Part shown: one piece after another, positions 1-64,000 of the stretch
Layout of the letters: each line of letters starts with the position of its first letter
Numbering within the stretch: position 1 is the first letter of the stretch
Assembly: GCA_039680605.1 (NCBI GenBank)
Contig: JBDKTA010000009.1
Location: 1 to 64,000 of the forward strand
Source of the DNA: Planctomycetaceae bacterium
GTDB taxonomy: Bacteria > Planctomycetota > Phycisphaerae > SM23-33
Length of the DNA: 64,000 nt
Direction: 5' to 3'
Position numbers and translations under genes: made by a program
The notes under the pieces: model-generated
Seen by the model: the letters and a program-made list of their open reading frames with translations, nothing else
Database searches by the model: none
What the model was told of the DNA's origin: nothing

Positions 1-403
1 CGATGCCTTCGACGACGGCCACCTCGCCAAACCGCGGCAGTTGGCGATAGGCGTCGAAGATGGCGTCGAGGTCGACGCTCTGGCCGAGCTTTTCGGCGGC
101 CACGTTTGGCGCCAGCGGCTGGGCGAAGCGAACAGGGGCGATCTGCGCCAGCGACTGCGTGGTGTCGGCGCAGGCGGCGAGGAACTCGGCGTCGGCGCTG
201 ACGAGGTCGTTTCGATAGCGGCGGCAACCGCTGGCGGCCGGCTTGAAGACCGCCACCCGCCGCCCGTCCAGGCGCAGGCGGCGCGCGATAGCTCCGGCAA
301 TGAGCGTCTTGCCCACGCCGGTGTCGGTGCCGACGACCATCAGCCCGCGCAGGCGCGGCAGCGGCGGCCATCGCGAGATGTCAAAATCAAATCCTTGTTC
401 CAT
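1..403 (-). CDS. bioD: Dethiobiotin synthetase, N-terminal part (runs off window start)
   Basis: ATP-dependent carboxylation of 7,8-diaminopelargonate to dethiobiotin, the penultimate biotin step, in the cytoplasm. The visible 134 residues contain the family P-loop GTDTGVGKT at residues 25-33, a conserved FKPAASG segment and the VVEGI start of the Switch-like region at the window edge. The ATG at 403 gives about 18 residues ahead of the usual BioD start; an internal ATG at residue 22 (position 340) would give the typical length and is an alternative. It overlaps the end of bioA by 17 bp, so the two are probably translated from one mRNA in the order bioA-bioD. The C-terminus lies outside the window. 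Confidence 0.95.
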   Translation of the reverse strand, partial: MEQGFDFDISRWPPLPRLRGLMVVGTDTGVGKTLIAGAIARRLRLDGRRVAVFKPAASGCRRYRNDLVSADAEFLAACADTTQSLAQIAPVRFAQPLAPNVAAEKLGQSVDLDAIFDAYRQLPRFGEVAVVEGI

Positions 404-1766
404 CGAAGTACTCGCGGATGCTCGTTACGGTTGCCTTGAGCAGTTCGTCCAGCGTGGCCAGATCCATCGCCGGGGCGGGCATGAGGACGACAACATCGCC
501 CAGCGGCCTCGTGAGCACGCCGTGTCGCCGCGCGTGCATGCAGACCCCCGCCCCGGTCCGCAGGGCCGGGTCGAACTCCTGCCGCGCCGCGCGATCCTGC
601 ACGAGCTGGACCCCCACCATCATGCCGCGCTGGCGAACCTCGGCCACGTGCGGATGGTCCGCCAGTTCCCCCAGGCGGCGGGCGATCAGTTCCTCCTTGG
701 CCGACAGCGTATCGAGCAGGCCGCTGGAGAAGATCAGGTCGAAACTCGCCACGCCGGCCGCACACGCCAGGGCGTTTCCGGTGAACGTGTGTCCGTGAAA
801 GAACGTCTTGTCGCCGCCGTCGCTGAAGGCGTCGAAGATCTCCCGCGTCGCCAGCGTAGCCGCCAGGGGCAGATACCCGCCGCTGAGGCCTTTGCCCAGG
901 CACATCAGGTCCGGCGCGACGTCTTCGTTTTCGCAGGCGAACAAGCGCCCGGTTCGGCAAAAGCCCGTGGCGACTTCGTCGACGATCAGCAGCACGTCGT
1001 GGCGGCGCGTGATCTCGCGCACCCCGGCGAGGAACCCCTCGCCGTGCGTCAGCATGCCGCCGGCGCCCTGGACCAGCGGCTCGACGATCATCGCGCAGTA
1101 CTCCTCCGGCGCGGCGGCCAGCGCCTGCTCGATCTGCTCGAGCACGGCGGGCACGGCCGAGGCGCCCAGCGGATGCACATACGGACAGGGCGAGGGCATG
1201 AGGGTCGTCTCGAACAGCATCGGGCGAAAGATCTGGTGGAAGCTGTCGATCCCGCCGACGCTGACGGCCCCGATCGTGTCGCCGTGGTATCCGTGCTGCA
1301 GGGCCATGAACCGCCGGCGCGGGCGGCCGCGATTCAGCCAGTACTGGTACGCCATCTTGAGGGCGACCTCGACGGCGGTGGCGCCGCTATCGCTGTAGAA
1401 CACGCGGGCCAGGCCCGGCGGCGCGTGCTGCACGAGTCGCCGGCCCAGTTCGATGCTGGGCCCGCTGGCGTGGCCCAGCAGCGTCGTGTGGCTGACCTTC
1501 TCAAGCTGAGCGCGGATCGCGGCGTCGATCTGCGGCACGCGATGACCGTGCAGATTGCACCAGAGGCTGGAGAATCCGTCGATGAACGAGTCCCCGCGGC
1601 TGTCGATCAGTCGGAAGCCTTGGGCCTCGACGATCAGGCGCGCGGGTTCGTCGCCGCTGTCGAGCCAGATCTGCCCGGGCGTGAATGGATGCCACAGGCA
1701 CTGCTTGTCGGCTGCGATGAGATCGTCGGCGGGTTTCTTCATGGGCATATCGTACGGAGGCGTCAA
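387..1766 (-). CDS. bioA: Adenosylmethionine-8-amino-7-oxononanoate aminotransferase
   Basis: PLP-dependent transfer of an amino group from S-adenosylmethionine to KAPA, giving diaminopelargonate for biotin synthesis. At 459 aa it is family length. It shows the class III aminotransferase features: an N-terminal WHPFTP motif, the YHGDTIGAVSVGG segment, the IVDEVATGFCRTG motif with the PLP-contacting Asp, and the LGKGLSGGYLPLAAT motif carrying the Schiff-base Lys. The frame opens with a TTG at 1766 with AGGA just upstream; ATGs at 1748 and 1742 are also possible because no clear Shine-Dalgarno precedes them. It precedes bioD with a 17-bp overlap. No BirA-type operator was recognised upstream. 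Confidence 0.96.
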   Translation of the reverse strand: MTPPYDMPMKKPADDLIAADKQCLWHPFTPGQIWLDSGDEPARLIVEAQGFRLIDSRGDSFIDGFSSLWCNLHGHRVPQIDAAIRAQLEKVSHTTLLGHASGPSIELGRRLVQHAPPGLARVFYSDSGATAVEVALKMAYQYWLNRGRPRRRFMALQHGYHGDTIGAVSVGGIDSFHQIFRPMLFETTLMPSPCPYVHPLGASAVPAVLEQIEQALAAAPEEYCAMIVEPLVQGAGGMLTHGEGFLAGVREITRRHDVLLIVDEVATGFCRTGRLFACENEDVAPDLMCLGKGLSGGYLPLAATLATREIFDAFSDGGDKTFFHGHTFTGNALACAAGVASFDLIFSSGLLDTLSAKEELIARRLGELADHPHVAEVRQRGMMVGVQLVQDRAARQEFDPALRTGAGVCMHARRHGVLTRPLGDVVVLMPAPAMDLATLDELLKATVTSIREYFDGTRI

Positions 1767-2072
1767 ATTTCCTGCAAGGCGATTGGCCCGGCGGTGGGGC
1801 GAATCCTACGGTGCTGATGCATCGCCCGGAGGGACGGTGCCCAGAAACGATAGTTTGAGCAGGAGGTGATTTGTCCTTAGAGGAACCTCTGCGCAGGGCG
1901 GCGGGCTTATTCGTGCGCGGCTCGTCCGGCTCACGCCCTGCGCAGGCAGGAGGTACGGCCCGTCCGGATTCGATCCGGGACGGGGAGTCTATCGGTCGAC
2001 CCCGGCGCGGCGTGTGCTGCGCAGGTGGCGGCCTTGTCGCAGAGCTGATCTGCCATGGAGGCGGAGAATGCT
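1767..2072. other. Intergenic region with one hairpin
   Basis: About 306 bp between the divergent bioA and PEP-CTERM genes. The only structure I see is an imperfect palindrome at 1959-1984 (arms CCCGTCC-GGA and TCC-GGGACGGG around TTCGA), roughly 90 bp upstream of the PEP-CTERM start. No convincing sigma-70 promoter was recognised. Small reading frames here look like noise. Confidence 0.4.
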
Positions 2073-2762
2073 ATGAACATGATCAGGACAATGCGTTTGG
2101 CGTCACGACCGCTGGCGGTTGCGGCGTGTGTCGTGGCGATGGCGGCGTCGGCCGCGTCGGCGGAGATTATCGGCGGGATCGAGTTCCCCCAGGGAATCGC
2201 GGCGTTCGCCGACGAGGTGGTGGCGTATACGCCCGGCGCGGGGATCGACGCCCCGGACGTGCGGTGGCAGAACCCCGCCGACGCTCTGGGCACGCCGAAC
2301 TACACCCCCCCGCTGCCCGGGGCCACCGAGCATAACATCGGCCAGTTCGTTTCGCTGGGCAACGGCGGCAGTTTGACGCTGAAGTTCACGGACAACTTCC
2401 TGTCCGGCTGCGGAACCAGTTGCTACGACTTGTGGATCTTCGAAGTCGGACCGGTCGTCGAGTCGATGTCGGTCGAGATCAGCAAGGACGGCGCGACCTG
2501 GTACTCCGTCGGCAGCGTCGGCGGCGCGACGGCAGGGGTCGACATCGACGCCTACGGATTCTCCCACAGCGACCACTTTTACTACGTGCGCCTGACCGAC
2601 GACCCGAACCAGTGGCCGCAGTCGGACCACTACGGCAAATGGTCCGGGGCCGACATCGACGCCGTGGCGGTGATTCACGCCCCTGAACCGGCGACGATGT
2701 TGATGACGCTGCTGGGCGTGCCCTACCTGGCGATGCGCTGGCGCCGCAACCGCCGGGCGTAG
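2073..2762 (+). CDS. PEP-CTERM sorting domain protein
   Basis: Secreted protein of 229 aa. It has an N-terminal signal peptide (basic MNMIRTMRLASRP, hydrophobic core, ASA-type cleavage site near residue 29) and a C-terminal PEP-CTERM tail: the PEPATM motif, a hydrophobic stretch, then a basic end (RWRRNRR). This tail is known to be processed by exosortase. The mature domain has many Asp, Gly and aromatic residues and looks like a beta-sandwich, but I cannot name its function. I chose the ATG at 2073 over an in-frame ATG at 2055 because GGAGGCGGAG lies upstream of it and the signal peptide then begins normally. Confidence 0.88.
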   Translation: MNMIRTMRLASRPLAVAACVVAMAASAASAEIIGGIEFPQGIAAFADEVVAYTPGAGIDAPDVRWQNPADALGTPNYTPPLPGATEHNIGQFVSLGNGGSLTLKFTDNFLSGCGTSCYDLWIFEVGPVVESMSVEISKDGATWYSVGSVGGATAGVDIDAYGFSHSDHFYYVRLTDDPNQWPQSDHYGKWSGADIDAVAVIHAPEPATMLMTLLGVPYLAMRWRRNRRA

Positions 2763-2768
2763 GACCGG

Positions 2769-3647
2769 CTACCTGCCCCCGCCGTGTGGGACGGGCACCC
2801 ACTGGTCGGGCGTCACCACGGCTGGCGCGGGTGAAGGCGGGTCGGCCCGGGCAGCGGGAGGATGGGACGGACTTGCCACTTCCGCCGCCTGCGTTGACAG
2901 GATCCACGGCGCGGGAACTTCCGCGACGAAGTCCGGACTTGTCGAGGCGAAGTGCGCGCTGCCGCGCCCGCTCACCGGTTGCTGCGTCAACCGCATGTAG
3001 GCATCTATGCTGGCCGACGAAGCGTCATCCTGGTCCGGCGGCCGGAAACCGTTGAGACCGGCTGACGCTCCGTGCCCGCCGTCGAGGTTGCCCAGGATCG
3101 CCGTCCCGACACCCAGCAGGGCGACATCCTCGGGATTGTAGCAGTTCAGGATTCCGCGCCTGCACATGCCCAGGGCCTTGGTCAGGTCGTATCCGGAGGA
3201 GATGCTCGCCGACAGCAGCACCAGCCCGTCAATGGGCTGGGCCTGGCGTTTTGACGCCAGCGACTCGGCGACAAACACCGCCAGCGCCCCGCCGGCGCTG
3301 TGCCCGACCACGTGTACCGGCCTGCCCGGAAACGCCTGCTGGTAAGCCACAATCCGCCCGGCGATGGCCGAGGCGTCGATGCGAGCGCCGAGGACGTCGA
3401 CCTGGTTGATCAGGACGCCGGCCAGCGGAATCGGTTTGCCCCAGGACTGCACCACGATGGCGCGGTCGGCGCCGCCGTCGATCAGACCACGCCGGATGTT
3501 CGACGTCAGGGCGTCGGGCCCCTGCACGCCCGGAAGGACGATGATCAGTCCCCGCTCCGCCCCCGACTGCCGCGTGTAATCGGCGCATCCCCCGGCCAGG
3601 CACGCCCCCAGCAAAGCTACACTGATCATGATATTCTGTCCGCTCAT
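2769..3647 (-). CDS. Lipoprotein with alpha/beta-hydrolase fold
   Basis: A 292-aa exported protein. The N-terminus is hydrophobic and ends in LAGGC, a plausible lipobox with Cys21. The central segment VHVVGHSAGG is a GxSxG nucleophile elbow with Ser117 as predicted catalytic residue, inside an otherwise alpha/beta-like sequence (LIIVLPGVQG near residues 34-43 would form the oxyanion strand). This supports a serine esterase, lipase or related hydrolase; the substrate is unknown. The C-terminal 50 residues are Pro/Ala rich. It converges with the upstream PEP-CTERM gene, with 6 bp between stops, and its start faces the structured element at 3691-3785. Confidence 0.75.
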   Translation of the reverse strand: MSGQNIMISVALLGACLAGGCADYTRQSGAERGLIIVLPGVQGPDALTSNIRRGLIDGGADRAIVVQSWGKPIPLAGVLINQVDVLGARIDASAIAGRIVAYQQAFPGRPVHVVGHSAGGALAVFVAESLASKRQAQPIDGLVLLSASISSGYDLTKALGMCRRGILNCYNPEDVALLGVGTAILGNLDGGHGASAGLNGFRPPDQDDASSASIDAYMRLTQQPVSGRGSAHFASTSPDFVAEVPAPWILSTQAAEVASPSHPPAARADPPSPAPAVVTPDQWVPVPHGGGR

Positions 3648-3690
3648 CGCTCACCATCCCCCGGCGTTGGTCGTCTACTCATGCGTTGGA

Positions 3691-3785
3691 GAAAAGTCGC
3701 GGCGGAGGCACCAAGTATCTATCGAAGCCATCTTTTGGGCTTCGATGGATACTTGCCGCGGTAAGCGTTACCGGCACGACTTTTC
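3691..3785. repeat. 95-bp palindromic element with two internal hairpins
   Basis: The ends are perfect inverted repeats (GAAAAGTCG at 3691-3699, CGACTTTTC at 3777-3785). Inside lies an 18-bp stem at 3712-3755 (CAAGTATCTATCGAAGCC against GGCTTCGATGGATACTTG, one G-T-type mismatch). A second hairpin, CGGTAA-GCG-TTACCG, follows near 3759-3773. The result is a Y-shaped fold. It lies between divergent genes and upstream of the promoter at 3826-3853, so it is not in the leader of the LysM gene. It could be a small mobile palindrome (MITE or REP type) or a structured RNA. Confidence 0.6.
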
Positions 3786-3825
3786 CCCCCGTGACTGAGG
3801 CATCACACCGTTGGCTGCCTCCCGC

Positions 3826-3853
3826 TTGACACGCGGCTGGACAATGATATCAT
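3826..3853 (+). promoter_or_regulatory. Sigma-70-type promoter for the LysM gene and recG
   Basis: A consensus -35 TTGACA at 3826-3831 is followed after 16 bp by TATCAT at 3848-3853. Transcription would start near 3860, about 45 nt upstream of the LysM gene. The -10 region overlaps the short palindrome ATGATATCAT. Confidence 0.65.
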
Positions 3854-3905
3854 CCCCGGCGGGGCAAGAGTGATCTTTTCCCCCCAGACAGGGAAGGAAT
3901 AACCT

Positions 3906-4271
3906 ATGAAGTATTGTGTGCTTGCCGCGACATGGGCGGCGTTTTTCACCCTCGGATGCAACCAGACCAAGGCCCCCGAGCCCGAGCGGATGACCCTGGC
4001 CCAGCCGCGGCCGCTCGAATCGGTTCAGCCGTACACGCCGCGCTATCGCAGCGGCGACGATGACGTCACGCCGGTTCCGGGCGGGCCCAAGCCCCAGCCC
4101 GTGCTGCCGCAGTACGTCAACTACACCGTCCAGAAGGGCGACACCTTCTGGTCCATCGCCCAGCGCACGCTCGGACAGGGCAAGCGCGCCTCAGAGATCA
4201 TGGAAGCCAACCCCGGTCTGTCGCCTTCGGCGCTCAAGGTCGGGCAGGTCATCAAGATCCCTTCCCGGTAA
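3906..4271 (+). CDS. LysM-domain lipoprotein
   Basis: A 121-aa envelope lipoprotein. The signal peptide ends in TLGC, with Cys18 as the lipidated residue. A Pro-rich linker (residues 20-70) leads to one C-terminal LysM domain (about residues 72-119; YTVQKGDTFWSIAQRTL, then the GQVIKIPSR end). LysM binds N-acetylglucosamine in peptidoglycan, so this is probably a wall-associated anchor protein. The ATG is preceded by AGGGAAGGA and a good promoter. It ends 16 bp before recG, suggesting one transcript, although no functional link is obvious. Confidence 0.88.
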   Translation: MKYCVLAATWAAFFTLGCNQTKAPEPERMTLAQPRPLESVQPYTPRYRSGDDDVTPVPGGPKPQPVLPQYVNYTVQKGDTFWSIAQRTLGQGKRASEIMEANPGLSPSALKVGQVIKIPSR

Positions 4272-4287
4272 CGCCAGCGAGGGCCGC

Positions 4288-6363
4288 GTGGCCGATCTCA
4301 CGCTCGACACGCCCGTGCAGTACGTCAAGGGAGTCGGGCCGGTGCGCGCCCAGCAGCTTGCGCAGCTCGGCATCGTCACCGTCGAGGACCTGCTGACCTA
4401 CTTCCCCTTCCGCTTCGACCTGCGCCGGCAGGTGCAGCCGATGAACACGCTGCGCGGCAGTGAAGAGGCCGCCACCGTCGCCGGCGAAGTGATGGCCGTC
4501 CACGAGCACAACTGGGGACCCAAGCCGTTCTTTCAGATCGAGCTGGCCGACCAGACCGACCACGTGATGGTCAAGTGGTTCCACGGCGGGTACCTCGCCG
4601 CGCGCATCCGCCCGGGCGTACACCTGGCCGTCAGCGGGCGCGTGGGCCTCTATCGCGAGCAGCTTCAGCTCGTCAACCCGCGCTTCCAGGTGCTCTGGGA
4701 TCCGCAGGAGACCAAGCTCGATCGCGACGAGCTGCTGCCGGTGTATCCCGCCGGCGGGGCTCTGACCAGCGGGATGATCGCGGCGCTGGTCAAGCACGTC
4801 CTGCCCGAGGCGCGGCGGTTGATCCCGCGATGGTACGACCAGGAATACCTCGAGCAGCGCGGGTTGATGAGCCGCCCGGCGGCCGTCGAGGCCATGCACC
4901 GCCCCGAGGACAAGGAACACTGGGGCGCCGCCCGCCGCCGCCTGGCGTACGACGAGTGCATGGTGATGCAGTTGGGCATCGCCATCACTCGGATGTCGGA
5001 AATCAGCCGCCCCGCACACCCCCTGAAGCTTTCGCCCGCCATCGACGAGCACATCCGCCGGCGGTTTCCCTTCCCGCTGACCGATGCGCAGAACAAAGCC
5101 GTCGCCGAGATCGTGGCGGACCTCCAGCGCGACCGCCCCATGAACCGCCTGCTCCAGGGCGACGTCGGATGCGGCAAAACGGTCGTGGCGCTGTACGCGG
5201 CGCTGCTGGCGGTGGCGCGGGGCAAACAGGCGGCCATCATGGCCCCGACCGAAATTCTCGCCACCCAGCACTTCGAAAAGATTCAGGAATACCTGGCCGG
5301 CTCGCGGGTACACATCGCCATGCTCGTCGGCGGGCAGGGCGCCGCCCAGCGCCAGGCGATTCTGGCCGACCTGGAATCGGGCAAGACCAACATCATCGTG
5401 GGCACGCACGCGCTGATCAGCGAGGGCGTGCGGTTCGCCGACCTGGCGCTGGTGGTCGTCGATGAGCAGCACAAGTTCGGCGTGCGACAACGAACGAGTT
5501 TCCGCGGCAAGGGCTTCGCGCCGCACTACCTGGTGATGACGGCCACCCCCATCCCCCGCACGCTGGCGATGACGGTCTTCGGCGACCTGGACGTCTCGAT
5601 CATCGACGCCTTGCCGCCGGGGCGCGGAACCGTCACCACGCGCACGGTCGACGCTGCTCGCTTCGATGAGGTGCTGGCGTTCGTGGCCGACAAGCTCCGC
5701 GCGGGGCAGCAGGCGTATTTCATCTATCCGCTGGTGACGCCCTCGCCGGACCTGGAGCTCAAGGCCGCCGAGGAAGCATACCACGAGTTGTCCGCCGGAC
5801 CGCTCAGCGAGTTCGGCGTGGCGCTGGTGCATGGGCAGATGAGTGCCGCCGACAAGAACGCGGCGATGGAAACCTTTCGCAGCGCCGCGGCCAAGGTGCT
5901 CGTGGCGTCGGTGGTCGTCGAGGTCGGCGTGGATGTTCCTGCCGCCAACGTCATGGTCGTGATGCATCCCGAGCGGTTCGGGTTGGCGCAGCTCCACCAG
6001 CTCCGCGGTCGCATCGGCCGCAGCCGGCAGAACGCCGCGTGCCTGCTGGTGACCACGCCCCGCAACGTCACCGCCAACGAGCGGCTGGCCGTGCTGGTCA
6101 AGACGCACGACGGGTTCGAGATCGCCGAGGAGGACCTGCGCCTGCGCGGTCCGGGCGAGATCTTCGGCACGCGCCAGCACGGTCTGCCGGAGCTGAAAGT
6201 GGCCGACCTGGTGGAAGATTTCGATCTGCTGCGGCTGGCGCGCCGCGACGCCTTCGCCATCGTCAACGGCGACCCCGGGCTCAACGCCCCCCACCACCAG
6301 CAGCTTCGCCGCGAGGTGCTCCGCGCGTACGCCGGAAAGCTCAACCTCCTGGGCGGGGCGTAG
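4288..6363 (+). CDS. recG: ATP-dependent DNA helicase RecG
   Basis: Branch-migration helicase that remodels stalled replication forks and Holliday junctions. From the GTG at 4288 it is 691 aa, the normal RecG length. It has an N-terminal helix-hairpin-helix/wedge region (VQYVKGVGPVRAQQL onward), the Walker A motif GDVGCGKT at residues 291-298, DEQH at 392-395, the TATPIPRTLAMT motif, and the C-terminal QLRGRIGRS arginine-finger region. The GTG start is favoured by GAGGG upstream; the longer open frame back to 4060 overlaps the LysM gene and is out of phase with any real protein. The gene ends 2 bp from the stop of the convergent PEP-CTERM gene. Confidence 0.96.
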   Translation: MADLTLDTPVQYVKGVGPVRAQQLAQLGIVTVEDLLTYFPFRFDLRRQVQPMNTLRGSEEAATVAGEVMAVHEHNWGPKPFFQIELADQTDHVMVKWFHGGYLAARIRPGVHLAVSGRVGLYREQLQLVNPRFQVLWDPQETKLDRDELLPVYPAGGALTSGMIAALVKHVLPEARRLIPRWYDQEYLEQRGLMSRPAAVEAMHRPEDKEHWGAARRRLAYDECMVMQLGIAITRMSEISRPAHPLKLSPAIDEHIRRRFPFPLTDAQNKAVAEIVADLQRDRPMNRLLQGDVGCGKTVVALYAALLAVARGKQAAIMAPTEILATQHFEKIQEYLAGSRVHIAMLVGGQGAAQRQAILADLESGKTNIIVGTHALISEGVRFADLALVVVDEQHKFGVRQRTSFRGKGFAPHYLVMTATPIPRTLAMTVFGDLDVSIIDALPPGRGTVTTRTVDAARFDEVLAFVADKLRAGQQAYFIYPLVTPSPDLELKAAEEAYHELSAGPLSEFGVALVHGQMSAADKNAAMETFRSAAAKVLVASVVVEVGVDVPAANVMVVMHPERFGLAQLHQLRGRIGRSRQNAACLLVTTPRNVTANERLAVLVKTHDGFEIAEEDLRLRGPGEIFGTRQHGLPELKVADLVEDFDLLRLARRDAFAIVNGDPGLNAPHHQQLRREVLRAYAGKLNLLGGA

Positions 6364-6365
6364 TT

Positions 6366-7154
6366 CTACCGCCCGCAGTTGCGGTGGCGGCGGATCAACC
6401 CCGCCAAACCGCCCAGAACCAGCAGGCTCATCGTCGCAGGCTCAGGAATTACGAAGTTGCCGCTCATGTCGCCGATGATCTGATCTACCGTCCGAACCTG
6501 ATCATGCACGACAACCCATTCAAACCTGGTGCTGCCGGCATACTTGGTGCTATCGCCGAGTGCGAAGGCATTAGCGGCCGTCGATGAGCCGTTATACGCG
6601 CCCTGAGCGACCAGAGTAAGAGCCGCATCATTGGTGCTTTTGGCATAAGTTTTCGCCACGCCGTTTGCCGCGTCGGCCACTACTGCGATGAAGATCCACG
6701 TGTACATCGGCGCGCTCCAGGCTCCGCCCGCGGTGGCTGTTGCGGAGTATGAGGGATTGGCGCCGACAGTCGTGCCGATCATGTTGTTGCCCATGTGCAA
6801 CGAGCACGGGCTCTGCGTCCAGCCGTTCATGGGCCTGAGCCAGCCGTTGCTCCCGGCGGCATCAAGATACAGCCATGTCTCCATCGTAAAACTGGACCCG
6901 AAACTCGTCACCGTTGTGGCGGCTTTGCTGTAGCCAAACAGAAGCATGGCCCTGGCCGGGTTGGGATCCCTGCCATAGATGTAGCCGGCACTGCCGCTGA
7001 CTATGGCCAGACCCGACGGCGAACTTCCCGTGTCAGCTAACCGATTGGCGGAGTCGTCGAAGGTCCACTGGTGGATCAACCCCGCCGAGGCTGAACTGCC
7101 CATCAAAACCAATACCGCGGTGGCTGCAACAATCGTGATTGCCGACATCTTCAT
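6366..7154 (-). CDS. LamG-like PEP-CTERM protein
   Basis: A 262-aa exported protein. It has a signal peptide ending near ASA (residues 1-23), then a concanavalin-A/LamG-type sequence beginning HQWTFDDSANRLADTG, common in secreted glycan-binding proteins. The C-terminal PEP-CTERM tail has PEPATM, a Leu/Gly-rich hydrophobic stretch and IRRHRNCGR. The likely role is carbohydrate binding at the cell surface after exosortase processing; no catalytic residues are evident. I chose the ATG at 7154 because GGAG precedes it and the signal peptide starts there; the frame stays open to 7307 without a better start. It is convergent with recG. Confidence 0.87.
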   Translation of the reverse strand: MKMSAITIVAATAVLVLMGSSASAGLIHQWTFDDSANRLADTGSSPSGLAIVSGSAGYIYGRDPNPARAMLLFGYSKAATTVTSFGSSFTMETWLYLDAAGSNGWLRPMNGWTQSPCSLHMGNNMIGTTVGANPSYSATATAGGAWSAPMYTWIFIAVVADAANGVAKTYAKSTNDAALTLVAQGAYNGSSTAANAFALGDSTKYAGSTRFEWVVVHDQVRTVDQIIGDMSGNFVIPEPATMSLLVLGGLAGLIRRHRNCGR

Positions 7155-7297
7155 TTGAATGACTCCGGAAAAAGGGCATATGAGTACACGAACCAGAACA
7201 TGACCCGGCCCTTCATGTGTCTCAGCCAGAAGTGAGTCTGCCTCTGCCTTAATAAATGAAGCCAGACAGGCTGATAACACAGCCGAATACAAGGAAG

Positions 7298-7326
7298 ACC
7301 GTACCACAAATACCCGTACCTGTCAA
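7298..7326 (-). promoter_or_regulatory. Candidate promoter of the LamG PEP-CTERM gene
   Basis: On the minus strand a perfect TTGACA (7326-7321) is followed after 17 bp by TACGGT (7303-7298), preceded by TGG as in extended -10 promoters. Transcription would start near 7290, leaving a leader of about 135 nt. The -10 match is only moderate. Confidence 0.5.
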
Positions 7327-7517
7327 GCCAAATGTGGCATTTTGGTATCTTTTCTGCACAAATAGCCACAGAACCAGTCTCCGGCGGGCGTCACTGCTGA
7401 ATATTCCTCGCCAAAACTTTGCCTGGCGGCTCGACTCAAACCGGGTTACAGGCGATAATTCCAACGATTGGATATAATGTCAGCATCTGCGACATGGCAG
7501 AGCGAAGGACGGAAATT
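7327..7517. other. Intergenic region, AT-richer, with possible -10 box
   Basis: This is the second half of the 363-bp gap between the divergent PEP-CTERM and CBM48 genes. A perfect TATAAT at 7473-7478 could be the -10 box for the CBM48 gene, but no good -35 lies 16-18 bp upstream. An in-frame ATG at 7494 lacks a Shine-Dalgarno and is probably not used. Confidence 0.4.
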
Positions 7518-7793
7518 ATGGTCACCAAAGGACGCAGGAAAGGGACGTACCGGTTCGTGCTCCAGTCTGTCGACGGGGCCAAGAAGGCGGAACTGGCCGG
7601 GACATTCAATGAATGGACGCCCCAGCCGATGCGGCTGAACAAGGACGGGCAGTTCATCGCCGAAGTGCCGATGTCCAGGGGAACATACGAGTACAAGTTC
7701 GTCGTCGACGGCAAGTGGATCCTGGACCCCGACTGCAGCGACATCGCCGCCAACGACGTTGGGACGTTCAACTCCGTCTTCAGTGTGAAGTAA
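7518..7793 (+). CDS. Stand-alone CBM48 / AMPK-type glycogen-binding protein
   Basis: A 91-aa protein that is almost entirely one early-set/CBM48 domain: FVLQSVDGAKKAELAGTFN, the NEWTPQPM segment, then GTYEYKFVVDGKWILDP with the conserved aromatic residues that contact glucan. Such isolated domains bind glycogen or starch-like glucans; a role in polysaccharide storage or sensing is an inference. The ATG at 7518 has AGGAC about 9 nt upstream, better than the ATG at 7494. No enzyme domain is attached. The next gene starts 22 bp downstream on the same strand. Confidence 0.85.
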   Translation: MVTKGRRKGTYRFVLQSVDGAKKAELAGTFNEWTPQPMRLNKDGQFIAEVPMSRGTYEYKFVVDGKWILDPDCSDIAANDVGTFNSVFSVK

Positions 7794-7814
7794 GGCATCG
7801 CCCCGGAGTATCTG

Positions 7815-8453
7815 ATGAGTGTGATCGCGGAACTGACGGAGATGGGTCGGCGAATGGTGCGGGCGAATCTGGTCGCCGGGCCCGGCGGCAACATCAGCGC
7901 CCGCGACGGGCGGCGGATGATCTGCTCGCCCAGCGGATACGATGTGGACGCGATCCCCGCGCGGGACTGGGCGGTTGTCGATCTGGCGCGCGAGCGCCAG
8001 GTTCGCGGCGCCAAGGCCACCTGCGAGTTCGAGCTGCACCTGCGCGTGCTGCAGGCCCGAAGCGACGTCAACTTCATCTGCCACTCCCACCCCGCCACGG
8101 TCGTCGGGCTGATCTCCGGCGGGCAGGACCTCCAGCCCTTCACGCCGGACTTCGTGACCTTCGTCGACCACGTCGTGCATCTGCCCTACATGATGATCGG
8201 CGGCAGCGAGTTCGCCCGGGCGGTCGCCCAGGCCGCCGCCGGCGGGGCCAACTGCGTCGCCATCCGCAATCACGGCCTGGTGACCTTCGGCGCCACCATG
8301 CGCCAGGCCCTGACGCGCACGATCGTGATCGACGACCAGGCTCGCGTGCAGATGGCCGCCCTCGTCGCCGGGCGACCGCGCCCCCTGCCCCGCCGCACGC
8401 AGGACATCATCCGCAAGCTCGACTTCGAGGTGATCCGCCAGAAGCTGCAGTGA
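7815..8453 (+). CDS. Class II aldolase/adducin family protein
   Basis: A 212-aa zinc-dependent aldolase-fold protein of the L-fuculose-1-phosphate/L-ribulose-5-phosphate 4-epimerase family. Visible signatures are GGNISAR (residues 24-30, phosphate loop), Glu71 in CEFELH, HSHPAT with zinc ligands His90 and His92, and RNHG with His153. The expected reaction is retro-aldol cleavage of a phosphorylated deoxy sugar; the exact substrate cannot be told. The alpha-L-fucosidase 20 kb away makes fucose use plausible but is not strong evidence. It is probably co-transcribed with the CBM48 gene. Confidence 0.9.
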   Translation: MSVIAELTEMGRRMVRANLVAGPGGNISARDGRRMICSPSGYDVDAIPARDWAVVDLARERQVRGAKATCEFELHLRVLQARSDVNFICHSHPATVVGLISGGQDLQPFTPDFVTFVDHVVHLPYMMIGGSEFARAVAQAAAGGANCVAIRNHGLVTFGATMRQALTRTIVIDDQARVQMAALVAGRPRPLPRRTQDIIRKLDFEVIRQKLQ

Positions 8454-8473
8454 GTTGTGCTCACTCACAACTC
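8452..8473. repeat. Hairpin at the 3' end of the aldolase gene
   Basis: An 8-bp stem (GAGTTGTG / CACAACTC) with a 6-nt loop overlaps the TGA stop of the aldolase gene and sits between two convergent genes. ACTCAC-type repeats continue to about 8490, and similar sequence recurs after the GT2 gene near 60360. There is no T-run, so it is not a classical terminator. Confidence 0.4.
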
Positions 8474-8478
8474 ACCAC

Positions 8479-9408
8479 TCACAACTTCTCCAACGGGAAC
8501 ATCGCGTAGGTCACGCGGCGGTATTGCTCGCGGAACCCGGCGTCCTGATAGAGACGCATCGCGTACGTGTTGCCCGCGTCCACCGCCAGCGTCAGGCATT
8601 GATAACCGGACATGTACGCCTGCGCCGCCGCCCGCGACAGGAGTTTGCGCCCCAGGCCTTTGCCGCGGGCAGCAGCGGCCACCCCCAGGTACACCACATC
8701 GGCCCCAAGCCCGTCATGCGAGGCGTTGACCAGCACGCAGCCGGCAGGAACCTCATCAATGAAGGCGATCCACCACGACTTGGGCGAGAACGCGCCGCTG
8801 GCCTTGTGCCCGGCGATCACGTCGGCGATCTGCCGCCTGCCCCGCAGCGGCGGGCAGTCCAGCGACTGTTCGTAGGATGCCTTGATGACCGCGGCGAGTT
8901 GGTCCTGCGTGAACTGCCCGTATCGCCGCCAGACGATGGCCGGCTCTTCGAACTCTTCCGGCGGCGTCGCCAGGTCCAGGCGCATGTAGATCAGTTCGGC
9001 CAGCAGCTCGAACCCCGCCCCGCGCAGCAGGTCGACGTCGCGATGGTCTTCGGGCGAGCAGGCCGCCTGGACCAGCGAGAGCGGACCTTCGGCCATCGCC
9101 GCCGGCGCCAGGGTCGCCAGCAGCGTCGTCAGCGATTCCTCGTCGACCCCGGGCGCCCCCGGGGGGCTGTAGTAGAGCATGCCCGTGCGACCCGCTCCGG
9201 CCAGGATCATGGCCGCGGCTTGGCAACGCCCCCACTGCCGCACCCACCACAGCCACGCCTCGCCCACGCGCGAGTCAAACAGGCGTCGCAAGGCCGAGGC
9301 CCGCTGGGCGGCCATGTATCCGCTGTCGCGCCCGGCGGCGACAAACCCCATCGCCATACGCCGATGGCGCGCCGGAACCGGGGCAATCTGCATATCTACG
9401 TCGGGCAT
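8479..9408 (-). CDS. GNAT-family N-acetyltransferase
   Basis: A 309-aa cytoplasmic acyltransferase. The C-terminal half has the GNAT core: VVYLGVAAAARGKGLGRKLL with the acetyl-CoA-binding RGKGLG at residues 248-253, followed by LTLAVDAGNTYAMRLYQDAGF, the usual motif B. The N-terminal half (residues 1-150) resembles a degenerate second GNAT-like domain (EGPLSLVQAACSPEDHRDV, AGFELLAELIYMRLDL). The acceptor substrate is unknown. It converges with the class II aldolase gene. Confidence 0.85.
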   Translation of the reverse strand: MPDVDMQIAPVPARHRRMAMGFVAAGRDSGYMAAQRASALRRLFDSRVGEAWLWWVRQWGRCQAAAMILAGAGRTGMLYYSPPGAPGVDEESLTTLLATLAPAAMAEGPLSLVQAACSPEDHRDVDLLRGAGFELLAELIYMRLDLATPPEEFEEPAIVWRRYGQFTQDQLAAVIKASYEQSLDCPPLRGRRQIADVIAGHKASGAFSPKSWWIAFIDEVPAGCVLVNASHDGLGADVVYLGVAAAARGKGLGRKLLSRAAAQAYMSGYQCLTLAVDAGNTYAMRLYQDAGFREQYRRVTYAMFPLEKL

Positions 9409-9450
9409 GGCAGAATGGTAACGAGTCGCGGCAAAAAACGGGGAAGAAAA

Positions 9451-9632
9451 ACCGACGACGAGGACGAGGACGAGATAAGACCTCTTCTCCCGTTAGCGAT
9501 CGAGCTTGCTCGACGCGGTTGTTTGGTTGATTACGAACGCGCGGGGCAAGCCCCGCCGCTAACTAACGGATGCGGCGGAATGTCTTTCTTGTCGTCCTCG
9601 TCGTCGTCCTCGTCCTCGTCGTCGGTTTCTTC
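9451..9632. repeat. Inverted GAC/GTC-rich low-complexity arrays
   Basis: ACCGACGACGAGGACGAGG-type sequence at 9451-9474 has an inverted counterpart at 9589-9632 (CTCGTC units ending GTCGTCGGTTT). About 31 nt of the second array are identical to 21668-21699. The hairpin element at 9492-9563 lies between the arms. Frames through it give meaningless Asp/Glu or Ser runs, so I call no gene. Confidence 0.6.
9492..9563. repeat. Two-hairpin intergenic element, copy 1
   Basis: A 72-bp unit bounded by GTTAGCG and CGCTAAC. It carries hairpin TCGAGC-TT-GCTCGA near its left end and GCGGGGC-AA-GCCCCGC near its right end. A copy in opposite orientation lies at 63789-63862; the stems and ends are the same and the roughly 20-nt middle differs. 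This pattern of conserved palindromic ends and a variable core is typical of dispersed REP- or MITE-like elements. Confidence 0.7.
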
Positions 9633-9763
9633 CCCCTCCGCCCGCGACGAATTGCCTTTTCCCCTCTTGATAAACCCGCACGCGAAGCTTATTCTTTAAG
9701 GCGTCCGCGTGGCGCGGGTCGATACCATTAAACGCGGACCCACCGCCTTTGTGGAGTTTGATC

Positions 9764-10435
9764 ATGAGACGACTGCTGACTATGGCATTGCTGGCCGCCA
9801 TCGCGGCGACTCTGACCGTCAACATCGCGTACAGCGAACCGCCCAAGCCTTCCGAAGCCCAGTTCAAGTGGCAGTTCGACTTCCGCTACGACCCGCCGCG
9901 CCCCATCCAGGTCACCCTCCCCGGCGAGACGACCAAACGCACGTTCTGGTACGTGATCTTCACCGTCACCAACCGAACCGGCCAGGACCGCGCCTACGTG
10001 CCGGCCTTCGAGTTGTACACCAATACCGGCCAACTGATGCCCGCCGGGCGCAACACGCCGACGTTCGTGTTCAACAAGATCAAAGAGCTCCACAACCTTC
10101 CGCTGCTGGTGACCATGACCAGCCTGACCGACAAGACCCTCCTGCAGGGCGAAGACAACGCCCGCCACAGCGTGGCGATCTGGCAGGACATCGATCCCGC
10201 CGCCGGGGCATTCGACATCTTCGTCGGCGGGCTCAGCGGCGAGACGGCCGTGGTGAAACTGCCCCAGCCGGTCAAGGTGATGCAGTACGACCCGCGCGGC
10301 CAGGCCAAGGAAATCATGACCGACCAGCTCCTGCTGACCAAGCAGTTGCAGCTCACCTACACCCTGCCCGGCGAGGCCTCGGCCCGGATCTACAACCCGG
10401 CCGTCTTCGCCAGCAAACAGTGGGTCATGCGCTGA
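9764..10435 (+). CDS. Secreted protein of unknown function
   Basis: A 223-aa protein I do not recognise. It starts with a clear signal peptide (MRRLLTMALLAAIAATL, cleavage probably after AYS near residue 23). The rest is soluble and beta-rich, with a WYVIFTVTNRTGQDR segment resembling an Ig-like or NEW3-type strand pattern, and an EDNARHSVAIWQDIDP motif. No catalytic motif was seen. The ATG at 9764 has GGAG 8 nt upstream. It is followed 45 bp later by a small membrane protein on the same strand. Confidence 0.75.
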   Translation: MRRLLTMALLAAIAATLTVNIAYSEPPKPSEAQFKWQFDFRYDPPRPIQVTLPGETTKRTFWYVIFTVTNRTGQDRAYVPAFELYTNTGQLMPAGRNTPTFVFNKIKELHNLPLLVTMTSLTDKTLLQGEDNARHSVAIWQDIDPAAGAFDIFVGGLSGETAVVKLPQPVKVMQYDPRGQAKEIMTDQLLLTKQLQLTYTLPGEASARIYNPAVFASKQWVMR

Positions 10436-10480
10436 GTTTGGTAGCCGGTGGCCAGTAGCCGGTGAAGGGAATGGGGAGCG

Positions 10481-10849
10481 ATGAGCATTGCCGGCTTTGA
10501 GTCTGGGCCGCAGGTGCAGGTGAAGAAACCCTCGTACTTCTGGGTCGTCGCCGTGTCGCTGGCCGGCGTGCTTGCAGGGACGACAATCGCAGTGGTCGTG
10601 CCGACATTTGAGCCTATCTTCTCCAAAATGGGGACGCAGCTACCGAAGATGACTCAACTGATGATTAACGCCTCTCAGATGTTTCTCGGTCAGGCATTGA
10701 TCGCTCTGGTCCCAATGCTTATTGCCAAAGAGTTCATCCCCTTCAACGCCCGCGCCAAGAACGCCGTCAACATCGGCGCGACGGTTCTGTTTCTGGGGAT
10801 ATTCGTCCTGGTGTGTGTGGGATTCTTTATGCCCATGAACCGCATGTGA
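10481..10849 (+). CDS. Small two-TM protein resembling a GspF/PilC fragment
   Basis: A 122-aa inner-membrane protein with transmembrane segments at about residues 20-42 and 95-117 and a possible third at 70-85. Between them, [20 protein letters not shown] resembles the periplasmic F-x(3)-F...LP-x-T-x-LL segment of type II secretion/type IV pilus platform proteins (GspF/PilC), but the cytoplasmic helical domains are absent. It may be a small relative or only chance similarity. GGGGAG lies upstream of the ATG. Direct repeats of GTAGCCGGTG separate it from the preceding gene. Confidence 0.65.
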
Positions 10850-10884
10850 CGCACATGGGCAAGTGAGAGACGGGCTAATGGAGT

Positions 10885-11006
10885 ATGGATGGATGGATGG
10901 ATGGATGGATGGATGGATGGATGGATGGATGGATGGATGGATGGATGGATGGAAACATCATCTCGCCATCCACCCATCCAATCATCCACCCATCCAATCA
11001 TCCAAC
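10885..11006. repeat. GGAT tetranucleotide array with inverted half
   Basis: About 17 perfect ATGG units at 10885-10953 are followed by degenerate CATCC units at 10966-11006, which can pair with them in a long hairpin. The array sits directly after the stop codon of pdxA (11012, minus strand). Related arrays occur at 21574-21608 and 49979-50059. Confidence 0.85.
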
Positions 11007-11011
11007 ACGTT

Positions 11012-12022
11012 TCACTTCGTCTTTTTCCCCGCCAGGGTGATCGCCAACTCGATGGCCGCAATCATGCTGGCGGGGTTGGCCTTGTTGCGACCGGCGATGT
11101 CGAACGCCGTGCCGTGGTCGGGGCTGGTGCGGATGATCGGCAGGCCCAGCGTGAGATTCACCGCCGTGTCCCACGCCAGCAGCTTGATGGGGATCAGCGC
11201 CTGGTCGTGATACATCGCCACTACGCAGTCGAACTTGCTCTCGGTCGCCTGGCGGAAGATCGTGTCGGCCGGGAATGGCCCGACGGCGTCGATTCCGGCC
11301 TCGGTCGCCAGCAGAATCGCCGGGGCGATGATGCGGGATTCCTCGTCGCCGAAGCGCCCCTCCTCTCCGGCGTGGGGGTTGAGGCCGGCGACGGCGATCT
11401 TGGGCTTGGCCACGCCGAACCAGCGTTTCAGGGCCTGGTCGGCCAGGTCGATCGGGTTGAAGACGGCTCCGATGGTGATCAGGTTCCGCAGGTCGGCGAT
11501 GGCGTGGTGCGTGGTGGCCAGCGCGACCTTGAGCTGCGGCGAGACGAACATCATCGTCACGTTCCGCACGCCGCAGCGCTCGGCCAGCAGTTCGGTATGT
11601 CCGGGAAACCGCTTGACCCCGGCCATCTGCCACGAGGTCTTCGAGATCGGGGCGGTGACGAGGGCGTCGATGACGCCTGTCCGCGCCGCGGCGATCGCGT
11701 CTTCCAGAAACGCCAGCGACGCCAGCCCGCCCAGTCGGCTGGGGCCGCGCGGCATCGAGGCCGGCTGCGCGACTTCGTCGTAATCGGCGGCCACCATGTC
11801 CACCTCGAAACGCCGCAGTTCCTCGTGATGCACGCGAACGGCGCCCAGGTCGATCTCGGCGGTGTCGGCCGTGTAGCCTAGCTGCTCGTAGAATCCGAAG
11901 AGGACGAATCGCGCCCGCGCGCGCAGCTCGCGCGAGGCCAGCGCCTTGACGATCACCTCGGCGCCAACGCCGCAGGGGTCGCCCATGGTGATTCCGATTG
12001 TGGGCCGTGCGTCATCCATCAA
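11012..12022 (-). CDS. pdxA: 4-hydroxythreonine-4-phosphate dehydrogenase
   Basis: NAD-dependent oxidation of 4-phosphohydroxy-L-threonine in pyridoxal 5'-phosphate synthesis (DXP-dependent route), cytoplasmic. At 336 aa it is family length. Typical PdxA motifs are [13 protein letters not shown] at the N-terminus, [23 protein letters not shown] with a metal-binding His, and [14 protein letters not shown] with another metal ligand. Two adjacent ATGs (12022 and 12019) are possible. The 3' end abuts the GGAT array. Riboflavin synthase lies upstream on the same strand, separated by 273 bp of palindromes. Confidence 0.95.
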
Positions 12023-12029
12023 TTACGTC

Positions 12030-12290
12030 CACGAATGTCACGAATGACACGAATACAACGAGATAAAACCAGTTCTTACCCGGTCTCAGTCTGCAAGGCC
12101 CGAAGGGCCGACATATCCTCGCCGGGCCCGTGAGGGCCAGGAAAAGTCTTTTAAAATCGCTTAGCCCCGAAGGGGCGGCACTGCCGCAATTGCAGGTGCC
12201 GCCCCTTCGGGGCTCATCTTTTCACAAGACTCTTACCGGGGCCTAACGGCCCCGGCCAAGATATTCCGGCCCTTCGGGCCTGCCCAACCA
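12030..12290. repeat. Cluster of intergenic palindromes between ribE and pdxA
   Basis: It holds direct repeats of CACGAATG (about 12030-12055) and several GC-rich hairpins. The largest is a 19-bp perfect inverted repeat at 12163-12214 (arm AGCCCCGAAGGGGCGGCAC) with AGTCTT/AAGACT as an outer pair. Smaller GGCCCGAAGGGCC and CCGGGGCC...GGCCCCGG palindromes flank it. No gene or classical terminator was seen. Confidence 0.65.
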
Positions 12291-12295
12291 AGACA

Positions 12296-12940
12296 TCATA
12301 CGAACCCCGCGCGGCGGAGTTTTTCCAAAGACAATCCCCCGCCTTCGCCGGCGGCGATCTGGGCCAGATAGCGCCGGACGTACTTGCCGATGAGATCGAC
12401 TTCCACGTTCACCTGATCGCCCGGCCGCAGATTGGCCAGCGTCGTGTCCTTGAGCGTCGTGGGGATGATCGCCACGCTGAAGGTTCCATTGCCCACGTCG
12501 ACCAGTGTCAGCGAGACGCCGTCCAGAGCCACCGAGCCCTTGGGCACCATCTGGTCCGTCACGTCGGCGGCGGCCGCAAACTCGATCACCCATTCATTGC
12601 CGCGGCGGATGTTCTTCACCGTCGCCCTGCCGTCGACGTGCCCCTGCACCAGGTGCCCGTCGATCCCGTCCTGCAGCGTCAGCGCCCGCTCGAGGTTCAC
12701 GCGCGACCCTGCCGACAGCTTGCCCAAGCCGCTGCGCCCGAGCGTCTCGGCGATCACGTCAAACTCGGCAACGCTGCCGGCAACGGCGCTAGCCGTCAGG
12801 CACGCGCCGTTGACCGCCACGCTGTCGCCGACGCCCAGCCCCGCCCCCAGCGGGCCAACGTCGATGCTCAGCCGCCGCGAACCGCCGCGGTCCACCGCCG
12901 CTTTAACAACACCAACATGTCGTATGATTCCTGTGAACAT
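12296..12940 (-). CDS. ribE: Riboflavin synthase alpha chain
   Basis: Dismutates two 6,7-dimethyl-8-ribityllumazine molecules to riboflavin. At 214 aa it has the internal lumazine-binding duplication: repeat 1 from MFTGII (VNGACLTAS at about 45-53) and repeat 2 from about residue 98 (DGVSLTLVDV, IPTTLKDTT). The start MFTGII is the invariant family N-terminus, and the SLEKLRRAGFV end matches many homologues. It is monocistronic or upstream of pdxA; no other riboflavin genes lie nearby. I looked for an FMN riboswitch upstream and did not find one. Confidence 0.95.
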   Translation of the reverse strand: MFTGIIRHVGVVKAAVDRGGSRRLSIDVGPLGAGLGVGDSVAVNGACLTASAVAGSVAEFDVIAETLGRSGLGKLSAGSRVNLERALTLQDGIDGHLVQGHVDGRATVKNIRRGNEWVIEFAAAADVTDQMVPKGSVALDGVSLTLVDVGNGTFSVAIIPTTLKDTTLANLRPGDQVNVEVDLIGKYVRRYLAQIAAGEGGGLSLEKLRRAGFV

Positions 12941-13022
12941 GGCAGGAATATGCTAGGCAATGGGCGGCGGTTTCGCCATTGAAAAGGCAATCGGCGGCGC
13001 GGCGTCCTTGCTTTCGCTGCCG

Positions 13023-13110
13023 GGGTCAGTAAACTGACCCGGCCGGGTCACTTCAGTGACCTCGGAACTTTGCCGCAGGTTCAGGGACACGCACAACGGA
13101 GTTGTGCGTG
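13023..13110. repeat. Three consecutive perfect hairpins upstream of the YchF-like gene
   Basis: Hairpins are GGGTCAGT-AA-ACTGACCC (13023-13040), GGTCACT-TC-AGTGACC (13046-13061) and CACGCACAAC-GGA-GTTGTGCGTG (13088-13110). The last ends 10 nt before the Shine-Dalgarno GGAGA of the YchF-like gene. They may be repeat insertions or leader structures. Confidence 0.6.
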
Positions 13111-13132
13111 GCACCCGTTCGGAGAATCGCTA

Positions 13133-14203
13133 ATGCGTGTAACGCTGATTGGTCCGCCGCAGTCGGGTAAGAGCATGTTGTTTTCGGCAGTGGCCGTGGC
13201 GGGCGGGTCGCATGTCGACCTGTCGCGCAGCGACCAGCCTCACATGGCGATGGTCAAGGTGCCCGACGAGCGGCTGGACTGGCTCTCGGAGCATTACAAG
13301 CCCGAGAAGACCACGCCGGCTGAGCTGGAGTTCGTGGACCTTCCCGGCCTGGACCTCTCCGACGACGCCGGGCGCACCCGCGCCCGCGCGCACTGGGCGG
13401 CGATGCGGCAGAGCGACATGCTCGTTTTCGTCGTGCGGGCGTTTGAAGAGTCCGACGCGCCGGCGTACCGCGACCGCATCGACCCGGCCGGCGACGTCGA
13501 GGAACTCATCGCCGAGATGATCTTCGCCGACATGGACCAGGTCAGTAGCCGCATCGACAAGCTGCACGCCTCGATCAAGAAGCCCTCGCGCGACCACAAA
13601 GACGAGCAGCGCGAGCTGGAGCTGATGGAGCGGCTGCTGGCGGCATTGGAAAACGAAAAGCCCATCAGCTCGGCCCTGACCAACGACGCCGAGGGCAAAC
13701 TCGTGCGCAGCTTCGCCTTCCTGTCGCAAAAGCCCATGCTCGTGGTGCTCAACTGCGGCGAGGAGTCGCTGGGCGAGCCCGCGCCTGAAAAAGTGCATGA
13801 CCTGCCCGCGCTGCAGCTTTCGGCCAAGATCGAAGCCGAGATCGCCCAACTGCCTCCGGCCGAGCGCCAGGAGTTCCAGGCCGACCTGGGCCTCACCGGC
13901 AGCGCCCGCGACCGCCTGGTGCAGGCGTGCTACCGTGGTCTGGGGCTGATCAGTTTCCTGACGGCAGGCGAGGACGAATGCCGCGCCTGGACAATTCCCG
14001 CCGGCACCGAAGCGGTCGTCGCGGCAGGTGAGATTCACTCCGACATCGCCCGCGGGTTCATCCGCGCCGAGACGGTCAGCTTTGAGGACCACAAAGCGGC
14101 CGGGGAGTTCAAGAACGCCCGCGCCGCAGGCAAAGTCCGCCTCGAGGGCAAGACGTACATCGTTCAGGACGGGGACATTATCAACTTCAGGTTTAACGTG
14201 TAG
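13133..14203 (+). CDS. Divergent YchF/OLA1-like GTPase
   Basis: A 356-aa P-loop protein. G1 is GPPQSGKS (residues 7-14), unlike the usual GLPNVGKS of YchF; G3 is DLPGLD; the NCGE segment after KPMLVVL takes the place of the usual NKxD region. A coiled-coil-like middle (residues 135-180) and a C-terminal DUF933/TGS-like domain (AGEDECRAWTIPAGT... ending DGDIINFRFNV) match YchF/Obg-like ATPases, which bind ribosomes and hydrolyse ATP or GTP. It is probably a paralogue rather than the main YchF. I chose the ATG at 13133 because GGAGA precedes it and G1 then sits at the N-terminus. Confidence 0.82.
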   Translation: MRVTLIGPPQSGKSMLFSAVAVAGGSHVDLSRSDQPHMAMVKVPDERLDWLSEHYKPEKTTPAELEFVDLPGLDLSDDAGRTRARAHWAAMRQSDMLVFVVRAFEESDAPAYRDRIDPAGDVEELIAEMIFADMDQVSSRIDKLHASIKKPSRDHKDEQRELELMERLLAALENEKPISSALTNDAEGKLVRSFAFLSQKPMLVVLNCGEESLGEPAPEKVHDLPALQLSAKIEAEIAQLPPAERQEFQADLGLTGSARDRLVQACYRGLGLISFLTAGEDECRAWTIPAGTEAVVAAGEIHSDIARGFIRAETVSFEDHKAAGEFKNARAAGKVRLEGKTYIVQDGDIINFRFNV

Positions 14204-14207
14204 GGAC

Positions 14208-14313
14208 AGCAGTAATCAGTGAACGGTAATCGGTAATCAGTAAACAGTAGTCACCGAGTACCCGATTACGGATCACTGATTACTGATTACCGATTACTGA
14301 TTACCGATGACTG
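14208..14313. repeat. GTAATCAGT-type repeats in both orientations
   Basis: Short units of GTAATCAGT/GTAATCGGT run rightward from about 14212 and reappear inverted (ACTGATTACCGATTA) to about 14308, so the block can fold on itself. Related units overlap the end of the gene at 20334-21533 and lie upstream of the GT2 gene at 59359-59388. Confidence 0.7.
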
Positions 14314-14352
14314 GTTACTCCCCCTCGCGGATCATGGTAGAATCTGCAAACC

Positions 14353-17300
14353 GTGACTGCATTCGAGGCACAACTTCAACGACGGCGGTGGTGGCAGAAT
14401 ATCCTGCGCGCGGCCGTGGTCCTGGCGCTGGTGCTGCTGACGGTTTACGTCACGCTGCCGTATTGGCTGCCGACCAATTACGTGCGCGACTGGCTGACGC
14501 GGGAACTGAGCCGCCAGAGCGGCCTGGTGGTGACCATCGGCGAGGGGATGGTCGCCCCTGACGGAAGGACGTCCGACGAGGATTTCACCGTCGCCTGGCG
14601 CAACGACATCCAGATCCGCCACCTGACGTTCCGCCAGCCGCCGCGATTCGGCGGGGGCAGGATGATCTTCGTCGACCGCCTGCGGGTGGACTTCTCGCCG
14701 CTGGACTTGCTGCTGCGGCGCCGGATCGAGTGGATGACCCTCCAGGGGCTCGAAGTCGACGTGCGCCAGGACCAGGACGGCAACTGCAACCTGGCCGCCC
14801 TGGAGGGGCTCCAGTCCGATCTGAAAACCCAGCACATCCGCGTGCAGAACGCGACGGTCCGGATTGTCCCGGCGCCGTCGACGCAGGCCATGACCATCAA
14901 GGTCAGCGACATGGAGTACGTCGCCGGAAAGCTTCAGCACGTCGCGCTGGGATCGGTGACGGTCTCGGCCTTGCTGGAACAGACGCCCGCCTGTGCGCCG
15001 GTGAGCCTGCAATACAATGGCAGCGCCGCCCCGGCGCGGACTCGGCTGAGCTTCAGCAATATCGACTTATCGCAGCTTCACCTGGCGAAGCTGCTGAGCC
15101 TTCCGGTCAGCAGGCTTTCAGGCCGATGCGGCGGATGGATCGACCTGGCATTCGACCCCGACAGCACTACCGGGCATCTGCCCTTCGAGGTGGACCTGTC
15201 GGTTGAGAACCTGGACGTTCAGCCGCTGCAAGGGCGGCGCCTTCCGCCGGTGCCCCAGGCGGGCCTGAGCGTCAAGGCGGTGTACCACCTCAACGGACTG
15301 CTGGAGGTTCTCGAGGGCAAGGTGGCGCTGCCGGGCATCGACGTGCGCGGCAAGGCCAGCATCATGACGCGCGCCGGCGGCGAGGCGCTGGGCGACATCG
15401 ACTCGCTGGAGATCAGCGAGGGCATCGTTCACCCGGCGCGCCTGGCGGCCTTGCTGAGCGGTCGCAGCGATTCGCTGGGCGAGTTGGCGATTTCCGGCCC
15501 CGTCCGCGTCGGGCGATTGACCATTTTGCACGAGGGTCCGCGCGTGCGCCTCGCGGCCAACCTCAACGCCTCCGACGCCGAAGTGGCGTACGGCGCCGAC
15601 GTGCTCAAGGTCGCCGGGCGCCGGGCGCTGCTGGACGTCGAGGCCACGCTCGATCAGCGCACGGCGGCGATCGACCTGGAACTGGTCCGCCTGTCCCTGG
15701 GCGGCAACAGCCTCATCGCCCGCGGCACGCTGCCCGACGCCCGAGCCGCGATGGAGCAGATCGCCCACGAGGACGGGCCGGTCCTGAAGGCGGTCCTGGC
15801 GCACCTGACAGCCATGAAGCTGCGGGGCGAATGGGAGATCCACGACACCCAGTCGCTGCTGGACATGCTGGGGGCTCGCCTGCGCAAAGAGTGTGAGATG
15901 GACCTGCAGGGCTCGGCCACGGGCAAGTGGTATCTCCAGCCCTCGGCCGACATCGGCCTGCACATTTCGGCCGACGTGCCGGGCTCGACGCTGCTGATGA
16001 TCGGCCGGCGCGTGGCCAAGCCACCGGGCCAGCCCTTGCGCCTGACGATGGCGGCGGGGTTCGACCTTGGCAGGACCGCCTGCACCAACATCAGCCTGGA
16101 CGCGACAATGGGACCGGCTCGCCTGGCGCTGGACGACGGATTCGTCTCACTGATCGCCGACAAGGACGGCATGATCGCCGCCGGGGGCAAGTTTTCGCTG
16201 ACGGGCACGCGAACCCTCCTGCAGTGCGTGCCCGACCGCCCCGAGTGGCTGCGGGTCATCGACGGCGACTTCACCGCAGCCTGCAAGCTGCAGATTCGGC
16301 CCCAACGCCGCAGCGTGCAGGCGGAGGTGGCGTTTTCGAATATGAACGTGTACGGACATCCCTCCGTGGACGACCAGCGTACTGCCCGGGAGAAGCCCTG
16401 GCAACTCCAGGGCGAGATGAATATCGACGCGACCCTGATGTTGAAAGACTCCGCGACGCTCGATCTGTCACTGGAGTGCGACGCTGACGCGATGTCGTTC
16501 GACACCGGCGGCCCCCTGCCCCGGCGCAAGCCCGCCGGCGTGCCCGCGAGGCTGCGGATGGACGGGCGGCTCGTGCGGGAAAAGGGCACAGCCGCCGTGA
16601 CGCTCAACTCGCTGAACCTGGTGATTGGCGGCAGCGCGGTGCGCCTGGGCGGAACGGCCCTGTTCACCGAGGCCTCGGCGCCGCTGGCGCCGGTTCCGGC
16701 CGCCGTGGACTCGTATCATGTGAACCTCCACACCACGTGCTGCCTCGACGAGGCGCTGCTGGACCTGGTGCCCGAGCTCAAAGGCCCCGTGGCCGAGCAT
16801 CGCCTCAGCGGCGCGATCGACACGCACGTTCTCCTGTCCGACGCCGGCCAGGGCGCCCGACTGAACGCCCGCATTGACGCCGAGACACTGGCCGTCGATT
16901 CCGCCATGTTCGGATTCACCAAGCCCGCCGGTCTGGCGGCGATGGCGAAGATGCAAACCGCCTTCGGGGCCGACGGGCGAAGCTTCGACCTGACCTCGCT
17001 GGACCTTCAAGTGGGGTCGCTGCGCGTCAGCGCCAGCGCTGTCGGGGCGCTGAAACCCCCGGGCGCCGGCGCCCTGCCCGAGGCGGCGCCCCGGGAGGTG
17101 CATCTGACGGCCTCGGCGCCCGATGTGGCGGCGCTGGGGAGCCTTATGGGCAGTGTCAGGCCCTACCTGCCCTGCGGCGACTTTTCGCTGCGGATGCACT
17201 GGCGCGACGATCATGGCGGCGTCCTGCCGCAGGTTGAACTATTCAGCCGCGGGTTGAGCATGCGGGTGCGGGGCAAGATGGTCACCCTCAAGGGTCAGAT

Positions 17301-18480
17301 GATCGCCCAGAACGTCCGCTCCGACCGGGCGCTGCAGAACATCACCGTCGAACGCCTGACGCTGGAACCGCTGGAGATTTCACTCGAGAAAAACTCCGCC
17401 ACCCTGGTGGCGGACCTGGAGAACCTTCCCGACAAACCCGCCGGCACGTTCACGCTGCTGGCCGGCGACATCGACGCCGATGAGTTGACCGAATGGATCG
17501 CCGGCCCGCCCGACGCGCCGACCTCGCAGCCGGCGGCCTTGACGGCGGCGGAATCGGCCGCCCTCGCCCAGCGCGCCGGGGAGCTGATCGCTGCAAAGAC
17601 GCCCCGCCTGCTGGCCTGGAATCTGTCAGGCCGCGCCGAACTGGACCTTCTACGGATGACCGACGCCAATACCGGGAAAGTGTTCCAGCCGCGGCAGGTG
17701 ACGCTATGGGCGTCGCTGTCGAAGGGGCTGTGCAAGGTGAATTACGCCGCCTCGCTGTCGGGGGGAACGCTGGCGGTCGACTACGCGGTGCATCTGGACG
17801 ACACGACGCCGCTGGTCAGCACGCGACTGTCGCTCACCAGCGCGGTGGCCACCGATACCGTCCAAAGCCTGCTCAAGAGTTCCTTCCCAGGCAACACCGT
17901 CGAAGGCACGTTCACCCGCACCGAGGACAGCACCCTGCCGCTGAGAGACCTCGTCGCCTCGGCAATCGACAGCCGCTACCCGCTGCACCCGCGGGGCGTG
18001 GCGCAGACAGTGGCCCACGACGGCGTCGTTCGCGGGCGAGCGGCGCCGATGTTCGTCACGCGCGTTTTTCCGGGTCTGAATCTCACGCAATACCCCTACC
18101 GCCGCATGACCGGCTTTGCCGAGCTTCGCGAGGACGGCACGGTGGTCAACGACCTGATCTTCGACGGGCTCAAGTATGACCTGTACATGGAGGGCGTCAC
18201 CGACGCCAACGGAGTCGGGCAGTACCAGGTCGGGCTGATTCTGCTGGGCACGCCCCAGAGCGCCGACTTCAACCACCGCTATCGCCAGGGGCGCATCCCG
18301 ATCCTTAAGTCCAAGGCCCGCGTCGTCAAGGGGCAGATGCTCGACGAGGAAGTCACCTACCCCTGGCCCAACGAATCGCTGTTCACCATGTTCCTCGACA
18401 ACAACATCTTCTACCGCATCTGGCTGAACTCCCGAGCCAAGCCCGCCGCGGGGGACGAGTCTGATCATGCTGCAAAATAA
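14353..18480 (+). CDS. AsmA/YhdP-like giant envelope protein
   Basis: A 1375-aa protein with one N-terminal transmembrane helix (residues about 17-38, before YWLPTNYVRDWLTREL). A very long beta-rich periplasmic part follows, built of repeats such as VTIGEGMVA, IRHLTFRQP, LRVDFSPLDLLLRRRIEWM and LQGLEVDV, typical of AsmA, TamB and YhdP-type proteins. Known members span the envelope and move phospholipids to the outer membrane. It opens with GTG at 14353. The stop overlaps the next gene by 14 bp, implying translational coupling. The fold is inferred from the pattern rather than from a diagnostic motif. Confidence 0.75.
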   Translation: MTAFEAQLQRRRWWQNILRAAVVLALVLLTVYVTLPYWLPTNYVRDWLTRELSRQSGLVVTIGEGMVAPDGRTSDEDFTVAWRNDIQIRHLTFRQPPRFGGGRMIFVDRLRVDFSPLDLLLRRRIEWMTLQGLEVDVRQDQDGNCNLAALEGLQSDLKTQHIRVQNATVRIVPAPSTQAMTIKVSDMEYVAGKLQHVALGSVTVSALLEQTPACAPVSLQYNGSAAPARTRLSFSNIDLSQLHLAKLLSLPVSRLSGRCGGWIDLAFDPDSTTGHLPFEVDLSVENLDVQPLQGRRLPPVPQAGLSVKAVYHLNGLLEVLEGKVALPGIDVRGKASIMTRAGGEALGDIDSLEISEGIVHPARLAALLSGRSDSLGELAISGPVRVGRLTILHEGPRVRLAANLNASDAEVAYGADVLKVAGRRALLDVEATLDQRTAAIDLELVRLSLGGNSLIARGTLPDARAAMEQIAHEDGPVLKAVLAHLTAMKLRGEWEIHDTQSLLDMLGARLRKECEMDLQGSATGKWYLQPSADIGLHISADVPGSTLLMIGRRVAKPPGQPLRLTMAAGFDLGRTACTNISLDATMGPARLALDDGFVSLIADKDGMIAAGGKFSLTGTRTLLQCVPDRPEWLRVIDGDFTAACKLQIRPQRRSVQAEVAFSNMNVYGHPSVDDQRTAREKPWQLQGEMNIDATLMLKDSATLDLSLECDADAMSFDTGGPLPRRKPAGVPARLRMDGRLVREKGTAAVTLNSLNLVIGGSAVRLGGTALFTEASAPLAPVPAAVDSYHVNLHTTCCLDEALLDLVPELKGPVAEHRLSGAIDTHVLLSDAGQGARLNARIDAETLAVDSAMFGFTKPAGLAAMAKMQTAFGADGRSFDLTSLDLQVGSLRVSASAVGALKPPGAGALPEAAPREVHLTASAPDVAALGSLMGSVRPYLPCGDFSLRMHWRDDHGGVLPQVELFSRGLSMRVRGKMVTLKGQMIAQNVRSDRALQNITVERLTLEPLEISLEKNSATLVADLENLPDKPAGTFTLLAGDIDADELTEWIAGPPDAPTSQPAALTAAESAALAQRAGELIAAKTPRLLAWNLSGRAELDLLRMTDANTGKVFQPRQVTLWASLSKGLCKVNYAASLSGGTLAVDYAVHLDDTTPLVSTRLSLTSAVATDTVQSLLKSSFPGNTVEGTFTRTEDSTLPLRDLVASAIDSRYPLHPRGVAQTVAHDGVVRGRAAPMFVTRVFPGLNLTQYPYRRMTGFAELREDGTVVNDLIFDGLKYDLYMEGVTDANGVGQYQVGLILLGTPQSADFNHRYRQGRIPILKSKARVVKGQMLDEEVTYPWPNESLFTMFLDNNIFYRIWLNSRAKPAAGDESDHAAK

Positions 18481-20320
18481 GAAGGAACCCTTCGATCACC
18501 CTCGCGGACTGCGGCCGTTGCTTCGCAAGGCCACCTGGGGCAAGACCGCGTTGCCCATGACGATCAGCGCTGTCCTCTTCGCCGCCGTCTGCGCATTCCA
18601 GCAATATCTCACCAGCGGACGCTGGATCAACTTCAGCGCCATGGCGTACCTGCAGGACGTCAAGAAACCCATCGGGCACATCCTCCTCAATCCCCTGCCG
18701 GTGCTGCAGTATCCATGGATGATCCTCATTACCGGCCTGATCCTGGCGATCCTGGTCTTCGTCCCGGTCATCGTCGCGGTGCTCTACCACCTGCGATTCG
18801 CGGCCATCTTCATCGTCATCCAGGCGGTCGTCTCCCACACGCCGGTGCTGGCGATGGTCTCGGCGGTGGGATGCCTGCTGGCCGCCCGCACCCGCCTGCG
18901 AAGCGAGATGCCTTTCGTCGCCGCGATCCTGGGGCTGATCCCCGCCGCGGCCTACCTGCACCTGATGGGCTACCTCGGTCTCAACACCGCCACCGTCATG
19001 TCGCTGCAGCGATGGGTGCTGTACGCCCCGTTCCTGGTGGCGACCGTGGCCGCCGTCCTGGCCTGCGGAATGGTGCTGACCCTGGCCAGCCTCACCGGAT
19101 TTCGACCCGGCGTCATCTGGCCGGTGCTGCTGGCACTGACGGCCGCCCCCGTCACCCTCTTCTACACGCAGGTCCGCGCCGACGAACTGGACTACCGCCT
19201 GCTGATCGAGGGCCTTCCGGCCGGCGATGCGCTGCTCGAAACGCGCAAGTTCAGCGACTGGCTCAAGGCCAGCAACGCCCAGGGTCTGACCGGACAGACC
19301 CTCGAGAATCAAATCGAGTCTGACCTCAAAGCCCAGAGGTCCCGGATCTTTCAAAGCTGCAAACAATTTCTGGAATCGCACCCCGCCAGCCGCCGCGCGC
19401 CCGAGATCCTCTGGGTGCAGGCACAAGGCATGAGCCTGCAGGTCGACCGCCAAGCAATGGCCGCGGGACTGCTGGCCTATACCTCCACCTGGCCCCTGCA
19501 GGGATCCGCCTCCGACTTCACGCGACTGGTGCAGAGTTTCCCCTCCTCGCAACAAGCCGCCCTCGCGCGGCTGCAGCTTGCCCAGTTGGACTTGAGGAAC
19601 GGCAAAGCCGACGCGGCCATCGAACACCTTCTCGATGCCCAGAAGAGGCTCGCTGCCGCCGTCCTGAACACCCGACCGGAAGCCCGCGAAGCGGACATCT
19701 TCGTGCCCAAGGCCGTACTCCCCAGCACCACCTACCTGACCGACCGCCTGTTCAGCGCCAGAAGACTCATCGCCGTCATCCAGCAGGGCGGCGTTGTCAC
19801 ACGGTCGGGAACCGGCCCCTGGCAAGTCGATCCGCAGGCCGCCGCCGCCCTGGGGGCATTCCTTCAGGTTGATCCTTTCTCGCCGGAATACCGCAAGGCA
19901 ATGCGAGAGCTGGCCGTCGCGCACGCCGCCAGTTCCCTCGGACCTTTCCTCCGGCTGCAAGCGGCCAAGGCCGATCTGGCCACGCCCGGTCAGCCGCCCG
20001 CCGCCGTCTTGCATGCGGCCAAAGACCTGCAGGCTCTTGCCTCGGCGCGTCCGCTCGACTACCTTTCCGCCGAAGCGAATTACGCCCTGGGACGCCTGCA
20101 TGCGGAACTTCCGCCCGACCTGGAAGGCAAACTCCAGGAGCGAGAGTACTATGAGATCGTTGCCCAGGGACCGGTAAGCTTCTGGGCGCGGATGGCCGGA
20201 GACGCACTGGCCTCGATGGCGCCGGACGACGTATCGCCGGGCGAAGACCCGACCGAAGACACAGCGGCCACTACGGCGCCCGCGTCGGCCTCGGCCCCGG
20301 CGTCCTCGTCGGCCCACTGA
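18467..20320 (+). CDS. Membrane protein with helical-repeat C-terminal domain
   Basis: A 617-aa protein I cannot assign to a named family. Residues 25-235 contain about six hydrophobic helices (for example ILITGLILAILVFVPVIVAV and VAAVLACGMVLTLASLTGF). Residues 240-580 are soluble and alpha-helical with TPR-like pairs (EILWVQAQGMSL, ARLQLAQLDLRNGKADAAIEHL, LSAEANYALGRLHAEL). The last 35 residues are Ala/Ser/Pro rich. It overlaps the AsmA-like gene by 14 bp and is followed 13 bp later by a glycosyltransferase, so an envelope-lipid role is inferred from context only. Confidence 0.8.
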   Translation: MLQNKKEPFDHPRGLRPLLRKATWGKTALPMTISAVLFAAVCAFQQYLTSGRWINFSAMAYLQDVKKPIGHILLNPLPVLQYPWMILITGLILAILVFVPVIVAVLYHLRFAAIFIVIQAVVSHTPVLAMVSAVGCLLAARTRLRSEMPFVAAILGLIPAAAYLHLMGYLGLNTATVMSLQRWVLYAPFLVATVAAVLACGMVLTLASLTGFRPGVIWPVLLALTAAPVTLFYTQVRADELDYRLLIEGLPAGDALLETRKFSDWLKASNAQGLTGQTLENQIESDLKAQRSRIFQSCKQFLESHPASRRAPEILWVQAQGMSLQVDRQAMAAGLLAYTSTWPLQGSASDFTRLVQSFPSSQQAALARLQLAQLDLRNGKADAAIEHLLDAQKRLAAAVLNTRPEAREADIFVPKAVLPSTTYLTDRLFSARRLIAVIQQGGVVTRSGTGPWQVDPQAAAALGAFLQVDPFSPEYRKAMRELAVAHAASSLGPFLRLQAAKADLATPGQPPAAVLHAAKDLQALASARPLDYLSAEANYALGRLHAELPPDLEGKLQEREYYEIVAQGPVSFWARMAGDALASMAPDDVSPGEDPTEDTAATTAPASASAPASSSAH

Positions 20321-20333
20321 TTGGGATGGATGA

Positions 20334-21533
20334 ATGGAGACCATGACACAACACAGCGACGCCGGCGGCCCGACGGCCAGACCCGTGAAGGTCCTGATGC
20401 TGACCGCCACCGTCGGGGCCGGACACAACTCCGCCACGGCGGCGATCATGGAAGCCCTCAAGCACTCCCCCGTGCCGCTGCAGATCGAGAGGCTGGACCT
20501 GATGACGGTCGTGCCGCGGTGGTTTCGCGCGTATTACGCCAGCGGCTACGAGGTCGTCATGACCCACATGCCCCGCCTGTACGGGGTGGGGTATCGCCTG
20601 ACCAATCACCCCCACGGGGCGCGGCGCGGCGTCATGGAGAGCCTGCGGATGGCGATCGAGCGCCTGGCCATGCGCAAGCTGGCCCGGCGCCTGGTCCAGG
20701 ACCCGCCCGACCTGATCGTCAACGCGCACTTCCTGGCCGCACCGATGATCGGGCGGATGATCCAGGCGGGGCGGCTGCCCACGCGGCAGGTCACGATCGT
20801 CACCGACGTCGAGGTGCATCGCATGTGGTATGCCACCGGCGTCGAGCACTGGTTCGTCGCGTCGGACTATTCCGGGGCCTTCCTGCAGAGGTGGGGTATC
20901 GACCCGGCCGCGATCACCGTCACCGGCATCCCCATCCATCCCAAGTGGAATGAACCCCTCGACAAGGACCGGATCCTCAGCGAGTGGCAGCTACCGCGCG
21001 ACAACCCCATCGCCATCCTGACCGGCGGCACGGAGTTCACCATCGGGCCCATCGTCGATATCGCCCGGGACATCCTGAAGACCTGCCCGCAGGCATACCT
21101 GGTCGTGCTGGCCGGGCGCGACAAAAACCTTCTGGGCGAGTTGTCGAAGATCGCGGCCGCCGAAAGCCGCCTCAAGCCCGTCTCGTTCACCGATCGCTCG
21201 CACGAGCTGGTCGAGGCCGCCTCCGTCATGCTGACCAAGCCCGGCGGCATCACCACCACCGAATGCCTGGCCAAAGGCGTTCCGATGATTCTGATGAACC
21301 CCGTTCCCGGACACGAGGGCGGCAACGCCGAGTACTACCAGCGCCAGGGCGCCGCCATCGTCGCACGCGGGCAGGAGCAGATCGTCTCGGCGCTCAAGAC
21401 CCTGCTGGACAACCCCGACCGCCTCGCCGACATGGGCCGAAAGGCTCGCGCCCTGTCGCACCTGTCCACCCCGCTGGTCGCCCAAGGCATCATCAACCGC
21501 TGCAAGGAAATCTACCAAAACAGTAACCAGTAA
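20334..21533 (+). CDS. GT28-family glycosyltransferase (MGDG synthase/UgtP type)
   Basis: A 399-aa GT-B enzyme. The N-terminal LMLTATVGAGHNSATAAI has the GAGH loop (28-31) shared by MurG, plant MGDG synthase and Bacillus UgtP. The C-terminal domain has VLAGRDKNLL, the SFTDRSHELVEAA segment and TKPGGITTTECLAKGVP, which bind the nucleotide-sugar donor. Expected role: transfer of glucose or galactose to diacylglycerol or a related lipid at the membrane face. ATGs at 20334 and 20343 are both possible. The last codons and stop (QNSNQ*) lie inside a CAGTAACCAGTAATCAGTAA repeat. Confidence 0.88.
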   Translation: METMTQHSDAGGPTARPVKVLMLTATVGAGHNSATAAIMEALKHSPVPLQIERLDLMTVVPRWFRAYYASGYEVVMTHMPRLYGVGYRLTNHPHGARRGVMESLRMAIERLAMRKLARRLVQDPPDLIVNAHFLAAPMIGRMIQAGRLPTRQVTIVTDVEVHRMWYATGVEHWFVASDYSGAFLQRWGIDPAAITVTGIPIHPKWNEPLDKDRILSEWQLPRDNPIAILTGGTEFTIGPIVDIARDILKTCPQAYLVVLAGRDKNLLGELSKIAAAESRLKPVSFTDRSHELVEAASVMLTKPGGITTTECLAKGVPMILMNPVPGHEGGNAEYYQRQGAAIVARGQEQIVSALKTLLDNPDRLADMGRKARALSHLSTPLVAQGIINRCKEIYQNSNQ

Positions 21534-21700
21534 TCAGTAACCCGTGTGCTCGAATGGCGTGGCGGATTGGATAATGGATGGATGGATGGATGGATGGATG
21601 GATGGATGTCGGGTGGCATGGCGACACGCGTTTCTGTTTCTAGCGGGTCGCCATGGCGTTCTTCTCGTCCTCGTCGTCGTCCTCGTCCTCGTCGTCGGTT
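21531..21700. repeat. Intergenic repeat block: AGTAATCAGT, GGAT array, GTC-rich array
   Basis: Three repeat types occur in 242 bp. AGTAATCAGTAAC begins at the stop of the glycosyltransferase; about eight GGAT units lie at 21574-21608; a CTCGTC-type array at 21661-21700 matches the array at 9598-9628 over 31 nt. Reading frames here encode low-complexity runs and are not called. The next gene starts at 21776. Confidence 0.75.
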
Positions 21701-21775
21701 TTTTCTTTTTAGTCTTTGAACGAACCGCCATAATATCCCCGCACAAGGAAGTCCATTGAACGCAAGGACGCGATC

Positions 21776-22615
21776 ATGAAATCAATCCACATCGTTGAGC
21801 AGTCGCTGCCGATGGCATGGGAGAAGGCGGTCCTGGCCTGCTGGCACGTGGGCGACGCATTCCCCACCGAGTATGACAAGCCCGGCGACCCGGCCAGCCG
21901 CGACGTCACCGCCACCATCCACGTGACCGCCCCGTTCGACGAGCCGCGAATCCACCGAGCCTTTCCCGGCGGGCTCGACGACCTCGAAAAATACCGCGCC
22001 GAAATGCTCTACGGCGTCCATGACCACTGGATCGACCCCGCGGCAGGCAAGTGGGAGTACACCTACCACGAACGCCTGCGTGAGTATCGCGTGCCGGGCC
22101 TGACCAACCTCTTCGACCAGATCGAAGGCGCCGTCGAACGCCTCAAGCAGGCCCCCCACACCCGCCGCGCCCAGGCCGTCACCTGGCAGGTCTGGAACGA
22201 CATGCACATCGCCGACCCGGCCTGCCTGCAGCGCCTCTGGTTTCGAATCTCCAACGGCAAGCTCCACATGAACGCCCACATGCGCAGCAACGACGCGTAC
22301 AAGGCCGCCTTCATGAACATGTACGCCTTCACCGAACTCCAGGCCGAGATGGCCGCACGCCTGGGCATCGCCCCCGGCGACTACATCCACATCGCCGACA
22401 GCTTCCACATCTACGGCAGCTACTTCGCCGACTTCGAAGGCTTCCTCAAGCTCTCGCAATCGCAGGCCCAGGCCAACAAGACCTTCACCATGGACTTCGC
22501 CCGCGAGATATTCCTGGAAGGCTGCGACAAGCTGCTAGCCGAGCCCGACATGCCCGAGACCAAAAAGGCCCTAGTCCGCGCCCGTCGCCAGCAGTTGCTG
22601 TCGCAGGCGAACTAG
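21776..22615 (+). CDS. Thymidylate synthase family protein (divergent)
   Basis: A 279-aa protein. Residues 145-215 align without gaps to the thymidylate synthase core: Cys150 in DPACLQRLWFRI is the expected nucleophile, R170-S171-x-D173 matches the RSxD phosphate/nucleotide motif, Asn181 matches the Asn that selects a uracil base over cytosine, and H211-x-Y213 in DSFHIYG matches the HxY dUMP contact. This favours methylation of dUMP to dTMP rather than dCMP hydroxymethylation. The N-terminal third is unlike E. coli ThyA, and no RTGT-type motif is evident. Its TAG stop begins the 52-bp repeat at 22613. Confidence 0.8.
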   Translation: MKSIHIVEQSLPMAWEKAVLACWHVGDAFPTEYDKPGDPASRDVTATIHVTAPFDEPRIHRAFPGGLDDLEKYRAEMLYGVHDHWIDPAAGKWEYTYHERLREYRVPGLTNLFDQIEGAVERLKQAPHTRRAQAVTWQVWNDMHIADPACLQRLWFRISNGKLHMNAHMRSNDAYKAAFMNMYAFTELQAEMAARLGIAPGDYIHIADSFHIYGSYFADFEGFLKLSQSQAQANKTFTMDFAREIFLEGCDKLLAEPDMPETKKALVRARRQQLLSQAN

Positions 22616-22664
22616 CCCGGATATTTCACCGCGGAGATCGCGGAGACCGCAGAGGTGTCTTGAA
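22613..22664. repeat. 52-bp dispersed repeat, copy A
   Basis: It begins with TAGCCCGGATATTTCACC, whose first three bases are the TAG stop of the thymidylate-synthase-family gene, and continues with CGCGGAGATCGCGGAG and GCAGAGGT-type units. An inverted copy with 48 of 52 identical bases lies at 59297-59348. Confidence 0.75.
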
Positions 22665-22979
22665 TAACGTGGAGGTCGTAGGTCTTAGGTCATAGGCCAT
22701 AGAGCAGGTCCGAGGTGACCTCCCGGCCGCAGACCTTCAACCTAAGACCACCGACCTCAGACCTAACCTCTCGTTGTACTTCCTTGCACTTTGTTGTACT
22801 TTTCACAGCGGTTTGCAGGGAAGCGCAACCTTCCGCCCTGGCGGCGTAAGTGATCGCCCTAACTCTTAACATCTATTACACAACGACTTATATAGACACC
22901 CAATGCCAGTGCCATCGGAGGCTCCTGAACACCTTGCCGCCGGTTCCACAGACATTGAACGCAAGTCGCCGCTCCGGCG
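22665..22979. other. Intergenic region with AGGTC-type repeats
   Basis: From about 22670 to 22775 short units of AGGTCTTAGGTC and their inverted form GACCTAAGACC alternate. Downstream (22850-22980) the DNA is AT-richer with TATATAGACACC at about 22889. I see no gene. The ankyrin gene ends at 22980 from the other side, so both flanking genes converge here. Confidence 0.5.
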
Positions 22980-25463
22980 CTATGGCAGAGATTGCGTCTT
23001 CACCTTTGCCCGTCGGGCGCGATGCTCTTTGAGCAACTGCATGATTTCCCTGCCGGCGTTGAAGGTGGCGGCCTCCACCAGCGGAGGCACATATCCGTCG
23101 CCGCCGCCGTGGTGGCGAGCATAGTGGAGGGCTTGGTCGCCGCCCAGACCCGCTCCGCGTTCCAGCAGCAAGGCCAGAGCGTCTTTCTGCTTGTAAAAGA
23201 TCGCAGATGACACAATGTGTCGGTCCGGCGTCACGCCCTGATCCAGCAGCAGTGTCATGATCTCGATGCGCCCGTGCATCGCCGCCACTCGCAGAGGCGT
23301 GTAGTCGACCCCGGAAGGATCTTGCCCCACGCGCGCAAGTTTCGGATCGGCCTTCAACATTGCTCGAACCTGGTCGGTGCGGCCCAGGGCGCAGGCGGAC
23401 AGAATATCGACCTCTGCACCACGCTCCAGCAGCAGTTTCGCGGTTCGATCGTCGGCAAACCACAGCAGGGGGCGGTCCCAGTGGTCCAGGCCCTTAGGAT
23501 TGGCGCCCATCGCAAGGAGCGTCTCCACATATTCCGGCACCGCCGACTCTGCAACTCCGGCCAATGCCTCATTCAGCGCCTGCTGCGTATGGCCCTTCTT
23601 CTTGTGGTAGTCCATGAACAGCTTGAAATTGCAGGACAGCGCATTCTTGTCATGATGGGGCATCGCCTCGATGAACTTGCCGTCTTCGGGAGCATCGGCT
23701 CCCTGCGACAAAAGGAACCGGGCCATCTCCACCTGCCCCGCAGAAATTGCTTTGGGCAGAGGCGGCCAGCCGCCGCTGTCGCTGATATCTGCCTCGCCGT
23801 TGATGTCGGCGCCTTTGGACAGCAGGAGGCGCGCCATCTCGATGTCGCCGGCCTCGGCGGCACGGTTCAGCGCGGCACAGGGAGGTTTGACATTGGCGCC
23901 TCTATCCAGCAGCAGCTTGACGGTCCGACGGTGGCGATACTGGGCGGCGTATTCCAGGCAGTCGCTGTCGCGGCGCAAGTCATAGCCGCGGGCGAGCAGC
24001 AGTTCGATGATGGCATTGCGCCCGCCGGAAGCAGCCTCTCGCATGAGCGCCCCCCACGGCCCGGGGCCCGCATCCTCTTCCGCGTCGCGGGCGGCAGGCA
24101 AAGGATTGGCCGTCATATACGCCGCTACCGCATCGGCCATCCCCAGCCACGCCGCACACTCGGGGTTGGGCTTTGCGCCGCGTTCGATCAGCAGCCGCGC
24201 CTCCGCTTCATGCCGATGACGATGCGCCCACCCCAAGGCATCCATGTCTTCCCAGCTCAGCCTGGTAGTCCCGGAGCGATTGGCATCCAGAATCCGCCGC
24301 AGGTCGTCCAGCCTCCCCAGAGCGGCCGCCGAGACCTCGTCCAGCTTTGCCCCGCGACCCAGCAGCATCGCGACCATTGGAGAGTCGGTTCCGTAACCGC
24401 AAGCCGCAACTCGTAGCGGCGGCACCGCGCCGGCTGGATGCACTTTTGCCCCTCGCGACAGGAGCGTCTCGACCGCAAGGGTCAAGTAATAATCGCTCGC
24501 GGCCCAGCCCAAAGGGGTGCGCCCGTCGGTAACCGCCTCGATATTGGCTCCATGGGCGATCAACAAGTCCACCGTGTCGGCGAACCCCGACGCTGCCGCA
24601 TAGTACAGCGCCGTGCGGTGGTAACCGTCCTCCTCATCGACCTTCGCCCCGCGAGCCAGCAACAGTGCAACGATGTCGTTGTACCCGCCGCAGGCGGCCG
24701 CGTGCAGCGCGTCTACTCTTACGTCCGCCAGACCGCTCACCATTCCGCCCGGTTTGGCGCCTCGGTCCAGAAGCGATTTGGCCGTCTGGGCCAGACCGCG
24801 CTCGCACGCCCACAGAAGCGGAGCGCCGCGCGAGCGGTCGGCATAATTCGGGGCGGCGCCGGCGGCCAGGAGAATGTCCACCGCTTTTTGCCCCAACAGC
24901 AATCGCTGCCCCATCGGGCCCGGCGGCGATGTCGCTGAAGTGGAGATGGCGGTTGTCAGGGGCGTGCGGTTCATCCCGTCGGAGGCATTGAGGTCGGCCC
25001 CGGCGGCAATGAGCAGACGGACGATTTCCAGGCGGTTTTCTATTGAGATGCCGTGGAGACCCAGGGAATTGCACGCACCGGCCAGGACTGACGGATACCC
25101 GAGCCGAGGCTTGCGCGCCAGCAGGACCTTGACGCACTCGACCTGCGCATTGTTGACGGCCAATGCCAGCAATCCGTAACCGCAAGGCGCAGTGGCGTTG
25201 GCGTCGAGGCCGTCTTTCAACAGCGCCTCCAGCCGGCGCGCATCGCCGGCGACAATCGCTTTCTCTGCCTGCGACAGCGCGCTGTCCGGTCCTGTGGCCG
25301 GGGCAGTGTGCGGCCTGGTGGAGGGTTGGCCAGAGGCCGGTTGCGTCGCCGCCGGCAGCGCAGTGGGATCGGCCGGATACCGGTAGATGGGGCGTTCCCC
25401 GGAGAACGCAATGCTGCTGGCAGCACATACGACAAATACTACGACAAGCCGAAGGAGATACAT
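22980..25463 (-). CDS. Secreted ankyrin-repeat protein
   Basis: An 827-aa protein with an N-terminal signal peptide (MYLLRLVVVFVVCAASSIAF) and roughly twenty ankyrin repeats from about residue 65 to the end, recognisable by recurring LLxxGAxxN and ALHxAAxxG-type cores (LLLARGAKVDEED, LLIAHGANIEAV, LLDRGANVKPP, LLLSKGADINGE, LLSQGADAPEDG). Ankyrin arrays bind proteins; the partner is unknown. A short Pro/Thr linker (residues 30-60) separates the signal peptide from the repeats. It is followed upstream on the same strand by a small secreted helical protein. Confidence 0.9.
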   Translation of the reverse strand: MYLLRLVVVFVVCAASSIAFSGERPIYRYPADPTALPAATQPASGQPSTRPHTAPATGPDSALSQAEKAIVAGDARRLEALLKDGLDANATAPCGYGLLALAVNNAQVECVKVLLARKPRLGYPSVLAGACNSLGLHGISIENRLEIVRLLIAAGADLNASDGMNRTPLTTAISTSATSPPGPMGQRLLLGQKAVDILLAAGAAPNYADRSRGAPLLWACERGLAQTAKSLLDRGAKPGGMVSGLADVRVDALHAAACGGYNDIVALLLARGAKVDEEDGYHRTALYYAAASGFADTVDLLIAHGANIEAVTDGRTPLGWAASDYYLTLAVETLLSRGAKVHPAGAVPPLRVAACGYGTDSPMVAMLLGRGAKLDEVSAAALGRLDDLRRILDANRSGTTRLSWEDMDALGWAHRHRHEAEARLLIERGAKPNPECAAWLGMADAVAAYMTANPLPAARDAEEDAGPGPWGALMREAASGGRNAIIELLLARGYDLRRDSDCLEYAAQYRHRRTVKLLLDRGANVKPPCAALNRAAEAGDIEMARLLLSKGADINGEADISDSGGWPPLPKAISAGQVEMARFLLSQGADAPEDGKFIEAMPHHDKNALSCNFKLFMDYHKKKGHTQQALNEALAGVAESAVPEYVETLLAMGANPKGLDHWDRPLLWFADDRTAKLLLERGAEVDILSACALGRTDQVRAMLKADPKLARVGQDPSGVDYTPLRVAAMHGRIEIMTLLLDQGVTPDRHIVSSAIFYKQKDALALLLERGAGLGGDQALHYARHHGGGDGYVPPLVEAATFNAGREIMQLLKEHRARRAKVKTQSLP

Positions 25464-25486
25464 GGATTATTCCTCACGCACCGCAC

Positions 25487-26083
25487 CTATCCCAAGACAG
25501 GCTTACTGCGTTGTCTGCAGTCCCTGATAATCTCTTCCAGATGTTCAAGGACGTGCTTCCTTACTTCCTCACTATCCTCATCCTTAAGGGACGCCCATTT
25601 CTCACCCAGAATCACGCTGAGCAGCTTACGAAGGGCGGGCTTATCCAGCAACCTGAACGTTTCGTCAACCTCGGATGCTCGGCACGAGCTGCCGATTGCC
25701 AGGGCAATATCTTGCCTTGAATCGCTTCTGAAGGCCTCGAGCAGGAACGGAAATGCCGCAGGGTCGCCGATCTCGCCCAGCGCTCTGGCAATCGCTGATG
25801 AAAGCTTGGCTTTTGGGGTGTGTGCTGCTATTAAAGCCGGCACAATACCCGCGCCTGCAGCCAGAACTTGTCCACGATATGGATTTGGAAAATCGGCTGA
25901 GTTCTTGGGAGGCTGCCAGTTGACATAGTTGCTGACCAATTCTGCTGTCGTCGGGACTGACGACGCGGTTGCGGGTCTTCTACCTGAGCACGAAGTGGCA
26001 GCAACGGCGCCCATCGCCGCAAACAGCGCCAGCAGCAGGGTAGAGCATAGAATGCGCGTTCTAGAAGCGAGTTTAGATTTCAT
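25487..26083 (-). CDS. Exported HEAT-like repeat protein
   Basis: A 198-aa protein. A basic/hydrophobic N-terminus ends at VAATSC (about residue 32), which could be a weak lipobox or a normal signal-peptide end. The mature part is helical: AGIVPALIAAHTPKAKLSSAIARALGEIGDPAAFPFLLEAFR is in pieces a HEAT/PBS-lyase repeat, followed by a charged C-terminus (EKWASLKDEDSEEVRKHV). Function unknown. I chose the ATG at 26083 over an open frame to 26164 because AAGGGA lies 8 nt upstream. It is 23 bp upstream of the ankyrin gene on the same strand; both look like protein-binding scaffolds. Confidence 0.7.
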   Translation of the reverse strand: MKSKLASRTRILCSTLLLALFAAMGAVAATSCSGRRPATASSVPTTAELVSNYVNWQPPKNSADFPNPYRGQVLAAGAGIVPALIAAHTPKAKLSSAIARALGEIGDPAAFPFLLEAFRSDSRQDIALAIGSSCRASEVDETFRLLDKPALRKLLSVILGEKWASLKDEDSEEVRKHVLEHLEEIIRDCRQRSKPVLG

Positions 26084-26293
26084 TGCCGCGTCCCTTCGCC
26101 TGCCGACTCGGCGGGTGTATAGCTTTGACGCGCAGAAGGCATTCGAGTTCCTTTCGTGCGGCAATCTTTGACGAAGTGCAGAATCAGATTGCCTATCCGT
26201 GTCATTGGGACCGATAATGACGCCACGGATTTCTGGGTAATGTCGAATCCCTGCTGGTCAGACGAGATGATTTCACTGTAGAGGAGCAACGCG

Positions 26294-27271
26294 ATGTCCA
26301 TTTCCGTTACCGGTCCGGTCGGGCAGGCGATCGATCGCGCGCGGCTCATGACGTTTCGGCCGTTCGATATCTCCCGTTGGTTTGTGCTGGGCTTCGTCGC
26401 CTGGCTGTCGACTCTGGGGGAAGGCGGTGTCAACTTCAACTTCTCGGGCCCGGGCGAATGGGGTGGCGATGGAGGCGGGACAGCATTTGACGAAGTCGGC
26501 AACTGGATCTCGGCCAACCTGACATGGGTCATCGTACTGGCCGCGATTGCAATGGTCTTGGTTCTGGCAGTCGCCCTGGCGATCTCCTGGCTCAAGAGCC
26601 GGGCGACATTCATGTTCATCGACAACATCGCCTGCAACCACACCCCTGCACAGATCGCCCGGCCGTGGCGGGCATTCCGCGCCCAGGGCAACAGCCTGTT
26701 GCTCTTCTGGCTGTGCCTGGCACTCATCGCAACGGCGGCCGTGCTGGTCATCGCCGCGCTGTGCTTTCTGATCTGTCTCCCGGACATCCACCGGCGGGAA
26801 TTCGGCGGCTCGGCCATCGTGGCGATCCTCGTTGGCGTGGTGCTTCTCCTGGCTGTCTTCTTCATCGTCGCCGTGATCTCGGCCTGCACGAGCAACTTTG
26901 TCGTCCCCCTGATGTACCTGCGCCGCTCGAGCACTTTGACGGCATGGCGGGAGTTCCGCCTCACGATGCTCCCGGGCAACGCCGGGGCGATCGTGCTTTT
27001 CTTCCTGATGAAGATCGCTATGGCAATGGCGGTCGGGATCATCTCGCTGGTGGCCGGCTGCCTCACCTGTTGCCTGGGCTTCCTGCCGTACCTCAGCGCC
27101 GTCCTGACGCTGCCGCTGCACATCTTTCTGCGGGCCTATTCGCTTTACTTCGTTCAACAGTTCGGCCCCGGCTACAACATCATAAGCGAGCCTCCCGCGG
27201 CCGGCTTTTCCCCCCCACCCCCCGGCCAGCCGACCGCGCCCCCGACCCTGCCGCCGCCATCGAAATGGTAG
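26294..27271 (+). CDS. Polytopic membrane protein, unknown function
   Basis: A 325-aa inner-membrane protein. It starts with a conserved-looking amphipathic segment (AIDRARLMTFRPFDISRW), then hydrophobic helices near residues 32-45, 76-97, 135-155, 173-200 and 233-290 (five to seven in all), and a Pro-rich cytoplasmic tail (FSPPPPGQPTAPPTLPPPSKW). A Gly-rich loop (GPGEWGGDGGG) follows the first helix. It is similar in style to DUF4013/glycerophosphodiester-phosphodiesterase membrane-domain proteins, but I cannot confirm a family. GAGGAGCAA lies upstream of the ATG. It is divergent from the HEAT-like gene with 210 bp between. Confidence 0.75.
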   Translation: MSISVTGPVGQAIDRARLMTFRPFDISRWFVLGFVAWLSTLGEGGVNFNFSGPGEWGGDGGGTAFDEVGNWISANLTWVIVLAAIAMVLVLAVALAISWLKSRATFMFIDNIACNHTPAQIARPWRAFRAQGNSLLLFWLCLALIATAAVLVIAALCFLICLPDIHRREFGGSAIVAILVGVVLLLAVFFIVAVISACTSNFVVPLMYLRRSSTLTAWREFRLTMLPGNAGAIVLFFLMKIAMAMAVGIISLVAGCLTCCLGFLPYLSAVLTLPLHIFLRAYSLYFVQQFGPGYNIISEPPAAGFSPPPPGQPTAPPTLPPPSKW

Positions 27272-27386
27272 GGCCAACGCAGACAGGAACTCGTGCGAAG
27301 CAAGCTCCGCCGCCAACGCGGCACTTTGGCGGCGGGTCCGGCCGGCGGAGTATCGACAACAGCGGCGCCCCGCAGACCTCGCCCCC

Positions 27387-28070
27387 TTATCTTCTTAACG
27401 AGTCATCAGGGCCATCGGAAGGGAAAACCAGTTCTCGTATTTCGCGGACTATTCGTCCGGCCAGACGGCCCAGCAGGTAGAAGAACCCACCGGGCACCTG
27501 CCAACGCTTGTATGGCTTGCCGGGCGGGCCCAAGGCGACCGCGACATCCCCGCAAGGGTTCGATGCATCATACGGCCAGATTCTGCCACGGACCCTGACG
27601 CTGTAGCGAGCATCAACGCCCACACCATAGATGTTGCAGAATAACTCTGTAGCAATTTGTGCCGCACGTTCGGGGCCTTCATCACACTGGCATACAAGCC
27701 TGTCGACAAATGTGCCGTCTACCACATGAAAAGCACAGGCGATTCCCTTGTGTTGCAGGCGCTCCAGGAAACCTTGTGAATGTGGACTAACGGACCTGGC
27801 ATCATCCGCAATTACCATCAGTCGTATCCGAGGGGGGCCGAAGGCAAATTCTTTGCGCAGTCTCACTGCCTTCCCGGTAGTTTTCTCTGAAATAATCATT
27901 TCCGAACCGGACTCGCCTCTCTTGGCCAATTCCCCGAAATGTGCCGCAAACTCGTCGGGTTTAACGCCCGTGTATATCAGAGGATGTAGCCTTTCGACGA
28001 TATGCCAGAAGAGGCTATGGAGCGCCATGCATGCAACAATGACTGCCAGAATCAGGACTACTTCCATCAT
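27387..28070 (-). CDS. Single-TM protein, unknown function
   Basis: A 227-aa protein with one N-terminal transmembrane helix (MEVVLILAVIVACMALHSLFW) and a soluble domain. Notable segments are RIRLMVIADDARSVSP, FLERLQHKGIACAFHVVDG and a Cys pair region (LVCQCDEGPERA). A C-terminal amphipathic stretch (FFYLLGRLAGRIVREIREL) might lie on the membrane. I recognise no family. It converges with the membrane protein gene at 26294; the 115 bp between them hold nothing I can name. Confidence 0.65.
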   Translation of the reverse strand: MMEVVLILAVIVACMALHSLFWHIVERLHPLIYTGVKPDEFAAHFGELAKRGESGSEMIISEKTTGKAVRLRKEFAFGPPRIRLMVIADDARSVSPHSQGFLERLQHKGIACAFHVVDGTFVDRLVCQCDEGPERAAQIATELFCNIYGVGVDARYSVRVRGRIWPYDASNPCGDVAVALGPPGKPYKRWQVPGGFFYLLGRLAGRIVREIRELVFPSDGPDDSLRR

Positions 28071-28127
28071 GCTGGTCCTCAGCTAGTTTCTGGATCCCAC
28101 GCTCGTGGAAGCAAAGGAACTCTTCCG

Positions 28128-29375
28128 CTATACCGCCGTCAGCGCCGGGCCGTCGAGGTCGATCGCTACTACCGTGTCGGGCGACAGGCGGTCGCGTTCG
28201 CTTACGGTGACGCGGAGGGTGTCGCCGGCGGTGCTTACGTCGACGCTGGCGGCTGTCAGGCTCGTCGCGGCGGTGATCTTGTGTTTCGGGGCCGGCAGGG
28301 TCAGCGTGTTCTCCGGCCAATCGAGAATGTGCAGGTAAATGCGGTTGCCCTTGCAAGTGGCGCAGCCCCACCCGGCCGGGGCGTACGGGCCGCCCATTGT
28401 GGCGTAGATGCTATCGCCGGCCTGCTGGAGAAAGCGGCCGACCTCGGCAAGGCGGTCGACTTTGCGCTGCTCGATATCGCCGTCGGGGCCTGGGTCGAGG
28501 TTGAGCAGCAGGTTGCCGCCGCGCCCGGCCGTTCCCGCTAGCAGGTGGATGACGCCCCGCAGAGTTCGCATGTCCCATCCGGGGCGATAGCCCCACGAAC
28601 CGGTCAGCGTGTCACAGCGTTCCCACGGGCGGGAGTTATCAAACTGCCCTTCATGGCACTCGAAGGTGGCGTAGTCGCCCTCCCAGCCGCTGCGGGGGTT
28701 GATCACGACATCCGGCTGGAGGTCGCGCACCATGCGGTTGAGCTTGAGCGGCTCCCACAGCCACGCCGCGTCGCTATCGTCCTCGGGGGGCTTGCCGGTG
28801 TTCCAGCCGCCGTGGGCCAGCCAGCCCCCGTCGTACCAGAGCACGTCGATCTTGCCGTAGTTGCTCATCAACTCGCGGACCTGCGTGTAGCACTGCTGCT
28901 TCATCGCCTCGGCGCTGGCGCGGTACATCGTCGGGAAGAAGTACCCCGGGAACCGCCAGTCCATCGGCGAGTAATAGATGCCCACGCCCAGCCCCGCCTC
29001 GCGGCATGCCTGGACGTACGCGGCGATGAAGTCGCGACCGGCGGCGGTCTTGACCGAGTTGAAGTCGCCGGCCTGGGTGTCGAAGAGGCTGAACCCGTCG
29101 TGATGGCGGGCAGTGAGGACCATGTACTTCATGCCGGCGTTTTTCGCCGCGGCGGCCCACGCCGCCGGGTCGAACTTGCGCGGGTTGAACTGGCCGGCGA
29201 GTTTGGCGTATTCGTCCTTGTCGATGCGTTCGTGGAACATGGCCCACTCGCCGCGCCCGAGGATCGAGTACAGCCCCCAGTGCAGGAACATGCCGAACTT
29301 GGCATCGCGCCACCACTGCAGCTTCTCGACAGGCAGCTTGAGGGAATCGTCTACGATTTTGTCACCGGTGGCCAT
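28128..29375 (-). CDS. Alpha-L-fucosidase (GH29)
   Basis: Retaining exo-fucosidase releasing L-fucose from glycans. At 415 aa it covers the GH29 catalytic domain plus a short C-terminal beta domain. Signatures: KFGMFLHWGLYS (residues 26-37), ARHHDGFSLFDT (89-100) and KIDVLWYDGGW with predicted nucleophile Asp182. There is no signal peptide, so it is probably cytoplasmic, acting on imported oligosaccharides. I chose the ATG at 29375 because GGAGA precedes it; the open frame to 29456 translates the tandem repeat and is not part of the protein. The neighbouring MBL-fold gene lies upstream on the same strand. Confidence 0.92.
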   Translation of the reverse strand: MATGDKIVDDSLKLPVEKLQWWRDAKFGMFLHWGLYSILGRGEWAMFHERIDKDEYAKLAGQFNPRKFDPAAWAAAAKNAGMKYMVLTARHHDGFSLFDTQAGDFNSVKTAAGRDFIAAYVQACREAGLGVGIYYSPMDWRFPGYFFPTMYRASAEAMKQQCYTQVRELMSNYGKIDVLWYDGGWLAHGGWNTGKPPEDDSDAAWLWEPLKLNRMVRDLQPDVVINPRSGWEGDYATFECHEGQFDNSRPWERCDTLTGSWGYRPGWDMRTLRGVIHLLAGTAGRGGNLLLNLDPGPDGDIEQRKVDRLAEVGRFLQQAGDSIYATMGGPYAPAGWGCATCKGNRIYLHILDWPENTLTLPAPKHKITAATSLTAASVDVSTAGDTLRVTVSERDRLSPDTVVAIDLDGPALTAV

Positions 29376-29406
29376 GGTTTCTCTCCAAGAAGTGCGGGCA
29401 TTATCC

Positions 29407-29756
29407 ATTTCCAATTTCCAATTGGCAATTTCCAATTTGAGGACAGGCCAGCACATAACAAGTGTGAGCGTTCCTCCCGATCAAATTGGAAATTGAAAAT
29501 CGGAAATTGGAAATGCTTTTGGCCGATTTCCAATTTCCAATTGGCAATTTCCAATTTGAAGACAGGCCAGCACACAACACGTGCGAGCGTTCCTCCCCGT
29601 CTAATTGGAAATTGAAAATCGGAAATTGGAAATGCTTTTGGCCGATTTCCAATTTCCAATTGGCAATTTCCAATTTGAAGACAGGCCAGCACACAACACG
29701 TGCGAGCGATCCTTCCCGTCAAATTGGAAATTGAAAATCGGAAATTGGAAATGCTT
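29407..29756. repeat. Three tandem copies of a 119-bp hairpin element
   Basis: Units start at 29407, 29526 and 29645. Each has an about 32-nt left arm of ATTTCCAATTTCCAATTGGC-type sequence, an about 45-nt middle containing GACAGGCCAGCACA and CGTTCCTCCC, and an inverted right arm (AAATTGGAAATTGAAAATCG onward). Each unit can therefore form one long imperfect stem. The third copy runs to the stop codon of the MBL gene at 29757. A solo left arm lies at 49946-49977. All six frames give repetitive pseudo-peptides (NWKLKIGNWK), so no protein is called. Confidence 0.9.
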
Positions 29757-30518
29757 TCACAGCACCCCGCGCCGGGCGGACGAGATGACTTTCTCGACGC
29801 TGTCGGCGTGTTTCCACTGCAGGAAGCGCCACCAGTCGTGCATGTCGAGCGGGGCGGCCATGCGCGCCCGCAGGGCGTCGTCGTCTTCGCCGGCGGCGAT
29901 GCCGGCCTTGGCCTGCTGCTGCAACCACTGGAAATACTCGCACCAGCGCCGCAGGTGCTGCACGCTGCACATCGGCCCGTGGCCGGGCACGATGGCCTGG
30001 GCGTTCATATCGATCAGGCGGCCGTACGTCGACAGCAGCAGATCGCTCGTTTCGCGTCTGAGCCGCCGCGTCAGGGGGATCAGCCCCCAGCCGAAGATGT
30101 CGCCGGTGGCCAGCACGCCGTCGGGCTCGACCAGCACGACGCAGTCCTCATCGGTGTGGCATCCGGCCAGGGGCAACATGCGCACCCGTCGGCCGGGGCC
30201 TTCGAACGTCAAGCCCTGCGGGGGAATGGTCGTCGTGTGACGATTGACGATCGTCGCTCCCGCCGCGGCGAAGGCCTCGTTGAGGGCCACGTGATCGTAA
30301 TGCGTGTGCGTGTTGAGGACGTGCGAGATCTTTCTGTCGCCGGTGCTGGCGGCGATGGCGGCGAAGACCTCCTTCGCCAGATGCGCTTCCTCCAGCGCGT
30401 CGACGACAATGATCGATTCGCCCGTGTCGATCCACGTCAGATTGTCCACCGCCAGGCGCACCCACACGCCTTCACTGATGCGCTGCACGGTCGGCGTCAA
30501 AGCCGGATCGATGTCCAT
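29757..30518 (-). CDS. MBL-fold metallo-hydrolase
   Basis: A 253-aa metallo-beta-lactamase-fold protein. THTHYDHVAL gives the HxHxDH metal motif (His71, His73, Asp75, His76). CHTDEDCVVLVE, the GDIFGW segment (third ligand region) and VPGHGPM provide the remaining ligands. No signal peptide is present. The substrate is unknown: the family includes lactonases, thioesterases, glyoxalases and nucleases. An extended helical C-terminus (QWLQQQAKAGIAAGEDD...) is separate from the core. It sits directly upstream of the tandem repeat and the fucosidase gene. Confidence 0.88.
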   Translation of the reverse strand: MDIDPALTPTVQRISEGVWVRLAVDNLTWIDTGESIIVVDALEEAHLAKEVFAAIAASTGDRKISHVLNTHTHYDHVALNEAFAAAGATIVNRHTTTIPPQGLTFEGPGRRVRMLPLAGCHTDEDCVVLVEPDGVLATGDIFGWGLIPLTRRLRRETSDLLLSTYGRLIDMNAQAIVPGHGPMCSVQHLRRWCEYFQWLQQQAKAGIAAGEDDDALRARMAAPLDMHDWWRFLQWKHADSVEKVISSARRGVL

Positions 30519-30664
30519 TCAGGTCTCTCTGGTCCGCAAGGGTTATCGCGCCGCTTCTATTGTACGCCGATTCGCCCGCGGCCGCGCGTGGCTGGGGCGA
30601 TTTTTGCCGCCGCGGCAGTCGACTCCGCTGGAGTCGCGCCGGCGTATCCGGTAACATTACGGCT

Positions 30665-31981
30665 ATGAAGTACGGGACATTCAGCGGCGGTATCGATCTG
30701 CCTCACGAGAAGTACGCGACGCAGGATTCGCCCATCGCGTCGTGGCCGCATCTCGATCGCCTGCAGGTTCCGCTGGCGCCGTGCGGTCGCGGGGCGGCTG
30801 AATGCATCGTCGAGACCGGTCAGCGTGTGACAGCCGGTCAGCGGATCGCGCGGGCGCTGGACAACACGTCGCTGGACATTTTTTCACCCGCGGCGGCGCA
30901 GGTGACCGGAATCACGACCGTCGACGTCTGCATGGGCGACCGCTTCGTGCCCTCGCCGGCCATCGAGCTGGTGGACGTGGTCGAGCCGCCGCTGCAGGCG
31001 CCGCCGGCGCCGAGCGACTCCTGGCGCAGCGCCTCGTCGGAGTCGCTGCGGCGGCGTCTGGCCGAGGGCGGCCTGACCACCTGCCGCAACCCGCTCGAGC
31101 CGCTGCACCTGTTCATCGACCGCGCGCGGATGTATCGCTGCCGAACGCTGATCGCCAACCTGATGGAGAACCAGCCCTACCTCACCGGCGACCACCGCCT
31201 CATGGTCGAGCACGGCTCGGAGATCCTGACGGGCCTGGTGATCATCGCCCGCGCCATCGAGGCCGGCGATATGATCCTGGCCGCCGACCGGCGATATACC
31301 GACTCCTACAGTCACCTGCTCCCCCTGGCCGAGTCCCTGGGCGTCACGCGCATCGCCCTGCCGCACAAGTACCCCATCGGGGCCGACCGGATCCTCGTCA
31401 AAGTGCTCACGCGCCGCGAGGCCCCGCACGGGTCGTCCCTGATGTGTACCGGCGCCGCGGTCGTCGGCGCCTGGGCGTGCGTGGCGGCGTACCGCTGGGT
31501 CGCCTGCGGGATCAGCCCCACGCACCGCGTCGTCACCGTCAGCGGCGAGCATTCGTCGGCCCACGGCAATTTCCTCCTGCCGCTGGGAACGCGCTGCAGC
31601 GACCTGGGAAACTTCTATCACCACGCCCCGCTGCATGGCGGACCAATGAACGGGTGCCTCTGCCCCGCCCGGGCCGTCGTCACCTGGGCCACCGAGGCGA
31701 TCCTGTCCATCACGCCGGCGCAGGCCCAGCCGGCCAGCCCGTGCATCCGCTGCGGGTGGTGTACCGACTACTGCCCGGCGAGGCTCAACGTGTCGGCCCT
31801 TAACGACGCGTACGAACTGGGATTGCTGGACGAAGCCCGGCGCGATCACGCGACCGCCTGCGTCGAGTGCGGCGTCTGCTCCTATATCTGCCCCGCGCGC
31901 CTGCCCCTGACCGAACGGGTGCGGCAGCTTAAACGGGCGATTCACCCCGGACCGGCCGTGGCGGCCGTGGTGGGCGAATGA
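30665..31981 (+). CDS. rnfC: RnfC/NqrA-like electron transport subunit
   Basis: Peripheral subunit of the Rnf ion-translocating ferredoxin:NAD+ oxidoreductase, or a related complex. At 438 aa it has the RnfC N-terminal signature (TFSGGIDLPHEK), a barrel-sandwich segment with VETGQRVTAGQRIA, an NADH/FMN-binding region (YPIGADRILVKVLT..., VVTVSGE), and two 4Fe-4S motifs: CIRCGWCTDYCP (Cys360, 363, 366, 370) and CVECGVCSYICP (Cys399, 402, 405, 409). The start ATG at 30665 has no strong Shine-Dalgarno. Its stop overlaps rnfD by 4 bp. Confidence 0.88.
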   Translation: MKYGTFSGGIDLPHEKYATQDSPIASWPHLDRLQVPLAPCGRGAAECIVETGQRVTAGQRIARALDNTSLDIFSPAAAQVTGITTVDVCMGDRFVPSPAIELVDVVEPPLQAPPAPSDSWRSASSESLRRRLAEGGLTTCRNPLEPLHLFIDRARMYRCRTLIANLMENQPYLTGDHRLMVEHGSEILTGLVIIARAIEAGDMILAADRRYTDSYSHLLPLAESLGVTRIALPHKYPIGADRILVKVLTRREAPHGSSLMCTGAAVVGAWACVAAYRWVACGISPTHRVVTVSGEHSSAHGNFLLPLGTRCSDLGNFYHHAPLHGGPMNGCLCPARAVVTWATEAILSITPAQAQPASPCIRCGWCTDYCPARLNVSALNDAYELGLLDEARRDHATACVECGVCSYICPARLPLTERVRQLKRAIHPGPAVAAVVGE

Positions 31982-33258
31982 CCGAAGCCCCAAGACCCAT
32001 CGACTCGCTGGACCCGCCGCGTCAGGGCGTGACGACGGCGCCGTTTCTGCGCGCCCCCGAGGCGGCGCGGACGATCTTCATCGTGACGCTGGCCGCCGCC
32101 TGCGCGCCGCTGGTGGCGGGGCTGATCCTGTTCGGCTGGTACGCCGCCGTGGTGTCGGCTTTGTGCATCGGCTCGTGCGTGATCCTGGAACGCCTCTACT
32201 ACCGCGTCACGCGAACGCCGGCATTGCTGGGTCGCACGCACGCGTACCTCACCGGCGTGTTGCTGGCGTTGACCATGCCGCCTTTCGTGCCGTGGTACAT
32301 TCCGGTCGTCGCTGCCGCGTTCGCCATTATCGTCGGCAAGGCGATTTTCGGCGGCGTGGGACACTTTCTCTGGCAGCCTGCACTGGTGGGGCGAGTCGCC
32401 GTGGCGGTTATTTTTCTGACCACCCTGACGCCGACGTACTGGCCGATCCTGGCGCGAGACAAACTCCTCAACGGCGACATCCGCGCCGCCCAACGCCTTG
32501 AACGCTCCGATCAATGGTCCACCAGCGTCGCCCCCGACGGCGCCGACGCCTTCAGCATGCGCCCCCCGGCCGACATCCTTGCCGGCCTGACCAGCACCGA
32601 TGACGTTCCTTACAGCGGCTTGGCGAGCATTCACCCCAAGCGGCTGCGCGTGGCCTTGAACACCTCGCCCCAGCAGCACGTGCCGCGGCTGCGCGGAGCC
32701 ATCATGCCCAACCTGCCACCGCTGCGGGAGATGCTTCTGGGGACGCGCCCGGGAGGCATCGGGGAGACCTGCGCGGTTGTCATCCTCGTCGCCGGGGTCT
32801 ACCTGATCTATCGCGGGTACGTGAAATGGCAGTTGCCCCTGGCGTTTATCGCCTCGGCGGCGGCGGTGGTGGCCGTGGCGCCGGTACACCTGGCCACCGG
32901 CTCGGACGGCCATGTCGCCTGGAAGTGGCTGCCGCTGGTTTTTGAAGGCGCCGATACCGGGTTTACGTACGTGCTGTACCAGCTTCTCAGCGGCGAGTTG
33001 CTGCTTGCGGCGATGTTCCTGGCGCCGGAGATGACCTCGCGCCCGGTGACCACCGGGGGGCAGGTCATATTCGGCGTTGGCTGCGGCGTGGCGGCGATGC
33101 TCCTGCGCCTCTACGTCGACCTGCCCGTCCCATGCTATACCGCCATCTTGATCATGAACAGCTTCACGCCCAAGATCGACCGCCTGTGGCGGCCGCACAG
33201 CCTCGGACAGCCCGCGTGGCGCTGGTTCGGGCGAACGCCGCCGGCGTCACGCCCCTGA
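31978..33258 (+). CDS. rnfD: RnfD/NqrB-like membrane subunit
   Basis: A 426-aa integral membrane subunit with about ten hydrophobic helices in two halves (residues 30-165 and 255-400), the RnfD layout. In RnfD/NqrB an FMN is covalently attached to a Thr in a D-x-x-SGAT-type motif; here ADILAGLTST (Thr205) occupies the expected loop position and is a candidate, but it is divergent. The start ATG overlaps the rnfC stop (ATGA), so the two are coupled. No rnfG, rnfE, rnfA or rnfB follows; the next gene is on the other strand. Confidence 0.85.
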   Translation: MTEAPRPIDSLDPPRQGVTTAPFLRAPEAARTIFIVTLAAACAPLVAGLILFGWYAAVVSALCIGSCVILERLYYRVTRTPALLGRTHAYLTGVLLALTMPPFVPWYIPVVAAAFAIIVGKAIFGGVGHFLWQPALVGRVAVAVIFLTTLTPTYWPILARDKLLNGDIRAAQRLERSDQWSTSVAPDGADAFSMRPPADILAGLTSTDDVPYSGLASIHPKRLRVALNTSPQQHVPRLRGAIMPNLPPLREMLLGTRPGGIGETCAVVILVAGVYLIYRGYVKWQLPLAFIASAAAVVAVAPVHLATGSDGHVAWKWLPLVFEGADTGFTYVLYQLLSGELLLAAMFLAPEMTSRPVTTGGQVIFGVGCGVAAMLLRLYVDLPVPCYTAILIMNSFTPKIDRLWRPHSLGQPAWRWFGRTPPASRP

Positions 33259-33283
33259 TGCCGCCCCCAAACGATACAAAGAA

Positions 33284-33308
33284 GCGGACGCTCGCACGAA
33301 ACGTCCGC
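33284..33308 (+). terminator. Hairpin after rnfD, possible terminator
   Basis: A 7-bp GC-rich stem (GCGGACG / CGTCCGC) with an 11-nt loop lies 26 bp after the rnfD stop, followed by a C-rich stretch and only a short T tract (ACTTTTG). It could end the rnfCD transcript, but the T-run is weak. Confidence 0.4.
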
Positions 33309-33343
33309 CTCCCCCCACTTTTGTTGCTTAGCGCCTGACGGAT

Positions 33344-34021
33344 TTACCTGTGCTGGAATATCCCAAGCAGGCTTGAAGCCACTGCCGTGCCGCTGAGAAT
33401 TAAGGCGGCCCCCAGCGCCAGAAACGCCGAGAGGCAGAGGACCGTCACATTGCCTACTCCCACCAGCGCCAGAATTCCCAGGACGATCACGCCCAGCCCC
33501 ACCAGCAAGCGCACGCTCGTCGCGCCGCCCATGGCCAGGGTCTCCAGCTCATGCAGCGGCATGTTGACGCTCCTTTCGCTCTCGGGCGCGGCCAGGGTGC
33601 GGACCTTTTCTGTCGCTGCTGCGCCGACGGCAAGGGCACAGCCGAACAGCAAGACCGCCACGGGCATCAGGATAGCCGGCGCGATTCCCAGCAGCGACAG
33701 GATGCCAAAGACAATCCCGCCGACTCCAGCGAAGAACTCGACCGACATTCCCCCGCCAACGGCTGCCAGATCCTCTGATTTGCCGCCCAGAAATCCGGCT
33801 ACGCGTGCGTAGCGTGCGGCAATGGCCCCGCCCTCAAACAGGAACGCGCCGGCAACCGTCAATGCCGCAATGGGCAACAACAGTTCAGGATATAAACCAG
33901 CCAGAGCGATGATGCTCAGAACGATGGCCGCCACTGCGGCTATAGCTTCCCCCAGTGAGCCTCCCGCCATTATCCCAATCGCCTTTTCGTGGCGAATGGG
34001 TTCACGTCCTACAGTAGTCAT
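33344..34021 (-). CDS. Membrane protein with three tandem two-helix repeats
   Basis: A 225-aa inner-membrane protein. It contains three similar modules of about 55-60 residues, each opening with a Gly-rich start (GGSLGEAI, GGGMSVEF, GGATSVRL) followed by two hydrophobic helices, such as AIVLSIIALAGLYP, GIVFGILSLLGIAP and VIVLGILALVGVG. The two loops between modules are polar. The six-helix triplication is seen directly; function is unknown, perhaps a stress- or envelope-related small membrane protein. It is convergent with rnfD. Confidence 0.78.
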   Translation of the reverse strand: MTTVGREPIRHEKAIGIMAGGSLGEAIAAVAAIVLSIIALAGLYPELLLPIAALTVAGAFLFEGGAIAARYARVAGFLGGKSEDLAAVGGGMSVEFFAGVGGIVFGILSLLGIAPAILMPVAVLLFGCALAVGAAATEKVRTLAAPESERSVNMPLHELETLAMGGATSVRLLVGLGVIVLGILALVGVGNVTVLCLSAFLALGAALILSGTAVASSLLGIFQHR

Positions 34022-34175
34022 TTTTCACCGTGCCTTTCTTCGCGTGCGCATTGCGCGACGCAAGTTCTTTTACACACCATGCTAGGAACGCGATCGTCTA
34101 ACCGCCAATAAGACGCGAATTGCTTCTTCCCTGCGACTTCCGGCAGGGTGGTCTGGGGGATCTTCTTAAGACATG

Positions 34176-34203
34176 AAAAAAGGCCAGCCTTTAAGCTGGC
34201 CCT
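34176..34203 (-). terminator. Rho-independent terminator of tRNA-Asp
   Basis: On the minus strand GGCCAGC-TTAAAG-GCTGGCC is followed by TTTTTT, directly downstream of the tRNA 3' end. It is a classical intrinsic terminator with a 7-bp stem and a T6 tail. Confidence 0.88.
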
Positions 34204-34210
34204 TTTCGAC

Positions 34211-34284
34211 CGAGGCCGACGGGATTCGAACCCGCAACCACCGGCGTGACAAGCCGGTACTCTAACCAATTGAGCTACGGCCCC
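34211..34284 (-). tRNA. tRNA-Asp (anticodon GUC)
   Basis: The minus strand gives a full cloverleaf of 74 nt. The 7-bp acceptor stem is GGGGCCG with CGGCCTC and discriminator G; the D-arm contains AGCTCAATTGGTTAGAGT; the anticodon stem CCGGC/GCCGG encloses loop TTGTCAC with anticodon GTC; the T-arm contains GGTTCGAATCC. CCA is not encoded. An intrinsic terminator follows. GUN-anticodon tRNAs such as this one are substrates for queuosine modification, and queG and folE lie 0.9-2.5 kb away. Confidence 0.97.
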
Positions 34285-34384
34285 AACAGGGCTATACACT
34301 ATACAGGGCGTCGAGCCGGAGTGTCAAGCCGGCGCAAGCGAAAAGTGGAAATTCGCGCGCCTTGCCCCCGGGGCGACCGGGGCG

Positions 34385-34711
34385 TCAGAACAGCCTCCCC
34401 TGCATGACGCTGCGGACCTCTTCGAAGAACTCGCCGGGCCCGCCGCCGGCGGAAACCGCCACAGGCTGGGCCGACGATTGTTCCGTCTCGACCGTGGGCT
34501 CCGCTGCCACCGCTTCCTTGCGAAGGAGTTTCGAGGCGTCGGAGATATACGTGCCCGCCCGGCCGCGCCATCGCCAAGGGCGAGGCATCCGTGCGGCCGT
34601 CAGATGATTCAGATACGCGTCGAGTTCGTCGTCGCGGAATTTCGAAAGAAACTCCGCTTCGGCGGTCTGGTTCAGCGACAGAATCTGATCGATCAACTGG
34701 CGTTTGGTCAT
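34385..34711 (-). CDS. Small hypothetical protein
   Basis: A 108-aa soluble protein I do not recognise. The N-terminal 40 residues are helical (TKRQLIDQILSLNQTAEAEF, FRDDELDAYLNHL) and resemble small planctomycetal proteins with a DDEL-type motif. The middle is basic and aromatic (MPRPWRWRGRAGTYI), and the C-terminus is low complexity then acidic (EFFEEVRSVMQGRLF). ATG at 34711 is preferred because GAGG lies 7 nt upstream; a GTG at 34717 would add two residues. Confidence 0.6.
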   Translation of the reverse strand: MTKRQLIDQILSLNQTAEAEFLSKFRDDELDAYLNHLTAARMPRPWRWRGRAGTYISDASKLLRKEAVAAEPTVETEQSSAQPVAVSAGGGPGEFFEEVRSVMQGRLF

Positions 34712-34796
34712 CCACACACCTCGGCAATTCGGGACAACTAGCCCAAGTGAGAGTATCGGCCCCTAAGGCACGCGGACTTTAGGCGCACCGCCCGCC

Positions 34797-35090
34797 TTAC
34801 TGAGAAGGCTTTCGTGGCTTAAGAGCAAGAAAGTAGACGACGGTCAGGCCGGCCAGGATGCATCCCAGCACCGGATAGTACATTACCAGCAAGACCAACG
34901 CCACCAGCCATAGGAGGGCACCCACATAGGAGAGAATAGCTTTGCCCGGAGTAACGGCATCTGGATCGGGGAGAAGATCCGGGTCTTCCTGCGCCAATCG
35001 CGACTCATTTTCCTGCAACGGACTCTCGCAGGCAGGGCACAGCATGGTACCGTCCTCGACTGCCTGGCCGCAGATTGGGCATTTGTCCAT
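34797..35090 (-). CDS. Zinc-ribbon protein with two TM helices
   Basis: A 97-aa protein with an N-terminal zinc ribbon (CPICG at residues 4-8 and CPACE about 15 residues later), an acidic linker (QEDPDLLPDPDAV) and a C-terminal hydrophobic hairpin of two helices (ILSYVGALLWLVALVLLVMYY and LGCILAGLTVVYFLAL). Function unknown. ATG at 35090 has AGGTG upstream; an upstream ATG at 35114 overlaps the folE stop (TGATG) and could be used through translational coupling. It lies at the end of the queG-folE run. Confidence 0.72.
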   Translation of the reverse strand: MDKCPICGQAVEDGTMLCPACESPLQENESRLAQEDPDLLPDPDAVTPGKAILSYVGALLWLVALVLLVMYYPVLGCILAGLTVVYFLALKPRKPSQ

Positions 35091-35113
35091 ATGACACCTG
35101 GCTTGGGGCGCCA

Positions 35114-35692
35114 TCACCGTCCGGTCAGAAGATTGATCGCTTCGTTGCGGGTGGCGACGTTGGTCTTGAACAGCCCCCGCATGGCCGAGGTGACCATCTG
35201 CGAGCCGGGCTTCTTGATGCCGCGCAGGGTCATGCAGGTGTGCTCGGCTTCAATGATCACGCCCACGCCGCGGGCGTTGAGCTTGTCCATCAGCAGGTCG
35301 GCGATCTGGCAGGTCAGCCGCTCCTGCACCTGGGGCCGCCGCGCACATGACTCGACCACCCTGGCCAGCTTGCTGATTCCCGCGATCTTGCCGTCGGGCA
35401 GATACGCCACATGCGCCTTGCCGATGAAGGGCATCAGGTGATGTTCGCACATGGACGAGAACGGGATATCGCGCAGCACCACCATCTCGTCGTACTGCTC
35501 GGCGAAGGTGACGCCCAGATAGTCAGCCGGGTTCTCGCCCAGGCCCGCGAACAACTCCGCATACATTCTGGCCACGCGGTCGGGGGTGCGCGCCAGCCCC
35601 TCGCGGGAAGGGTCTTCCCCCACCGCCGTCAGTATCGCCCGGACAGCATTCTCGATCGCGGTCATGTCCATCTTGCTGGATTCGTCAGCCAT
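35114..35692 (-). CDS. folE: GTP cyclohydrolase I
   Basis: Converts GTP to 7,8-dihydroneopterin triphosphate, first step of folate synthesis and of queuosine precursor synthesis. At 192 aa it is family length. The zinc site is Cys82 and His85 in SMCEHHLMP and Cys153 in [30 protein letters not shown], read in pieces, is the conserved core; the [10 protein letters not shown] end is typical. I chose the ATG at 35692 because AGGAG lies 8 nt upstream; the open frame to 35758 overlaps queG. It follows queG by 49 bp on the same strand. Confidence 0.96.
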
Positions 35693-35741
35693 GCTCGACT
35701 CCTCGAAAGCCCCTACCTTATACGAGCGCCGCCGCCGGGCG

Positions 35742-36764
35742 TCAAATCTCGATTTCAAGAGCCTCCAGCGCCCACTTCACCAGCGCCGCCTGGCCCGGCC
35801 ACGCCCGCCCCGCCGCGCGGACGTGTGCAACCAACTCCCGCCGCCCGCTGTTGGCTGCGGCGATGATCGCGTTGCGAACCAACATCTCGCACGAGGCTCT
35901 GCGAGCGGCGCTGCCCCGCGTGACGCGGTCCCAATCATCATACGTCAGTTGCAGCAGGTCCTCCAGCGAGGCTGCGGCGATTGCGCCAGCCGTCGCCAAT
36001 TCGCCGTCGCCCGCGCCGGCGCCGCGATTGTGCGGGCATGCCTCCTGGCAGGCGTCGCACCCAAGGACGCGCTGACCCAGGGCGGCCCGATGTGACGTTG
36101 CGATCTGCCCGCGGTTTTCGACCGTGTGGTAACTCAGGCAGCGGCGGCAGTCGACACGCCCCTGCTCCCCTATCGCCCGCGCCGGGCAGGCCTTGACGCA
36201 CGCCCCGCACCGGCCGCAATGCCCGGCCAGCGGCTCGCCAGGCGGCAGAGGCAGGTTGCACAAAATCTCGCACAGCACCACGTAGCTGCCCAGTCCCGGA
36301 ACGATCAGACACCCGTTGAGACCGATCCAGCCCAGCCCCGCCGACGCCGCCAGCCTGCGCTCCGACAGCGGGCAGGCGTCCACAAACGCCTTGCCTTCAA
36401 AGTCCGGGGCGATAGCCGCAATAGCGGCCATCAATCGCCTGCACCGCTGCCGCAGCACGCGGTGATAGTCCCGCCCGCGAGCATAACGCGCCACGTGCGA
36501 GTCGCCCGGTCCGGCCGGGGCGTACGAGACCGCCAGACAGATCGCGCTGCGGGCCCAGGGCGCGACCGCGGCGACGGTCCGCCGCAGCGGCAGGTGCCGC
36601 TCGAGCCAGGCCATGTCGGCATGATTGCCCTCCGCCAGCCAGGACTCGAATGTCGCGTCGTGCGGCGACGGCGCCAGCGGTGCAATGCCCATCCTGGCAA
36701 AGCCCGCCTCGGCCGCCAGCAATGCGACAGTCTGGGCGAGCTGCTGTGGAGTCTGTAAGGACAT
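35742..36764 (-). CDS. queG: Epoxyqueuosine reductase
   Basis: Cobalamin- and iron-sulfur-dependent enzyme reducing epoxyqueuosine to queuosine in the wobble base of GUN-anticodon tRNAs. The 340-aa protein has the QueG catalytic segment ([13 protein letters not shown], then [12 protein letters not shown]), two 4Fe-4S motifs ([15 protein letters not shown] and the CRRC...[11 protein letters not shown] set) and the beginning of the C-terminal HEAT-like helices ([12 protein letters not shown]). It is somewhat shorter than the E. coli enzyme at its C-terminus. It is followed by folE and lies 21 bp downstream of the NPCBM gene, so it may be read through from the long upstream run. Confidence 0.94.
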
Positions 36765-36785
36765 GACCGGCCGTGCTCCCCGGCC

Positions 36786-37973
36786 TCACTTGATGAGGCG
36801 CGCCGCCACAATATCGACATGGTCGCCCACGTCGAGCTTGTCCTGGCCGAACTCGACGCGGATCGTCAGGCGTTTGACGCCGGCCAGGTCCACGCGCAGG
36901 ACCTGCGGCGGCTGGGCGCTGCGCAAGCGCAGCGGCTGGCCCAGCGGTTTGTCGTCGCCCAGCACTACCAGCGTGGCGTCCGCGGCGGCGGCAGCAGCGT
37001 CGTCGATGCCCACCAGCGCCGCCAGGCGCCGGTAGCGCCCGTCAAGGTTGTAGCTCAGCGAGGTGAAGCTGTGGAGGCCGAGCCCCGAGGCGTACGTCTT
37101 CTTGTTCATGCGAAGCGGGCCGCCGGCAACGCTGCGCCCGCGACGGTACTTGAAGCCCTCGCCCAGCAGCCCGTGCTGCTCGACGGCGTCGGGGGCCAGT
37201 TCGGCCAGATCGGTCACCCGGTCGCTGATAAAGGTGATCTCCGCCACGCCCGCCGGGTCCAGCGTCAGCCGTTTGAACGCCGCGGTCTCCAGGCCCAACC
37301 CTTTGGCGTCCATCGTCAGCGACGACCAGGGCAATCGGCTTCCGTTGCGCAGGGTCACCACCCCGCCGGCGCGAGCCGGCGCCGCGGCGCCCGTCTGCCC
37401 CAGCAGCACGGCCCGGACTGTATCGCGGGCGCTGCGGCGGTCGGTGTCTTTCCAGTTGAACGTCACCTGCGCAGCGTCGATGGCCTTGACGGCGCCCTGC
37501 ACCGAGACGTACCCGCCGTCTTTCTTGACGGCCACCAGCACGTCCTGGGCGCCGGCGACTATCTTGAACTCTTCGCACTTGAGGCGGATGTCCTGGACAG
37601 TCGTCCCGGCGTCGGGCAGATAGACGGCTTTAACTTGCGCGATGGGCAGTTGGACGCTGCCCACGCCCGCCACGGCCGCGGTGAGCGTCCCCTGGTCCAT
37701 GGTCACGCTGTCGGCGGCGAGCTGGGCGCCGTCGAGGGTCATCACCATCGCCTTGCCGAGGCGTGCCGTGGGGTCATCGGCCTCGGCCAGGGTGATCCGC
37801 ACCACCTGCTCGCGCGGCAGCGACTGCTTTGCGTCTTTGGATTGCAGCTCGACTTTATCGGCCGTCACGGCAGTGAGCGTGCCTTCGACGGTCGCGGCAT
37901 CAACCATCTCCACGGTGTGCGTCGCCGGCGCCGCCCACAGCCCCGCCGCCATCATGACCGAGAGCCATACCAT
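36786..37973 (-). CDS. NPCBM-domain exported protein
   Basis: A 395-aa exported protein. The signal peptide spans residues 1-15. The N-terminal half holds short beta-strand repeats (VEGTLTAVTADKVELQSKD; LPREQVVRITLAE) like small SH3-type domains. The C-terminal 150 residues form an NPCBM (novel putative carbohydrate-binding module): AGGPLRMNKKTYASGLGLHS, LDGRYRRLAALVGID, LRVDLAGVKRLTIRV. The expected role is carbohydrate binding at the surface. AGGAG precedes the ATG. It is the last gene of the run that starts at 57953, with 9 bp to the upstream gene. Confidence 0.86.
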   Translation of the reverse strand: MVWLSVMMAAGLWAAPATHTVEMVDAATVEGTLTAVTADKVELQSKDAKQSLPREQVVRITLAEADDPTARLGKAMVMTLDGAQLAADSVTMDQGTLTAAVAGVGSVQLPIAQVKAVYLPDAGTTVQDIRLKCEEFKIVAGAQDVLVAVKKDGGYVSVQGAVKAIDAAQVTFNWKDTDRRSARDTVRAVLLGQTGAAAPARAGGVVTLRNGSRLPWSSLTMDAKGLGLETAAFKRLTLDPAGVAEITFISDRVTDLAELAPDAVEQHGLLGEGFKYRRGRSVAGGPLRMNKKTYASGLGLHSFTSLSYNLDGRYRRLAALVGIDDAAAAAADATLVVLGDDKPLGQPLRLRSAQPPQVLRVDLAGVKRLTIRVEFGQDKLDVGDHVDIVAARLIK

Positions 37974-37982
37974 ATGAAGCTC

Positions 37983-39206
37983 CTAGCGTCCGCCCTCTTC
38001 CGCCACGGCGGAGTGATAGTCGCGAATCAGATCGCGATAGCGCTCGGAGATCACCTTGCGCATCATGGCGTCGAGTTCTTCGCGTTTTCGCGGGGGCAGT
38101 TGCGACCAGTCGCCCGATTCGCTGGTATTTCGCACCGCCGCAAGCTTGCCCGGGCGGTTCACCGCCCCGGGAACGACCATGCTCTTCTGCGCCGGCGACG
38201 AGGGCTGACCGCCGCCGGGCTGCTGCCCCGAGGCCGACTGCTCGCCCTTCTGCTCGCCTTCCTTTTCCTTGGGCTTCTTGCCCGAGGAGGAGGAAGAAGA
38301 TTGCTGCGACTGCTGATCCGACTGCTCCTGCGCGGTCTTGATCAGATCGTCCAGAATCGCCACGATGAGGTCTTCGGCTTCCTGGGTTTTGGCGCCAGTG
38401 TCTGCCGCCGCCAGACGCGCTCGCACGCCGCCCATCTTGGTCGCCACCGCGTTCATCGGGTCCTTATACAGGTCGGTGTACTCCTGGATCTTGTCGGCGA
38501 TGAGCTTGATCTGGTCCTCGCCCAGCGTCAGCGGGTAGTTGTTCAGACAGTAGACGTACATCTCGGTGGCGTAGCGGAAGCGGTTGTCGCGCTCATAGCA
38601 CTGCGCCGCGGCCAGCGCCGCCCCGGCGGCGAAACCGATCCGGTCGGGCATGTTCATCAGGATCGCGCGGTAGACGTCGATCGCGTCTTCGGTCTGGGCG
38701 GACTTCTCCAGCGCCTGGGCCGCTATGAAATGCGTCGCGGCGCTGAGATACGTCGTGCGATTCACGTCGGCCAGCGTCTTTGCCGCCACGGCGGCCTCTT
38801 TGAACTTGCCTGCCGTGAACAGCTCGTACGCCTTGCGGAAGGGCGCATCGACGCGGGCCAGCGCCCGGCAGATGCGCTCGATGTTATCCTGTTGCGTGTT
38901 GGCGGGCTTGTCGTCCAACAGGGCCTTGGCGGCCTTGATGTCCTTGGGTTCGTACAGCAGCCCCTGCGTGATCTCGGCGGCGACCTGTCGGCGCTCCTCG
39001 ACCAACCGGCTGGTGACGGCAATGGCGATGAACTCCTTGAGCTGTTCGGGGGTCATCGCCTGCAGCAGGGCATCCACGTCCTGGGCGGCCGGTTCGGCCG
39101 GTCGCGTCGCCGGCACGGGGGCGGCGGCACGAGTGACCGGGCCTGCAAGGGCCGACGCGGCGCAGAGGAGTGCGGCAAGCAGTGTCCTGTTCTGGTGGGT
39201 CATCAT
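37983..39206 (-). CDS. Exported helical-repeat (TPR-like) protein
   Basis: A 407-aa protein with a signal peptide (about residues 1-28), a Pro/Ala linker and a helical TPR-like region at about residues 45-265 (AYELFTAGKFKEAAVAAKTL, ATHFIAAQALEKSAQTEDAI, FRYATEMYVYCLNNYP). A Gln/Ser/Lys low-complexity stretch (residues 290-340) is followed by a conserved-looking C-terminus (SGDWSQLPPRKREELDAMM, SERYRDLIRDYHSAVAE). The last segment resembles short domains adjacent to vWA/DUF4175 genes in planctomycetes, recalled rather than searched. The start ATGA overlaps the stop of the coiled-coil gene by 4 bp. Confidence 0.78.
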   Translation of the reverse strand: MMTHQNRTLLAALLCAASALAGPVTRAAAPVPATRPAEPAAQDVDALLQAMTPEQLKEFIAIAVTSRLVEERRQVAAEITQGLLYEPKDIKAAKALLDDKPANTQQDNIERICRALARVDAPFRKAYELFTAGKFKEAAVAAKTLADVNRTTYLSAATHFIAAQALEKSAQTEDAIDVYRAILMNMPDRIGFAAGAALAAAQCYERDNRFRYATEMYVYCLNNYPLTLGEDQIKLIADKIQEYTDLYKDPMNAVATKMGGVRARLAAADTGAKTQEAEDLIVAILDDLIKTAQEQSDQQSQQSSSSSSGKKPKEKEGEQKGEQSASGQQPGGGQPSSPAQKSMVVPGAVNRPGKLAAVRNTSESGDWSQLPPRKREELDAMMRKVISERYRDLIRDYHSAVAEEGGR

Positions 39207-41449
39207 TGTCCCCTCCCGCCGCCGGAAGTCTTGTTGAACTTCTCGGTCAGCTCTTTGGCCATGACTTCGACTTTCTTCTGACGGCCGGCGAGTTCGGCGT
39301 GCTGGGCGGCGGCCGGCTCGCTCAAAGCCTGGCCGGGGCGCTTGAGCGTTTCGAGCACGCGCGTGCGGGAATTGATCTGCACCTGCAGGGTCTTGAGCAT
39401 TTTGAGCTCGGCCACCGGGGGCACGAGCGGCTCTTTGCCGCCTCCGCCACCTCCCCCGCCGCCGCCACCGCCGCCTGCAGCGGCGGCCTTCTTGCGGCGG
39501 GCCTGCTCGTTCTGCAGCGCGGCGATCATCGCCGCCAGGTTGCTCTCGATCTCCTTCTGGATGCTCTGCGTCAATTGCCCGGAGTCTTTGGTCGCCAGGC
39601 GGGCCTGGACGGCGCCGAGGTCGGTCTTTACCTCGCCCAGCACCGATGGGAACACCGCCGTCGTCGCCTCGCGTTTCAGCAGCTCGATGACCTTGGCGGT
39701 CTCCTCGGCCAGCGTGCCCTCGCCTTTGGACATCTCGGCCAGCTTGAGTTCCTCCGGGCGCTCCAGGGTTCCGGCGGCGGCTTTGACCGCCACGGCCTTG
39801 GTGTCGCGCGAGATGGTTTTCTGCCCTTCCAGGATCTTCGTCAGCAGCGTCTCGATCTTCACCAGTTGCTCGGCCTGGGCCAGTTCCTTTTCATCCTTGA
39901 TGGCCTTGTCGAGTTCGGCGGCGGCCTTCTCCAGATCTTCTATCGCCTTCTTCTGCGAGCTGTTGGCGGAAGAACTGTCCTGCTGCCCCAGTTGGCCGGC
40001 GGCCTTGGACATCGATTTTGACGCCTTGGCGACCGAATCCTGTCCGGGCGCCTGCCCGCTGGGCGAGCTCTTCATGGCCTCGCCGATCTTGTCGGTCTTC
40101 TCGCCCAGTGACTGCTGATCCTTGGCCTGCTCCTGCGTGGGGCGGTCCATCTTTTCCAGGATCCGCCGCGACAGGTCTGCCACCTTGTACTGCTTGTCCT
40201 GGAGTTCTTTCAGGGCGTTCTTCTGGTGCTCGGTGGCGCCCTTGGGGTTCTGGTTGTCCAGCTTGCCGGCGGCCTTGTTCATCTCACCGGCGGCCCGCTT
40301 GAGATCGGCGTCCTTGGCGTCGAGCCCGGCCTGGGCGGCGCTCTTCTCGACCGCCTTGGCAAGGTCTCCGGCGGCCTGGGCCAGCTTCGCCTGCTTGTCG
40401 GCCAGTTGGCCGCTGGGCGTGCCCTGGCCCATCTTTCTCAAGGCGCCCGACAGGGCGTCGCGGGCGGCTTCGAGGTCGATCATCGCCTGCTTCTGGCGCT
40501 TGGCCGTCTCTTGGGCGTCCGATTCCTTGAGCGTCGTGGCGGCCTTGTTCATCTCTTGTGATGCCTGCAAAACGTGCTTGGCGGCCTTGGACAGCGCCTC
40601 GGGCGATGCACCGGCTTTGGAGATCGCTTTGCCCAGATCGGCGTCCTCATGCGCTTTGGCCAGCGACGCCGCCGCCTCCGCGGCCTCCTTGGCAAGCTTC
40701 TTCTGCGGGTCGCCCGCCAGGGGCAACTTGTCGACGGCCGACGCCTTGACCGCTTCAGTGATCCTGTTCTGCTCGGCGATGAGTCTCTCGATCTGGTCGT
40801 GGAGCTTGCCGATCTCGGCGGCAGCCGGGTCGGCCGGTGGGGCTTTCTGGGTTTCCTTTAGAAGATCTTCCTGTGCCTTGACGAGCCCCTTCATGGCCGC
40901 CTGGATCGCCGCGACGTCATCGCGGACGGCCTTGGCGTTGGCATGGATTCGCGATTCGGTTTCGAGCTTCTTCTGCTCGTCCAAGGCGCCTTTGATCTGG
41001 TTGAGCATTTTCTCCCACGCCCGCGCGCGGTCGAGGCGGTCCTGGGGGTCCATGCTCCCGTACTGGATGATCTTCCACAGCTCGGTCAGTTCCAGGATGA
41101 CGCCCTGCTTGGTGTTGGCCGCCGCCCCGGCCAGACCCTTTGAGAGCAGTTCGGCCACCTTGTCCATGTCTTCGGCAATGAATGCTTTTCGCGAGCGGTC
41201 GACGGCTTCCAGGAGAATCTTGGCCGTCTGCGGTTCGGTCGCCTCGACGCGTTTGGCGACTTCCTGCATCCGGTCGATCAGGTGCGTGAACTGTCGTTTG
41301 AGCAGCTTCTCTCGCGCGGCCAGCTCCGTGCTGATCTTTGTTTTGTCGTTGGCGTCGGGGGTCGACTTGTCCTGTGCGGCGACTGTCATCACGAATATCC
41401 CCGTCACCGCCGCCGTCAGCAGCACTCGATGTGTACGTGATGTTCCCAT
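39203..41449 (-). CDS. Large exported coiled-coil protein
   Basis: A 748-aa protein with a signal peptide (cleavage near VAAQ, residue 19) and almost continuous Ala/Lys/Glu-rich heptad-like sequence to about residue 560, including many KAAGELNKAAGKL and DLAKAVEKSAAQAG-type repeats. A 13-residue poly-Gly tract (encoded near 39437-39475) links to a short C-terminal helical domain. It is probably a periplasmic scaffold. ATG at 41449 has GAGG 7 nt upstream; the frame to 41470 is an unlikely extension. It is co-directional with and 62 bp from the DUF4175-like gene. Confidence 0.8.
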   Translation of the reverse strand: MGTSRTHRVLLTAAVTGIFVMTVAAQDKSTPDANDKTKISTELAAREKLLKRQFTHLIDRMQEVAKRVEATEPQTAKILLEAVDRSRKAFIAEDMDKVAELLSKGLAGAAANTKQGVILELTELWKIIQYGSMDPQDRLDRARAWEKMLNQIKGALDEQKKLETESRIHANAKAVRDDVAAIQAAMKGLVKAQEDLLKETQKAPPADPAAAEIGKLHDQIERLIAEQNRITEAVKASAVDKLPLAGDPQKKLAKEAAEAAASLAKAHEDADLGKAISKAGASPEALSKAAKHVLQASQEMNKAATTLKESDAQETAKRQKQAMIDLEAARDALSGALRKMGQGTPSGQLADKQAKLAQAAGDLAKAVEKSAAQAGLDAKDADLKRAAGEMNKAAGKLDNQNPKGATEHQKNALKELQDKQYKVADLSRRILEKMDRPTQEQAKDQQSLGEKTDKIGEAMKSSPSGQAPGQDSVAKASKSMSKAAGQLGQQDSSSANSSQKKAIEDLEKAAAELDKAIKDEKELAQAEQLVKIETLLTKILEGQKTISRDTKAVAVKAAAGTLERPEELKLAEMSKGEGTLAEETAKVIELLKREATTAVFPSVLGEVKTDLGAVQARLATKDSGQLTQSIQKEIESNLAAMIAALQNEQARRKKAAAAGGGGGGGGGGGGGKEPLVPPVAELKMLKTLQVQINSRTRVLETLKRPGQALSEPAAAQHAELAGRQKKVEVMAKELTEKFNKTSGGGRGQ

Positions 41450-41511
41450 AGTCAGACCTCGTTCAAGCAAAGTAACCGCTACGCCGCAAGCGGCGCTGCG
41501 CCCGCGCCACG

Positions 41512-43725
41512 TTATTTATTCCCCCCGCCGGTGGCGGGTTGCGTTGCCGGCGCGAAGATCGGCTCGGCTTCGCTTTCGCCTTCGCGATTGATCAGTTTCA
41601 GGAGCTTCTTGGACTCCTCTATGATGATACCCACTTCGTTCGCCAGTTCCTGTCGCGTCGCTTCCTTTTCCATCGCCTCGGCGATGGTCTCCATCTCGTG
41701 GCGGATGGCGTCTTGCGCAGCGGCCAGTTCGGTCACCTTGGCCCGCAGCGGCGGCGTCGGGACGGTGGATATCGCCGACAGCGCCGCGGACGTCTCGCGC
41801 AGACGCGCCGCGACCTTGCGCAGCGGGCCCACGATCGCCTCGCCGATGCGCTTCTGGTCGGCCTCGCCCGCAAGGCGGTTGCAGGCCAGTTCTTCGAGGA
41901 TGGCCGCAAACCCCTCGGCCGTGCGGGCGCAGTCGCCGCTGACGCTGGTTTCGGTGCTGGCGGCGCTGGCCAAGCGCTGCGCCGCCGAGGCGGGCAGCGT
42001 CTCGTCAGTCAGGCTTGTCGCCACGGCCAACGTCCGCGCCTGCGCGTCGCTCTGGAGACCGATGGCCTGCAGGAACTCCAGGCGCAGGGCTTTTTGCCGT
42101 CCGACCAGTTCGGCCTTGAGAACCTCCGGCCGCACGATGCGCAGTTCAAAGGCGGCGCTGCGTCCGACGCCCGGTCCTCCCATGGTCACAGGCAGCGTGT
42201 CGTGCGCCTCGACCTGCAGGATGACGGTTTCGTCGGGGGCGAGTTTGAAGGCCCGCAGGTCGACGACGTGCTGGGCGCGGCGGCTTCGCTCGCCGATGAC
42301 CAGGCTGGCCACGTCCTGTGCGGCCGGGGGATCTTTGCGTTTGACGACGCTGGTCGCGGCCTGCAGTTTGCTCAGGCCGTGATCGTCCTTGGCGTTGATC
42401 GCCAGGGGGACCATCGCATCGGGCGTGACGGCAGGGCCGACCACCAGCTTGCGGGCCTCGACGGTCGGGGCGTTGTCCGGACGCACTTCCACCAGGTACG
42501 TCCCGCCGCGGCGGTTGACGTAGCCGGCGGTGTCTTTCAGCGCCAGTTGCAGCGTCAGGAGGGTCGAGCGATTCTCCTGGGCCAGCGTGAAATGTCCGCT
42601 GACCTGGCGGGCAGCGTCAGGGCCCGAGGACGCGACCGTCATGTCGCTGACGCGCCGCGCGCCGCGACCTTCCAGAATAATCTGCGCGCTCTGGAGGTCC
42701 TTGGTAGCCGTGGCGGCAATCTGCACCGTCGCGCCGATCGGAACGCCCAACGACGCGACCGCGCCCGAAACATCGCTCGCCGGCGCCTTGGCATACGCCG
42801 GCGGCGTGATCGTGAACACCAGCGAGCGGATAGCCGGCGGGTCCACCAGGCGGACGGCGTGCTTGCGGCGCTGGTCGCGCCGGTCGTCGCCGCCGATGGC
42901 GTAAAAGCTGAACTCCTCGGTGACCGATCGGAAGGTCTGCACGAACCGGCGGCGGTCATCGGGATTGGGATCGACGCTGGCCTCGGTGTCGCCCACCGAC
43001 GGGAACCGGGCGCACACCATCACGCTGGGCGGGCTCTCGCTGCCCTCGTCGGCTGTCACGTGGACGGCCATGTCTTCCCCCCGGACGACCAGCACCTCGT
43101 CGCCCAGGATGTTCATGTTCTCGTCGCGCACGGTCAGGTAGGTGCGCTGGGGCCAATCCACGTCGGCCAGCAGCACGTTGCGCTGGAACCATCGCGACAG
43201 GGCGTCGCCGTTCCACAGGGCGAACCCCAGCAGCAGCGCCGCGGCAGCGCCCGCGATGGCGCCGACGCGCCGCAGGTTGGCCCGCTCGACCACCGGGGCA
43301 AAGTCGATCTTGGCGGACATGGCGTGCGCCTGGTCAATAACGATCCGGACCATATCTTCGCTGGCGCCGGGCGCTGCGCCGCAAGCGGCAAACTGGACGG
43401 CGCTGATCAGGCGGTCGCACAGTTGCGGGTGCCCGCGTTCGATCAGCAGCGCCAGGTCCTCGGCGCTCATGGGAACCCGCAGCGGCGCGATCAGACGCCG
43501 CCACCCGACCACGCCGACCCCCGCCAGCGCCGCGAGCATGAAGACCGCCCGCAGCGGACGCTCCGGCGGACGCAGCAGGAAGTCCACCCCCATCGTCACG
43601 AACACCGCCGCAACCACCGCCAGCACGAGCCAGGCCAGGCCCTCGGCGGCCAGTCGGCCGCGAAGCATGCGCCGCAGCGAGCTGAACTTCTTGAGCAGAT
43701 CGGGCTGTATCAGCGACTGAGCCAT
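41512..43725 (-). CDS. DUF4175-like membrane protein
   Basis: A 737-aa protein: two N-terminal transmembrane helices (residues about 29-48 and 58-75), a cytoplasmic or short loop segment (SAEDLALLIERGHPQLCDRL), a third helix near 160-178 (VGAIAGAAAALLLGFALW), then a large extracytoplasmic beta-rich region (TYLTVRDENMNILGDEVLVV; VRLVDPPAIRSLVFTITPPAY) and a C-terminal coiled coil. This matches DUF4175-type proteins found beside MoxR/vWA genes. It begins 7 bp after the GH172 gene and precedes the coiled-coil gene. Confidence 0.8.
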   Translation of the reverse strand: MAQSLIQPDLLKKFSSLRRMLRGRLAAEGLAWLVLAVVAAVFVTMGVDFLLRPPERPLRAVFMLAALAGVGVVGWRRLIAPLRVPMSAEDLALLIERGHPQLCDRLISAVQFAACGAAPGASEDMVRIVIDQAHAMSAKIDFAPVVERANLRRVGAIAGAAAALLLGFALWNGDALSRWFQRNVLLADVDWPQRTYLTVRDENMNILGDEVLVVRGEDMAVHVTADEGSESPPSVMVCARFPSVGDTEASVDPNPDDRRRFVQTFRSVTEEFSFYAIGGDDRRDQRRKHAVRLVDPPAIRSLVFTITPPAYAKAPASDVSGAVASLGVPIGATVQIAATATKDLQSAQIILEGRGARRVSDMTVASSGPDAARQVSGHFTLAQENRSTLLTLQLALKDTAGYVNRRGGTYLVEVRPDNAPTVEARKLVVGPAVTPDAMVPLAINAKDDHGLSKLQAATSVVKRKDPPAAQDVASLVIGERSRRAQHVVDLRAFKLAPDETVILQVEAHDTLPVTMGGPGVGRSAAFELRIVRPEVLKAELVGRQKALRLEFLQAIGLQSDAQARTLAVATSLTDETLPASAAQRLASAASTETSVSGDCARTAEGFAAILEELACNRLAGEADQKRIGEAIVGPLRKVAARLRETSAALSAISTVPTPPLRAKVTELAAAQDAIRHEMETIAEAMEKEATRQELANEVGIIIEESKKLLKLINREGESEAEPIFAPATQPATGGGNK

Positions 43726-43732
43726 TAGAGGA

Positions 43733-44833
43733 TTAGACGACCTCCAGGTGATCGCGATCCGGGAATTTTGGAAACGCCGCGGCCGGCAGCGTCTGGTACC
43801 AATACGCCGTCGAGCAGATGTCGTGCATTCCGGGATAGAACCGCCCCTCGCTGCGCCAGCCCAGCGACTGGATCGTGATGCGCAGGTCCTTCTCGAACCG
43901 CACCGGGTCCATCACGTGCCAGCGGTACATCGCGTGGCGATGCTGCGAAAGATACGTCCCGTTGGGCCGCAGGACCTGGTGCATTCCGCCATAGGGTCCG
44001 GTGTAGGTGACGTACTGGCCGTCGACGTCCCAGTTGTAGGCGCCCAGGAAATAGTCTTCGGTGCCCGTGCCGCAGATGGTCGGGAACTCGCCGTCGCCGT
44101 CGATGTAGAACTTGATCTCGCCCTCGCCCCACCAGTTGCTGGCGTTGATGCCCCAGCCCATCGACGTGCCGACATACTGCCCGCGGCCTTTGACGCCGTC
44201 GACGATCGTGTAGACCTCGCCGTACGGCAGCGGGTTGACGCGGCGGTACTGCGCGTGGAAGTACGCGCAGTCGTCAGGCACATCCGTCAGCGTGTAGTTG
44301 ATCTGGTAGTAGGTCGTGCGACCGTCGCTGGGGCTGATATTCTCCAGCGTCATGCGGCAGCGTTTGCGGAAGGGCATTTCCCAGAAGCAGTTCAGCGCCC
44401 GGTTGGGGTTGACGCACACCGGCAGCGAGTTGATGTGAACGTACGGGCCCTTGTGGCAGTAGTCGTCGGGGCGGAACCAGTGCATCCCGAAGAAGTCCGG
44501 CAGCGGGCACTCGACCGAGGGGGTGTCCTGGCCTTCCCAGTAGATCCGCAATATCAGGTCGCGTCCGACGTAGCCGGCAAGCCACATGCTCTGGATCGCG
44601 CCGCTGCCGGTGATGTCCGCCAGCGTGTAGGTGGTCTTGGGGGGGATCGTGTGGCACGGCGCGCACTTCCACCCCAGTCCCAGTGTCGACGAAGGGTGCC
44701 CCGGCGAAGGCTCGGCCATCGCCCCGCAGCCCTTCTCGCCGGTAAGATTCTCTGCCGAGATCGACCGGCTCTTGGCCGCACTCAGCCGTGAAAGATTGCC
44801 CAGGTTCATTCCCAATCCATTGAAACTCATCAT
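43733..44833 (-). CDS. GH172-family (DUF2961) glycoside hydrolase
   Basis: A 366-aa DUF2961 protein; this family includes GH172 alpha-D-fructofuranosidases and related enzymes acting on fructose- or arabinose-containing glycans. Diagnostic stretches are SMWLAGYVGRDLILRIYW, WWGEGEIKFYIDGDGEFPT and CGTGTEDYFLGAYNW, which carry conserved acidic residues. No signal peptide is evident. ATG at 44833 or 44830, both right after GGAGAAG; a longer open frame to 45691 runs through the hairpin cluster and is not real. It lies inside a run of MoxR/vWA-type genes and is the only carbohydrate enzyme there. Confidence 0.88.
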   Translation of the reverse strand: MMSFNGLGMNLGNLSRLSAAKSRSISAENLTGEKGCGAMAEPSPGHPSSTLGLGWKCAPCHTIPPKTTYTLADITGSGAIQSMWLAGYVGRDLILRIYWEGQDTPSVECPLPDFFGMHWFRPDDYCHKGPYVHINSLPVCVNPNRALNCFWEMPFRKRCRMTLENISPSDGRTTYYQINYTLTDVPDDCAYFHAQYRRVNPLPYGEVYTIVDGVKGRGQYVGTSMGWGINASNWWGEGEIKFYIDGDGEFPTICGTGTEDYFLGAYNWDVDGQYVTYTGPYGGMHQVLRPNGTYLSQHRHAMYRWHVMDPVRFEKDLRITIQSLGWRSEGRFYPGMHDICSTAYWYQTLPAAAFPKFPDRDHLEVV

Positions 44834-44841
44834 CTTCTCCC

Positions 44842-45060
44842 GTAGCACGGGCGTCTCGCCCGTGAGTCTCACGGGCATCCTGCCCGTGCTCTTATCTGTG
44901 TGGCATGGGCGTCTCGCCCATGTTCTTTCTTCGTGGCATGGGCGTCTCGCCCATGCTCTTGCTCTTCTCTTCTTCCTCCGGCGGGCGAGACGCCCGCCGG
45001 ATGCATGGGCGAGACGCCCATGCCACACAACCATGCACGGGCAAGATGCCCATGCTACTA
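44842..45060. repeat. Cluster of seven GGGCGTCTCGCCC-type hairpins
   Basis: Seven consecutive palindromes share cores such as CACGGGCG-TCT-CGCCCGTG, CATGGGCG-TCT-CGCCCATG and GCGGGCG-AGA-CGCCCGC. Left-hand units are in one orientation and right-hand units in the other. On the transcribed (minus) strand the cluster begins at the TAG stop of the vWA gene (TAGTAGCATGGGC) and ends as GTGCTAC directly before the Shine-Dalgarno GGGAGAAG of the GH172 gene. It fills the whole intergenic gap. Confidence 0.9.
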
Positions 45061-47625
45061 CGCCATGTTGTATTTCTTGCGCAGGATCCATTCGACCGCC
45101 AACAGCACCACCACCAGGATCAGCATCGCCGGGGTGTCCCACAGGAAGTGCGGCTGCAGCTTGACCGTGCGGATCATCCCGGGGGCGATCAGCTCGGACA
45201 GGCGGTCGATCTGCTCGATGGGCAGATACTGCTCCGCTCGGGAGGCGACATTTTTCATGGTGTCCACGTCGGCCTCGGGGCGGCGCGATTCGGCCTGGGG
45301 CAGTTCGATCACGATGCGCTTGGGGGCGACCTTGAGAGCGGCCTGGGGGTCGCTGTCCAGCGCCGTCAGATCGTACGTGCCGGTGTGTTTGGCCTCGAGA
45401 ATGCCGCTGTAGCGCCCGGGTTTGTTGGCGGCGTCGAGAGGCTTGAGCGTAATCTTCTCGACGGCCTCGCCGGTGATTTTCCGCAGCGTGACGGTGAACG
45501 AAGGATCCTTGAGGGCCTCGAACTTCTCGTCGTAGGCCTCGACCTCGACGGAGATCTTCTGCCCCGCCGTGAAGCGGTCGCCGCCGGTGGTGATGACGAC
45601 CTGGCGGGCCTTGAGCGTCGCAAGGTACCGCACCAGTTCGCCCCAGAAGCGGCGGTGATAGTAGCCTTCCTGAACGAACCGCCAGCGCCATGTCTCGTCG
45701 GTTCCGACATAGACCGCCCGCCCGGCGCCGAAGGGCTGCACCGCCACGATGGGCAAGGGTTCGTTGCGCCCGGTGCGATCCATCGGATTGGCGCTTTCGG
45801 CCAGCACCTTGCCAGCGGGCTTGACGCGCGCGACGGGGTGCGACCAGTAGACGCCCGGAAGCACCGACCAGACCTGGCCGCTCTGCTCGGCCGTGGCGGC
45901 CAGTCGCATCATCGGATGGTCCGCGCCGTAGCTGGTGACTTTCAGGGGCCAGGCTTCGGGTTTGCGCGTCCCCATGCGGACGGCGATGTCGGCGGTATTC
46001 GGCGCCAGCACCACCGGCATGATGTCGGCCAGGTCTTTCATGGCGCCTTCGCCGCTGAGGGCCTGGTGGCTGTACTTTCCGCCGGCGATGTAGCAGAGCC
46101 CGCCGCCGTGCTTCTCGACGAAGTCTCGCAGCATCTTGACCAGCGCGCTATCGAAGCCGCCCTCTCCCGGTTGCGGGTCGTGCAGGATGATCGCGTCGTA
46201 TCCGGGATGGGGTTTGCCGCCGGGGCTTCCGATGAGCTCCTCGAGCGTGCGGGGCAGTTGCGAGAGTTTCATGCCCGTCGATGCGGCCTGGTTGATATCC
46301 TTGTCGGCGTTCTGCTGCCAGATGCTGACGCGGTAGGAATCGCCGGCCCGCAGCAGAAGGTTCCGCAGGTACTGGAAGTCCCATCCGGCGTCGCCGGCGA
46401 TCACCAGCACCTTGACCTTCTCGTCGGAAACCTGCACGCGCGCCTCGGCGGAGTTGTCGTCGGGGTTGGCCTCGTCGGCTACCGGGTCGACGACCGCCTT
46501 ATACACGAACTGCCCCAGCGCGTCGGGCTCGACAAACAGCTCGACCGTCTGCCGCACTTCCGCGGCGACGGCGGACTCGGCGGGCGGGGCCTTGAGCGTG
46601 ACGCTCTGGCGGACCTGGGTGTCCGTCCAGTTGGCCTTGCCTGCCTCGCGCCGCAGCACGCGCAGCATGACGGTCGTGCCGGCCAGGTTGCGGTGCGACA
46701 GCACGGCAGAGAGTTCCGCCCGCGTGCCGCGGCGGACTTCATTGGGCCCCTGGAGGGCGGTGACGGTCACGTTGCGGGGCGGCTTGGGGTCTCCGACGGA
46801 TACCGCGTACAGGGGCACGGCCCCGCCGACGCGCCGGTTGGCCGACTCGACCGCCGCGCCCAGGCGTCCGGCGGCGCCCTCGGCGGTGATCTGCCCGTCG
46901 CTGATGACGACGATCGCGGCGACCTGCTGGCCGCGGGTGCTGTCCAGTGCGTCGCGGATGGAGGCGGGAATGTTCGTCTCGTATCCGTCGGCCTGCAGTT
47001 GCGATAGCGCCTTGGACAGCTCCGCGGGCATCGTTGCGGCCGCGGGGGCCTGGCCTCTGCGGGCGGGCAGCTCGATGAGCTTGCGGGTATAGGTTTCCTT
47101 GCCGGGTTGGGCGGTCGAGAATCGCATCAGGACCAGCGGGTGCGTCTGGCCCAGGCGAGTCAGGACGCTGTCGGGGCGGACCAGGGCCTCTCGCACAATC
47201 CGGCTGCGGCTGAGGCTGGCCAGCGCCGCGCGATCGGTCTTGAGGAACGCCGCCAGCGCGTCGCCGTCTTTGCCGGAGGCGTAGCGGTCGGCGAAGGACA
47301 TCGAGCGGCTGTCGTCGACGAGCACCACGACCTTGCTCAGCAGCGTCTCGACGAATCGCAGTTCGATAGCCGGGCGGAACAGCATCAGCACGACGGCGGC
47401 AAAGACGAGCACCCGCAGGACGATCAGCACCGCCTTGGCTGCCGTCGGGGCGTCGCCCTCGCGCCGGTAGCTGCGCACCGTCAGGTACACCAGCGCCAGA
47501 AAGGCCGCGATCAGCGCGACGATGGCGTAATTGCTGTAGTCGGCGACGAAGGTCAGTCGCCAACTATCGGCGCGGGCCATTTCGGCGGCGGGCAATCCCA
47601 GCACCCATTGGATGAATGCGGTCAA
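45058..47625 (-). CDS. Membrane-anchored vWA / glutamine-amidotransferase-like protein
   Basis: An 855-aa protein. N-terminal helices at about residues 33-50 and 68-84, then a vWA-type domain starting VVVLVDDSRSMSF with the MIDAS residues DDSRS (104-108), a middle region with beta-rich segments, and a class I glutamine-amidotransferase-like region (YDAIILHDPQPGEGGFDSAL, GGGLCYIAGGKYSH). A C-terminal helix (PAMLILVVVLLAVEWILRKK) anchors it. Such proteins accompany MoxR ATPases. It opens with TTG at 47625, overlapping the BatA-like stop by 4 bp (TTGA). Stop TAG is immediately repeated by the adjoining hairpin element. Confidence 0.86.
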   Translation of the reverse strand: MTAFIQWVLGLPAAEMARADSWRLTFVADYSNYAIVALIAAFLALVYLTVRSYRREGDAPTAAKAVLIVLRVLVFAAVVLMLFRPAIELRFVETLLSKVVVLVDDSRSMSFADRYASGKDGDALAAFLKTDRAALASLSRSRIVREALVRPDSVLTRLGQTHPLVLMRFSTAQPGKETYTRKLIELPARRGQAPAAATMPAELSKALSQLQADGYETNIPASIRDALDSTRGQQVAAIVVISDGQITAEGAAGRLGAAVESANRRVGGAVPLYAVSVGDPKPPRNVTVTALQGPNEVRRGTRAELSAVLSHRNLAGTTVMLRVLRREAGKANWTDTQVRQSVTLKAPPAESAVAAEVRQTVELFVEPDALGQFVYKAVVDPVADEANPDDNSAEARVQVSDEKVKVLVIAGDAGWDFQYLRNLLLRAGDSYRVSIWQQNADKDINQAASTGMKLSQLPRTLEELIGSPGGKPHPGYDAIILHDPQPGEGGFDSALVKMLRDFVEKHGGGLCYIAGGKYSHQALSGEGAMKDLADIMPVVLAPNTADIAVRMGTRKPEAWPLKVTSYGADHPMMRLAATAEQSGQVWSVLPGVYWSHPVARVKPAGKVLAESANPMDRTGRNEPLPIVAVQPFGAGRAVYVGTDETWRWRFVQEGYYHRRFWGELVRYLATLKARQVVITTGGDRFTAGQKISVEVEAYDEKFEALKDPSFTVTLRKITGEAVEKITLKPLDAANKPGRYSGILEAKHTGTYDLTALDSDPQAALKVAPKRIVIELPQAESRRPEADVDTMKNVASRAEQYLPIEQIDRLSELIAPGMIRTVKLQPHFLWDTPAMLILVVVLLAVEWILRKKYNMA

Positions 47626-49940
47626 GGCTGTCGCTCCGCGGCGGCCTTGCGGCCGGCGTAATGTCCGAACTTCTGCCCCAGGAACGTCTCCCCCGCCAGC
47701 AGCACCAGCGCCGCCAAGGCCGCCAGAAGCCAGTATTCCTTTTTGGCCGCGGCGGCGGCGAGCGGCTCATTGCCGCCGGCGGCCTTGGCGGCGTAGGCGA
47801 AATCGTCGCTGCCCAAGGCGGCCTCGAGGGCGGTACGCCCGCCACAGGCGAGGTCGCCTTCGGCGGGGTCGATATTGCGGGCGAAGAGCACTTTCTTTAT
47901 CGAGCGGTCCGGCGAGACCAGTTCGAGCCAGTAGATCCCCGCGCCGTCTGTTGCCGCGTACGAAAGATGTCCTGCCGCGGCGCCCTGCCGCCGGGCTACC
48001 AGCGTGACCAGGTCGTCCGCGGGGAACCGCGGCGTCTTGAGCGTGGCCTGGGCGTCGAGCAGGTCAGCGGCGAGGGTGTAGTCGATCGGGTGGCCGACGC
48101 GGGCCGTCAGGTTCTGCGACGCCGACCGGGCGACGAACTTGACCGTCTCATGGGCGATGACGGCGTAGGTGCCGACTTCGTCGCTGGGCCAGTCGTTCCA
48201 ACGCTTGCTGGCGGTCGTGCAGAACAGCACCACCTCGCCCAGCCCGAAGCGGCGCGTGATGACGGCAGGCGAGTTTTGCGGGTCCGCGAACGCCGCCAGC
48301 ACCTGGGGGGCCTTGATGTCCGGCGGCAGAACCACGCCGTGGGGTTCCTCGGCGGGGGTGAAGGCGAAGAACCGAACCAGCGACGTCACGTCGCTGCCTT
48401 CGGCCGCGAACCGCGTGAAGGCCTGCATGATGTTGTGATTGGCGATGCTCGACGGCGCCAACCGCACGTACGTGTCGCTCTGGTCCGGCCGACCCTTGTG
48501 CGGACCCACGCGGTACGGCAGCAGCCCGACGCCGCCGGCGTAGAACGGGCCGTTATAGAAATCGAGATTGATGTGGCCGCCGGTGAAGATGATCAGCCCG
48601 CCGCCGCCTCTGACGTACTCCTCCAGCGCCTTGAGCTGAGGATACACCACGGCCGGTCGCGTGGCCGGGCCGGTCTCGACCGAAGAGGGAAAGTCGGCCA
48701 CGTCCAGCAGCGCCACCGCGTCGTAGTCGGCGAAGTTGGCCCCGCCCAGGGTGTCCGACGAGATCACCTCGGCGCGAACGCCGAAGGCGCCGTCGCCCCG
48801 CGGGTCGAGCACTTTGCTCAGGAAGAACGACTCGCTCTCGGTGCGGTCGGTCGGGTCGGTGTTGCCGTCGACGATCAGCACCCGCGTGACCTTGCGGATG
48901 TCCAGCGCCAGGTGGGCGCGGTTGTCGGCCTGCAGATCATCGCCGGCGGCCTCGACGGTCACCACCGCCGAGCCGGGGCTGCGGCTGGCGGCCTCGAAGA
49001 TCACGCGCGTGCTCTGGCCGCTCTCGAGCGAGGCGATCACCTGCACCGGCAGCACGACGGTCCGGTCGCCTTGGCCCGGCAGCACCATTCGCGGGGTCAG
49101 GGCGACGTTCTCGATGTTGGTCGTGCCGTTGTTCCGCACGGTGACGGCCACATTGAACGGCACGTTCGCTACCGCGAAACGGTCCAGCAGCTCGATCGAT
49201 TCGATAGTGAGATTCTTGCGCGATTCCTGCCCATAGTCGAGCACCTCGACGTTGACGCCGCTCTTTCGCAGGGCGGCGAAAGCTTTCTGCAGCGGGCTCT
49301 GCGCCGCGGGCGCCGTCAGATCGATCTTGCGGCAGTCCGTCAGCACCACCACCTGCCGCGCGCCTGCCTCATTGGCCAGCAGCGCGCCGGCCCGCCCCAG
49401 GGCGGTCGCCAGGGCCAGCCGCCCGTCGGAGGCGTCGAGACTCTCCAGCCGCGCCGCCAGCGAGACCGGTTCGGCCACGTAGTTCAGATCGAACAGCGGG
49501 GCTTGCCCGTCGTCGCCGGCGCCCATCAGCACCGCGACCTTCTCCGAGCGCGAGGTTCGCCGGATGCGCTCGGCCAGGTCGTGGCGGGCGTTCTCAAAGA
49601 GCGACAGGGCGGCCGATTTCTGCAGCATCGAGTAGCTGTTGTCGAGGATGTACACTGTCGAGCGAGGCCCGGACATGCCCGGCAGAACCGACGTGGCGGC
49701 GCAGCCGGTGAACCGAGCGATCGCCAGCGCCAGCAGCAGCACCGCCAGGCACCGCATCGCCAGCAGGATCATCTCCTCGATCCGAAGCCGCCGCCGATTG
49801 CGCCGCAGCGAGTCCAGCAGAAACTGCATCGCCGCCCAGTGGCGCAGCCGGAACCGCCTGCGGTTGAGCAGGTGAATGATGATCGGCGCCGAAACGCACG
49901 CCGCGCCGATCCAGAAGATTATCGGATGAACAAACGGCAA
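47622..49940 (-). CDS. BatA-like vWA membrane protein
   Basis: A 772-aa protein. The N-terminus (FVHPIIFWIGAACVSAPIII, HLLNRRRFRLRHWAAMQFL) is the BatA/aerotolerance N-terminal domain with a TM helix, followed by a second helix at 58-77 and a vWA domain starting STVYILDNSYSML with MIDAS residues DNSYS (100-104). Later come beta-sandwich segments and a glutamine-amidotransferase-like region (GGGLIIFTGGHINL), then a C-terminal helix (YWLLAALAALVLLAGETFLG). It opens with TTG; the GGAAA just upstream lies next to the repeat at 49946-49977. Coupled to the downstream vWA gene. Confidence 0.86.
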   Translation of the reverse strand: MPFVHPIIFWIGAACVSAPIIIHLLNRRRFRLRHWAAMQFLLDSLRRNRRRLRIEEMILLAMRCLAVLLLALAIARFTGCAATSVLPGMSGPRSTVYILDNSYSMLQKSAALSLFENARHDLAERIRRTSRSEKVAVLMGAGDDGQAPLFDLNYVAEPVSLAARLESLDASDGRLALATALGRAGALLANEAGARQVVVLTDCRKIDLTAPAAQSPLQKAFAALRKSGVNVEVLDYGQESRKNLTIESIELLDRFAVANVPFNVAVTVRNNGTTNIENVALTPRMVLPGQGDRTVVLPVQVIASLESGQSTRVIFEAASRSPGSAVVTVEAAGDDLQADNRAHLALDIRKVTRVLIVDGNTDPTDRTESESFFLSKVLDPRGDGAFGVRAEVISSDTLGGANFADYDAVALLDVADFPSSVETGPATRPAVVYPQLKALEEYVRGGGGLIIFTGGHINLDFYNGPFYAGGVGLLPYRVGPHKGRPDQSDTYVRLAPSSIANHNIMQAFTRFAAEGSDVTSLVRFFAFTPAEEPHGVVLPPDIKAPQVLAAFADPQNSPAVITRRFGLGEVVLFCTTASKRWNDWPSDEVGTYAVIAHETVKFVARSASQNLTARVGHPIDYTLAADLLDAQATLKTPRFPADDLVTLVARRQGAAAGHLSYAATDGAGIYWLELVSPDRSIKKVLFARNIDPAEGDLACGGRTALEAALGSDDFAYAAKAAGGNEPLAAAAAKKEYWLLAALAALVLLAGETFLGQKFGHYAGRKAAAERQP

Positions 49941-49945
49941 GTCAG

Positions 49946-49977
49946 ATTTCCAATTTCCAATTTACAATTTCCAATTT
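49946..49977. repeat. Solo arm of the 119-bp hairpin element
   Basis: A 32-bp stretch of ATTTCCAATTTCCAATTTAC-type sequence matches the left arm of the tandem units at 29407-29756 with two mismatches. It lies 5 bp upstream of the TTG start of the BatA-like gene, whose leader GGAAAT comes from the repeat. Confidence 0.75.
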
Positions 49978-49978
49978 C

Positions 49979-50059
49979 ATGGATGGCTGGATGGTTGGAT
50001 GAATGGATGATTGGGGGAACATCTGCCCGCATCCATCCACCCATCCATTCATCCATCCG
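49979..50059. repeat. Degenerate GGAT array folding into a hairpin
   Basis: Degenerate ATGG/GGAT units at 49979-50014 face inverted CATCC units at 50031-50059. Together with the solo arm at 49946 they fill the gap between the DUF58 stop (50064) and the BatA-like start. Confidence 0.8.
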
Positions 50060-50063
50060 TTCT

Positions 50064-51005
50064 TCATCTTTTCGCCCCCGCTTTGCGTGTCGCGGCGGTT
50101 CGGGCGGCCAGGAAGGCCAGTAGCGCGGCGTCCATGTGGTCTGCCGTCGAGATCCGCTTGTAGTCGATGCGCCGGGCGATGCAGCGGCGCTTCACCTGGA
50201 GGCAGAACTCCTCGACGGCTTTGAGATACCCCTCGCGCAGGGCCCGCGGTTCCACGAGCAGATCGCCCATGGCCTCGAGGCCGCGGAACATCGTGTTGCC
50301 CTGGAAGGGAAAATCCAGTTCGTCCTGGTCCATAATGTGCAGCACGAGCACTTCATGATCGTAATGGCGAAAATGCTCCAGGCCGCGGACCACGCCCTCG
50401 ATGTCGCAGAACAGGTCGCTGACCAGGCACACCAGCCCGCGCCGCGGGATCTTCTCGGCCAGCGAATGGCAGATATCTTCGATGGACGTCTTGGCCTTGG
50501 GCTTGGTGATGTCCATCGCGTGGACGATGCTCTTGATCTGGTTGACGCTGCCCGAGGCCGGCAGGTACTGGCGCAGGTCCTCGTCGAAGATCGCCAGGCC
50601 CGTCGAGTCCTGCTGCTGCAGCAGCAGAAACGCCAGCGACGCCGCCACGGCCGCGGCGTACTGATACTTGGTCATGCCGCCGTCGCCGTTTTCGCTGCCA
50701 TAGTGCATCGACTCGCTGGCATCGAGCACGAAGGTGGCCTTGAGGTTGGTCTCTTCCTCGTACTGCTTGATGTAGTAGCGGTCGGTCTTGGCCTGGACTT
50801 TCCAGTCGATGTGCTTGGTATCGTCGCCAGGCACGTACTGGCGGTGCGAGGCGAACTCGACGCTGTAGCCATGGAACGGGCTGCGGTGCAGGCCGCTGAT
50901 GAACCCCTCGACCACCAGGCGCGCCTGAAGATCCAGCCGCGTGATCTTCGAAAGCACCTTCGGGTCAAGGTACCGCTTGAGTTCCTGGCTGTCCTGGAAG
51001 ACCAC
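50064..51005 (-). CDS. DUF58 protein
   Basis: A 313-aa cytoplasmic DUF58 protein, the usual partner of MoxR ATPases. It has the DUF58 signature SHRQYVPGDDTKHIDWKV (residues 53-70) and a vWA-like core with TFVLDASESMHYG, in which DASES (95-99) matches MIDAS. C-terminal helices end in a basic tail. It opens with GTG directly after the MoxR stop (TAAGTG), with AGGAG as Shine-Dalgarno inside the moxR end, so translation is coupled. Confidence 0.93.
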   Translation of the reverse strand: MVFQDSQELKRYLDPKVLSKITRLDLQARLVVEGFISGLHRSPFHGYSVEFASHRQYVPGDDTKHIDWKVQAKTDRYYIKQYEEETNLKATFVLDASESMHYGSENGDGGMTKYQYAAAVAASLAFLLLQQQDSTGLAIFDEDLRQYLPASGSVNQIKSIVHAMDITKPKAKTSIEDICHSLAEKIPRRGLVCLVSDLFCDIEGVVRGLEHFRHYDHEVLVLHIMDQDELDFPFQGNTMFRGLEAMGDLLVEPRALREGYLKAVEEFCLQVKRRCIARRIDYKRISTADHMDAALLAFLAARTAATRKAGAKR

Positions 51006-52082
51006 TTACAGCTCCTTGACCGCTCCGGCCGTGGCGGGGTTGCTGGCGATGGACGAATCCTGCGCGGGAATGATCCGGAGCAGCTCGTCCACGATGCGGT
51101 CGGTGTCATAGCCTTCGGCGTCGGCGTTGAAGTTCGTCACGATGCGGTGGCGCAGGACGGGCTTGGCGACGGCCTGGATGTCTTCCGTCGAAACGTGGTA
51201 TCGCCCGTTAAGCACCGCGCGCACCTTGGCGCCGAGGATGAGGTACTGGCACGCGCGCGGGCCGGCGCCCCAGGTAACGTAATCTTTGACGATCTTGGGC
51301 ACGTCGGCTTCGTGTACGCGCGTGGCGCGCACGAGCTTCATGGCGTAGTGGATCACGTGATCGGCCGCCGGCACGCGGCGGATGATCTCCTGCAGTTCGA
51401 GGATCTGCCGCCCGTCGAGCATCTTCTGCAGGGCGATATCGGCCACCGCCGTCGTCAAGCGCACGACGGCGAACTCTTCGTCCCACGAAGGATACTTGAC
51501 GAAGATCTTGAACATGAAGCGGTCCTGCTGCGCCTCGGGCAGCGGGTACGTGCCTTCCTGCTCGATGGGGTTCTGCGTGGCCAGCACGAAGAACGGGTCG
51601 AGCATGGGCATGCGCTGGCCGCCGACGCTGACCTGGCGTTCCTGCATGGCCTCGAGCAGGGCCGCCTGCGTCTTGGGCGGCGTGCGGTTAATCTCGTCAG
51701 CGAGCACAATGTTGGTGAAAATGGGGCCTTTGAGGAACTTCATCTCGCGCTGCCCGGTGGAGCGGTTCTCCTGGATGACCTCCGTGCCGGTGATGTCGGA
51801 GGGCATCAGGTCGGGCGTGAACTGGATGCGGGCGAAGTCCAGGTCGAGGCACTTGGCCAGCGACGAGACCATCAGCGTCTTGGCCAGGCCCGGAACGCCT
51901 TCGAGGATCGCATGCCCGCGGGCGAAGATGCAGATCAGCAGCTCTTCGAGCACCTGTTCCTGCCCGACGATGGCCTTGGACATTTCCTTGCGGATGATCT
52001 TGTAGGCGTCGGTCAGCTTCGCGGCCGCCGCCACGTCGTTGTTGTTCAAGGCCTCTGCTTGCGGTGTTACGTCTTGGGACAC
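51006..52082 (-). CDS. MoxR-family AAA+ ATPase
   Basis: A 358-aa AAA+ ATPase with chaperone-like activity in maturation of vWA-linked complexes. Walker A is GVPGLAKT (62-69); Walker B is VLADEINR (Asp129, Glu130); sensor 1 lies in [20 protein letters not shown]; sensor 2 and the C-terminal lid ([16 protein letters not shown]) follow. I set the start at GTG 52082, preceded by GGAGA; the open frame to 52184 translates the hairpin repeat ([10 protein letters not shown]) and is not part of the protein. The DUF58 gene starts 0 bp downstream. Confidence 0.94.
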
Positions 52083-52095
52083 GAATGTCTCCTTC

Positions 52096-52237
52096 GTAGC
52101 ACGGGCGTCTCGCCCGTGATTCTCACGGCCGTCACGGCCGTGTTCTTCGTTTTGTGGCATGGGCGTCTCGCCCATGCCACACAACCTGCACGGGCGAGAC
52201 GCCCGTGCTACTCATGGGCAAGATGCCCATGCTACTA
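52096..52237. repeat. Cluster of five GGGCGTCTCGCCC-type hairpins
   Basis: Five palindromes of the family also found at 44842-45060, including GTAGCACGGGCGTCTCGCCC and GTGGCATGGGCG...CATGCCAC. On the minus strand the cluster begins at the TAG stop of the prenyltransferase-like gene (TAGTAGCATGGGC, as at 45060) and ends at GTGCTAC 14 nt before the GTG start of moxR. It again fills the whole gap from stop to Shine-Dalgarno. Confidence 0.9.
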
Positions 52238-53374
52238 CTTCTGGCAAATCGGCAGGTAGCCGTACGGCAGTTGCAGGATGATCGTGGCGATGGCCGTGCC
52301 ATAGGTCGTGCCAACGCTGTCGCCGTTCCAACTGCCGTCGGGCGCCTGTCGCTCGATCAGCATCTTGCTGATCTTGGGGTAATAATCTTTCCAGTCGTTG
52401 CCTCCGCGATGGTACATCCCCTGGGCGTAGTAGAAGTGCGCGTAAAAGTAATGCCCGGAGGTTTCGGAGGAATCCATCTTGCCCTTGCAGTACTTGACCA
52501 GCCGCTCGACCATCTCGTTCTCGCCCCCGCCGGCGGTGCGGTCGTAAACCCCGGCGGCGTAGAAGCAGGCGATGGCGGCCGCTGAGATCGGCGGGCGGCT
52601 GGACCCGCGCGACTGGGCGGAATAGCAGATGCCCCCGTCGGGCATCTGGCAGTGCTTGAGGTACGCCACCGCGCGATCGATGGTTTCCTTGGGCACCTTG
52701 ATACCGGCGTTTCGGCAGGCGCGCAGGGCCTGCAACTGCGTGACGGTCACGCTGCCCTCGTCGCCTTGCCCGGTGGGAGTGTAGATCCACCCGCCGGCGT
52801 TCTTGAGCGGCGCACCGAGGTCGGACTGGCTCTTGACCGTCAGGGCGACTGCCTTGTCGAGCACCTTCTTCAAGCGCGCCTCGTCGGCGCTTTGAAGCTC
52901 GTTGCCGTAGCACTGGGCCAGAAAGAGCATTCCGAATCCGTGTCCGTACATGCTGCGGCTTTCGGCGCCCTGGCCGACGATCAGACCGTCGTCGTTAGCC
53001 TCGGCGAGGCGCAGCACGTAGTTCATGGCGCGCGAGACTTCGCGGCTGTGCGGACCCGATTGCGGATTGGACCCTCCAGCCATCAGGGCGATGCCCGCCA
53101 GAGAGGTCATCACGCAGGGATACACGCCATAGCCGCCGCTGTTGAGCCAACTGCCGTCGCGCCGCTGGGTCTTGGCCAGGTAGTTCATGCCCTTTTCGAT
53201 GGCGGCGACCGTCGCGCGGTCGACCATGTCGGGCAGGACGGTGCTCGGGGCAGCCGCGCGGGCGGTCCCCCGCGAGGCCGGCTCCGGCCATGCGGTGGCG
53301 AGAACGGCTGCGAGCACCGCCGCGGCGGCGGCAGCCCAGGTTGCGGCCAACTGCCTGCGTTTATTCTTCGCCAT
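52235..53374 (-). CDS. Exported prenyltransferase/squalene-oxidase-repeat protein
   Basis: A 379-aa protein with a signal peptide or TM anchor (residues 10-28) and an alpha/alpha-toroid built of QRRDGSWLNSGGY, DGGICYSAQSRG and APDGSWNGDS repeats, the pattern of squalene cyclase and prenyltransferase beta-subunit folds. The Asp-rich or DxDD catalytic motif of true cyclases is not evident, so it is probably not a terpene cyclase; planctomycetes have many such non-catalytic members. It overlaps the PQQ-propeller gene by 14 bp and precedes moxR. Confidence 0.86.
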   Translation of the reverse strand: MAKNKRRQLAATWAAAAAAVLAAVLATAWPEPASRGTARAAAPSTVLPDMVDRATVAAIEKGMNYLAKTQRRDGSWLNSGGYGVYPCVMTSLAGIALMAGGSNPQSGPHSREVSRAMNYVLRLAEANDDGLIVGQGAESRSMYGHGFGMLFLAQCYGNELQSADEARLKKVLDKAVALTVKSQSDLGAPLKNAGGWIYTPTGQGDEGSVTVTQLQALRACRNAGIKVPKETIDRAVAYLKHCQMPDGGICYSAQSRGSSRPPISAAAIACFYAAGVYDRTAGGGENEMVERLVKYCKGKMDSSETSGHYFYAHFYYAQGMYHRGGNDWKDYYPKISKMLIERQAPDGSWNGDSVGTTYGTAIATIILQLPYGYLPICQK

Positions 53375-56300
53375 AGACGGTCACCCCGTTGCTGCCTTCG
53401 ATGCCGGCGCGGTTGCCGATCACGACCGGCGGACCGATCATGAAGCGGCGGATGTAGGTTTCATTGTTCACCGGAGGCCCCGCTGCGGGAACGTCCACCC
53501 TGGCGGCCTCTTTGCCGTCGCCGGCGGAAAGAATCCTCAGCGAGACAGGCCTGGAATAGTTTGTGGACTGGCACATCAGCAGCACCTGCTCCCGGGCGGG
53601 CATTACCGGCGAAGCAAAGTATACATTGGTGGGACTGGCGTCGATAGTGGTTGTCCAGAGGCGCTTGCCGGCGGCGTCAAAGGCCTGCACCACCATGCCG
53701 CGGCAATAGTTGTTAGCCGCCCGCGAGCCGACGGCCAGTTGCAGGTTCGACAGCGAATAGACCACCACGACCTTGTCGCCGACGAGGCTCAGGCTGACCG
53801 GATCGGGCACGAACCCGCTGACGTTGGCCCCCTGGAGCGTCCCGAGCAGTTGCCCCCCGCGGGTGATCGACAGCACGTCGATCGCGCTGCCGCCGCGGCA
53901 GACGTACAGGCGGTCGGCGAACATGCCCATGATCTGCTGATCGGGTTTGGAATCGTATTTCCGCGTCCACAGCGCCTCGGTGGCCGACCCGTCGTGCATC
54001 GTCACCACGCCGTCGGACATCACGGCCATCATGGCCCCTTCGCCCAGGCACCCGTCGACATTCTGTCCGCGCCACTGGTTGAGAACCTTCCCGCTGACCA
54101 GGTCGAAACACGTCAGGCGGCTGCCGCGGTGGCGGACGAGCATGAAGCGGTCGGAGATCTGCGGCGGGTCCACCGGAAGTATCGGCGTGTTGCGGTCGTT
54201 GGGATTTCCCAGCCGCGCCGGCCAGCGCGGGGCGCCCTTGGCCACGTCGATGCACACCAGACCGCCGGTAGGATCGGCGATGGCGATCACGCCCGATCCG
54301 GCGCCGATCGACAGCACGCCGTGAACCCCCAGCTTTGCCAGCTCCATTTCTTCCAGAAGCTTTCCGTCGGCGGCATTGAGGCGGATGGCGTTCTGCTTGT
54401 CGACGAGCATCAGCACCTTGCCGTCGGCGCTCATGGCCGCGCCCATGCTGTACCCTCGCCCGGCGCCCTGGTGTACCGGCAGCAGGGCCAGCGGGCGCAC
54501 CTTGGTTCTCCAGCGCAGGGCCTTCTCCGCGTCGGCGGCGGCGGTGTCGAACATGACCACGTGCTCGACCTGGCGCAGGAAAATGCACGTTCCCACCCGC
54601 AGGGGGCGAAGGTCCTGGTCTCGCAGGATGATGGCCTTTTCGCCCACGGTCATGAGTTCTTTGAGCGGCAGCGGCACGCGCCCCAGCGCCTCGGTCGGCG
54701 GAGCGGCCACGCTGCCGGCCTCGATCTTCTGGATCAACTCGCCCAGCGTGCCCTCGATGTCGGCGAATTTGATCGGGGTCTGGGGCGGGAGGTTCCGCAC
54801 CAGGTTGCAGTACAGTATGGGAATGGCCGTCTTTCCGGACCGCCCGTGCAGGATCGCCAGGGCGATGGTCGCCGAGGGGCGCAGCGGACTGCCGGTCATG
54901 TACGCCAGAGTCGAGAGGCTGGCGATGGCCTTGTCCATGGCGTCTTTGGACTGCCGGGCCGGTTGAGACGCGGCGGCGGTGGTGGCAGTGCGATACCAGC
55001 TTTCAGCCGCGGCCATCAGGGCGTCGTCGGCCCAGGCGCTGTGCGGCCAGCGGGCGGCGACGGCGGCCAAGCCCGCCGGGTCGTCCTTGGCGGCAGCGGC
55101 GTCCATAGCGGCCTTGGCCAGGCGGTCGAACTTCTCCAGGATGGTCGGACCCTGGATTTCCAGGAGCCTTTCGATAATGCGCTGCCCGATGACTTCACCG
55201 GTATAGCGTTGCATGTCGCCGTCGAGTCTCACGCCCAGGTCGGCGTCGGGCCCGATCTCAACGTCGACGAGCTCTTCCTGGGGATGGCTCTCAGCCAGTT
55301 CCTGCGCCAGGTCGGCAGCCTCCTCGGCGCGCCCGAGCTTGTCCATGCACTTGGCCAGGCGGATGAGCATGTGGGCTTTTTCCTGGCTGGTGCCTGCCGC
55401 GGCGCGGGCCCTTGTGAAGAACGCCAGCATTTTCTCGCCGTCAGGCGCCGAATTGCCCAAGGCCACCAGGGTGCGGTACTTCCAACTGGCCAGTTGCGGG
55501 ACCAGGGCGGTCTCATTTGCCTGCTGGGCCAGTTCGTGGCAGGCCTCGACGTCGGCCAGTGCGGCGTCGAATCGGCGGGCGTTGAACGACAGGCGTAAGC
55601 GTTGGAACAGGGCGTCGCACTTCTTGGCGCCCGGGGGCGACTGCTCGAACTGCTCGGTCAGCCGCTGGAGCATGCGGTCGTAATCGAGATAGGCGCAGAC
55701 TCCGGCGGCGTTGGCGGCAATGAGCTTACCGTCGACGCTGACGAGGTTTCCCAGCAGGGCGGCGGCGTCGACCAGGTCGCTGCTCTGGAGGGTGTATTTG
55801 TCCAGCGAGAACCGCACCAGTTTGCCCTCGGTCGATGCCAGGGCGCACTTGGCGGAAACGGCCGGGCGACCGATGATGTCCTTGGCCTCGGAGGGCTGGC
55901 TGAGGATCTTGCCATCTCGTGTGCCCACCACGGCCAGCCCCGGACTGCTCAGCAGCACGCGCTGGGGGTCGATGGCGCTGAGGTCGCGCAGCCCTTCGCG
56001 GGACCGCTCCCACAGCAGCTTGCCGTCCTCGGTGGAAAACGCCATCGCCTGCTCGCTGTCGGCGGGAAGGCACAACAGCCGCCCCTGGCAGACGATCAGC
56101 GGATTGCGGGGCATCGGGGCCTGGGCGGCCATGCCGCCGTAGCCCGAGGCCGCCAACAGGCGCTGGACGCCTTCGGAGGTGTTGGTGGAGCTGTCATACT
56201 GGTAGGCCCAGACGGCCTGGCCGCTTTGGGCGTCGTAGGCGGCGACGGCGCCGGCGTTGGTGAGCACGAAGACGCGCCCTTCGGAGACCGCCGGGTTGCT

Positions 56301-57953
56301 GCAGCGTTCGATCAGATTGGCGATGCCGTAAGCATAGTACTGCATCGGCACGATCGGCGCCTGCGAGATCAGCGACGTCCACAGCAGCGCCCCCGATCGG
56401 GCGTCCAGGCACAGCAGATGGTAGCTGTCGAGGTAGTGGGTGACGATGTACAGCCGTCCGCGGCAGTACGTCGGGGGCGAGACGAACTTTCCGTCGTTGA
56501 CGATGTCTTCCTTGACCTGCGAGTTGGGCAGGCGCCAGAGATTGACGCCCTGGTCGGTCATGGAAAACGCCGCCAGGGTCGCCCCGTCGCGGGCTTGGCC
56601 GCCGTCGTTGCCCCTGGCCATCATCATGCGGTTCATCATCGACGAGAACTCGCCCAGGGCGAAGACCTTCCCGTCGCCGCAGGTCAGGACGTAGCGCCCA
56701 CCGTCGTCCAGGCTCGGCACCGGGCGGTAATAGTAGTAGGACCCGTTGCGGGCGGTCGACTTGCGGGTCATGGCGAAGTTGGCCTTCCACAGCGGCTGGG
56801 CGGGGGAGAAGATGTCGCAGGCGATGACCGACTCGTCGGTGCGGAAGATCACCGTGCTGCCGATGACCACCGGCTGCACCATCGCCGGAACGATGCCTTC
56901 GCGGACCTGCTGTCCGAACTGCTGGCGGTAGGATACCATGCCCCGCCGCAGCGTCATGTCCAGGCGCATTTGCTGATGGGCGTTGCCCTGCGTCATCGAT
57001 TCGTCTGCCGCGATCAGGTTGTCGCTCGTCAGCGTGCTGCCCCCGGCGGGAGGATACCGCCAGTGCGGGGCAAGGACCACGTCGGCGTCGCTCATCGTGG
57101 CCATGCCATCGCTGACGCCGCCGAGTCCCGGCCAGTCGCCCGCCGGTTGCGGCGCCCATTGCGGGTTGGGCGCGACGGTCATCATCTCCCGGACGAACCC
57201 CGCCAGGTTCTGCCGCCGCCCGCCGACGAAGCCCTGCGCCTCGGGGAAGCGCTGCTGCAGCGTCGCCAGCGCCTTGGCGGCCTGTGCCGCATCGCCGCCG
57301 AGGTGTTCACTCACCGCGACTCGCGCCAGGAGCGTGGCATGCTCGGACTCGTCGATGCGCCCCGAAAGGGCCTCGCGCCACAGTTGCGCGGCCTGGCTGT
57401 ACTGGGCGCGGTCGAAGTTCATCGCCGCCACCGTCAGCAGGGCCAGGCGTCCGTGAATGGTGTGCGCGTATTGCCGGGCGACCCGCCGCAGGGCGTTGAG
57501 GTCGCCGCTGCGGTTGGCCTCTTCGAACATCCGCATGGCTTTGGGGCCGTGGACCGAGCGGTAGAACTCCAGCCCCTGGGCGTTCATCGAGCCGATCGCG
57601 TCATTGGCCTTGCTGGCCAGCGAAACGAACCGCCTGCCCTCCTCGACGGCGACGAACCCCGTGTCATTCTGATCGATCAGCGACTGCAGGATGTCCAACG
57701 CCTCGCGGAACTTGTTGTCCTTGATAAGATCCTGCGCCTGGCTGAGGAAACCGGCCAGCTCGTCGTCGGCATTGACGATCGGAACGGTCTTGCCGGCCTT
57801 TTCGCTGGGCGCCTGCCGCACGGCCACGGGGCGGATCCGAGCGATCTGGGCGGCGCTGGGCGCGCTCGATGCCAGCGCAATCCCGATCACCGCCAACACC
57901 GCCATGGCGGCTGTCAGCCCTTTACGGGCAGGTTGACTGCGACAGATCCTCAT
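53361..57953 (-). CDS. Giant exported protein with two PQQ-type propellers
   Basis: A 1530-aa protein. Signal peptide to about residue 35, TPR-like helices (50-260, FREALDILQSLIDQ, RAQYSQAAQLWREAL), a first beta-propeller (about 340-720) with PQQ/BamB-type strands (LLCLDARSGALLWTS, AAYDAQSGQAVWAYQY, AFSTEDGKLLWERS), a second helical region (about 780-1080), and a second propeller (about 1150-1500; VCIDVAKGAPRWPARL, TCFDLVSGKVLNQW). No enzyme residues of PQQ dehydrogenases were seen; it is probably a binding scaffold. It is the first gene of the run toward moxR; its stop overlaps the next gene. Confidence 0.88.
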   Translation of the reverse strand: MRICRSQPARKGLTAAMAVLAVIGIALASSAPSAAQIARIRPVAVRQAPSEKAGKTVPIVNADDELAGFLSQAQDLIKDNKFREALDILQSLIDQNDTGFVAVEEGRRFVSLASKANDAIGSMNAQGLEFYRSVHGPKAMRMFEEANRSGDLNALRRVARQYAHTIHGRLALLTVAAMNFDRAQYSQAAQLWREALSGRIDESEHATLLARVAVSEHLGGDAAQAAKALATLQQRFPEAQGFVGGRRQNLAGFVREMMTVAPNPQWAPQPAGDWPGLGGVSDGMATMSDADVVLAPHWRYPPAGGSTLTSDNLIAADESMTQGNAHQQMRLDMTLRRGMVSYRQQFGQQVREGIVPAMVQPVVIGSTVIFRTDESVIACDIFSPAQPLWKANFAMTRKSTARNGSYYYYRPVPSLDDGGRYVLTCGDGKVFALGEFSSMMNRMMMARGNDGGQARDGATLAAFSMTDQGVNLWRLPNSQVKEDIVNDGKFVSPPTYCRGRLYIVTHYLDSYHLLCLDARSGALLWTSLISQAPIVPMQYYAYGIANLIERCSNPAVSEGRVFVLTNAGAVAAYDAQSGQAVWAYQYDSSTNTSEGVQRLLAASGYGGMAAQAPMPRNPLIVCQGRLLCLPADSEQAMAFSTEDGKLLWERSREGLRDLSAIDPQRVLLSSPGLAVVGTRDGKILSQPSEAKDIIGRPAVSAKCALASTEGKLVRFSLDKYTLQSSDLVDAAALLGNLVSVDGKLIAANAAGVCAYLDYDRMLQRLTEQFEQSPPGAKKCDALFQRLRLSFNARRFDAALADVEACHELAQQANETALVPQLASWKYRTLVALGNSAPDGEKMLAFFTRARAAAGTSQEKAHMLIRLAKCMDKLGRAEEAADLAQELAESHPQEELVDVEIGPDADLGVRLDGDMQRYTGEVIGQRIIERLLEIQGPTILEKFDRLAKAAMDAAAAKDDPAGLAAVAARWPHSAWADDALMAAAESWYRTATTAAASQPARQSKDAMDKAIASLSTLAYMTGSPLRPSATIALAILHGRSGKTAIPILYCNLVRNLPPQTPIKFADIEGTLGELIQKIEAGSVAAPPTEALGRVPLPLKELMTVGEKAIILRDQDLRPLRVGTCIFLRQVEHVVMFDTAAADAEKALRWRTKVRPLALLPVHQGAGRGYSMGAAMSADGKVLMLVDKQNAIRLNAADGKLLEEMELAKLGVHGVLSIGAGSGVIAIADPTGGLVCIDVAKGAPRWPARLGNPNDRNTPILPVDPPQISDRFMLVRHRGSRLTCFDLVSGKVLNQWRGQNVDGCLGEGAMMAVMSDGVVTMHDGSATEALWTRKYDSKPDQQIMGMFADRLYVCRGGSAIDVLSITRGGQLLGTLQGANVSGFVPDPVSLSLVGDKVVVVYSLSNLQLAVGSRAANNYCRGMVVQAFDAAGKRLWTTTIDASPTNVYFASPVMPAREQVLLMCQSTNYSRPVSLRILSAGDGKEAARVDVPAAGPPVNNETYIRRFMIGPPVVIGNRAGIEGSNGVTVYGEE

Positions 57954-58443
57954 TCACCATCCAATCCAATGCTGCAGCAGGCCCCCGTCGGGGCGGAAGG
58001 CACGTCCACAGAATACGTCATCAGGCCGTCGCAGGCAACCATCCTGCATCGCCCCGCCGGAACTGTTAGTCGCCCCAGTGGCAGTGTGGTTCCCGGAATT
58101 CGCACCCTATATTACCGCCGAACCGGGTGGCATGGCCATGGTTGTGCGCTGAGCATCGTGGCGACCCACGAAAAACAGGCACGGGCGCCGCCATGCCACC
58201 CGTCGGATCAAACAAATTCAGGCCGTTATTTTTCTTGTAAGCCGACGGCGCGTGTCGAATAATATTATGTAGCACAATTGAATAGGCGCGGTTGCTCAGC
58301 CGTAAAATACACGCTGCACCCGGCATCATCCATCTCTCATACCACGGCAGAGCGGCCCGGCACGTTTGGAAGGGTCGCTGAATCCCTATGCTTGGTTTCA
58401 TGGTCTTCCATCATCCCAAGGCCTTGAAAGGCAGGTACTTCAT
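57954..58443. other. 490-bp intergenic region with a palindromic element
   Basis: This lies between the divergent PQQ-propeller and zinc-finger genes, so promoters for both are expected. The clearest element is a 13-bp perfect inverted repeat at 58124-58202 (CGGGTGGCATGGC / GCCATGCCACCCG) with an inner CGTGG-CGAC-CCACG hairpin; its arms resemble the GGCATGG hairpin family. From 58200 to 58320 the DNA is AT-richer (AATAATATTATG near 58258), a possible promoter zone, but I cannot define boxes. I see no gene. Confidence 0.5.
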
Positions 58444-59157
58444 ATGTGCGCGTCATTCGACTCCGGCAGTGAATCGACATTGGGCGGCCCGGGGCAATCC
58501 CTCAGCGACAGCCGCATCAGCAGCGATTCGCCCGACATGGACCTGGCACTGGGGGAACTTCACGACGCCTTGCGGCAGAGACAGGTGCAGTTGATCTGCG
58601 CGGCGTACGAGGCCTGCCGCCGTGCGGCGCGCCGCGCGGGCATCGACGACGTGATGGAGGCGGCCCAGGCGTCGTGCGATCAGCCGGTCCGCCCGCTGAT
58701 CGTCTCGGCGTACTCGCACCGCCACTGCTTCATGTGCAACCGGGGAACCCGTCTGTGCGAGCGCTGCCACGGAACGGGGCTCGACGGTGGTTCACGCTGC
58801 CCCAACTGCGAGGGCCTGGGCCTGCTCGAGTGCGGGTTCTGCGGCGCCACCGGCTGGGCCGATCGGGCTCCCAATCCGCCCGAGATCTTTGGCGAGGTGC
58901 TCCACCGCCAGTACAGACATATGAAGGACGGCTTGGAAAAGGCCGACGCCGAACTCAAGAGCGTTCTGGGCGGCGGCAAGATTGCACCCATGCCTCGCGA
59001 CGCCAGGCTCAAAATCGTCGCCGCCGTGCTGCGCCTCCAGGCGCGAATCCGCGACCTGATCCACGCCCAGGCCGTCCCCCAAGGCGAGATAACCGCCCTC
59101 GAAACCGTCACCGAGAAACTCGATCAAAAGCTCGATCTCTTCCGGGCGAAACCGTAA
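58444..59157 (+). CDS. Protein with DnaJ-type zinc-finger core
   Basis: A 237-aa cytoplasmic protein. Helices at 25-75, then a Cys-rich centre (CFMCNRGTRLCERCHGTG, CPNCEGLGLLECGFCGATGW; residues about 97-145) with four CxxC pairs and GTG/GLG spacing like the DnaJ/Hsp40 zinc-binding domain, and a C-terminal coiled coil (IRDLIHAQAVPQGEI, LETVTEKLDQKLDLF). There is no J-domain, so it is not DnaJ; similar zinc-finger proteins act in tRNA or chaperone functions, but the role is unknown. ATG at 58444 has AGGT upstream. Confidence 0.78.
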   Translation: MCASFDSGSESTLGGPGQSLSDSRISSDSPDMDLALGELHDALRQRQVQLICAAYEACRRAARRAGIDDVMEAAQASCDQPVRPLIVSAYSHRHCFMCNRGTRLCERCHGTGLDGGSRCPNCEGLGLLECGFCGATGWADRAPNPPEIFGEVLHRQYRHMKDGLEKADAELKSVLGGGKIAPMPRDARLKIVAAVLRLQARIRDLIHAQAVPQGEITALETVTEKLDQKLDLFRAKP

Positions 59158-59296
59158 CCCGAAAACTCCATGAACCGCAGAGTACGCAGAGAAGCAAATG
59201 GCTATAACAAGACCATCTAACGTCGCCGTCGGCGTTAATCCGGAAAAACAGACTGTCCATGCGGCCCGCTTCCGTAGGTTTCTGTAAGTCTCTTTT

Positions 59297-59348
59297 TTCA
59301 AAATACCTCTGCGGCCTCTGCGATCTCCGCGGTGAAATATCCGGGCTA
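59297..59348. repeat. 52-bp dispersed repeat, copy B (inverted)
   Basis: This is the reverse complement of the repeat at 22613-22664, with 48 of 52 identical bases (CGCGGTGAAATATCCGGGCT near its right end on the plus strand). A CGCAGAGTACGCAGAG unit at about 59175 may belong to the same family. Confidence 0.75.
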
Positions 59349-59358
59349 ACCGCAGAAC

Positions 59359-59388
59359 CGATTACTGATTACCAATTACTGATTACTG
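59359..59388. repeat. ATTACTGATTAC-type repeats
   Basis: Units of CGATTACTGATTACC and AATTACTGATTACTG, the inverted form of the GTAATCAGT repeats at 14208-14313 and 21531. They lie 24 bp upstream of the GT2 start and leave no room for a normal leader. Confidence 0.6.
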
Positions 59389-59411
59389 TTCTTGACGGTA
59401 TAGTGTCGTCT

Positions 59412-60350
59412 ATGACAAGCGACTATCGCCCCATGTTTTCAGTCATCATGCCGGTCTACAACCACCGGCCGTTCGTGGGCGAGGCCATCCAGTCCGTCCG
59501 GGACCAGACCTTCGGCGACTGGGAGCTGATCGTCATTGATGACGGGTCCACCGACGGCAGCGGCGGCGTGATCGACGTGTACGCCGCGGCCGATGCCCGC
59601 GTGCGCGCTGTCCACCAGGCCAATGGCGGACAAGCCGCGGCGCGCAACGCCGGAATCGACCTGGCGCGGGGGCAGTGGGTGGCGTACCTCGACAGCGACG
59701 ACGTGCTGCTAACGCAGACCCTGGAGCATTACGCCGCGTATATTCAGGAGCATCCCCAGGCCCAGTTCATCTACGGATACCGCAATCGTATGAACGCGGA
59801 CGGGACGGTGGAGGAACTGCCCCTGCCGGAGTATCAGCTTCGCGTGACCGACGCCCGCGACCTGTTCGAGAAAACGTTCCTCTCGCAGTTGTGCGTCTGT
59901 TACCGCCTGGACCTGCTCAGGAAAGTCGGCGGATTCGACCCGCGATTGTTCTGCGCTGAAGACTACGACCTGAACCTGCGCCTGAGCCTGCACACCAAAT
60001 TCGAGCCCATCGGCAAGCTTACCGGCGTTCGCCGCCGCCATACCACCAACGTCTCCGCCCAGACCGGCCCCACGCGGATGCTCGAGGCCGGCGTGCTCAA
60101 GCGATGGGTCGAAAAGCACGGCGGGCGCGATCTGCTGGCGCCCGAGGTCATCGCCAATCGCCTCGCCAAGCTCTACTACAGCGCCGGCCGCCAGTACTTC
60201 AAGAGCCGCTGCATGGCCCAGGCGGTGGTGGCATTCCAGCATGCCCACCAGTACCGCCGGACCTTCAAGAGCGTCACGCTGATGGCGATGGCGGTGCTGC
60301 TGCGCCCCATCGGCAAACACGACCCCAAGCTGATCCCGGCGTTGGATTAG
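59412..60350 (+). CDS. Family 2 glycosyltransferase
   Basis: A 312-aa inverting GT-A enzyme. SVIMPVYNHRPFVGEA, then VIDDGSTDGS (residues 42-50), AYLDSDDVLL with the metal-binding DxD (94-97) and an AEDYDLNLRL catalytic-base region are all typical of GT2. A C-terminal amphipathic helix (MAMAVLLRPIG) may associate with membrane. Sugar and acceptor are unknown. ATG at 59412 has no Shine-Dalgarno and follows TATAGT by 8 nt, so a leaderless mRNA is possible; ATG at 59433 is an alternative. The longer frame to 59259 crosses repeats. Confidence 0.9.
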   Translation: MTSDYRPMFSVIMPVYNHRPFVGEAIQSVRDQTFGDWELIVIDDGSTDGSGGVIDVYAAADARVRAVHQANGGQAAARNAGIDLARGQWVAYLDSDDVLLTQTLEHYAAYIQEHPQAQFIYGYRNRMNADGTVEELPLPEYQLRVTDARDLFEKTFLSQLCVCYRLDLLRKVGGFDPRLFCAEDYDLNLRLSLHTKFEPIGKLTGVRRRHTTNVSAQTGPTRMLEAGVLKRWVEKHGGRDLLAPEVIANRLAKLYYSAGRQYFKSRCMAQAVVAFQHAHQYRRTFKSVTLMAMAVLLRPIGKHDPKLIPALD

Positions 60351-60391
60351 CGAGTTGTAATCTCACCACTCACCACTCACCACTGCTTTAT

Positions 60392-62647
60392 CTACTTCAC
60401 CGCATGGCTTTGAATCCAGGACTCCAGCGTGGCAGGGATGGGATAGTTATTCGCCTGGTGCGCGCCGGGCAGCGCCAGGCTGATCGGGGCGATCGTCGGC
60501 CAATCGCGATAGTAATCGTCCGTCAGGACCGCCTGTAGTCCGCTGCGCCACTGAGGCCAGTTCGCAGCCTCGGCCGGGCCCACCAGCAGCAGGTCGACCT
60601 GTCGCTGGGGACCAAACTGCACCACCGCCCACGACGAACCCACCGCCTCGTGGAAGGTCTTGATCACGGCGACAGCCGCGGCCATGTTCGCGCCGTCGCA
60701 CGACGTGCGAAGCACCACCACGCCCTTGTCATGCACGCGCCCGCGGCAGCGGCGCAGCGTCTGATAATTGAAGCACCGCCACGCCTGGGGCTGGTCTGCC
60801 GGAAGGGGCGAGATGAACGCGCCATCGTATCGCTCCATGGCGGCGCCGGTCAGGGCGGCTTGGAGAAAATCCCGCTCGCTTCCGCGCACCAGGGCTTCCT
60901 GCCAGATCCCCGAGGGCAGCGCTCCGGCCTCGGCAAGGAAACCGCTGACCATGTCGACCGAGGCCCCGCGGCTGGCCGGGCGTGAGCTGGGCCGCCGACG
61001 CGGAACCGCCGCCGGATCGGCTGTCGAATGAACCATCGACACGCGCGGCGGAACCCTCTGCAACGGGAAGTCGTCGCGGCTGCCGCGGATGACCCACCAC
61101 CGCCCGCGATGACCCGCCACGGCGCTCTGGCGACCGGTCGTGCCGGACATCACTTGCACCACGGCCTCGGTCAGCGCTTCGCTGTGCCAGGTCTTGCCCG
61201 TGGGAAGGTAGCTCACGTCCTGCACGCCGGCGCTGGTGGCCTCGGAGGTCAGCCACACCCCCACCGTCAGCGGTCCGCTGCGAGCCCGTGCCTCCAAGAC
61301 CGCCGACCACAGTCCCACCGACGCCGACGCCAGCAGCAGCGGGACCCACCAGGCCCATGCGGCCGCCGTGGCAAGCCTTCGGCCGCTTGCCCACACGACC
61401 ATCCACGCCAGGCATGCCGTCGCGGCCACACCCGCCAGCATCCATCCGCCCCACGGCAGCGACGCGAAGATCGCGTATGCCAGCACGCCCAACCCGCCGC
61501 CGAAAACCAGCGGGGCGACCCACTGCTCGACGCGACCGCCCCGCCGCATGAAATCGCCCTGGCCAGCCGTCAAGAGGCACGCCGCCAGCATCGAAAGCGG
61601 AATCTGAAGCGCCGCCGCCACCGGCACGCAGATCCAGATCGCTTCGCTGCGATTCGCGAAGGAAATCATCAGCGCGGCCTGGACGATCACGATCGTCACC
61701 GCCCCGGCGCCGGCAGCGAGTTGCTCGCGGCCGCTGATCGCGTCGCACCGCCGGCGGCTGCGATTCAGACACAGCGCCAGCAGACCCAGCATGGCCGCGA
61801 CCGCCATCGCCTGATCGCCGGTGCCCAGGCCCAGCAGGTCCTCCAGGAAACGAAGCTGCACAAGAATGCCCGCCACGAGCGCAGCGCCGCCCACCGTCGC
61901 CGCCGGCGGTCCCGCGCCCCTAAGCGAGGCCGCCGCGCTGACCCGACGGGACGAGCCCTGGGCCTGGCGCTGTTGAAGAAGACCAAACGCCGCCAGCAGC
62001 ATCGCAAACCCCGCCATGGCCGCCAGGCCGAGCATGTTGACGCCCTGGCCGAACAGCAGACCCAGCAGCGCGATCGCCCCGGCCAGCGCCGCTGCCCAAT
62101 CGACCACCAGAGCGCTGAACGACGGACCGGGCAGTTCCCGCCGCACCAGCCTGGCGCCGGCCAGCAGCGACGCCATGCCCAGCCCCATCGGCGCCATGCC
62201 GGCAAACACGATGGCCAGCTTGACGGCAGTCCATCCCAGCGGCGTCCAGAGCATGCCCTGGCAGAGGGCGTACGCCAGCAGCGCCCCGCCATAGATCGCC
62301 AGCGTGCTGAGCACCCCGCCCAGCAGCGCCAGCCCCACGGACCAGGTCATTACCGCCGCGGCAGCCTCGCGACCCGCCGGAACGCTGCTGGCACGCTGCT
62401 GCACGAATGCCCGCAGCGCCTTGCCCCGTCCGCGCCGCTCGAACCATCGCTGCAGCGAGCCCGCCAGCGCCGCCGGCGCCCGCGCCGTCGCGCCGATGCT
62501 CAGGAGCGTCGCCGCCAGGATCACCAACGCCGAGCCGCCGCTGGAATCAAACGCCCATCCCCAGAGAATGCACAGGCACGCCGTCCAGAACATCAATACC
62601 ATCGGCAGCGCGACGCTCATCAGCTTTTCGACCACGACACGCTTCAT
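60392..62647 (-). CDS. Large polytopic membrane protein, possibly spermidine-synthase-like
   Basis: A 751-aa protein with about twelve to thirteen N-terminal hydrophobic helices (residues 10-460) and a soluble C-terminal domain (470-751). The latter contains YDGAFISPLPADQPQAW, TLRRCRGRVHDKGVVVLRTS and VIKTFHEAVGSSWAVVQFG, which resemble the C-terminal half of spermidine-synthase folds in fused membrane/SpeE proteins; the SAM-binding glycine motif is not clear, so activity is doubtful. ATG at 62647 overlaps the birA stop (ATGA), so the pair is coupled. The open frame to 62701 overlaps birA and is rejected. Confidence 0.6.
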   Translation of the reverse strand: MKRVVVEKLMSVALPMVLMFWTACLCILWGWAFDSSGGSALVILAATLLSIGATARAPAALAGSLQRWFERRGRGKALRAFVQQRASSVPAGREAAAAVMTWSVGLALLGGVLSTLAIYGGALLAYALCQGMLWTPLGWTAVKLAIVFAGMAPMGLGMASLLAGARLVRRELPGPSFSALVVDWAAALAGAIALLGLLFGQGVNMLGLAAMAGFAMLLAAFGLLQQRQAQGSSRRVSAAASLRGAGPPAATVGGAALVAGILVQLRFLEDLLGLGTGDQAMAVAAMLGLLALCLNRSRRRCDAISGREQLAAGAGAVTIVIVQAALMISFANRSEAIWICVPVAAALQIPLSMLAACLLTAGQGDFMRRGGRVEQWVAPLVFGGGLGVLAYAIFASLPWGGWMLAGVAATACLAWMVVWASGRRLATAAAWAWWVPLLLASASVGLWSAVLEARARSGPLTVGVWLTSEATSAGVQDVSYLPTGKTWHSEALTEAVVQVMSGTTGRQSAVAGHRGRWWVIRGSRDDFPLQRVPPRVSMVHSTADPAAVPRRRPSSRPASRGASVDMVSGFLAEAGALPSGIWQEALVRGSERDFLQAALTGAAMERYDGAFISPLPADQPQAWRCFNYQTLRRCRGRVHDKGVVVLRTSCDGANMAAAVAVIKTFHEAVGSSWAVVQFGPQRQVDLLLVGPAEAANWPQWRSGLQAVLTDDYYRDWPTIAPISLALPGAHQANNYPIPATLESWIQSHAVK

Positions 62648-63603
62648 CGCAGCACCGTGGCGTTGGAAGCCGCCAGATGCACTCGCGTGCCGCCGTCGCA
62701 CGCCAGCACCAGCCCCTCCAGCGGGCTGACGTCCATCACGCGGCCTTCATATCGCCGGCCGCCCGCCTGCACCACCACGCGCGTCTCGATCATCCCGCAT
62801 CGCCCCAGCCACGCGCGGCGCAGATCGTCGAACCGCCCGCGCGAGATCTGGCCGGCCCAGTGATCCAGCCGGCGCAGCAGGCAACGCATCACCTCGACCC
62901 GCTCGACGCTGTGCCCCAGCGCGTCGCTGAGACACGCCGCACTCTGGTGGACCTCGCCGGCGGCCGGGGCCGCGTTGACGTTGATGCCGATGCCCGCGAC
63001 GATGCAGGGCGCCGGGCGGTTGTGCCGCTCGACGAGCACGCCGGCCACCTTCGCGCCCTCCAGCAGCACGTCGTTGGGCCACTTGAGCTGGCACTGGACG
63101 CCGCACGCGTCGGCGACGGCCTCGGCCACCGCCAGCCCCGCCGCGATCGTCAGGGCCTCGTGCGGCAAGGCGCCGCCGCTGTCCAGCAGCAGCACGCTGG
63201 TCAGCAGATTCTGACCGGCCCGGCTGACCCAGTCGCGACCCCGCCGCCCGCGCCCGCGCCGCTGGCTCTCCGCCGTGACGGCCAAGCCGTCCGTGCCGCC
63301 CTGCCGCGCCGACGCCAGCGCCACATCGTTGGTCGAATCCACCGCGTCGAAGCACAGCACGCTGCGCCCCACGCGCATCACACCCAGGTCTCGCTCGATC
63401 AGGCACCCGTCCAGCCGCACCGGCCGGTGCAGCCGCACACCCGCCGGCGAAGTCTCGATCTGGTGTCCGCGATGGGCAAGCTCCTCCAAGGCCGCGGGTA
63501 TCCTGGCCCGAGGCGTCGATGCCGCCCGCGCGAGCTCTTCCAGAGAAAAGAAAACCTCTCCCCGATCATAAAGAAGCGACAGCAGCATATCGGCAACGGT
63601 CAT
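62644..63603 (-). CDS. birA: Biotin--protein ligase BirA
   Basis: Activates biotin with ATP and attaches it to the biotin carrier of carboxylases. The 319-aa protein has a winged-helix N-terminus (residues 1-60; EELARAASTPRARIPAALEE is the recognition region), so it may also repress biotin genes. The catalytic domain shows DSTND (89-93), RRGRGRRGRDW with the biotinyl-AMP loop GRGRRGR (117-123), LKWPNDVLL with catalytic Lys174, and a GIGINVN motif; a small SH3-like domain ends the protein. ATG at 63603; the frame to 63699 enters a palindrome. bioA-bioD lie at the other end of this window. Confidence 0.95.
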   Translation of the reverse strand: MTVADMLLSLLYDRGEVFFSLEELARAASTPRARIPAALEELAHRGHQIETSPAGVRLHRPVRLDGCLIERDLGVMRVGRSVLCFDAVDSTNDVALASARQGGTDGLAVTAESQRRGRGRRGRDWVSRAGQNLLTSVLLLDSGGALPHEALTIAAGLAVAEAVADACGVQCQLKWPNDVLLEGAKVAGVLVERHNRPAPCIVAGIGINVNAAPAAGEVHQSAACLSDALGHSVERVEVMRCLLRRLDHWAGQISRGRFDDLRRAWLGRCGMIETRVVVQAGGRRYEGRVMDVSPLEGLVLACDGGTRVHLAASNATVLR

Positions 63604-63645
63604 GGGCGGAAGTGTACCGGGCCACGCAGCAGCGAACAAGATATA

Positions 63646-63733
63646 TGGAGTGCGGCAGCAGCAGCAGCAGCCGCTTTGGGAGCTGTTGGAATAGAACAAC
63701 TTTTAAAGCGGCAGCTAAGGCTGCCGCACTCCA
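63646..63733. repeat. 88-bp nested palindrome upstream of birA
   Basis: Outer arms TGGAGTGCGGCAGC (63646-63659) and GCTGCCGCACTCCA (63720-63733) are perfect. GCCGCTTT and AAAGCGGC, then GTTG and CAAC, nest inside. It is another dispersed-palindrome type, of unknown copy number here; no second copy was seen in the window. Confidence 0.7.
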
Positions 63734-63788
63734 CATCCGGCGGGTGGCACGGCGCGCGGCGCAGCAAGGAACAAGTTCCACTGTGCGC

Positions 63789-63862
63789 GTTAGCGGCGGG
63801 GCTTGCCCCGCGCGTTCGCCGGGTCGGGGAAACAACCGCGTCGAGCAAGCTCGACCGCTAAC
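63789..63862. repeat. Two-hairpin intergenic element, copy 2 (overlaps nadC stop)
   Basis: A 74-bp inverted copy of the element at 9492-9563: the same GTTAGCGG...CGCTAAC ends, the same GCGGGGC-TT-GCCCCGC and TCGAGC-AA-GCTCGA hairpins, different middle. On the minus strand its terminal GTTAG supplies the TAG stop of nadC (63860-63858). Confidence 0.75.
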
Positions 63863-64000
63863 AGGCAATATCCAGACCGATGTCCACCGCCGGGGCCGAA
63901 TGCGTGATGGCCCCGACGGCAATGCGATCGACCCCCGTCCGCGCCACCTCCCCGACATTATGCAGCGTGATCCCGCCGCTGGCCTCCAGGGCGATCTTGC
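63858..64000 (-). CDS. nadC: Nicotinate-nucleotide pyrophosphorylase, C-terminus (partial)
   Basis: The last 47 codons of quinolinate phosphoribosyltransferase (NAD synthesis: quinolinate plus PRPP to nicotinate mononucleotide). The visible EASGGITLHNV, TGVDRIAVGAITHSAPAVD and the final IGLDIAC are the highly conserved NadC C-terminus with PRPP-contacting SGG. The start is beyond the window. It lies upstream of birA on the same strand. Its TAG stop is formed by the terminal repeat of the hairpin element at 63789-63862. Confidence 0.93.
   Translation of the reverse strand, partial: KIALEASGGITLHNVGEVARTGVDRIAVGAITHSAPAVDIGLDIAC

Follow-up and report, generated by a model that had tools for sequence, protein, structure and literature searches.

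GTAG-REPs have been described in Planctomycetes and Verrucomicrobia, where they lie downstream of genes, lend the TAG of their feet to these genes as stop codons and also occur inside genes (Di Nocera 2013, PMC3733652). In REPtrons from E. coli, Stenotrophomonas and Marinomonas, GTAG acts as a guide, and the Marinomonas Mb enzyme also cuts a GTGG substrate (PMC8266576, PMC2817692). RAYTs have been presented as REPIN-replicating genes that are present once per genome and passed on vertically, the persistence of such sequence populations being an open question (PMC8049555).

Here, we analyzed two hairpin-filled gaps in a run of MoxR- and vWA-type genes within a 64,000-nucleotide stretch of a Planctomycetota genome (the window). 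These clusters, whose REP/REPIN identity we hold with high confidence, belong to the already known GTAG-REP/BIME type (PMC3733652). The surprise is that the presumed mover enzyme is encoded in one unbroken frame in host genes, including the only valyl-tRNA synthetase gene found in many relatives.

Anatomy of the window clusters

As originally noted, the gaps preceding GH172 and moxR are filled with consecutive palindromes, seven hairpin units on the GH172 side and five on the moxR side (Table 1). Read on the minus strand, both are arrays of GTRG-footed palindromes (stem of 8-9 bp, loop of 3 nt) arranged head-to-head with GTAG/CTAC outermost, the leading units carrying GTAG or GTGG immediately 5' of the stem and the trailing units its complement. 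The two clusters also share their boundaries, as had been claimed: both open on TAGTAGCATGGGC, which is the upstream TAG stop overlapping the GTAG foot by one G, and both close on GTGCTAC. On this strand, the TAG stop upstream of cluster 1 occupies 45060-45058 and the first GTAG foot runs from 45058, with the G of the stop in common, while the last CTAC extends to 44842 and is followed by GGGAGAAG and the GH172 ATG at 44833. In cluster 2, the upstream stop ends at 52235, where GTAG begins, and CTAC finishes at 52096, followed by GAAGGAGACATTC and the moxR GTG at 52082. In-silico removal of the segment from GTAG to CTAC restores TAG-GGGAGAAG-ATG in the GH172 gap and TAG-AAGGAGACATTC-GTG in the moxR gap. 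Automatic ORF calls place the start of moxR and that of GH172 too far upstream, within the clusters, owing to the open reading frames contained in the repeats. The other genes of the run, described as overlapping or nearly touching, do not do so everywhere, the gap at 49829-50064 measuring ~230 nt. No Rfam family matches the window clusters; elsewhere in the window, the Acido-Lenti-1 RNA (Rfam) has two opposed matches ~95 nt apart (12236-12281, +; 12096-12141, -).

Table 1. Coordinates of the repeat clusters, their units and the embedded transposases. Plain position ranges refer to the window.
Feature	Position	Strand
REP cluster 1, 7 head-to-head units with outermost GTAG feet, between GH172 and stop of upstream membrane/vWA-type gene	44842..45058	-
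Cluster 1 unit 1: GTAG-CATGGGC-ATCTT-GCCCGTGC; G is last base of upstream TAG stop	45035..45058	-
Cluster 1 unit 2: GTGG-CATGGGC-GTCTC-GCCCATGC	45003..45026	-
Cluster 1 unit 3: TCCGGCGGGCGTCTCGCCCGCCGGA palindrome without GTRG foot	44977..45001	-
Cluster 1 unit 4: inverted, with CCAC end on minus strand	44933..44956	+
Cluster 1 unit 5: inverted, with CCAC end on minus strand	44900..44922	+
Cluster 1 unit 6: opposite orientation, CACGGGCATCCTGCCCGTG on plus strand	44870..44888	+
Cluster 1 unit 7: opposite orientation; GTAG on plus strand is closing CTAC on minus strand	44842..44865	+
GGGAGAAG, putative Shine-Dalgarno of GH172 (ATG 44833)	44834..44841	-
REP cluster 2, 5 units, between stop of upstream gene and moxR	52096..52235	-
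Cluster 2 unit 1: GTAG-CATGGGC-ATCTT-GCCCATGA; G in common with TAG stop	52212..52235	-
Cluster 2 unit 2: GTAG-CACGGGC-GTCTC-GCCCGTGC	52188..52211	-
Cluster 2 unit 3: 13-bp stem TGTGGCATGGGC..GCCCATGCCACA	52153..52181	+
Cluster 2 unit 4: CACGGCCGTCACGGCCGTG	52124..52142	.
Cluster 2 unit 5: closing CTAC on minus strand	52096..52119	+
GAAGGAGACATTC, including moxR Shine-Dalgarno (GTG 52082)	52083..52095	-
RAYTs with flanking REPs in frame in etfB/valS/leuS/alaS/sua5/metH/dinG-like/pglX/nadE/fabZ	L025/L211 (source genome C4:19310-19936), L212-L220, L241-L260, L261-L340

A high-copy repeat family with a cognate RAYT

Exact copies of the core GGGCGWSWCGCCC number 307 in the genome (5.23 Mb), whereas its reversed control has 1, and 191 units of the GTAG type were counted. 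Units and placement were detailed on 2.42 Mb of this genome, taken as stretches, in which 342 units form 127 clusters. An unpaired GTRG stands at the 5' foot, as GTAG or GTGG in 239 of the 342 units (GTGG 122, GTAG 117, GTGT 31), and neighbours of opposite orientation are arranged head-to-head (+-) in 39 cases versus tail-to-tail (-+) in 1. Across 59 other searched genomes, counts range from 0 to 352, with a patchy spread. The genome sample also holds a second, mostly intergenic hairpin family of the CACGCACAACGGAGTTGTGCGTG type (window 13088-13110 and about 29 places), as well as other abundant hairpin families (AGGCTGGAAAGCC, GCCTCGCAGAGGC and CAGCCTTAGCTGC/CAGCTAAGGCTGC), with one copy at window 63708-63727.

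Among the 15 Y1-transposase matches of the source genome, one is bordered on both sides by these same hairpins, head-to-head, and carries the motifs MPNHVH and WQSEYYDH. This RAYT matches NCBIfam REP_Tyr_transpos (E 3e-21) and reaches the Pfam Y1_Tnp cut-off, scoring 75.8 bits with NF047646 for an NCBIfam cut-off of 80 bits, which the L312 copy passes (80.5 bits); the best solved relative of the family is TnpArep (4er8). The repeats thus combine the characters of GTAG-REPs/BIMEs: high copy number, mostly intergenic location, GTRG foot, opposed pairing and a cognate RAYT between the same repeats.

Repeats and enzyme are also associated across genomes, with a median of 88.5 GTRG-CAY hairpins where a close RAYT relative is present versus 0 where it is not (p 9e-6), and the loop type (RTCYY or TTCCA) of the hairpins adjacent to the RAYT predicts which type is abundant in the genome (p 5e-5 and 5e-4). 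Some hairpin-rich genomes have no close RAYT (G035, 162; G055, 69; G023, 54), which was possibly lost or overlooked in fragmented assemblies, and one genome (G030) has a RAYT and 0 GTRG-CAY units.

Proposed origin of the clusters

Taken as a whole, the clusters are very probably best explained as REPINs/BIMEs of a GTRG-tagged REP family with a cognate RAYT, and by analogy with other REPtrons we infer that this enzyme drives their movement. As in those systems, the RAYT, a single-tyrosine HUH transposase, would bind foot and hairpin in single-stranded DNA, cut beside them and reinsert copies, the head-to-head pairs being presumably mobile as units. The placement at stop codons would probably have two sources, namely the survival of those insertions that spare the coding part, and a GTRG foot turned toward the stop, whose TAG would serve as the stop or follow the native one. 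In the transcript, the arrays would adopt very strong folds, which may stabilise or insulate the operon mRNA. Given this fold, the mRNA-spacer role originally suggested is possible, and we take any such effect as a by-product rather than the reason for placement. The transposase cassette itself (REPs-RAYT-REPs) lies in frame within host genes, etfB here, valS and others in relatives.

Placement relative to stop codons and starts

Using gene calls from a simple purpose-made caller, a cluster edge was found within -4..+7 nt of a stop codon for 36 of the 85 intergenic clusters, against a mean of 2.8 (maximum 10 in 2000 draws) for random placement in any gap and of 14.4 (maximum 26) for random placement inside the own gap of each cluster. 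Copies are hence not randomly placed, and the predicted element that inserts or expands between stop codon and Shine-Dalgarno stands as regards its insertion and its attachment to stops. It fails as an exact stop-to-Shine-Dalgarno rule: just 3 of 77 start-side edges lie within 7 nt, nothing like the stop-side effect and no sign of the special spacing expected on that side, and both sides are tight in just 7 of 57 co-directional gaps. The fit seen in the window arises because the original gaps were short, forcing both edges close.

In 16 instances, a gene terminates in frame on the TAG of a GTAG foot. Four of the corresponding proteins were profiled, of which three (LigA, an aminotransferase and NrnA) extend to the end of their family model and are therefore not truncations, the coverage of the fourth, PurF, stopping short of it.

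A variant of the REPIN explanation, compatible with it and in our view possible but somewhat doubtful, holds that the RAYT inserts beside a stop-like sequence (e.g. between TA and G of TAG), beyond a mere build-up of survivors. It draws on the stop-facing edges, near a stop in 36 of 59 cases when they bear a GTAG, GTGG or GTGT foot versus 0 of 29 without foot (Fisher p 3e-9), on three junctions restoring TA/G, both window clusters among them, and on the base preceding the outer GTAG, A or C in 78 of 80, a bias beyond what pure survivorship explains. Yet many clusters lie away from stops, stop codons make up just 212 of ~8,600 non-REP GTAG sites, and the orientation with the foot in front, which brings its own stop codon, could be favoured by selection. 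A simple model with host GTAG as target, examined by counting GTAG sites, fails on its own to account for junctions at -1, 0 and +1..+7 from the stop and was rejected. The window clusters point to gene edges at stop codons as the places where landing of these repeats is mainly tolerated and to which it is perhaps targeted.

Insertion history and alternative readings

The gene preceding moxR adjoins it in 13 relatives of the family, and the cluster is missing from all 13 gaps (0 of 13 hold a core), in line with the predicted insertion. In one of them (G005), the gap consists of TAG, 14 nt and GTG, with TAG directly joined to GGAAGGAGAACGAC-GTG. Because of this absence from 13 orthologous gaps, the moxR cluster appears to be a lineage-specific insertion. 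In relatives the upstream gene is not beside GH172, so that the GH172 gap has no syntenic counterpart. Sequence comparison supports inserted rather than ancestral clusters.

Very strong folding (z -17.8 and -15.6 against shuffles for the two window arrays) and closeness to stop codons would also suit a host regulatory RNA element, i.e. structured spacers selected between stop and Shine-Dalgarno and tuning operon expression. We regard this as unlikely, since units are also found within coding frames, between divergent genes and well away from starts, start sides have no close spacing, orthologous operon gaps are free of clusters, and GTRG feet with a flanking transposase would be superfluous for an RNA spacer. 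Intrinsic transcription terminators or attenuators, evoked by GC-rich hairpins shortly after stop codons, are highly improbable and were rejected, as no T run follows the hairpins in either window cluster, the clusters stand within a co-directional gene run ahead of moxR and GH172, and both orientations occur, also in coding sequence.

REPtrons in frame within host genes

The REPIN explanation leads to the genomic setting of the enzyme. The source-genome RAYT is in one unbroken frame with etfB, Pfam detecting ETF in two stretches and Y1_Tnp between them. When 397 genomes of the class, most of them metagenome assemblies, were surveyed, 31 of the best 32 RAYT matches (source genome included) proved to lie in open frames of at least 470 aa, 28 of these exceeding 800 aa. 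Across the RAYT set, the catalytic motif MPNHVH (or MPNHIH) is present in 32 of 32, and the W..E.YDH type in 30 of 32 by pattern. In 17 genomes from 15 genera and 4 families, the RAYT occupies one site of valS, between profile positions ~206 and 210, where the editing domain begins; among the matches listed for these genomes, no other one attains the valS cut-off, and a contig end interrupts the gene in a few of them. One single-contig genome (G080) has its RAYT in a YoaA/DinG-type helicase. With named genomes added, 94 distinct RAYTs comprise 58 embedded, 31 stand-alone and 5 running off the contig. Pfam/NCBIfam confirmed ValS, LeuS, AlaS, Sua5, MetH, the YoaA/DinG helicase, a PglX-like methylase, NadE and FabZ as hosts, with the RAYT match mid-protein, the methylase belonging to an isolate (Lamprocystis purpurea DSM 4197). 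A protein-splicing (Hint) domain was found in none of nine fused ORFs, and an intein reading was rejected on these grounds.

RAYT dN/dS is mostly 0.05-0.2, and the embedded enzyme, whose catalytic motifs are kept, is under purifying selection. In the RAYT tree, ValS-borne copies form nearly one clade, within which NadE and a second ValS site are nested. Agreement between the ValS and RAYT trees is partial (Mantel r 0.47, a value reached in 0 of 5000 permutations), and we therefore argue neither for strictly vertical descent nor for free movement. Low RAYT dS relative to the host gene (0.07 versus 0.56-0.77 on both sides in one MetH pair; 0.25 versus 2.1 or saturated in one ValS pair) suggests recent exchange at the same site. 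The REP-RAYT cassettes in metH of L319 and L321 are ~98% identical, the flanking metH mostly 80-95%, possibly by recent transfer at the same site.

Since no further copy of the host gene was found and the fused frame is intact and under purifying selection, we infer that the fused proteins are made and functional, and the REP-encoded linkers appear to stay in them. The AlphaFold model of a ValS-RAYT fusion was set aside for its low confidence (mean pLDDT 51.7). We lean slightly toward a REPtron that is maintained, and now and then spreads, inside essential genes as an in-frame cassette free of stops. Its sites would be fixed (in ValS where the editing domain begins; others in LeuS, AlaS, MetH, Sua5 and a DinG-like helicase) and its loss difficult, the host enzymes working with a built-in transposase, an intein-like persistence without protein splicing. 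If true, working synthetases would contain REP-encoded peptides along with an enzyme that cuts DNA.

Around 15 other source-genome genes bear in-frame REP peptides (e.g. HGRDAHAT), for example between two domains of an ABC transporter or within a protein kinase domain. Unit spacings are divisible by three in 30 of 33 intragenic and 97 of 119 intergenic cases. REPs, single or in tandem, are read in frame in ordinary genes of the source genome, for example at C22:29968-31911, C6:41471-42955 and C25:127951-130608, and a peptidase U32-like gene contains six tandem 33-nt REP copies.

Comparison with known systems

In the open-licence papers searched, no description of an in-frame RAYT or REPtron inside essential genes was found, and priority is thus not established. 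The GTAG-20 repeats of O. terrae and the GTAG-REPs of R. baltica (PMC3733652), likened here by description and not by consensus, share with our repeats the GTRG foot (mostly GTGG in GTAG-20), the short stem, head-to-head dimers, the position downstream of genes, the foot TAG used as stop and intragenic copies; the same paper mentions no clade of RAYT and REPs in frame inside genes such as the one found here. The E. coli, Stenotrophomonas and Marinomonas REPtrons (PMC8266576, PMC2817692) likewise have a HUH transposase with a REP and an inverted REP on either side, but their RAYTs are stand-alone genes, whereas those of the clade reported here mostly lie within the open frames of other genes.

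Outside the REP world, Rickettsia palindromic elements (RPE) are also palindromes translated in frame within proteins, but a host-gene-internal transposase gene was not reported for RPE in the literature surveyed. Inteins and homing elements occupy fixed sites in essential genes as in-frame cassettes that carry a mobility enzyme. The REP-RAYT cassettes resemble them in these fixed sites and in signs of local exchange; they differ in that the nine fused proteins have no splicing domain and appear to retain their linkers. Transposases locked in frame in the sole copy of an essential gene would offer a concrete and testable answer to the question of REPIN persistence.
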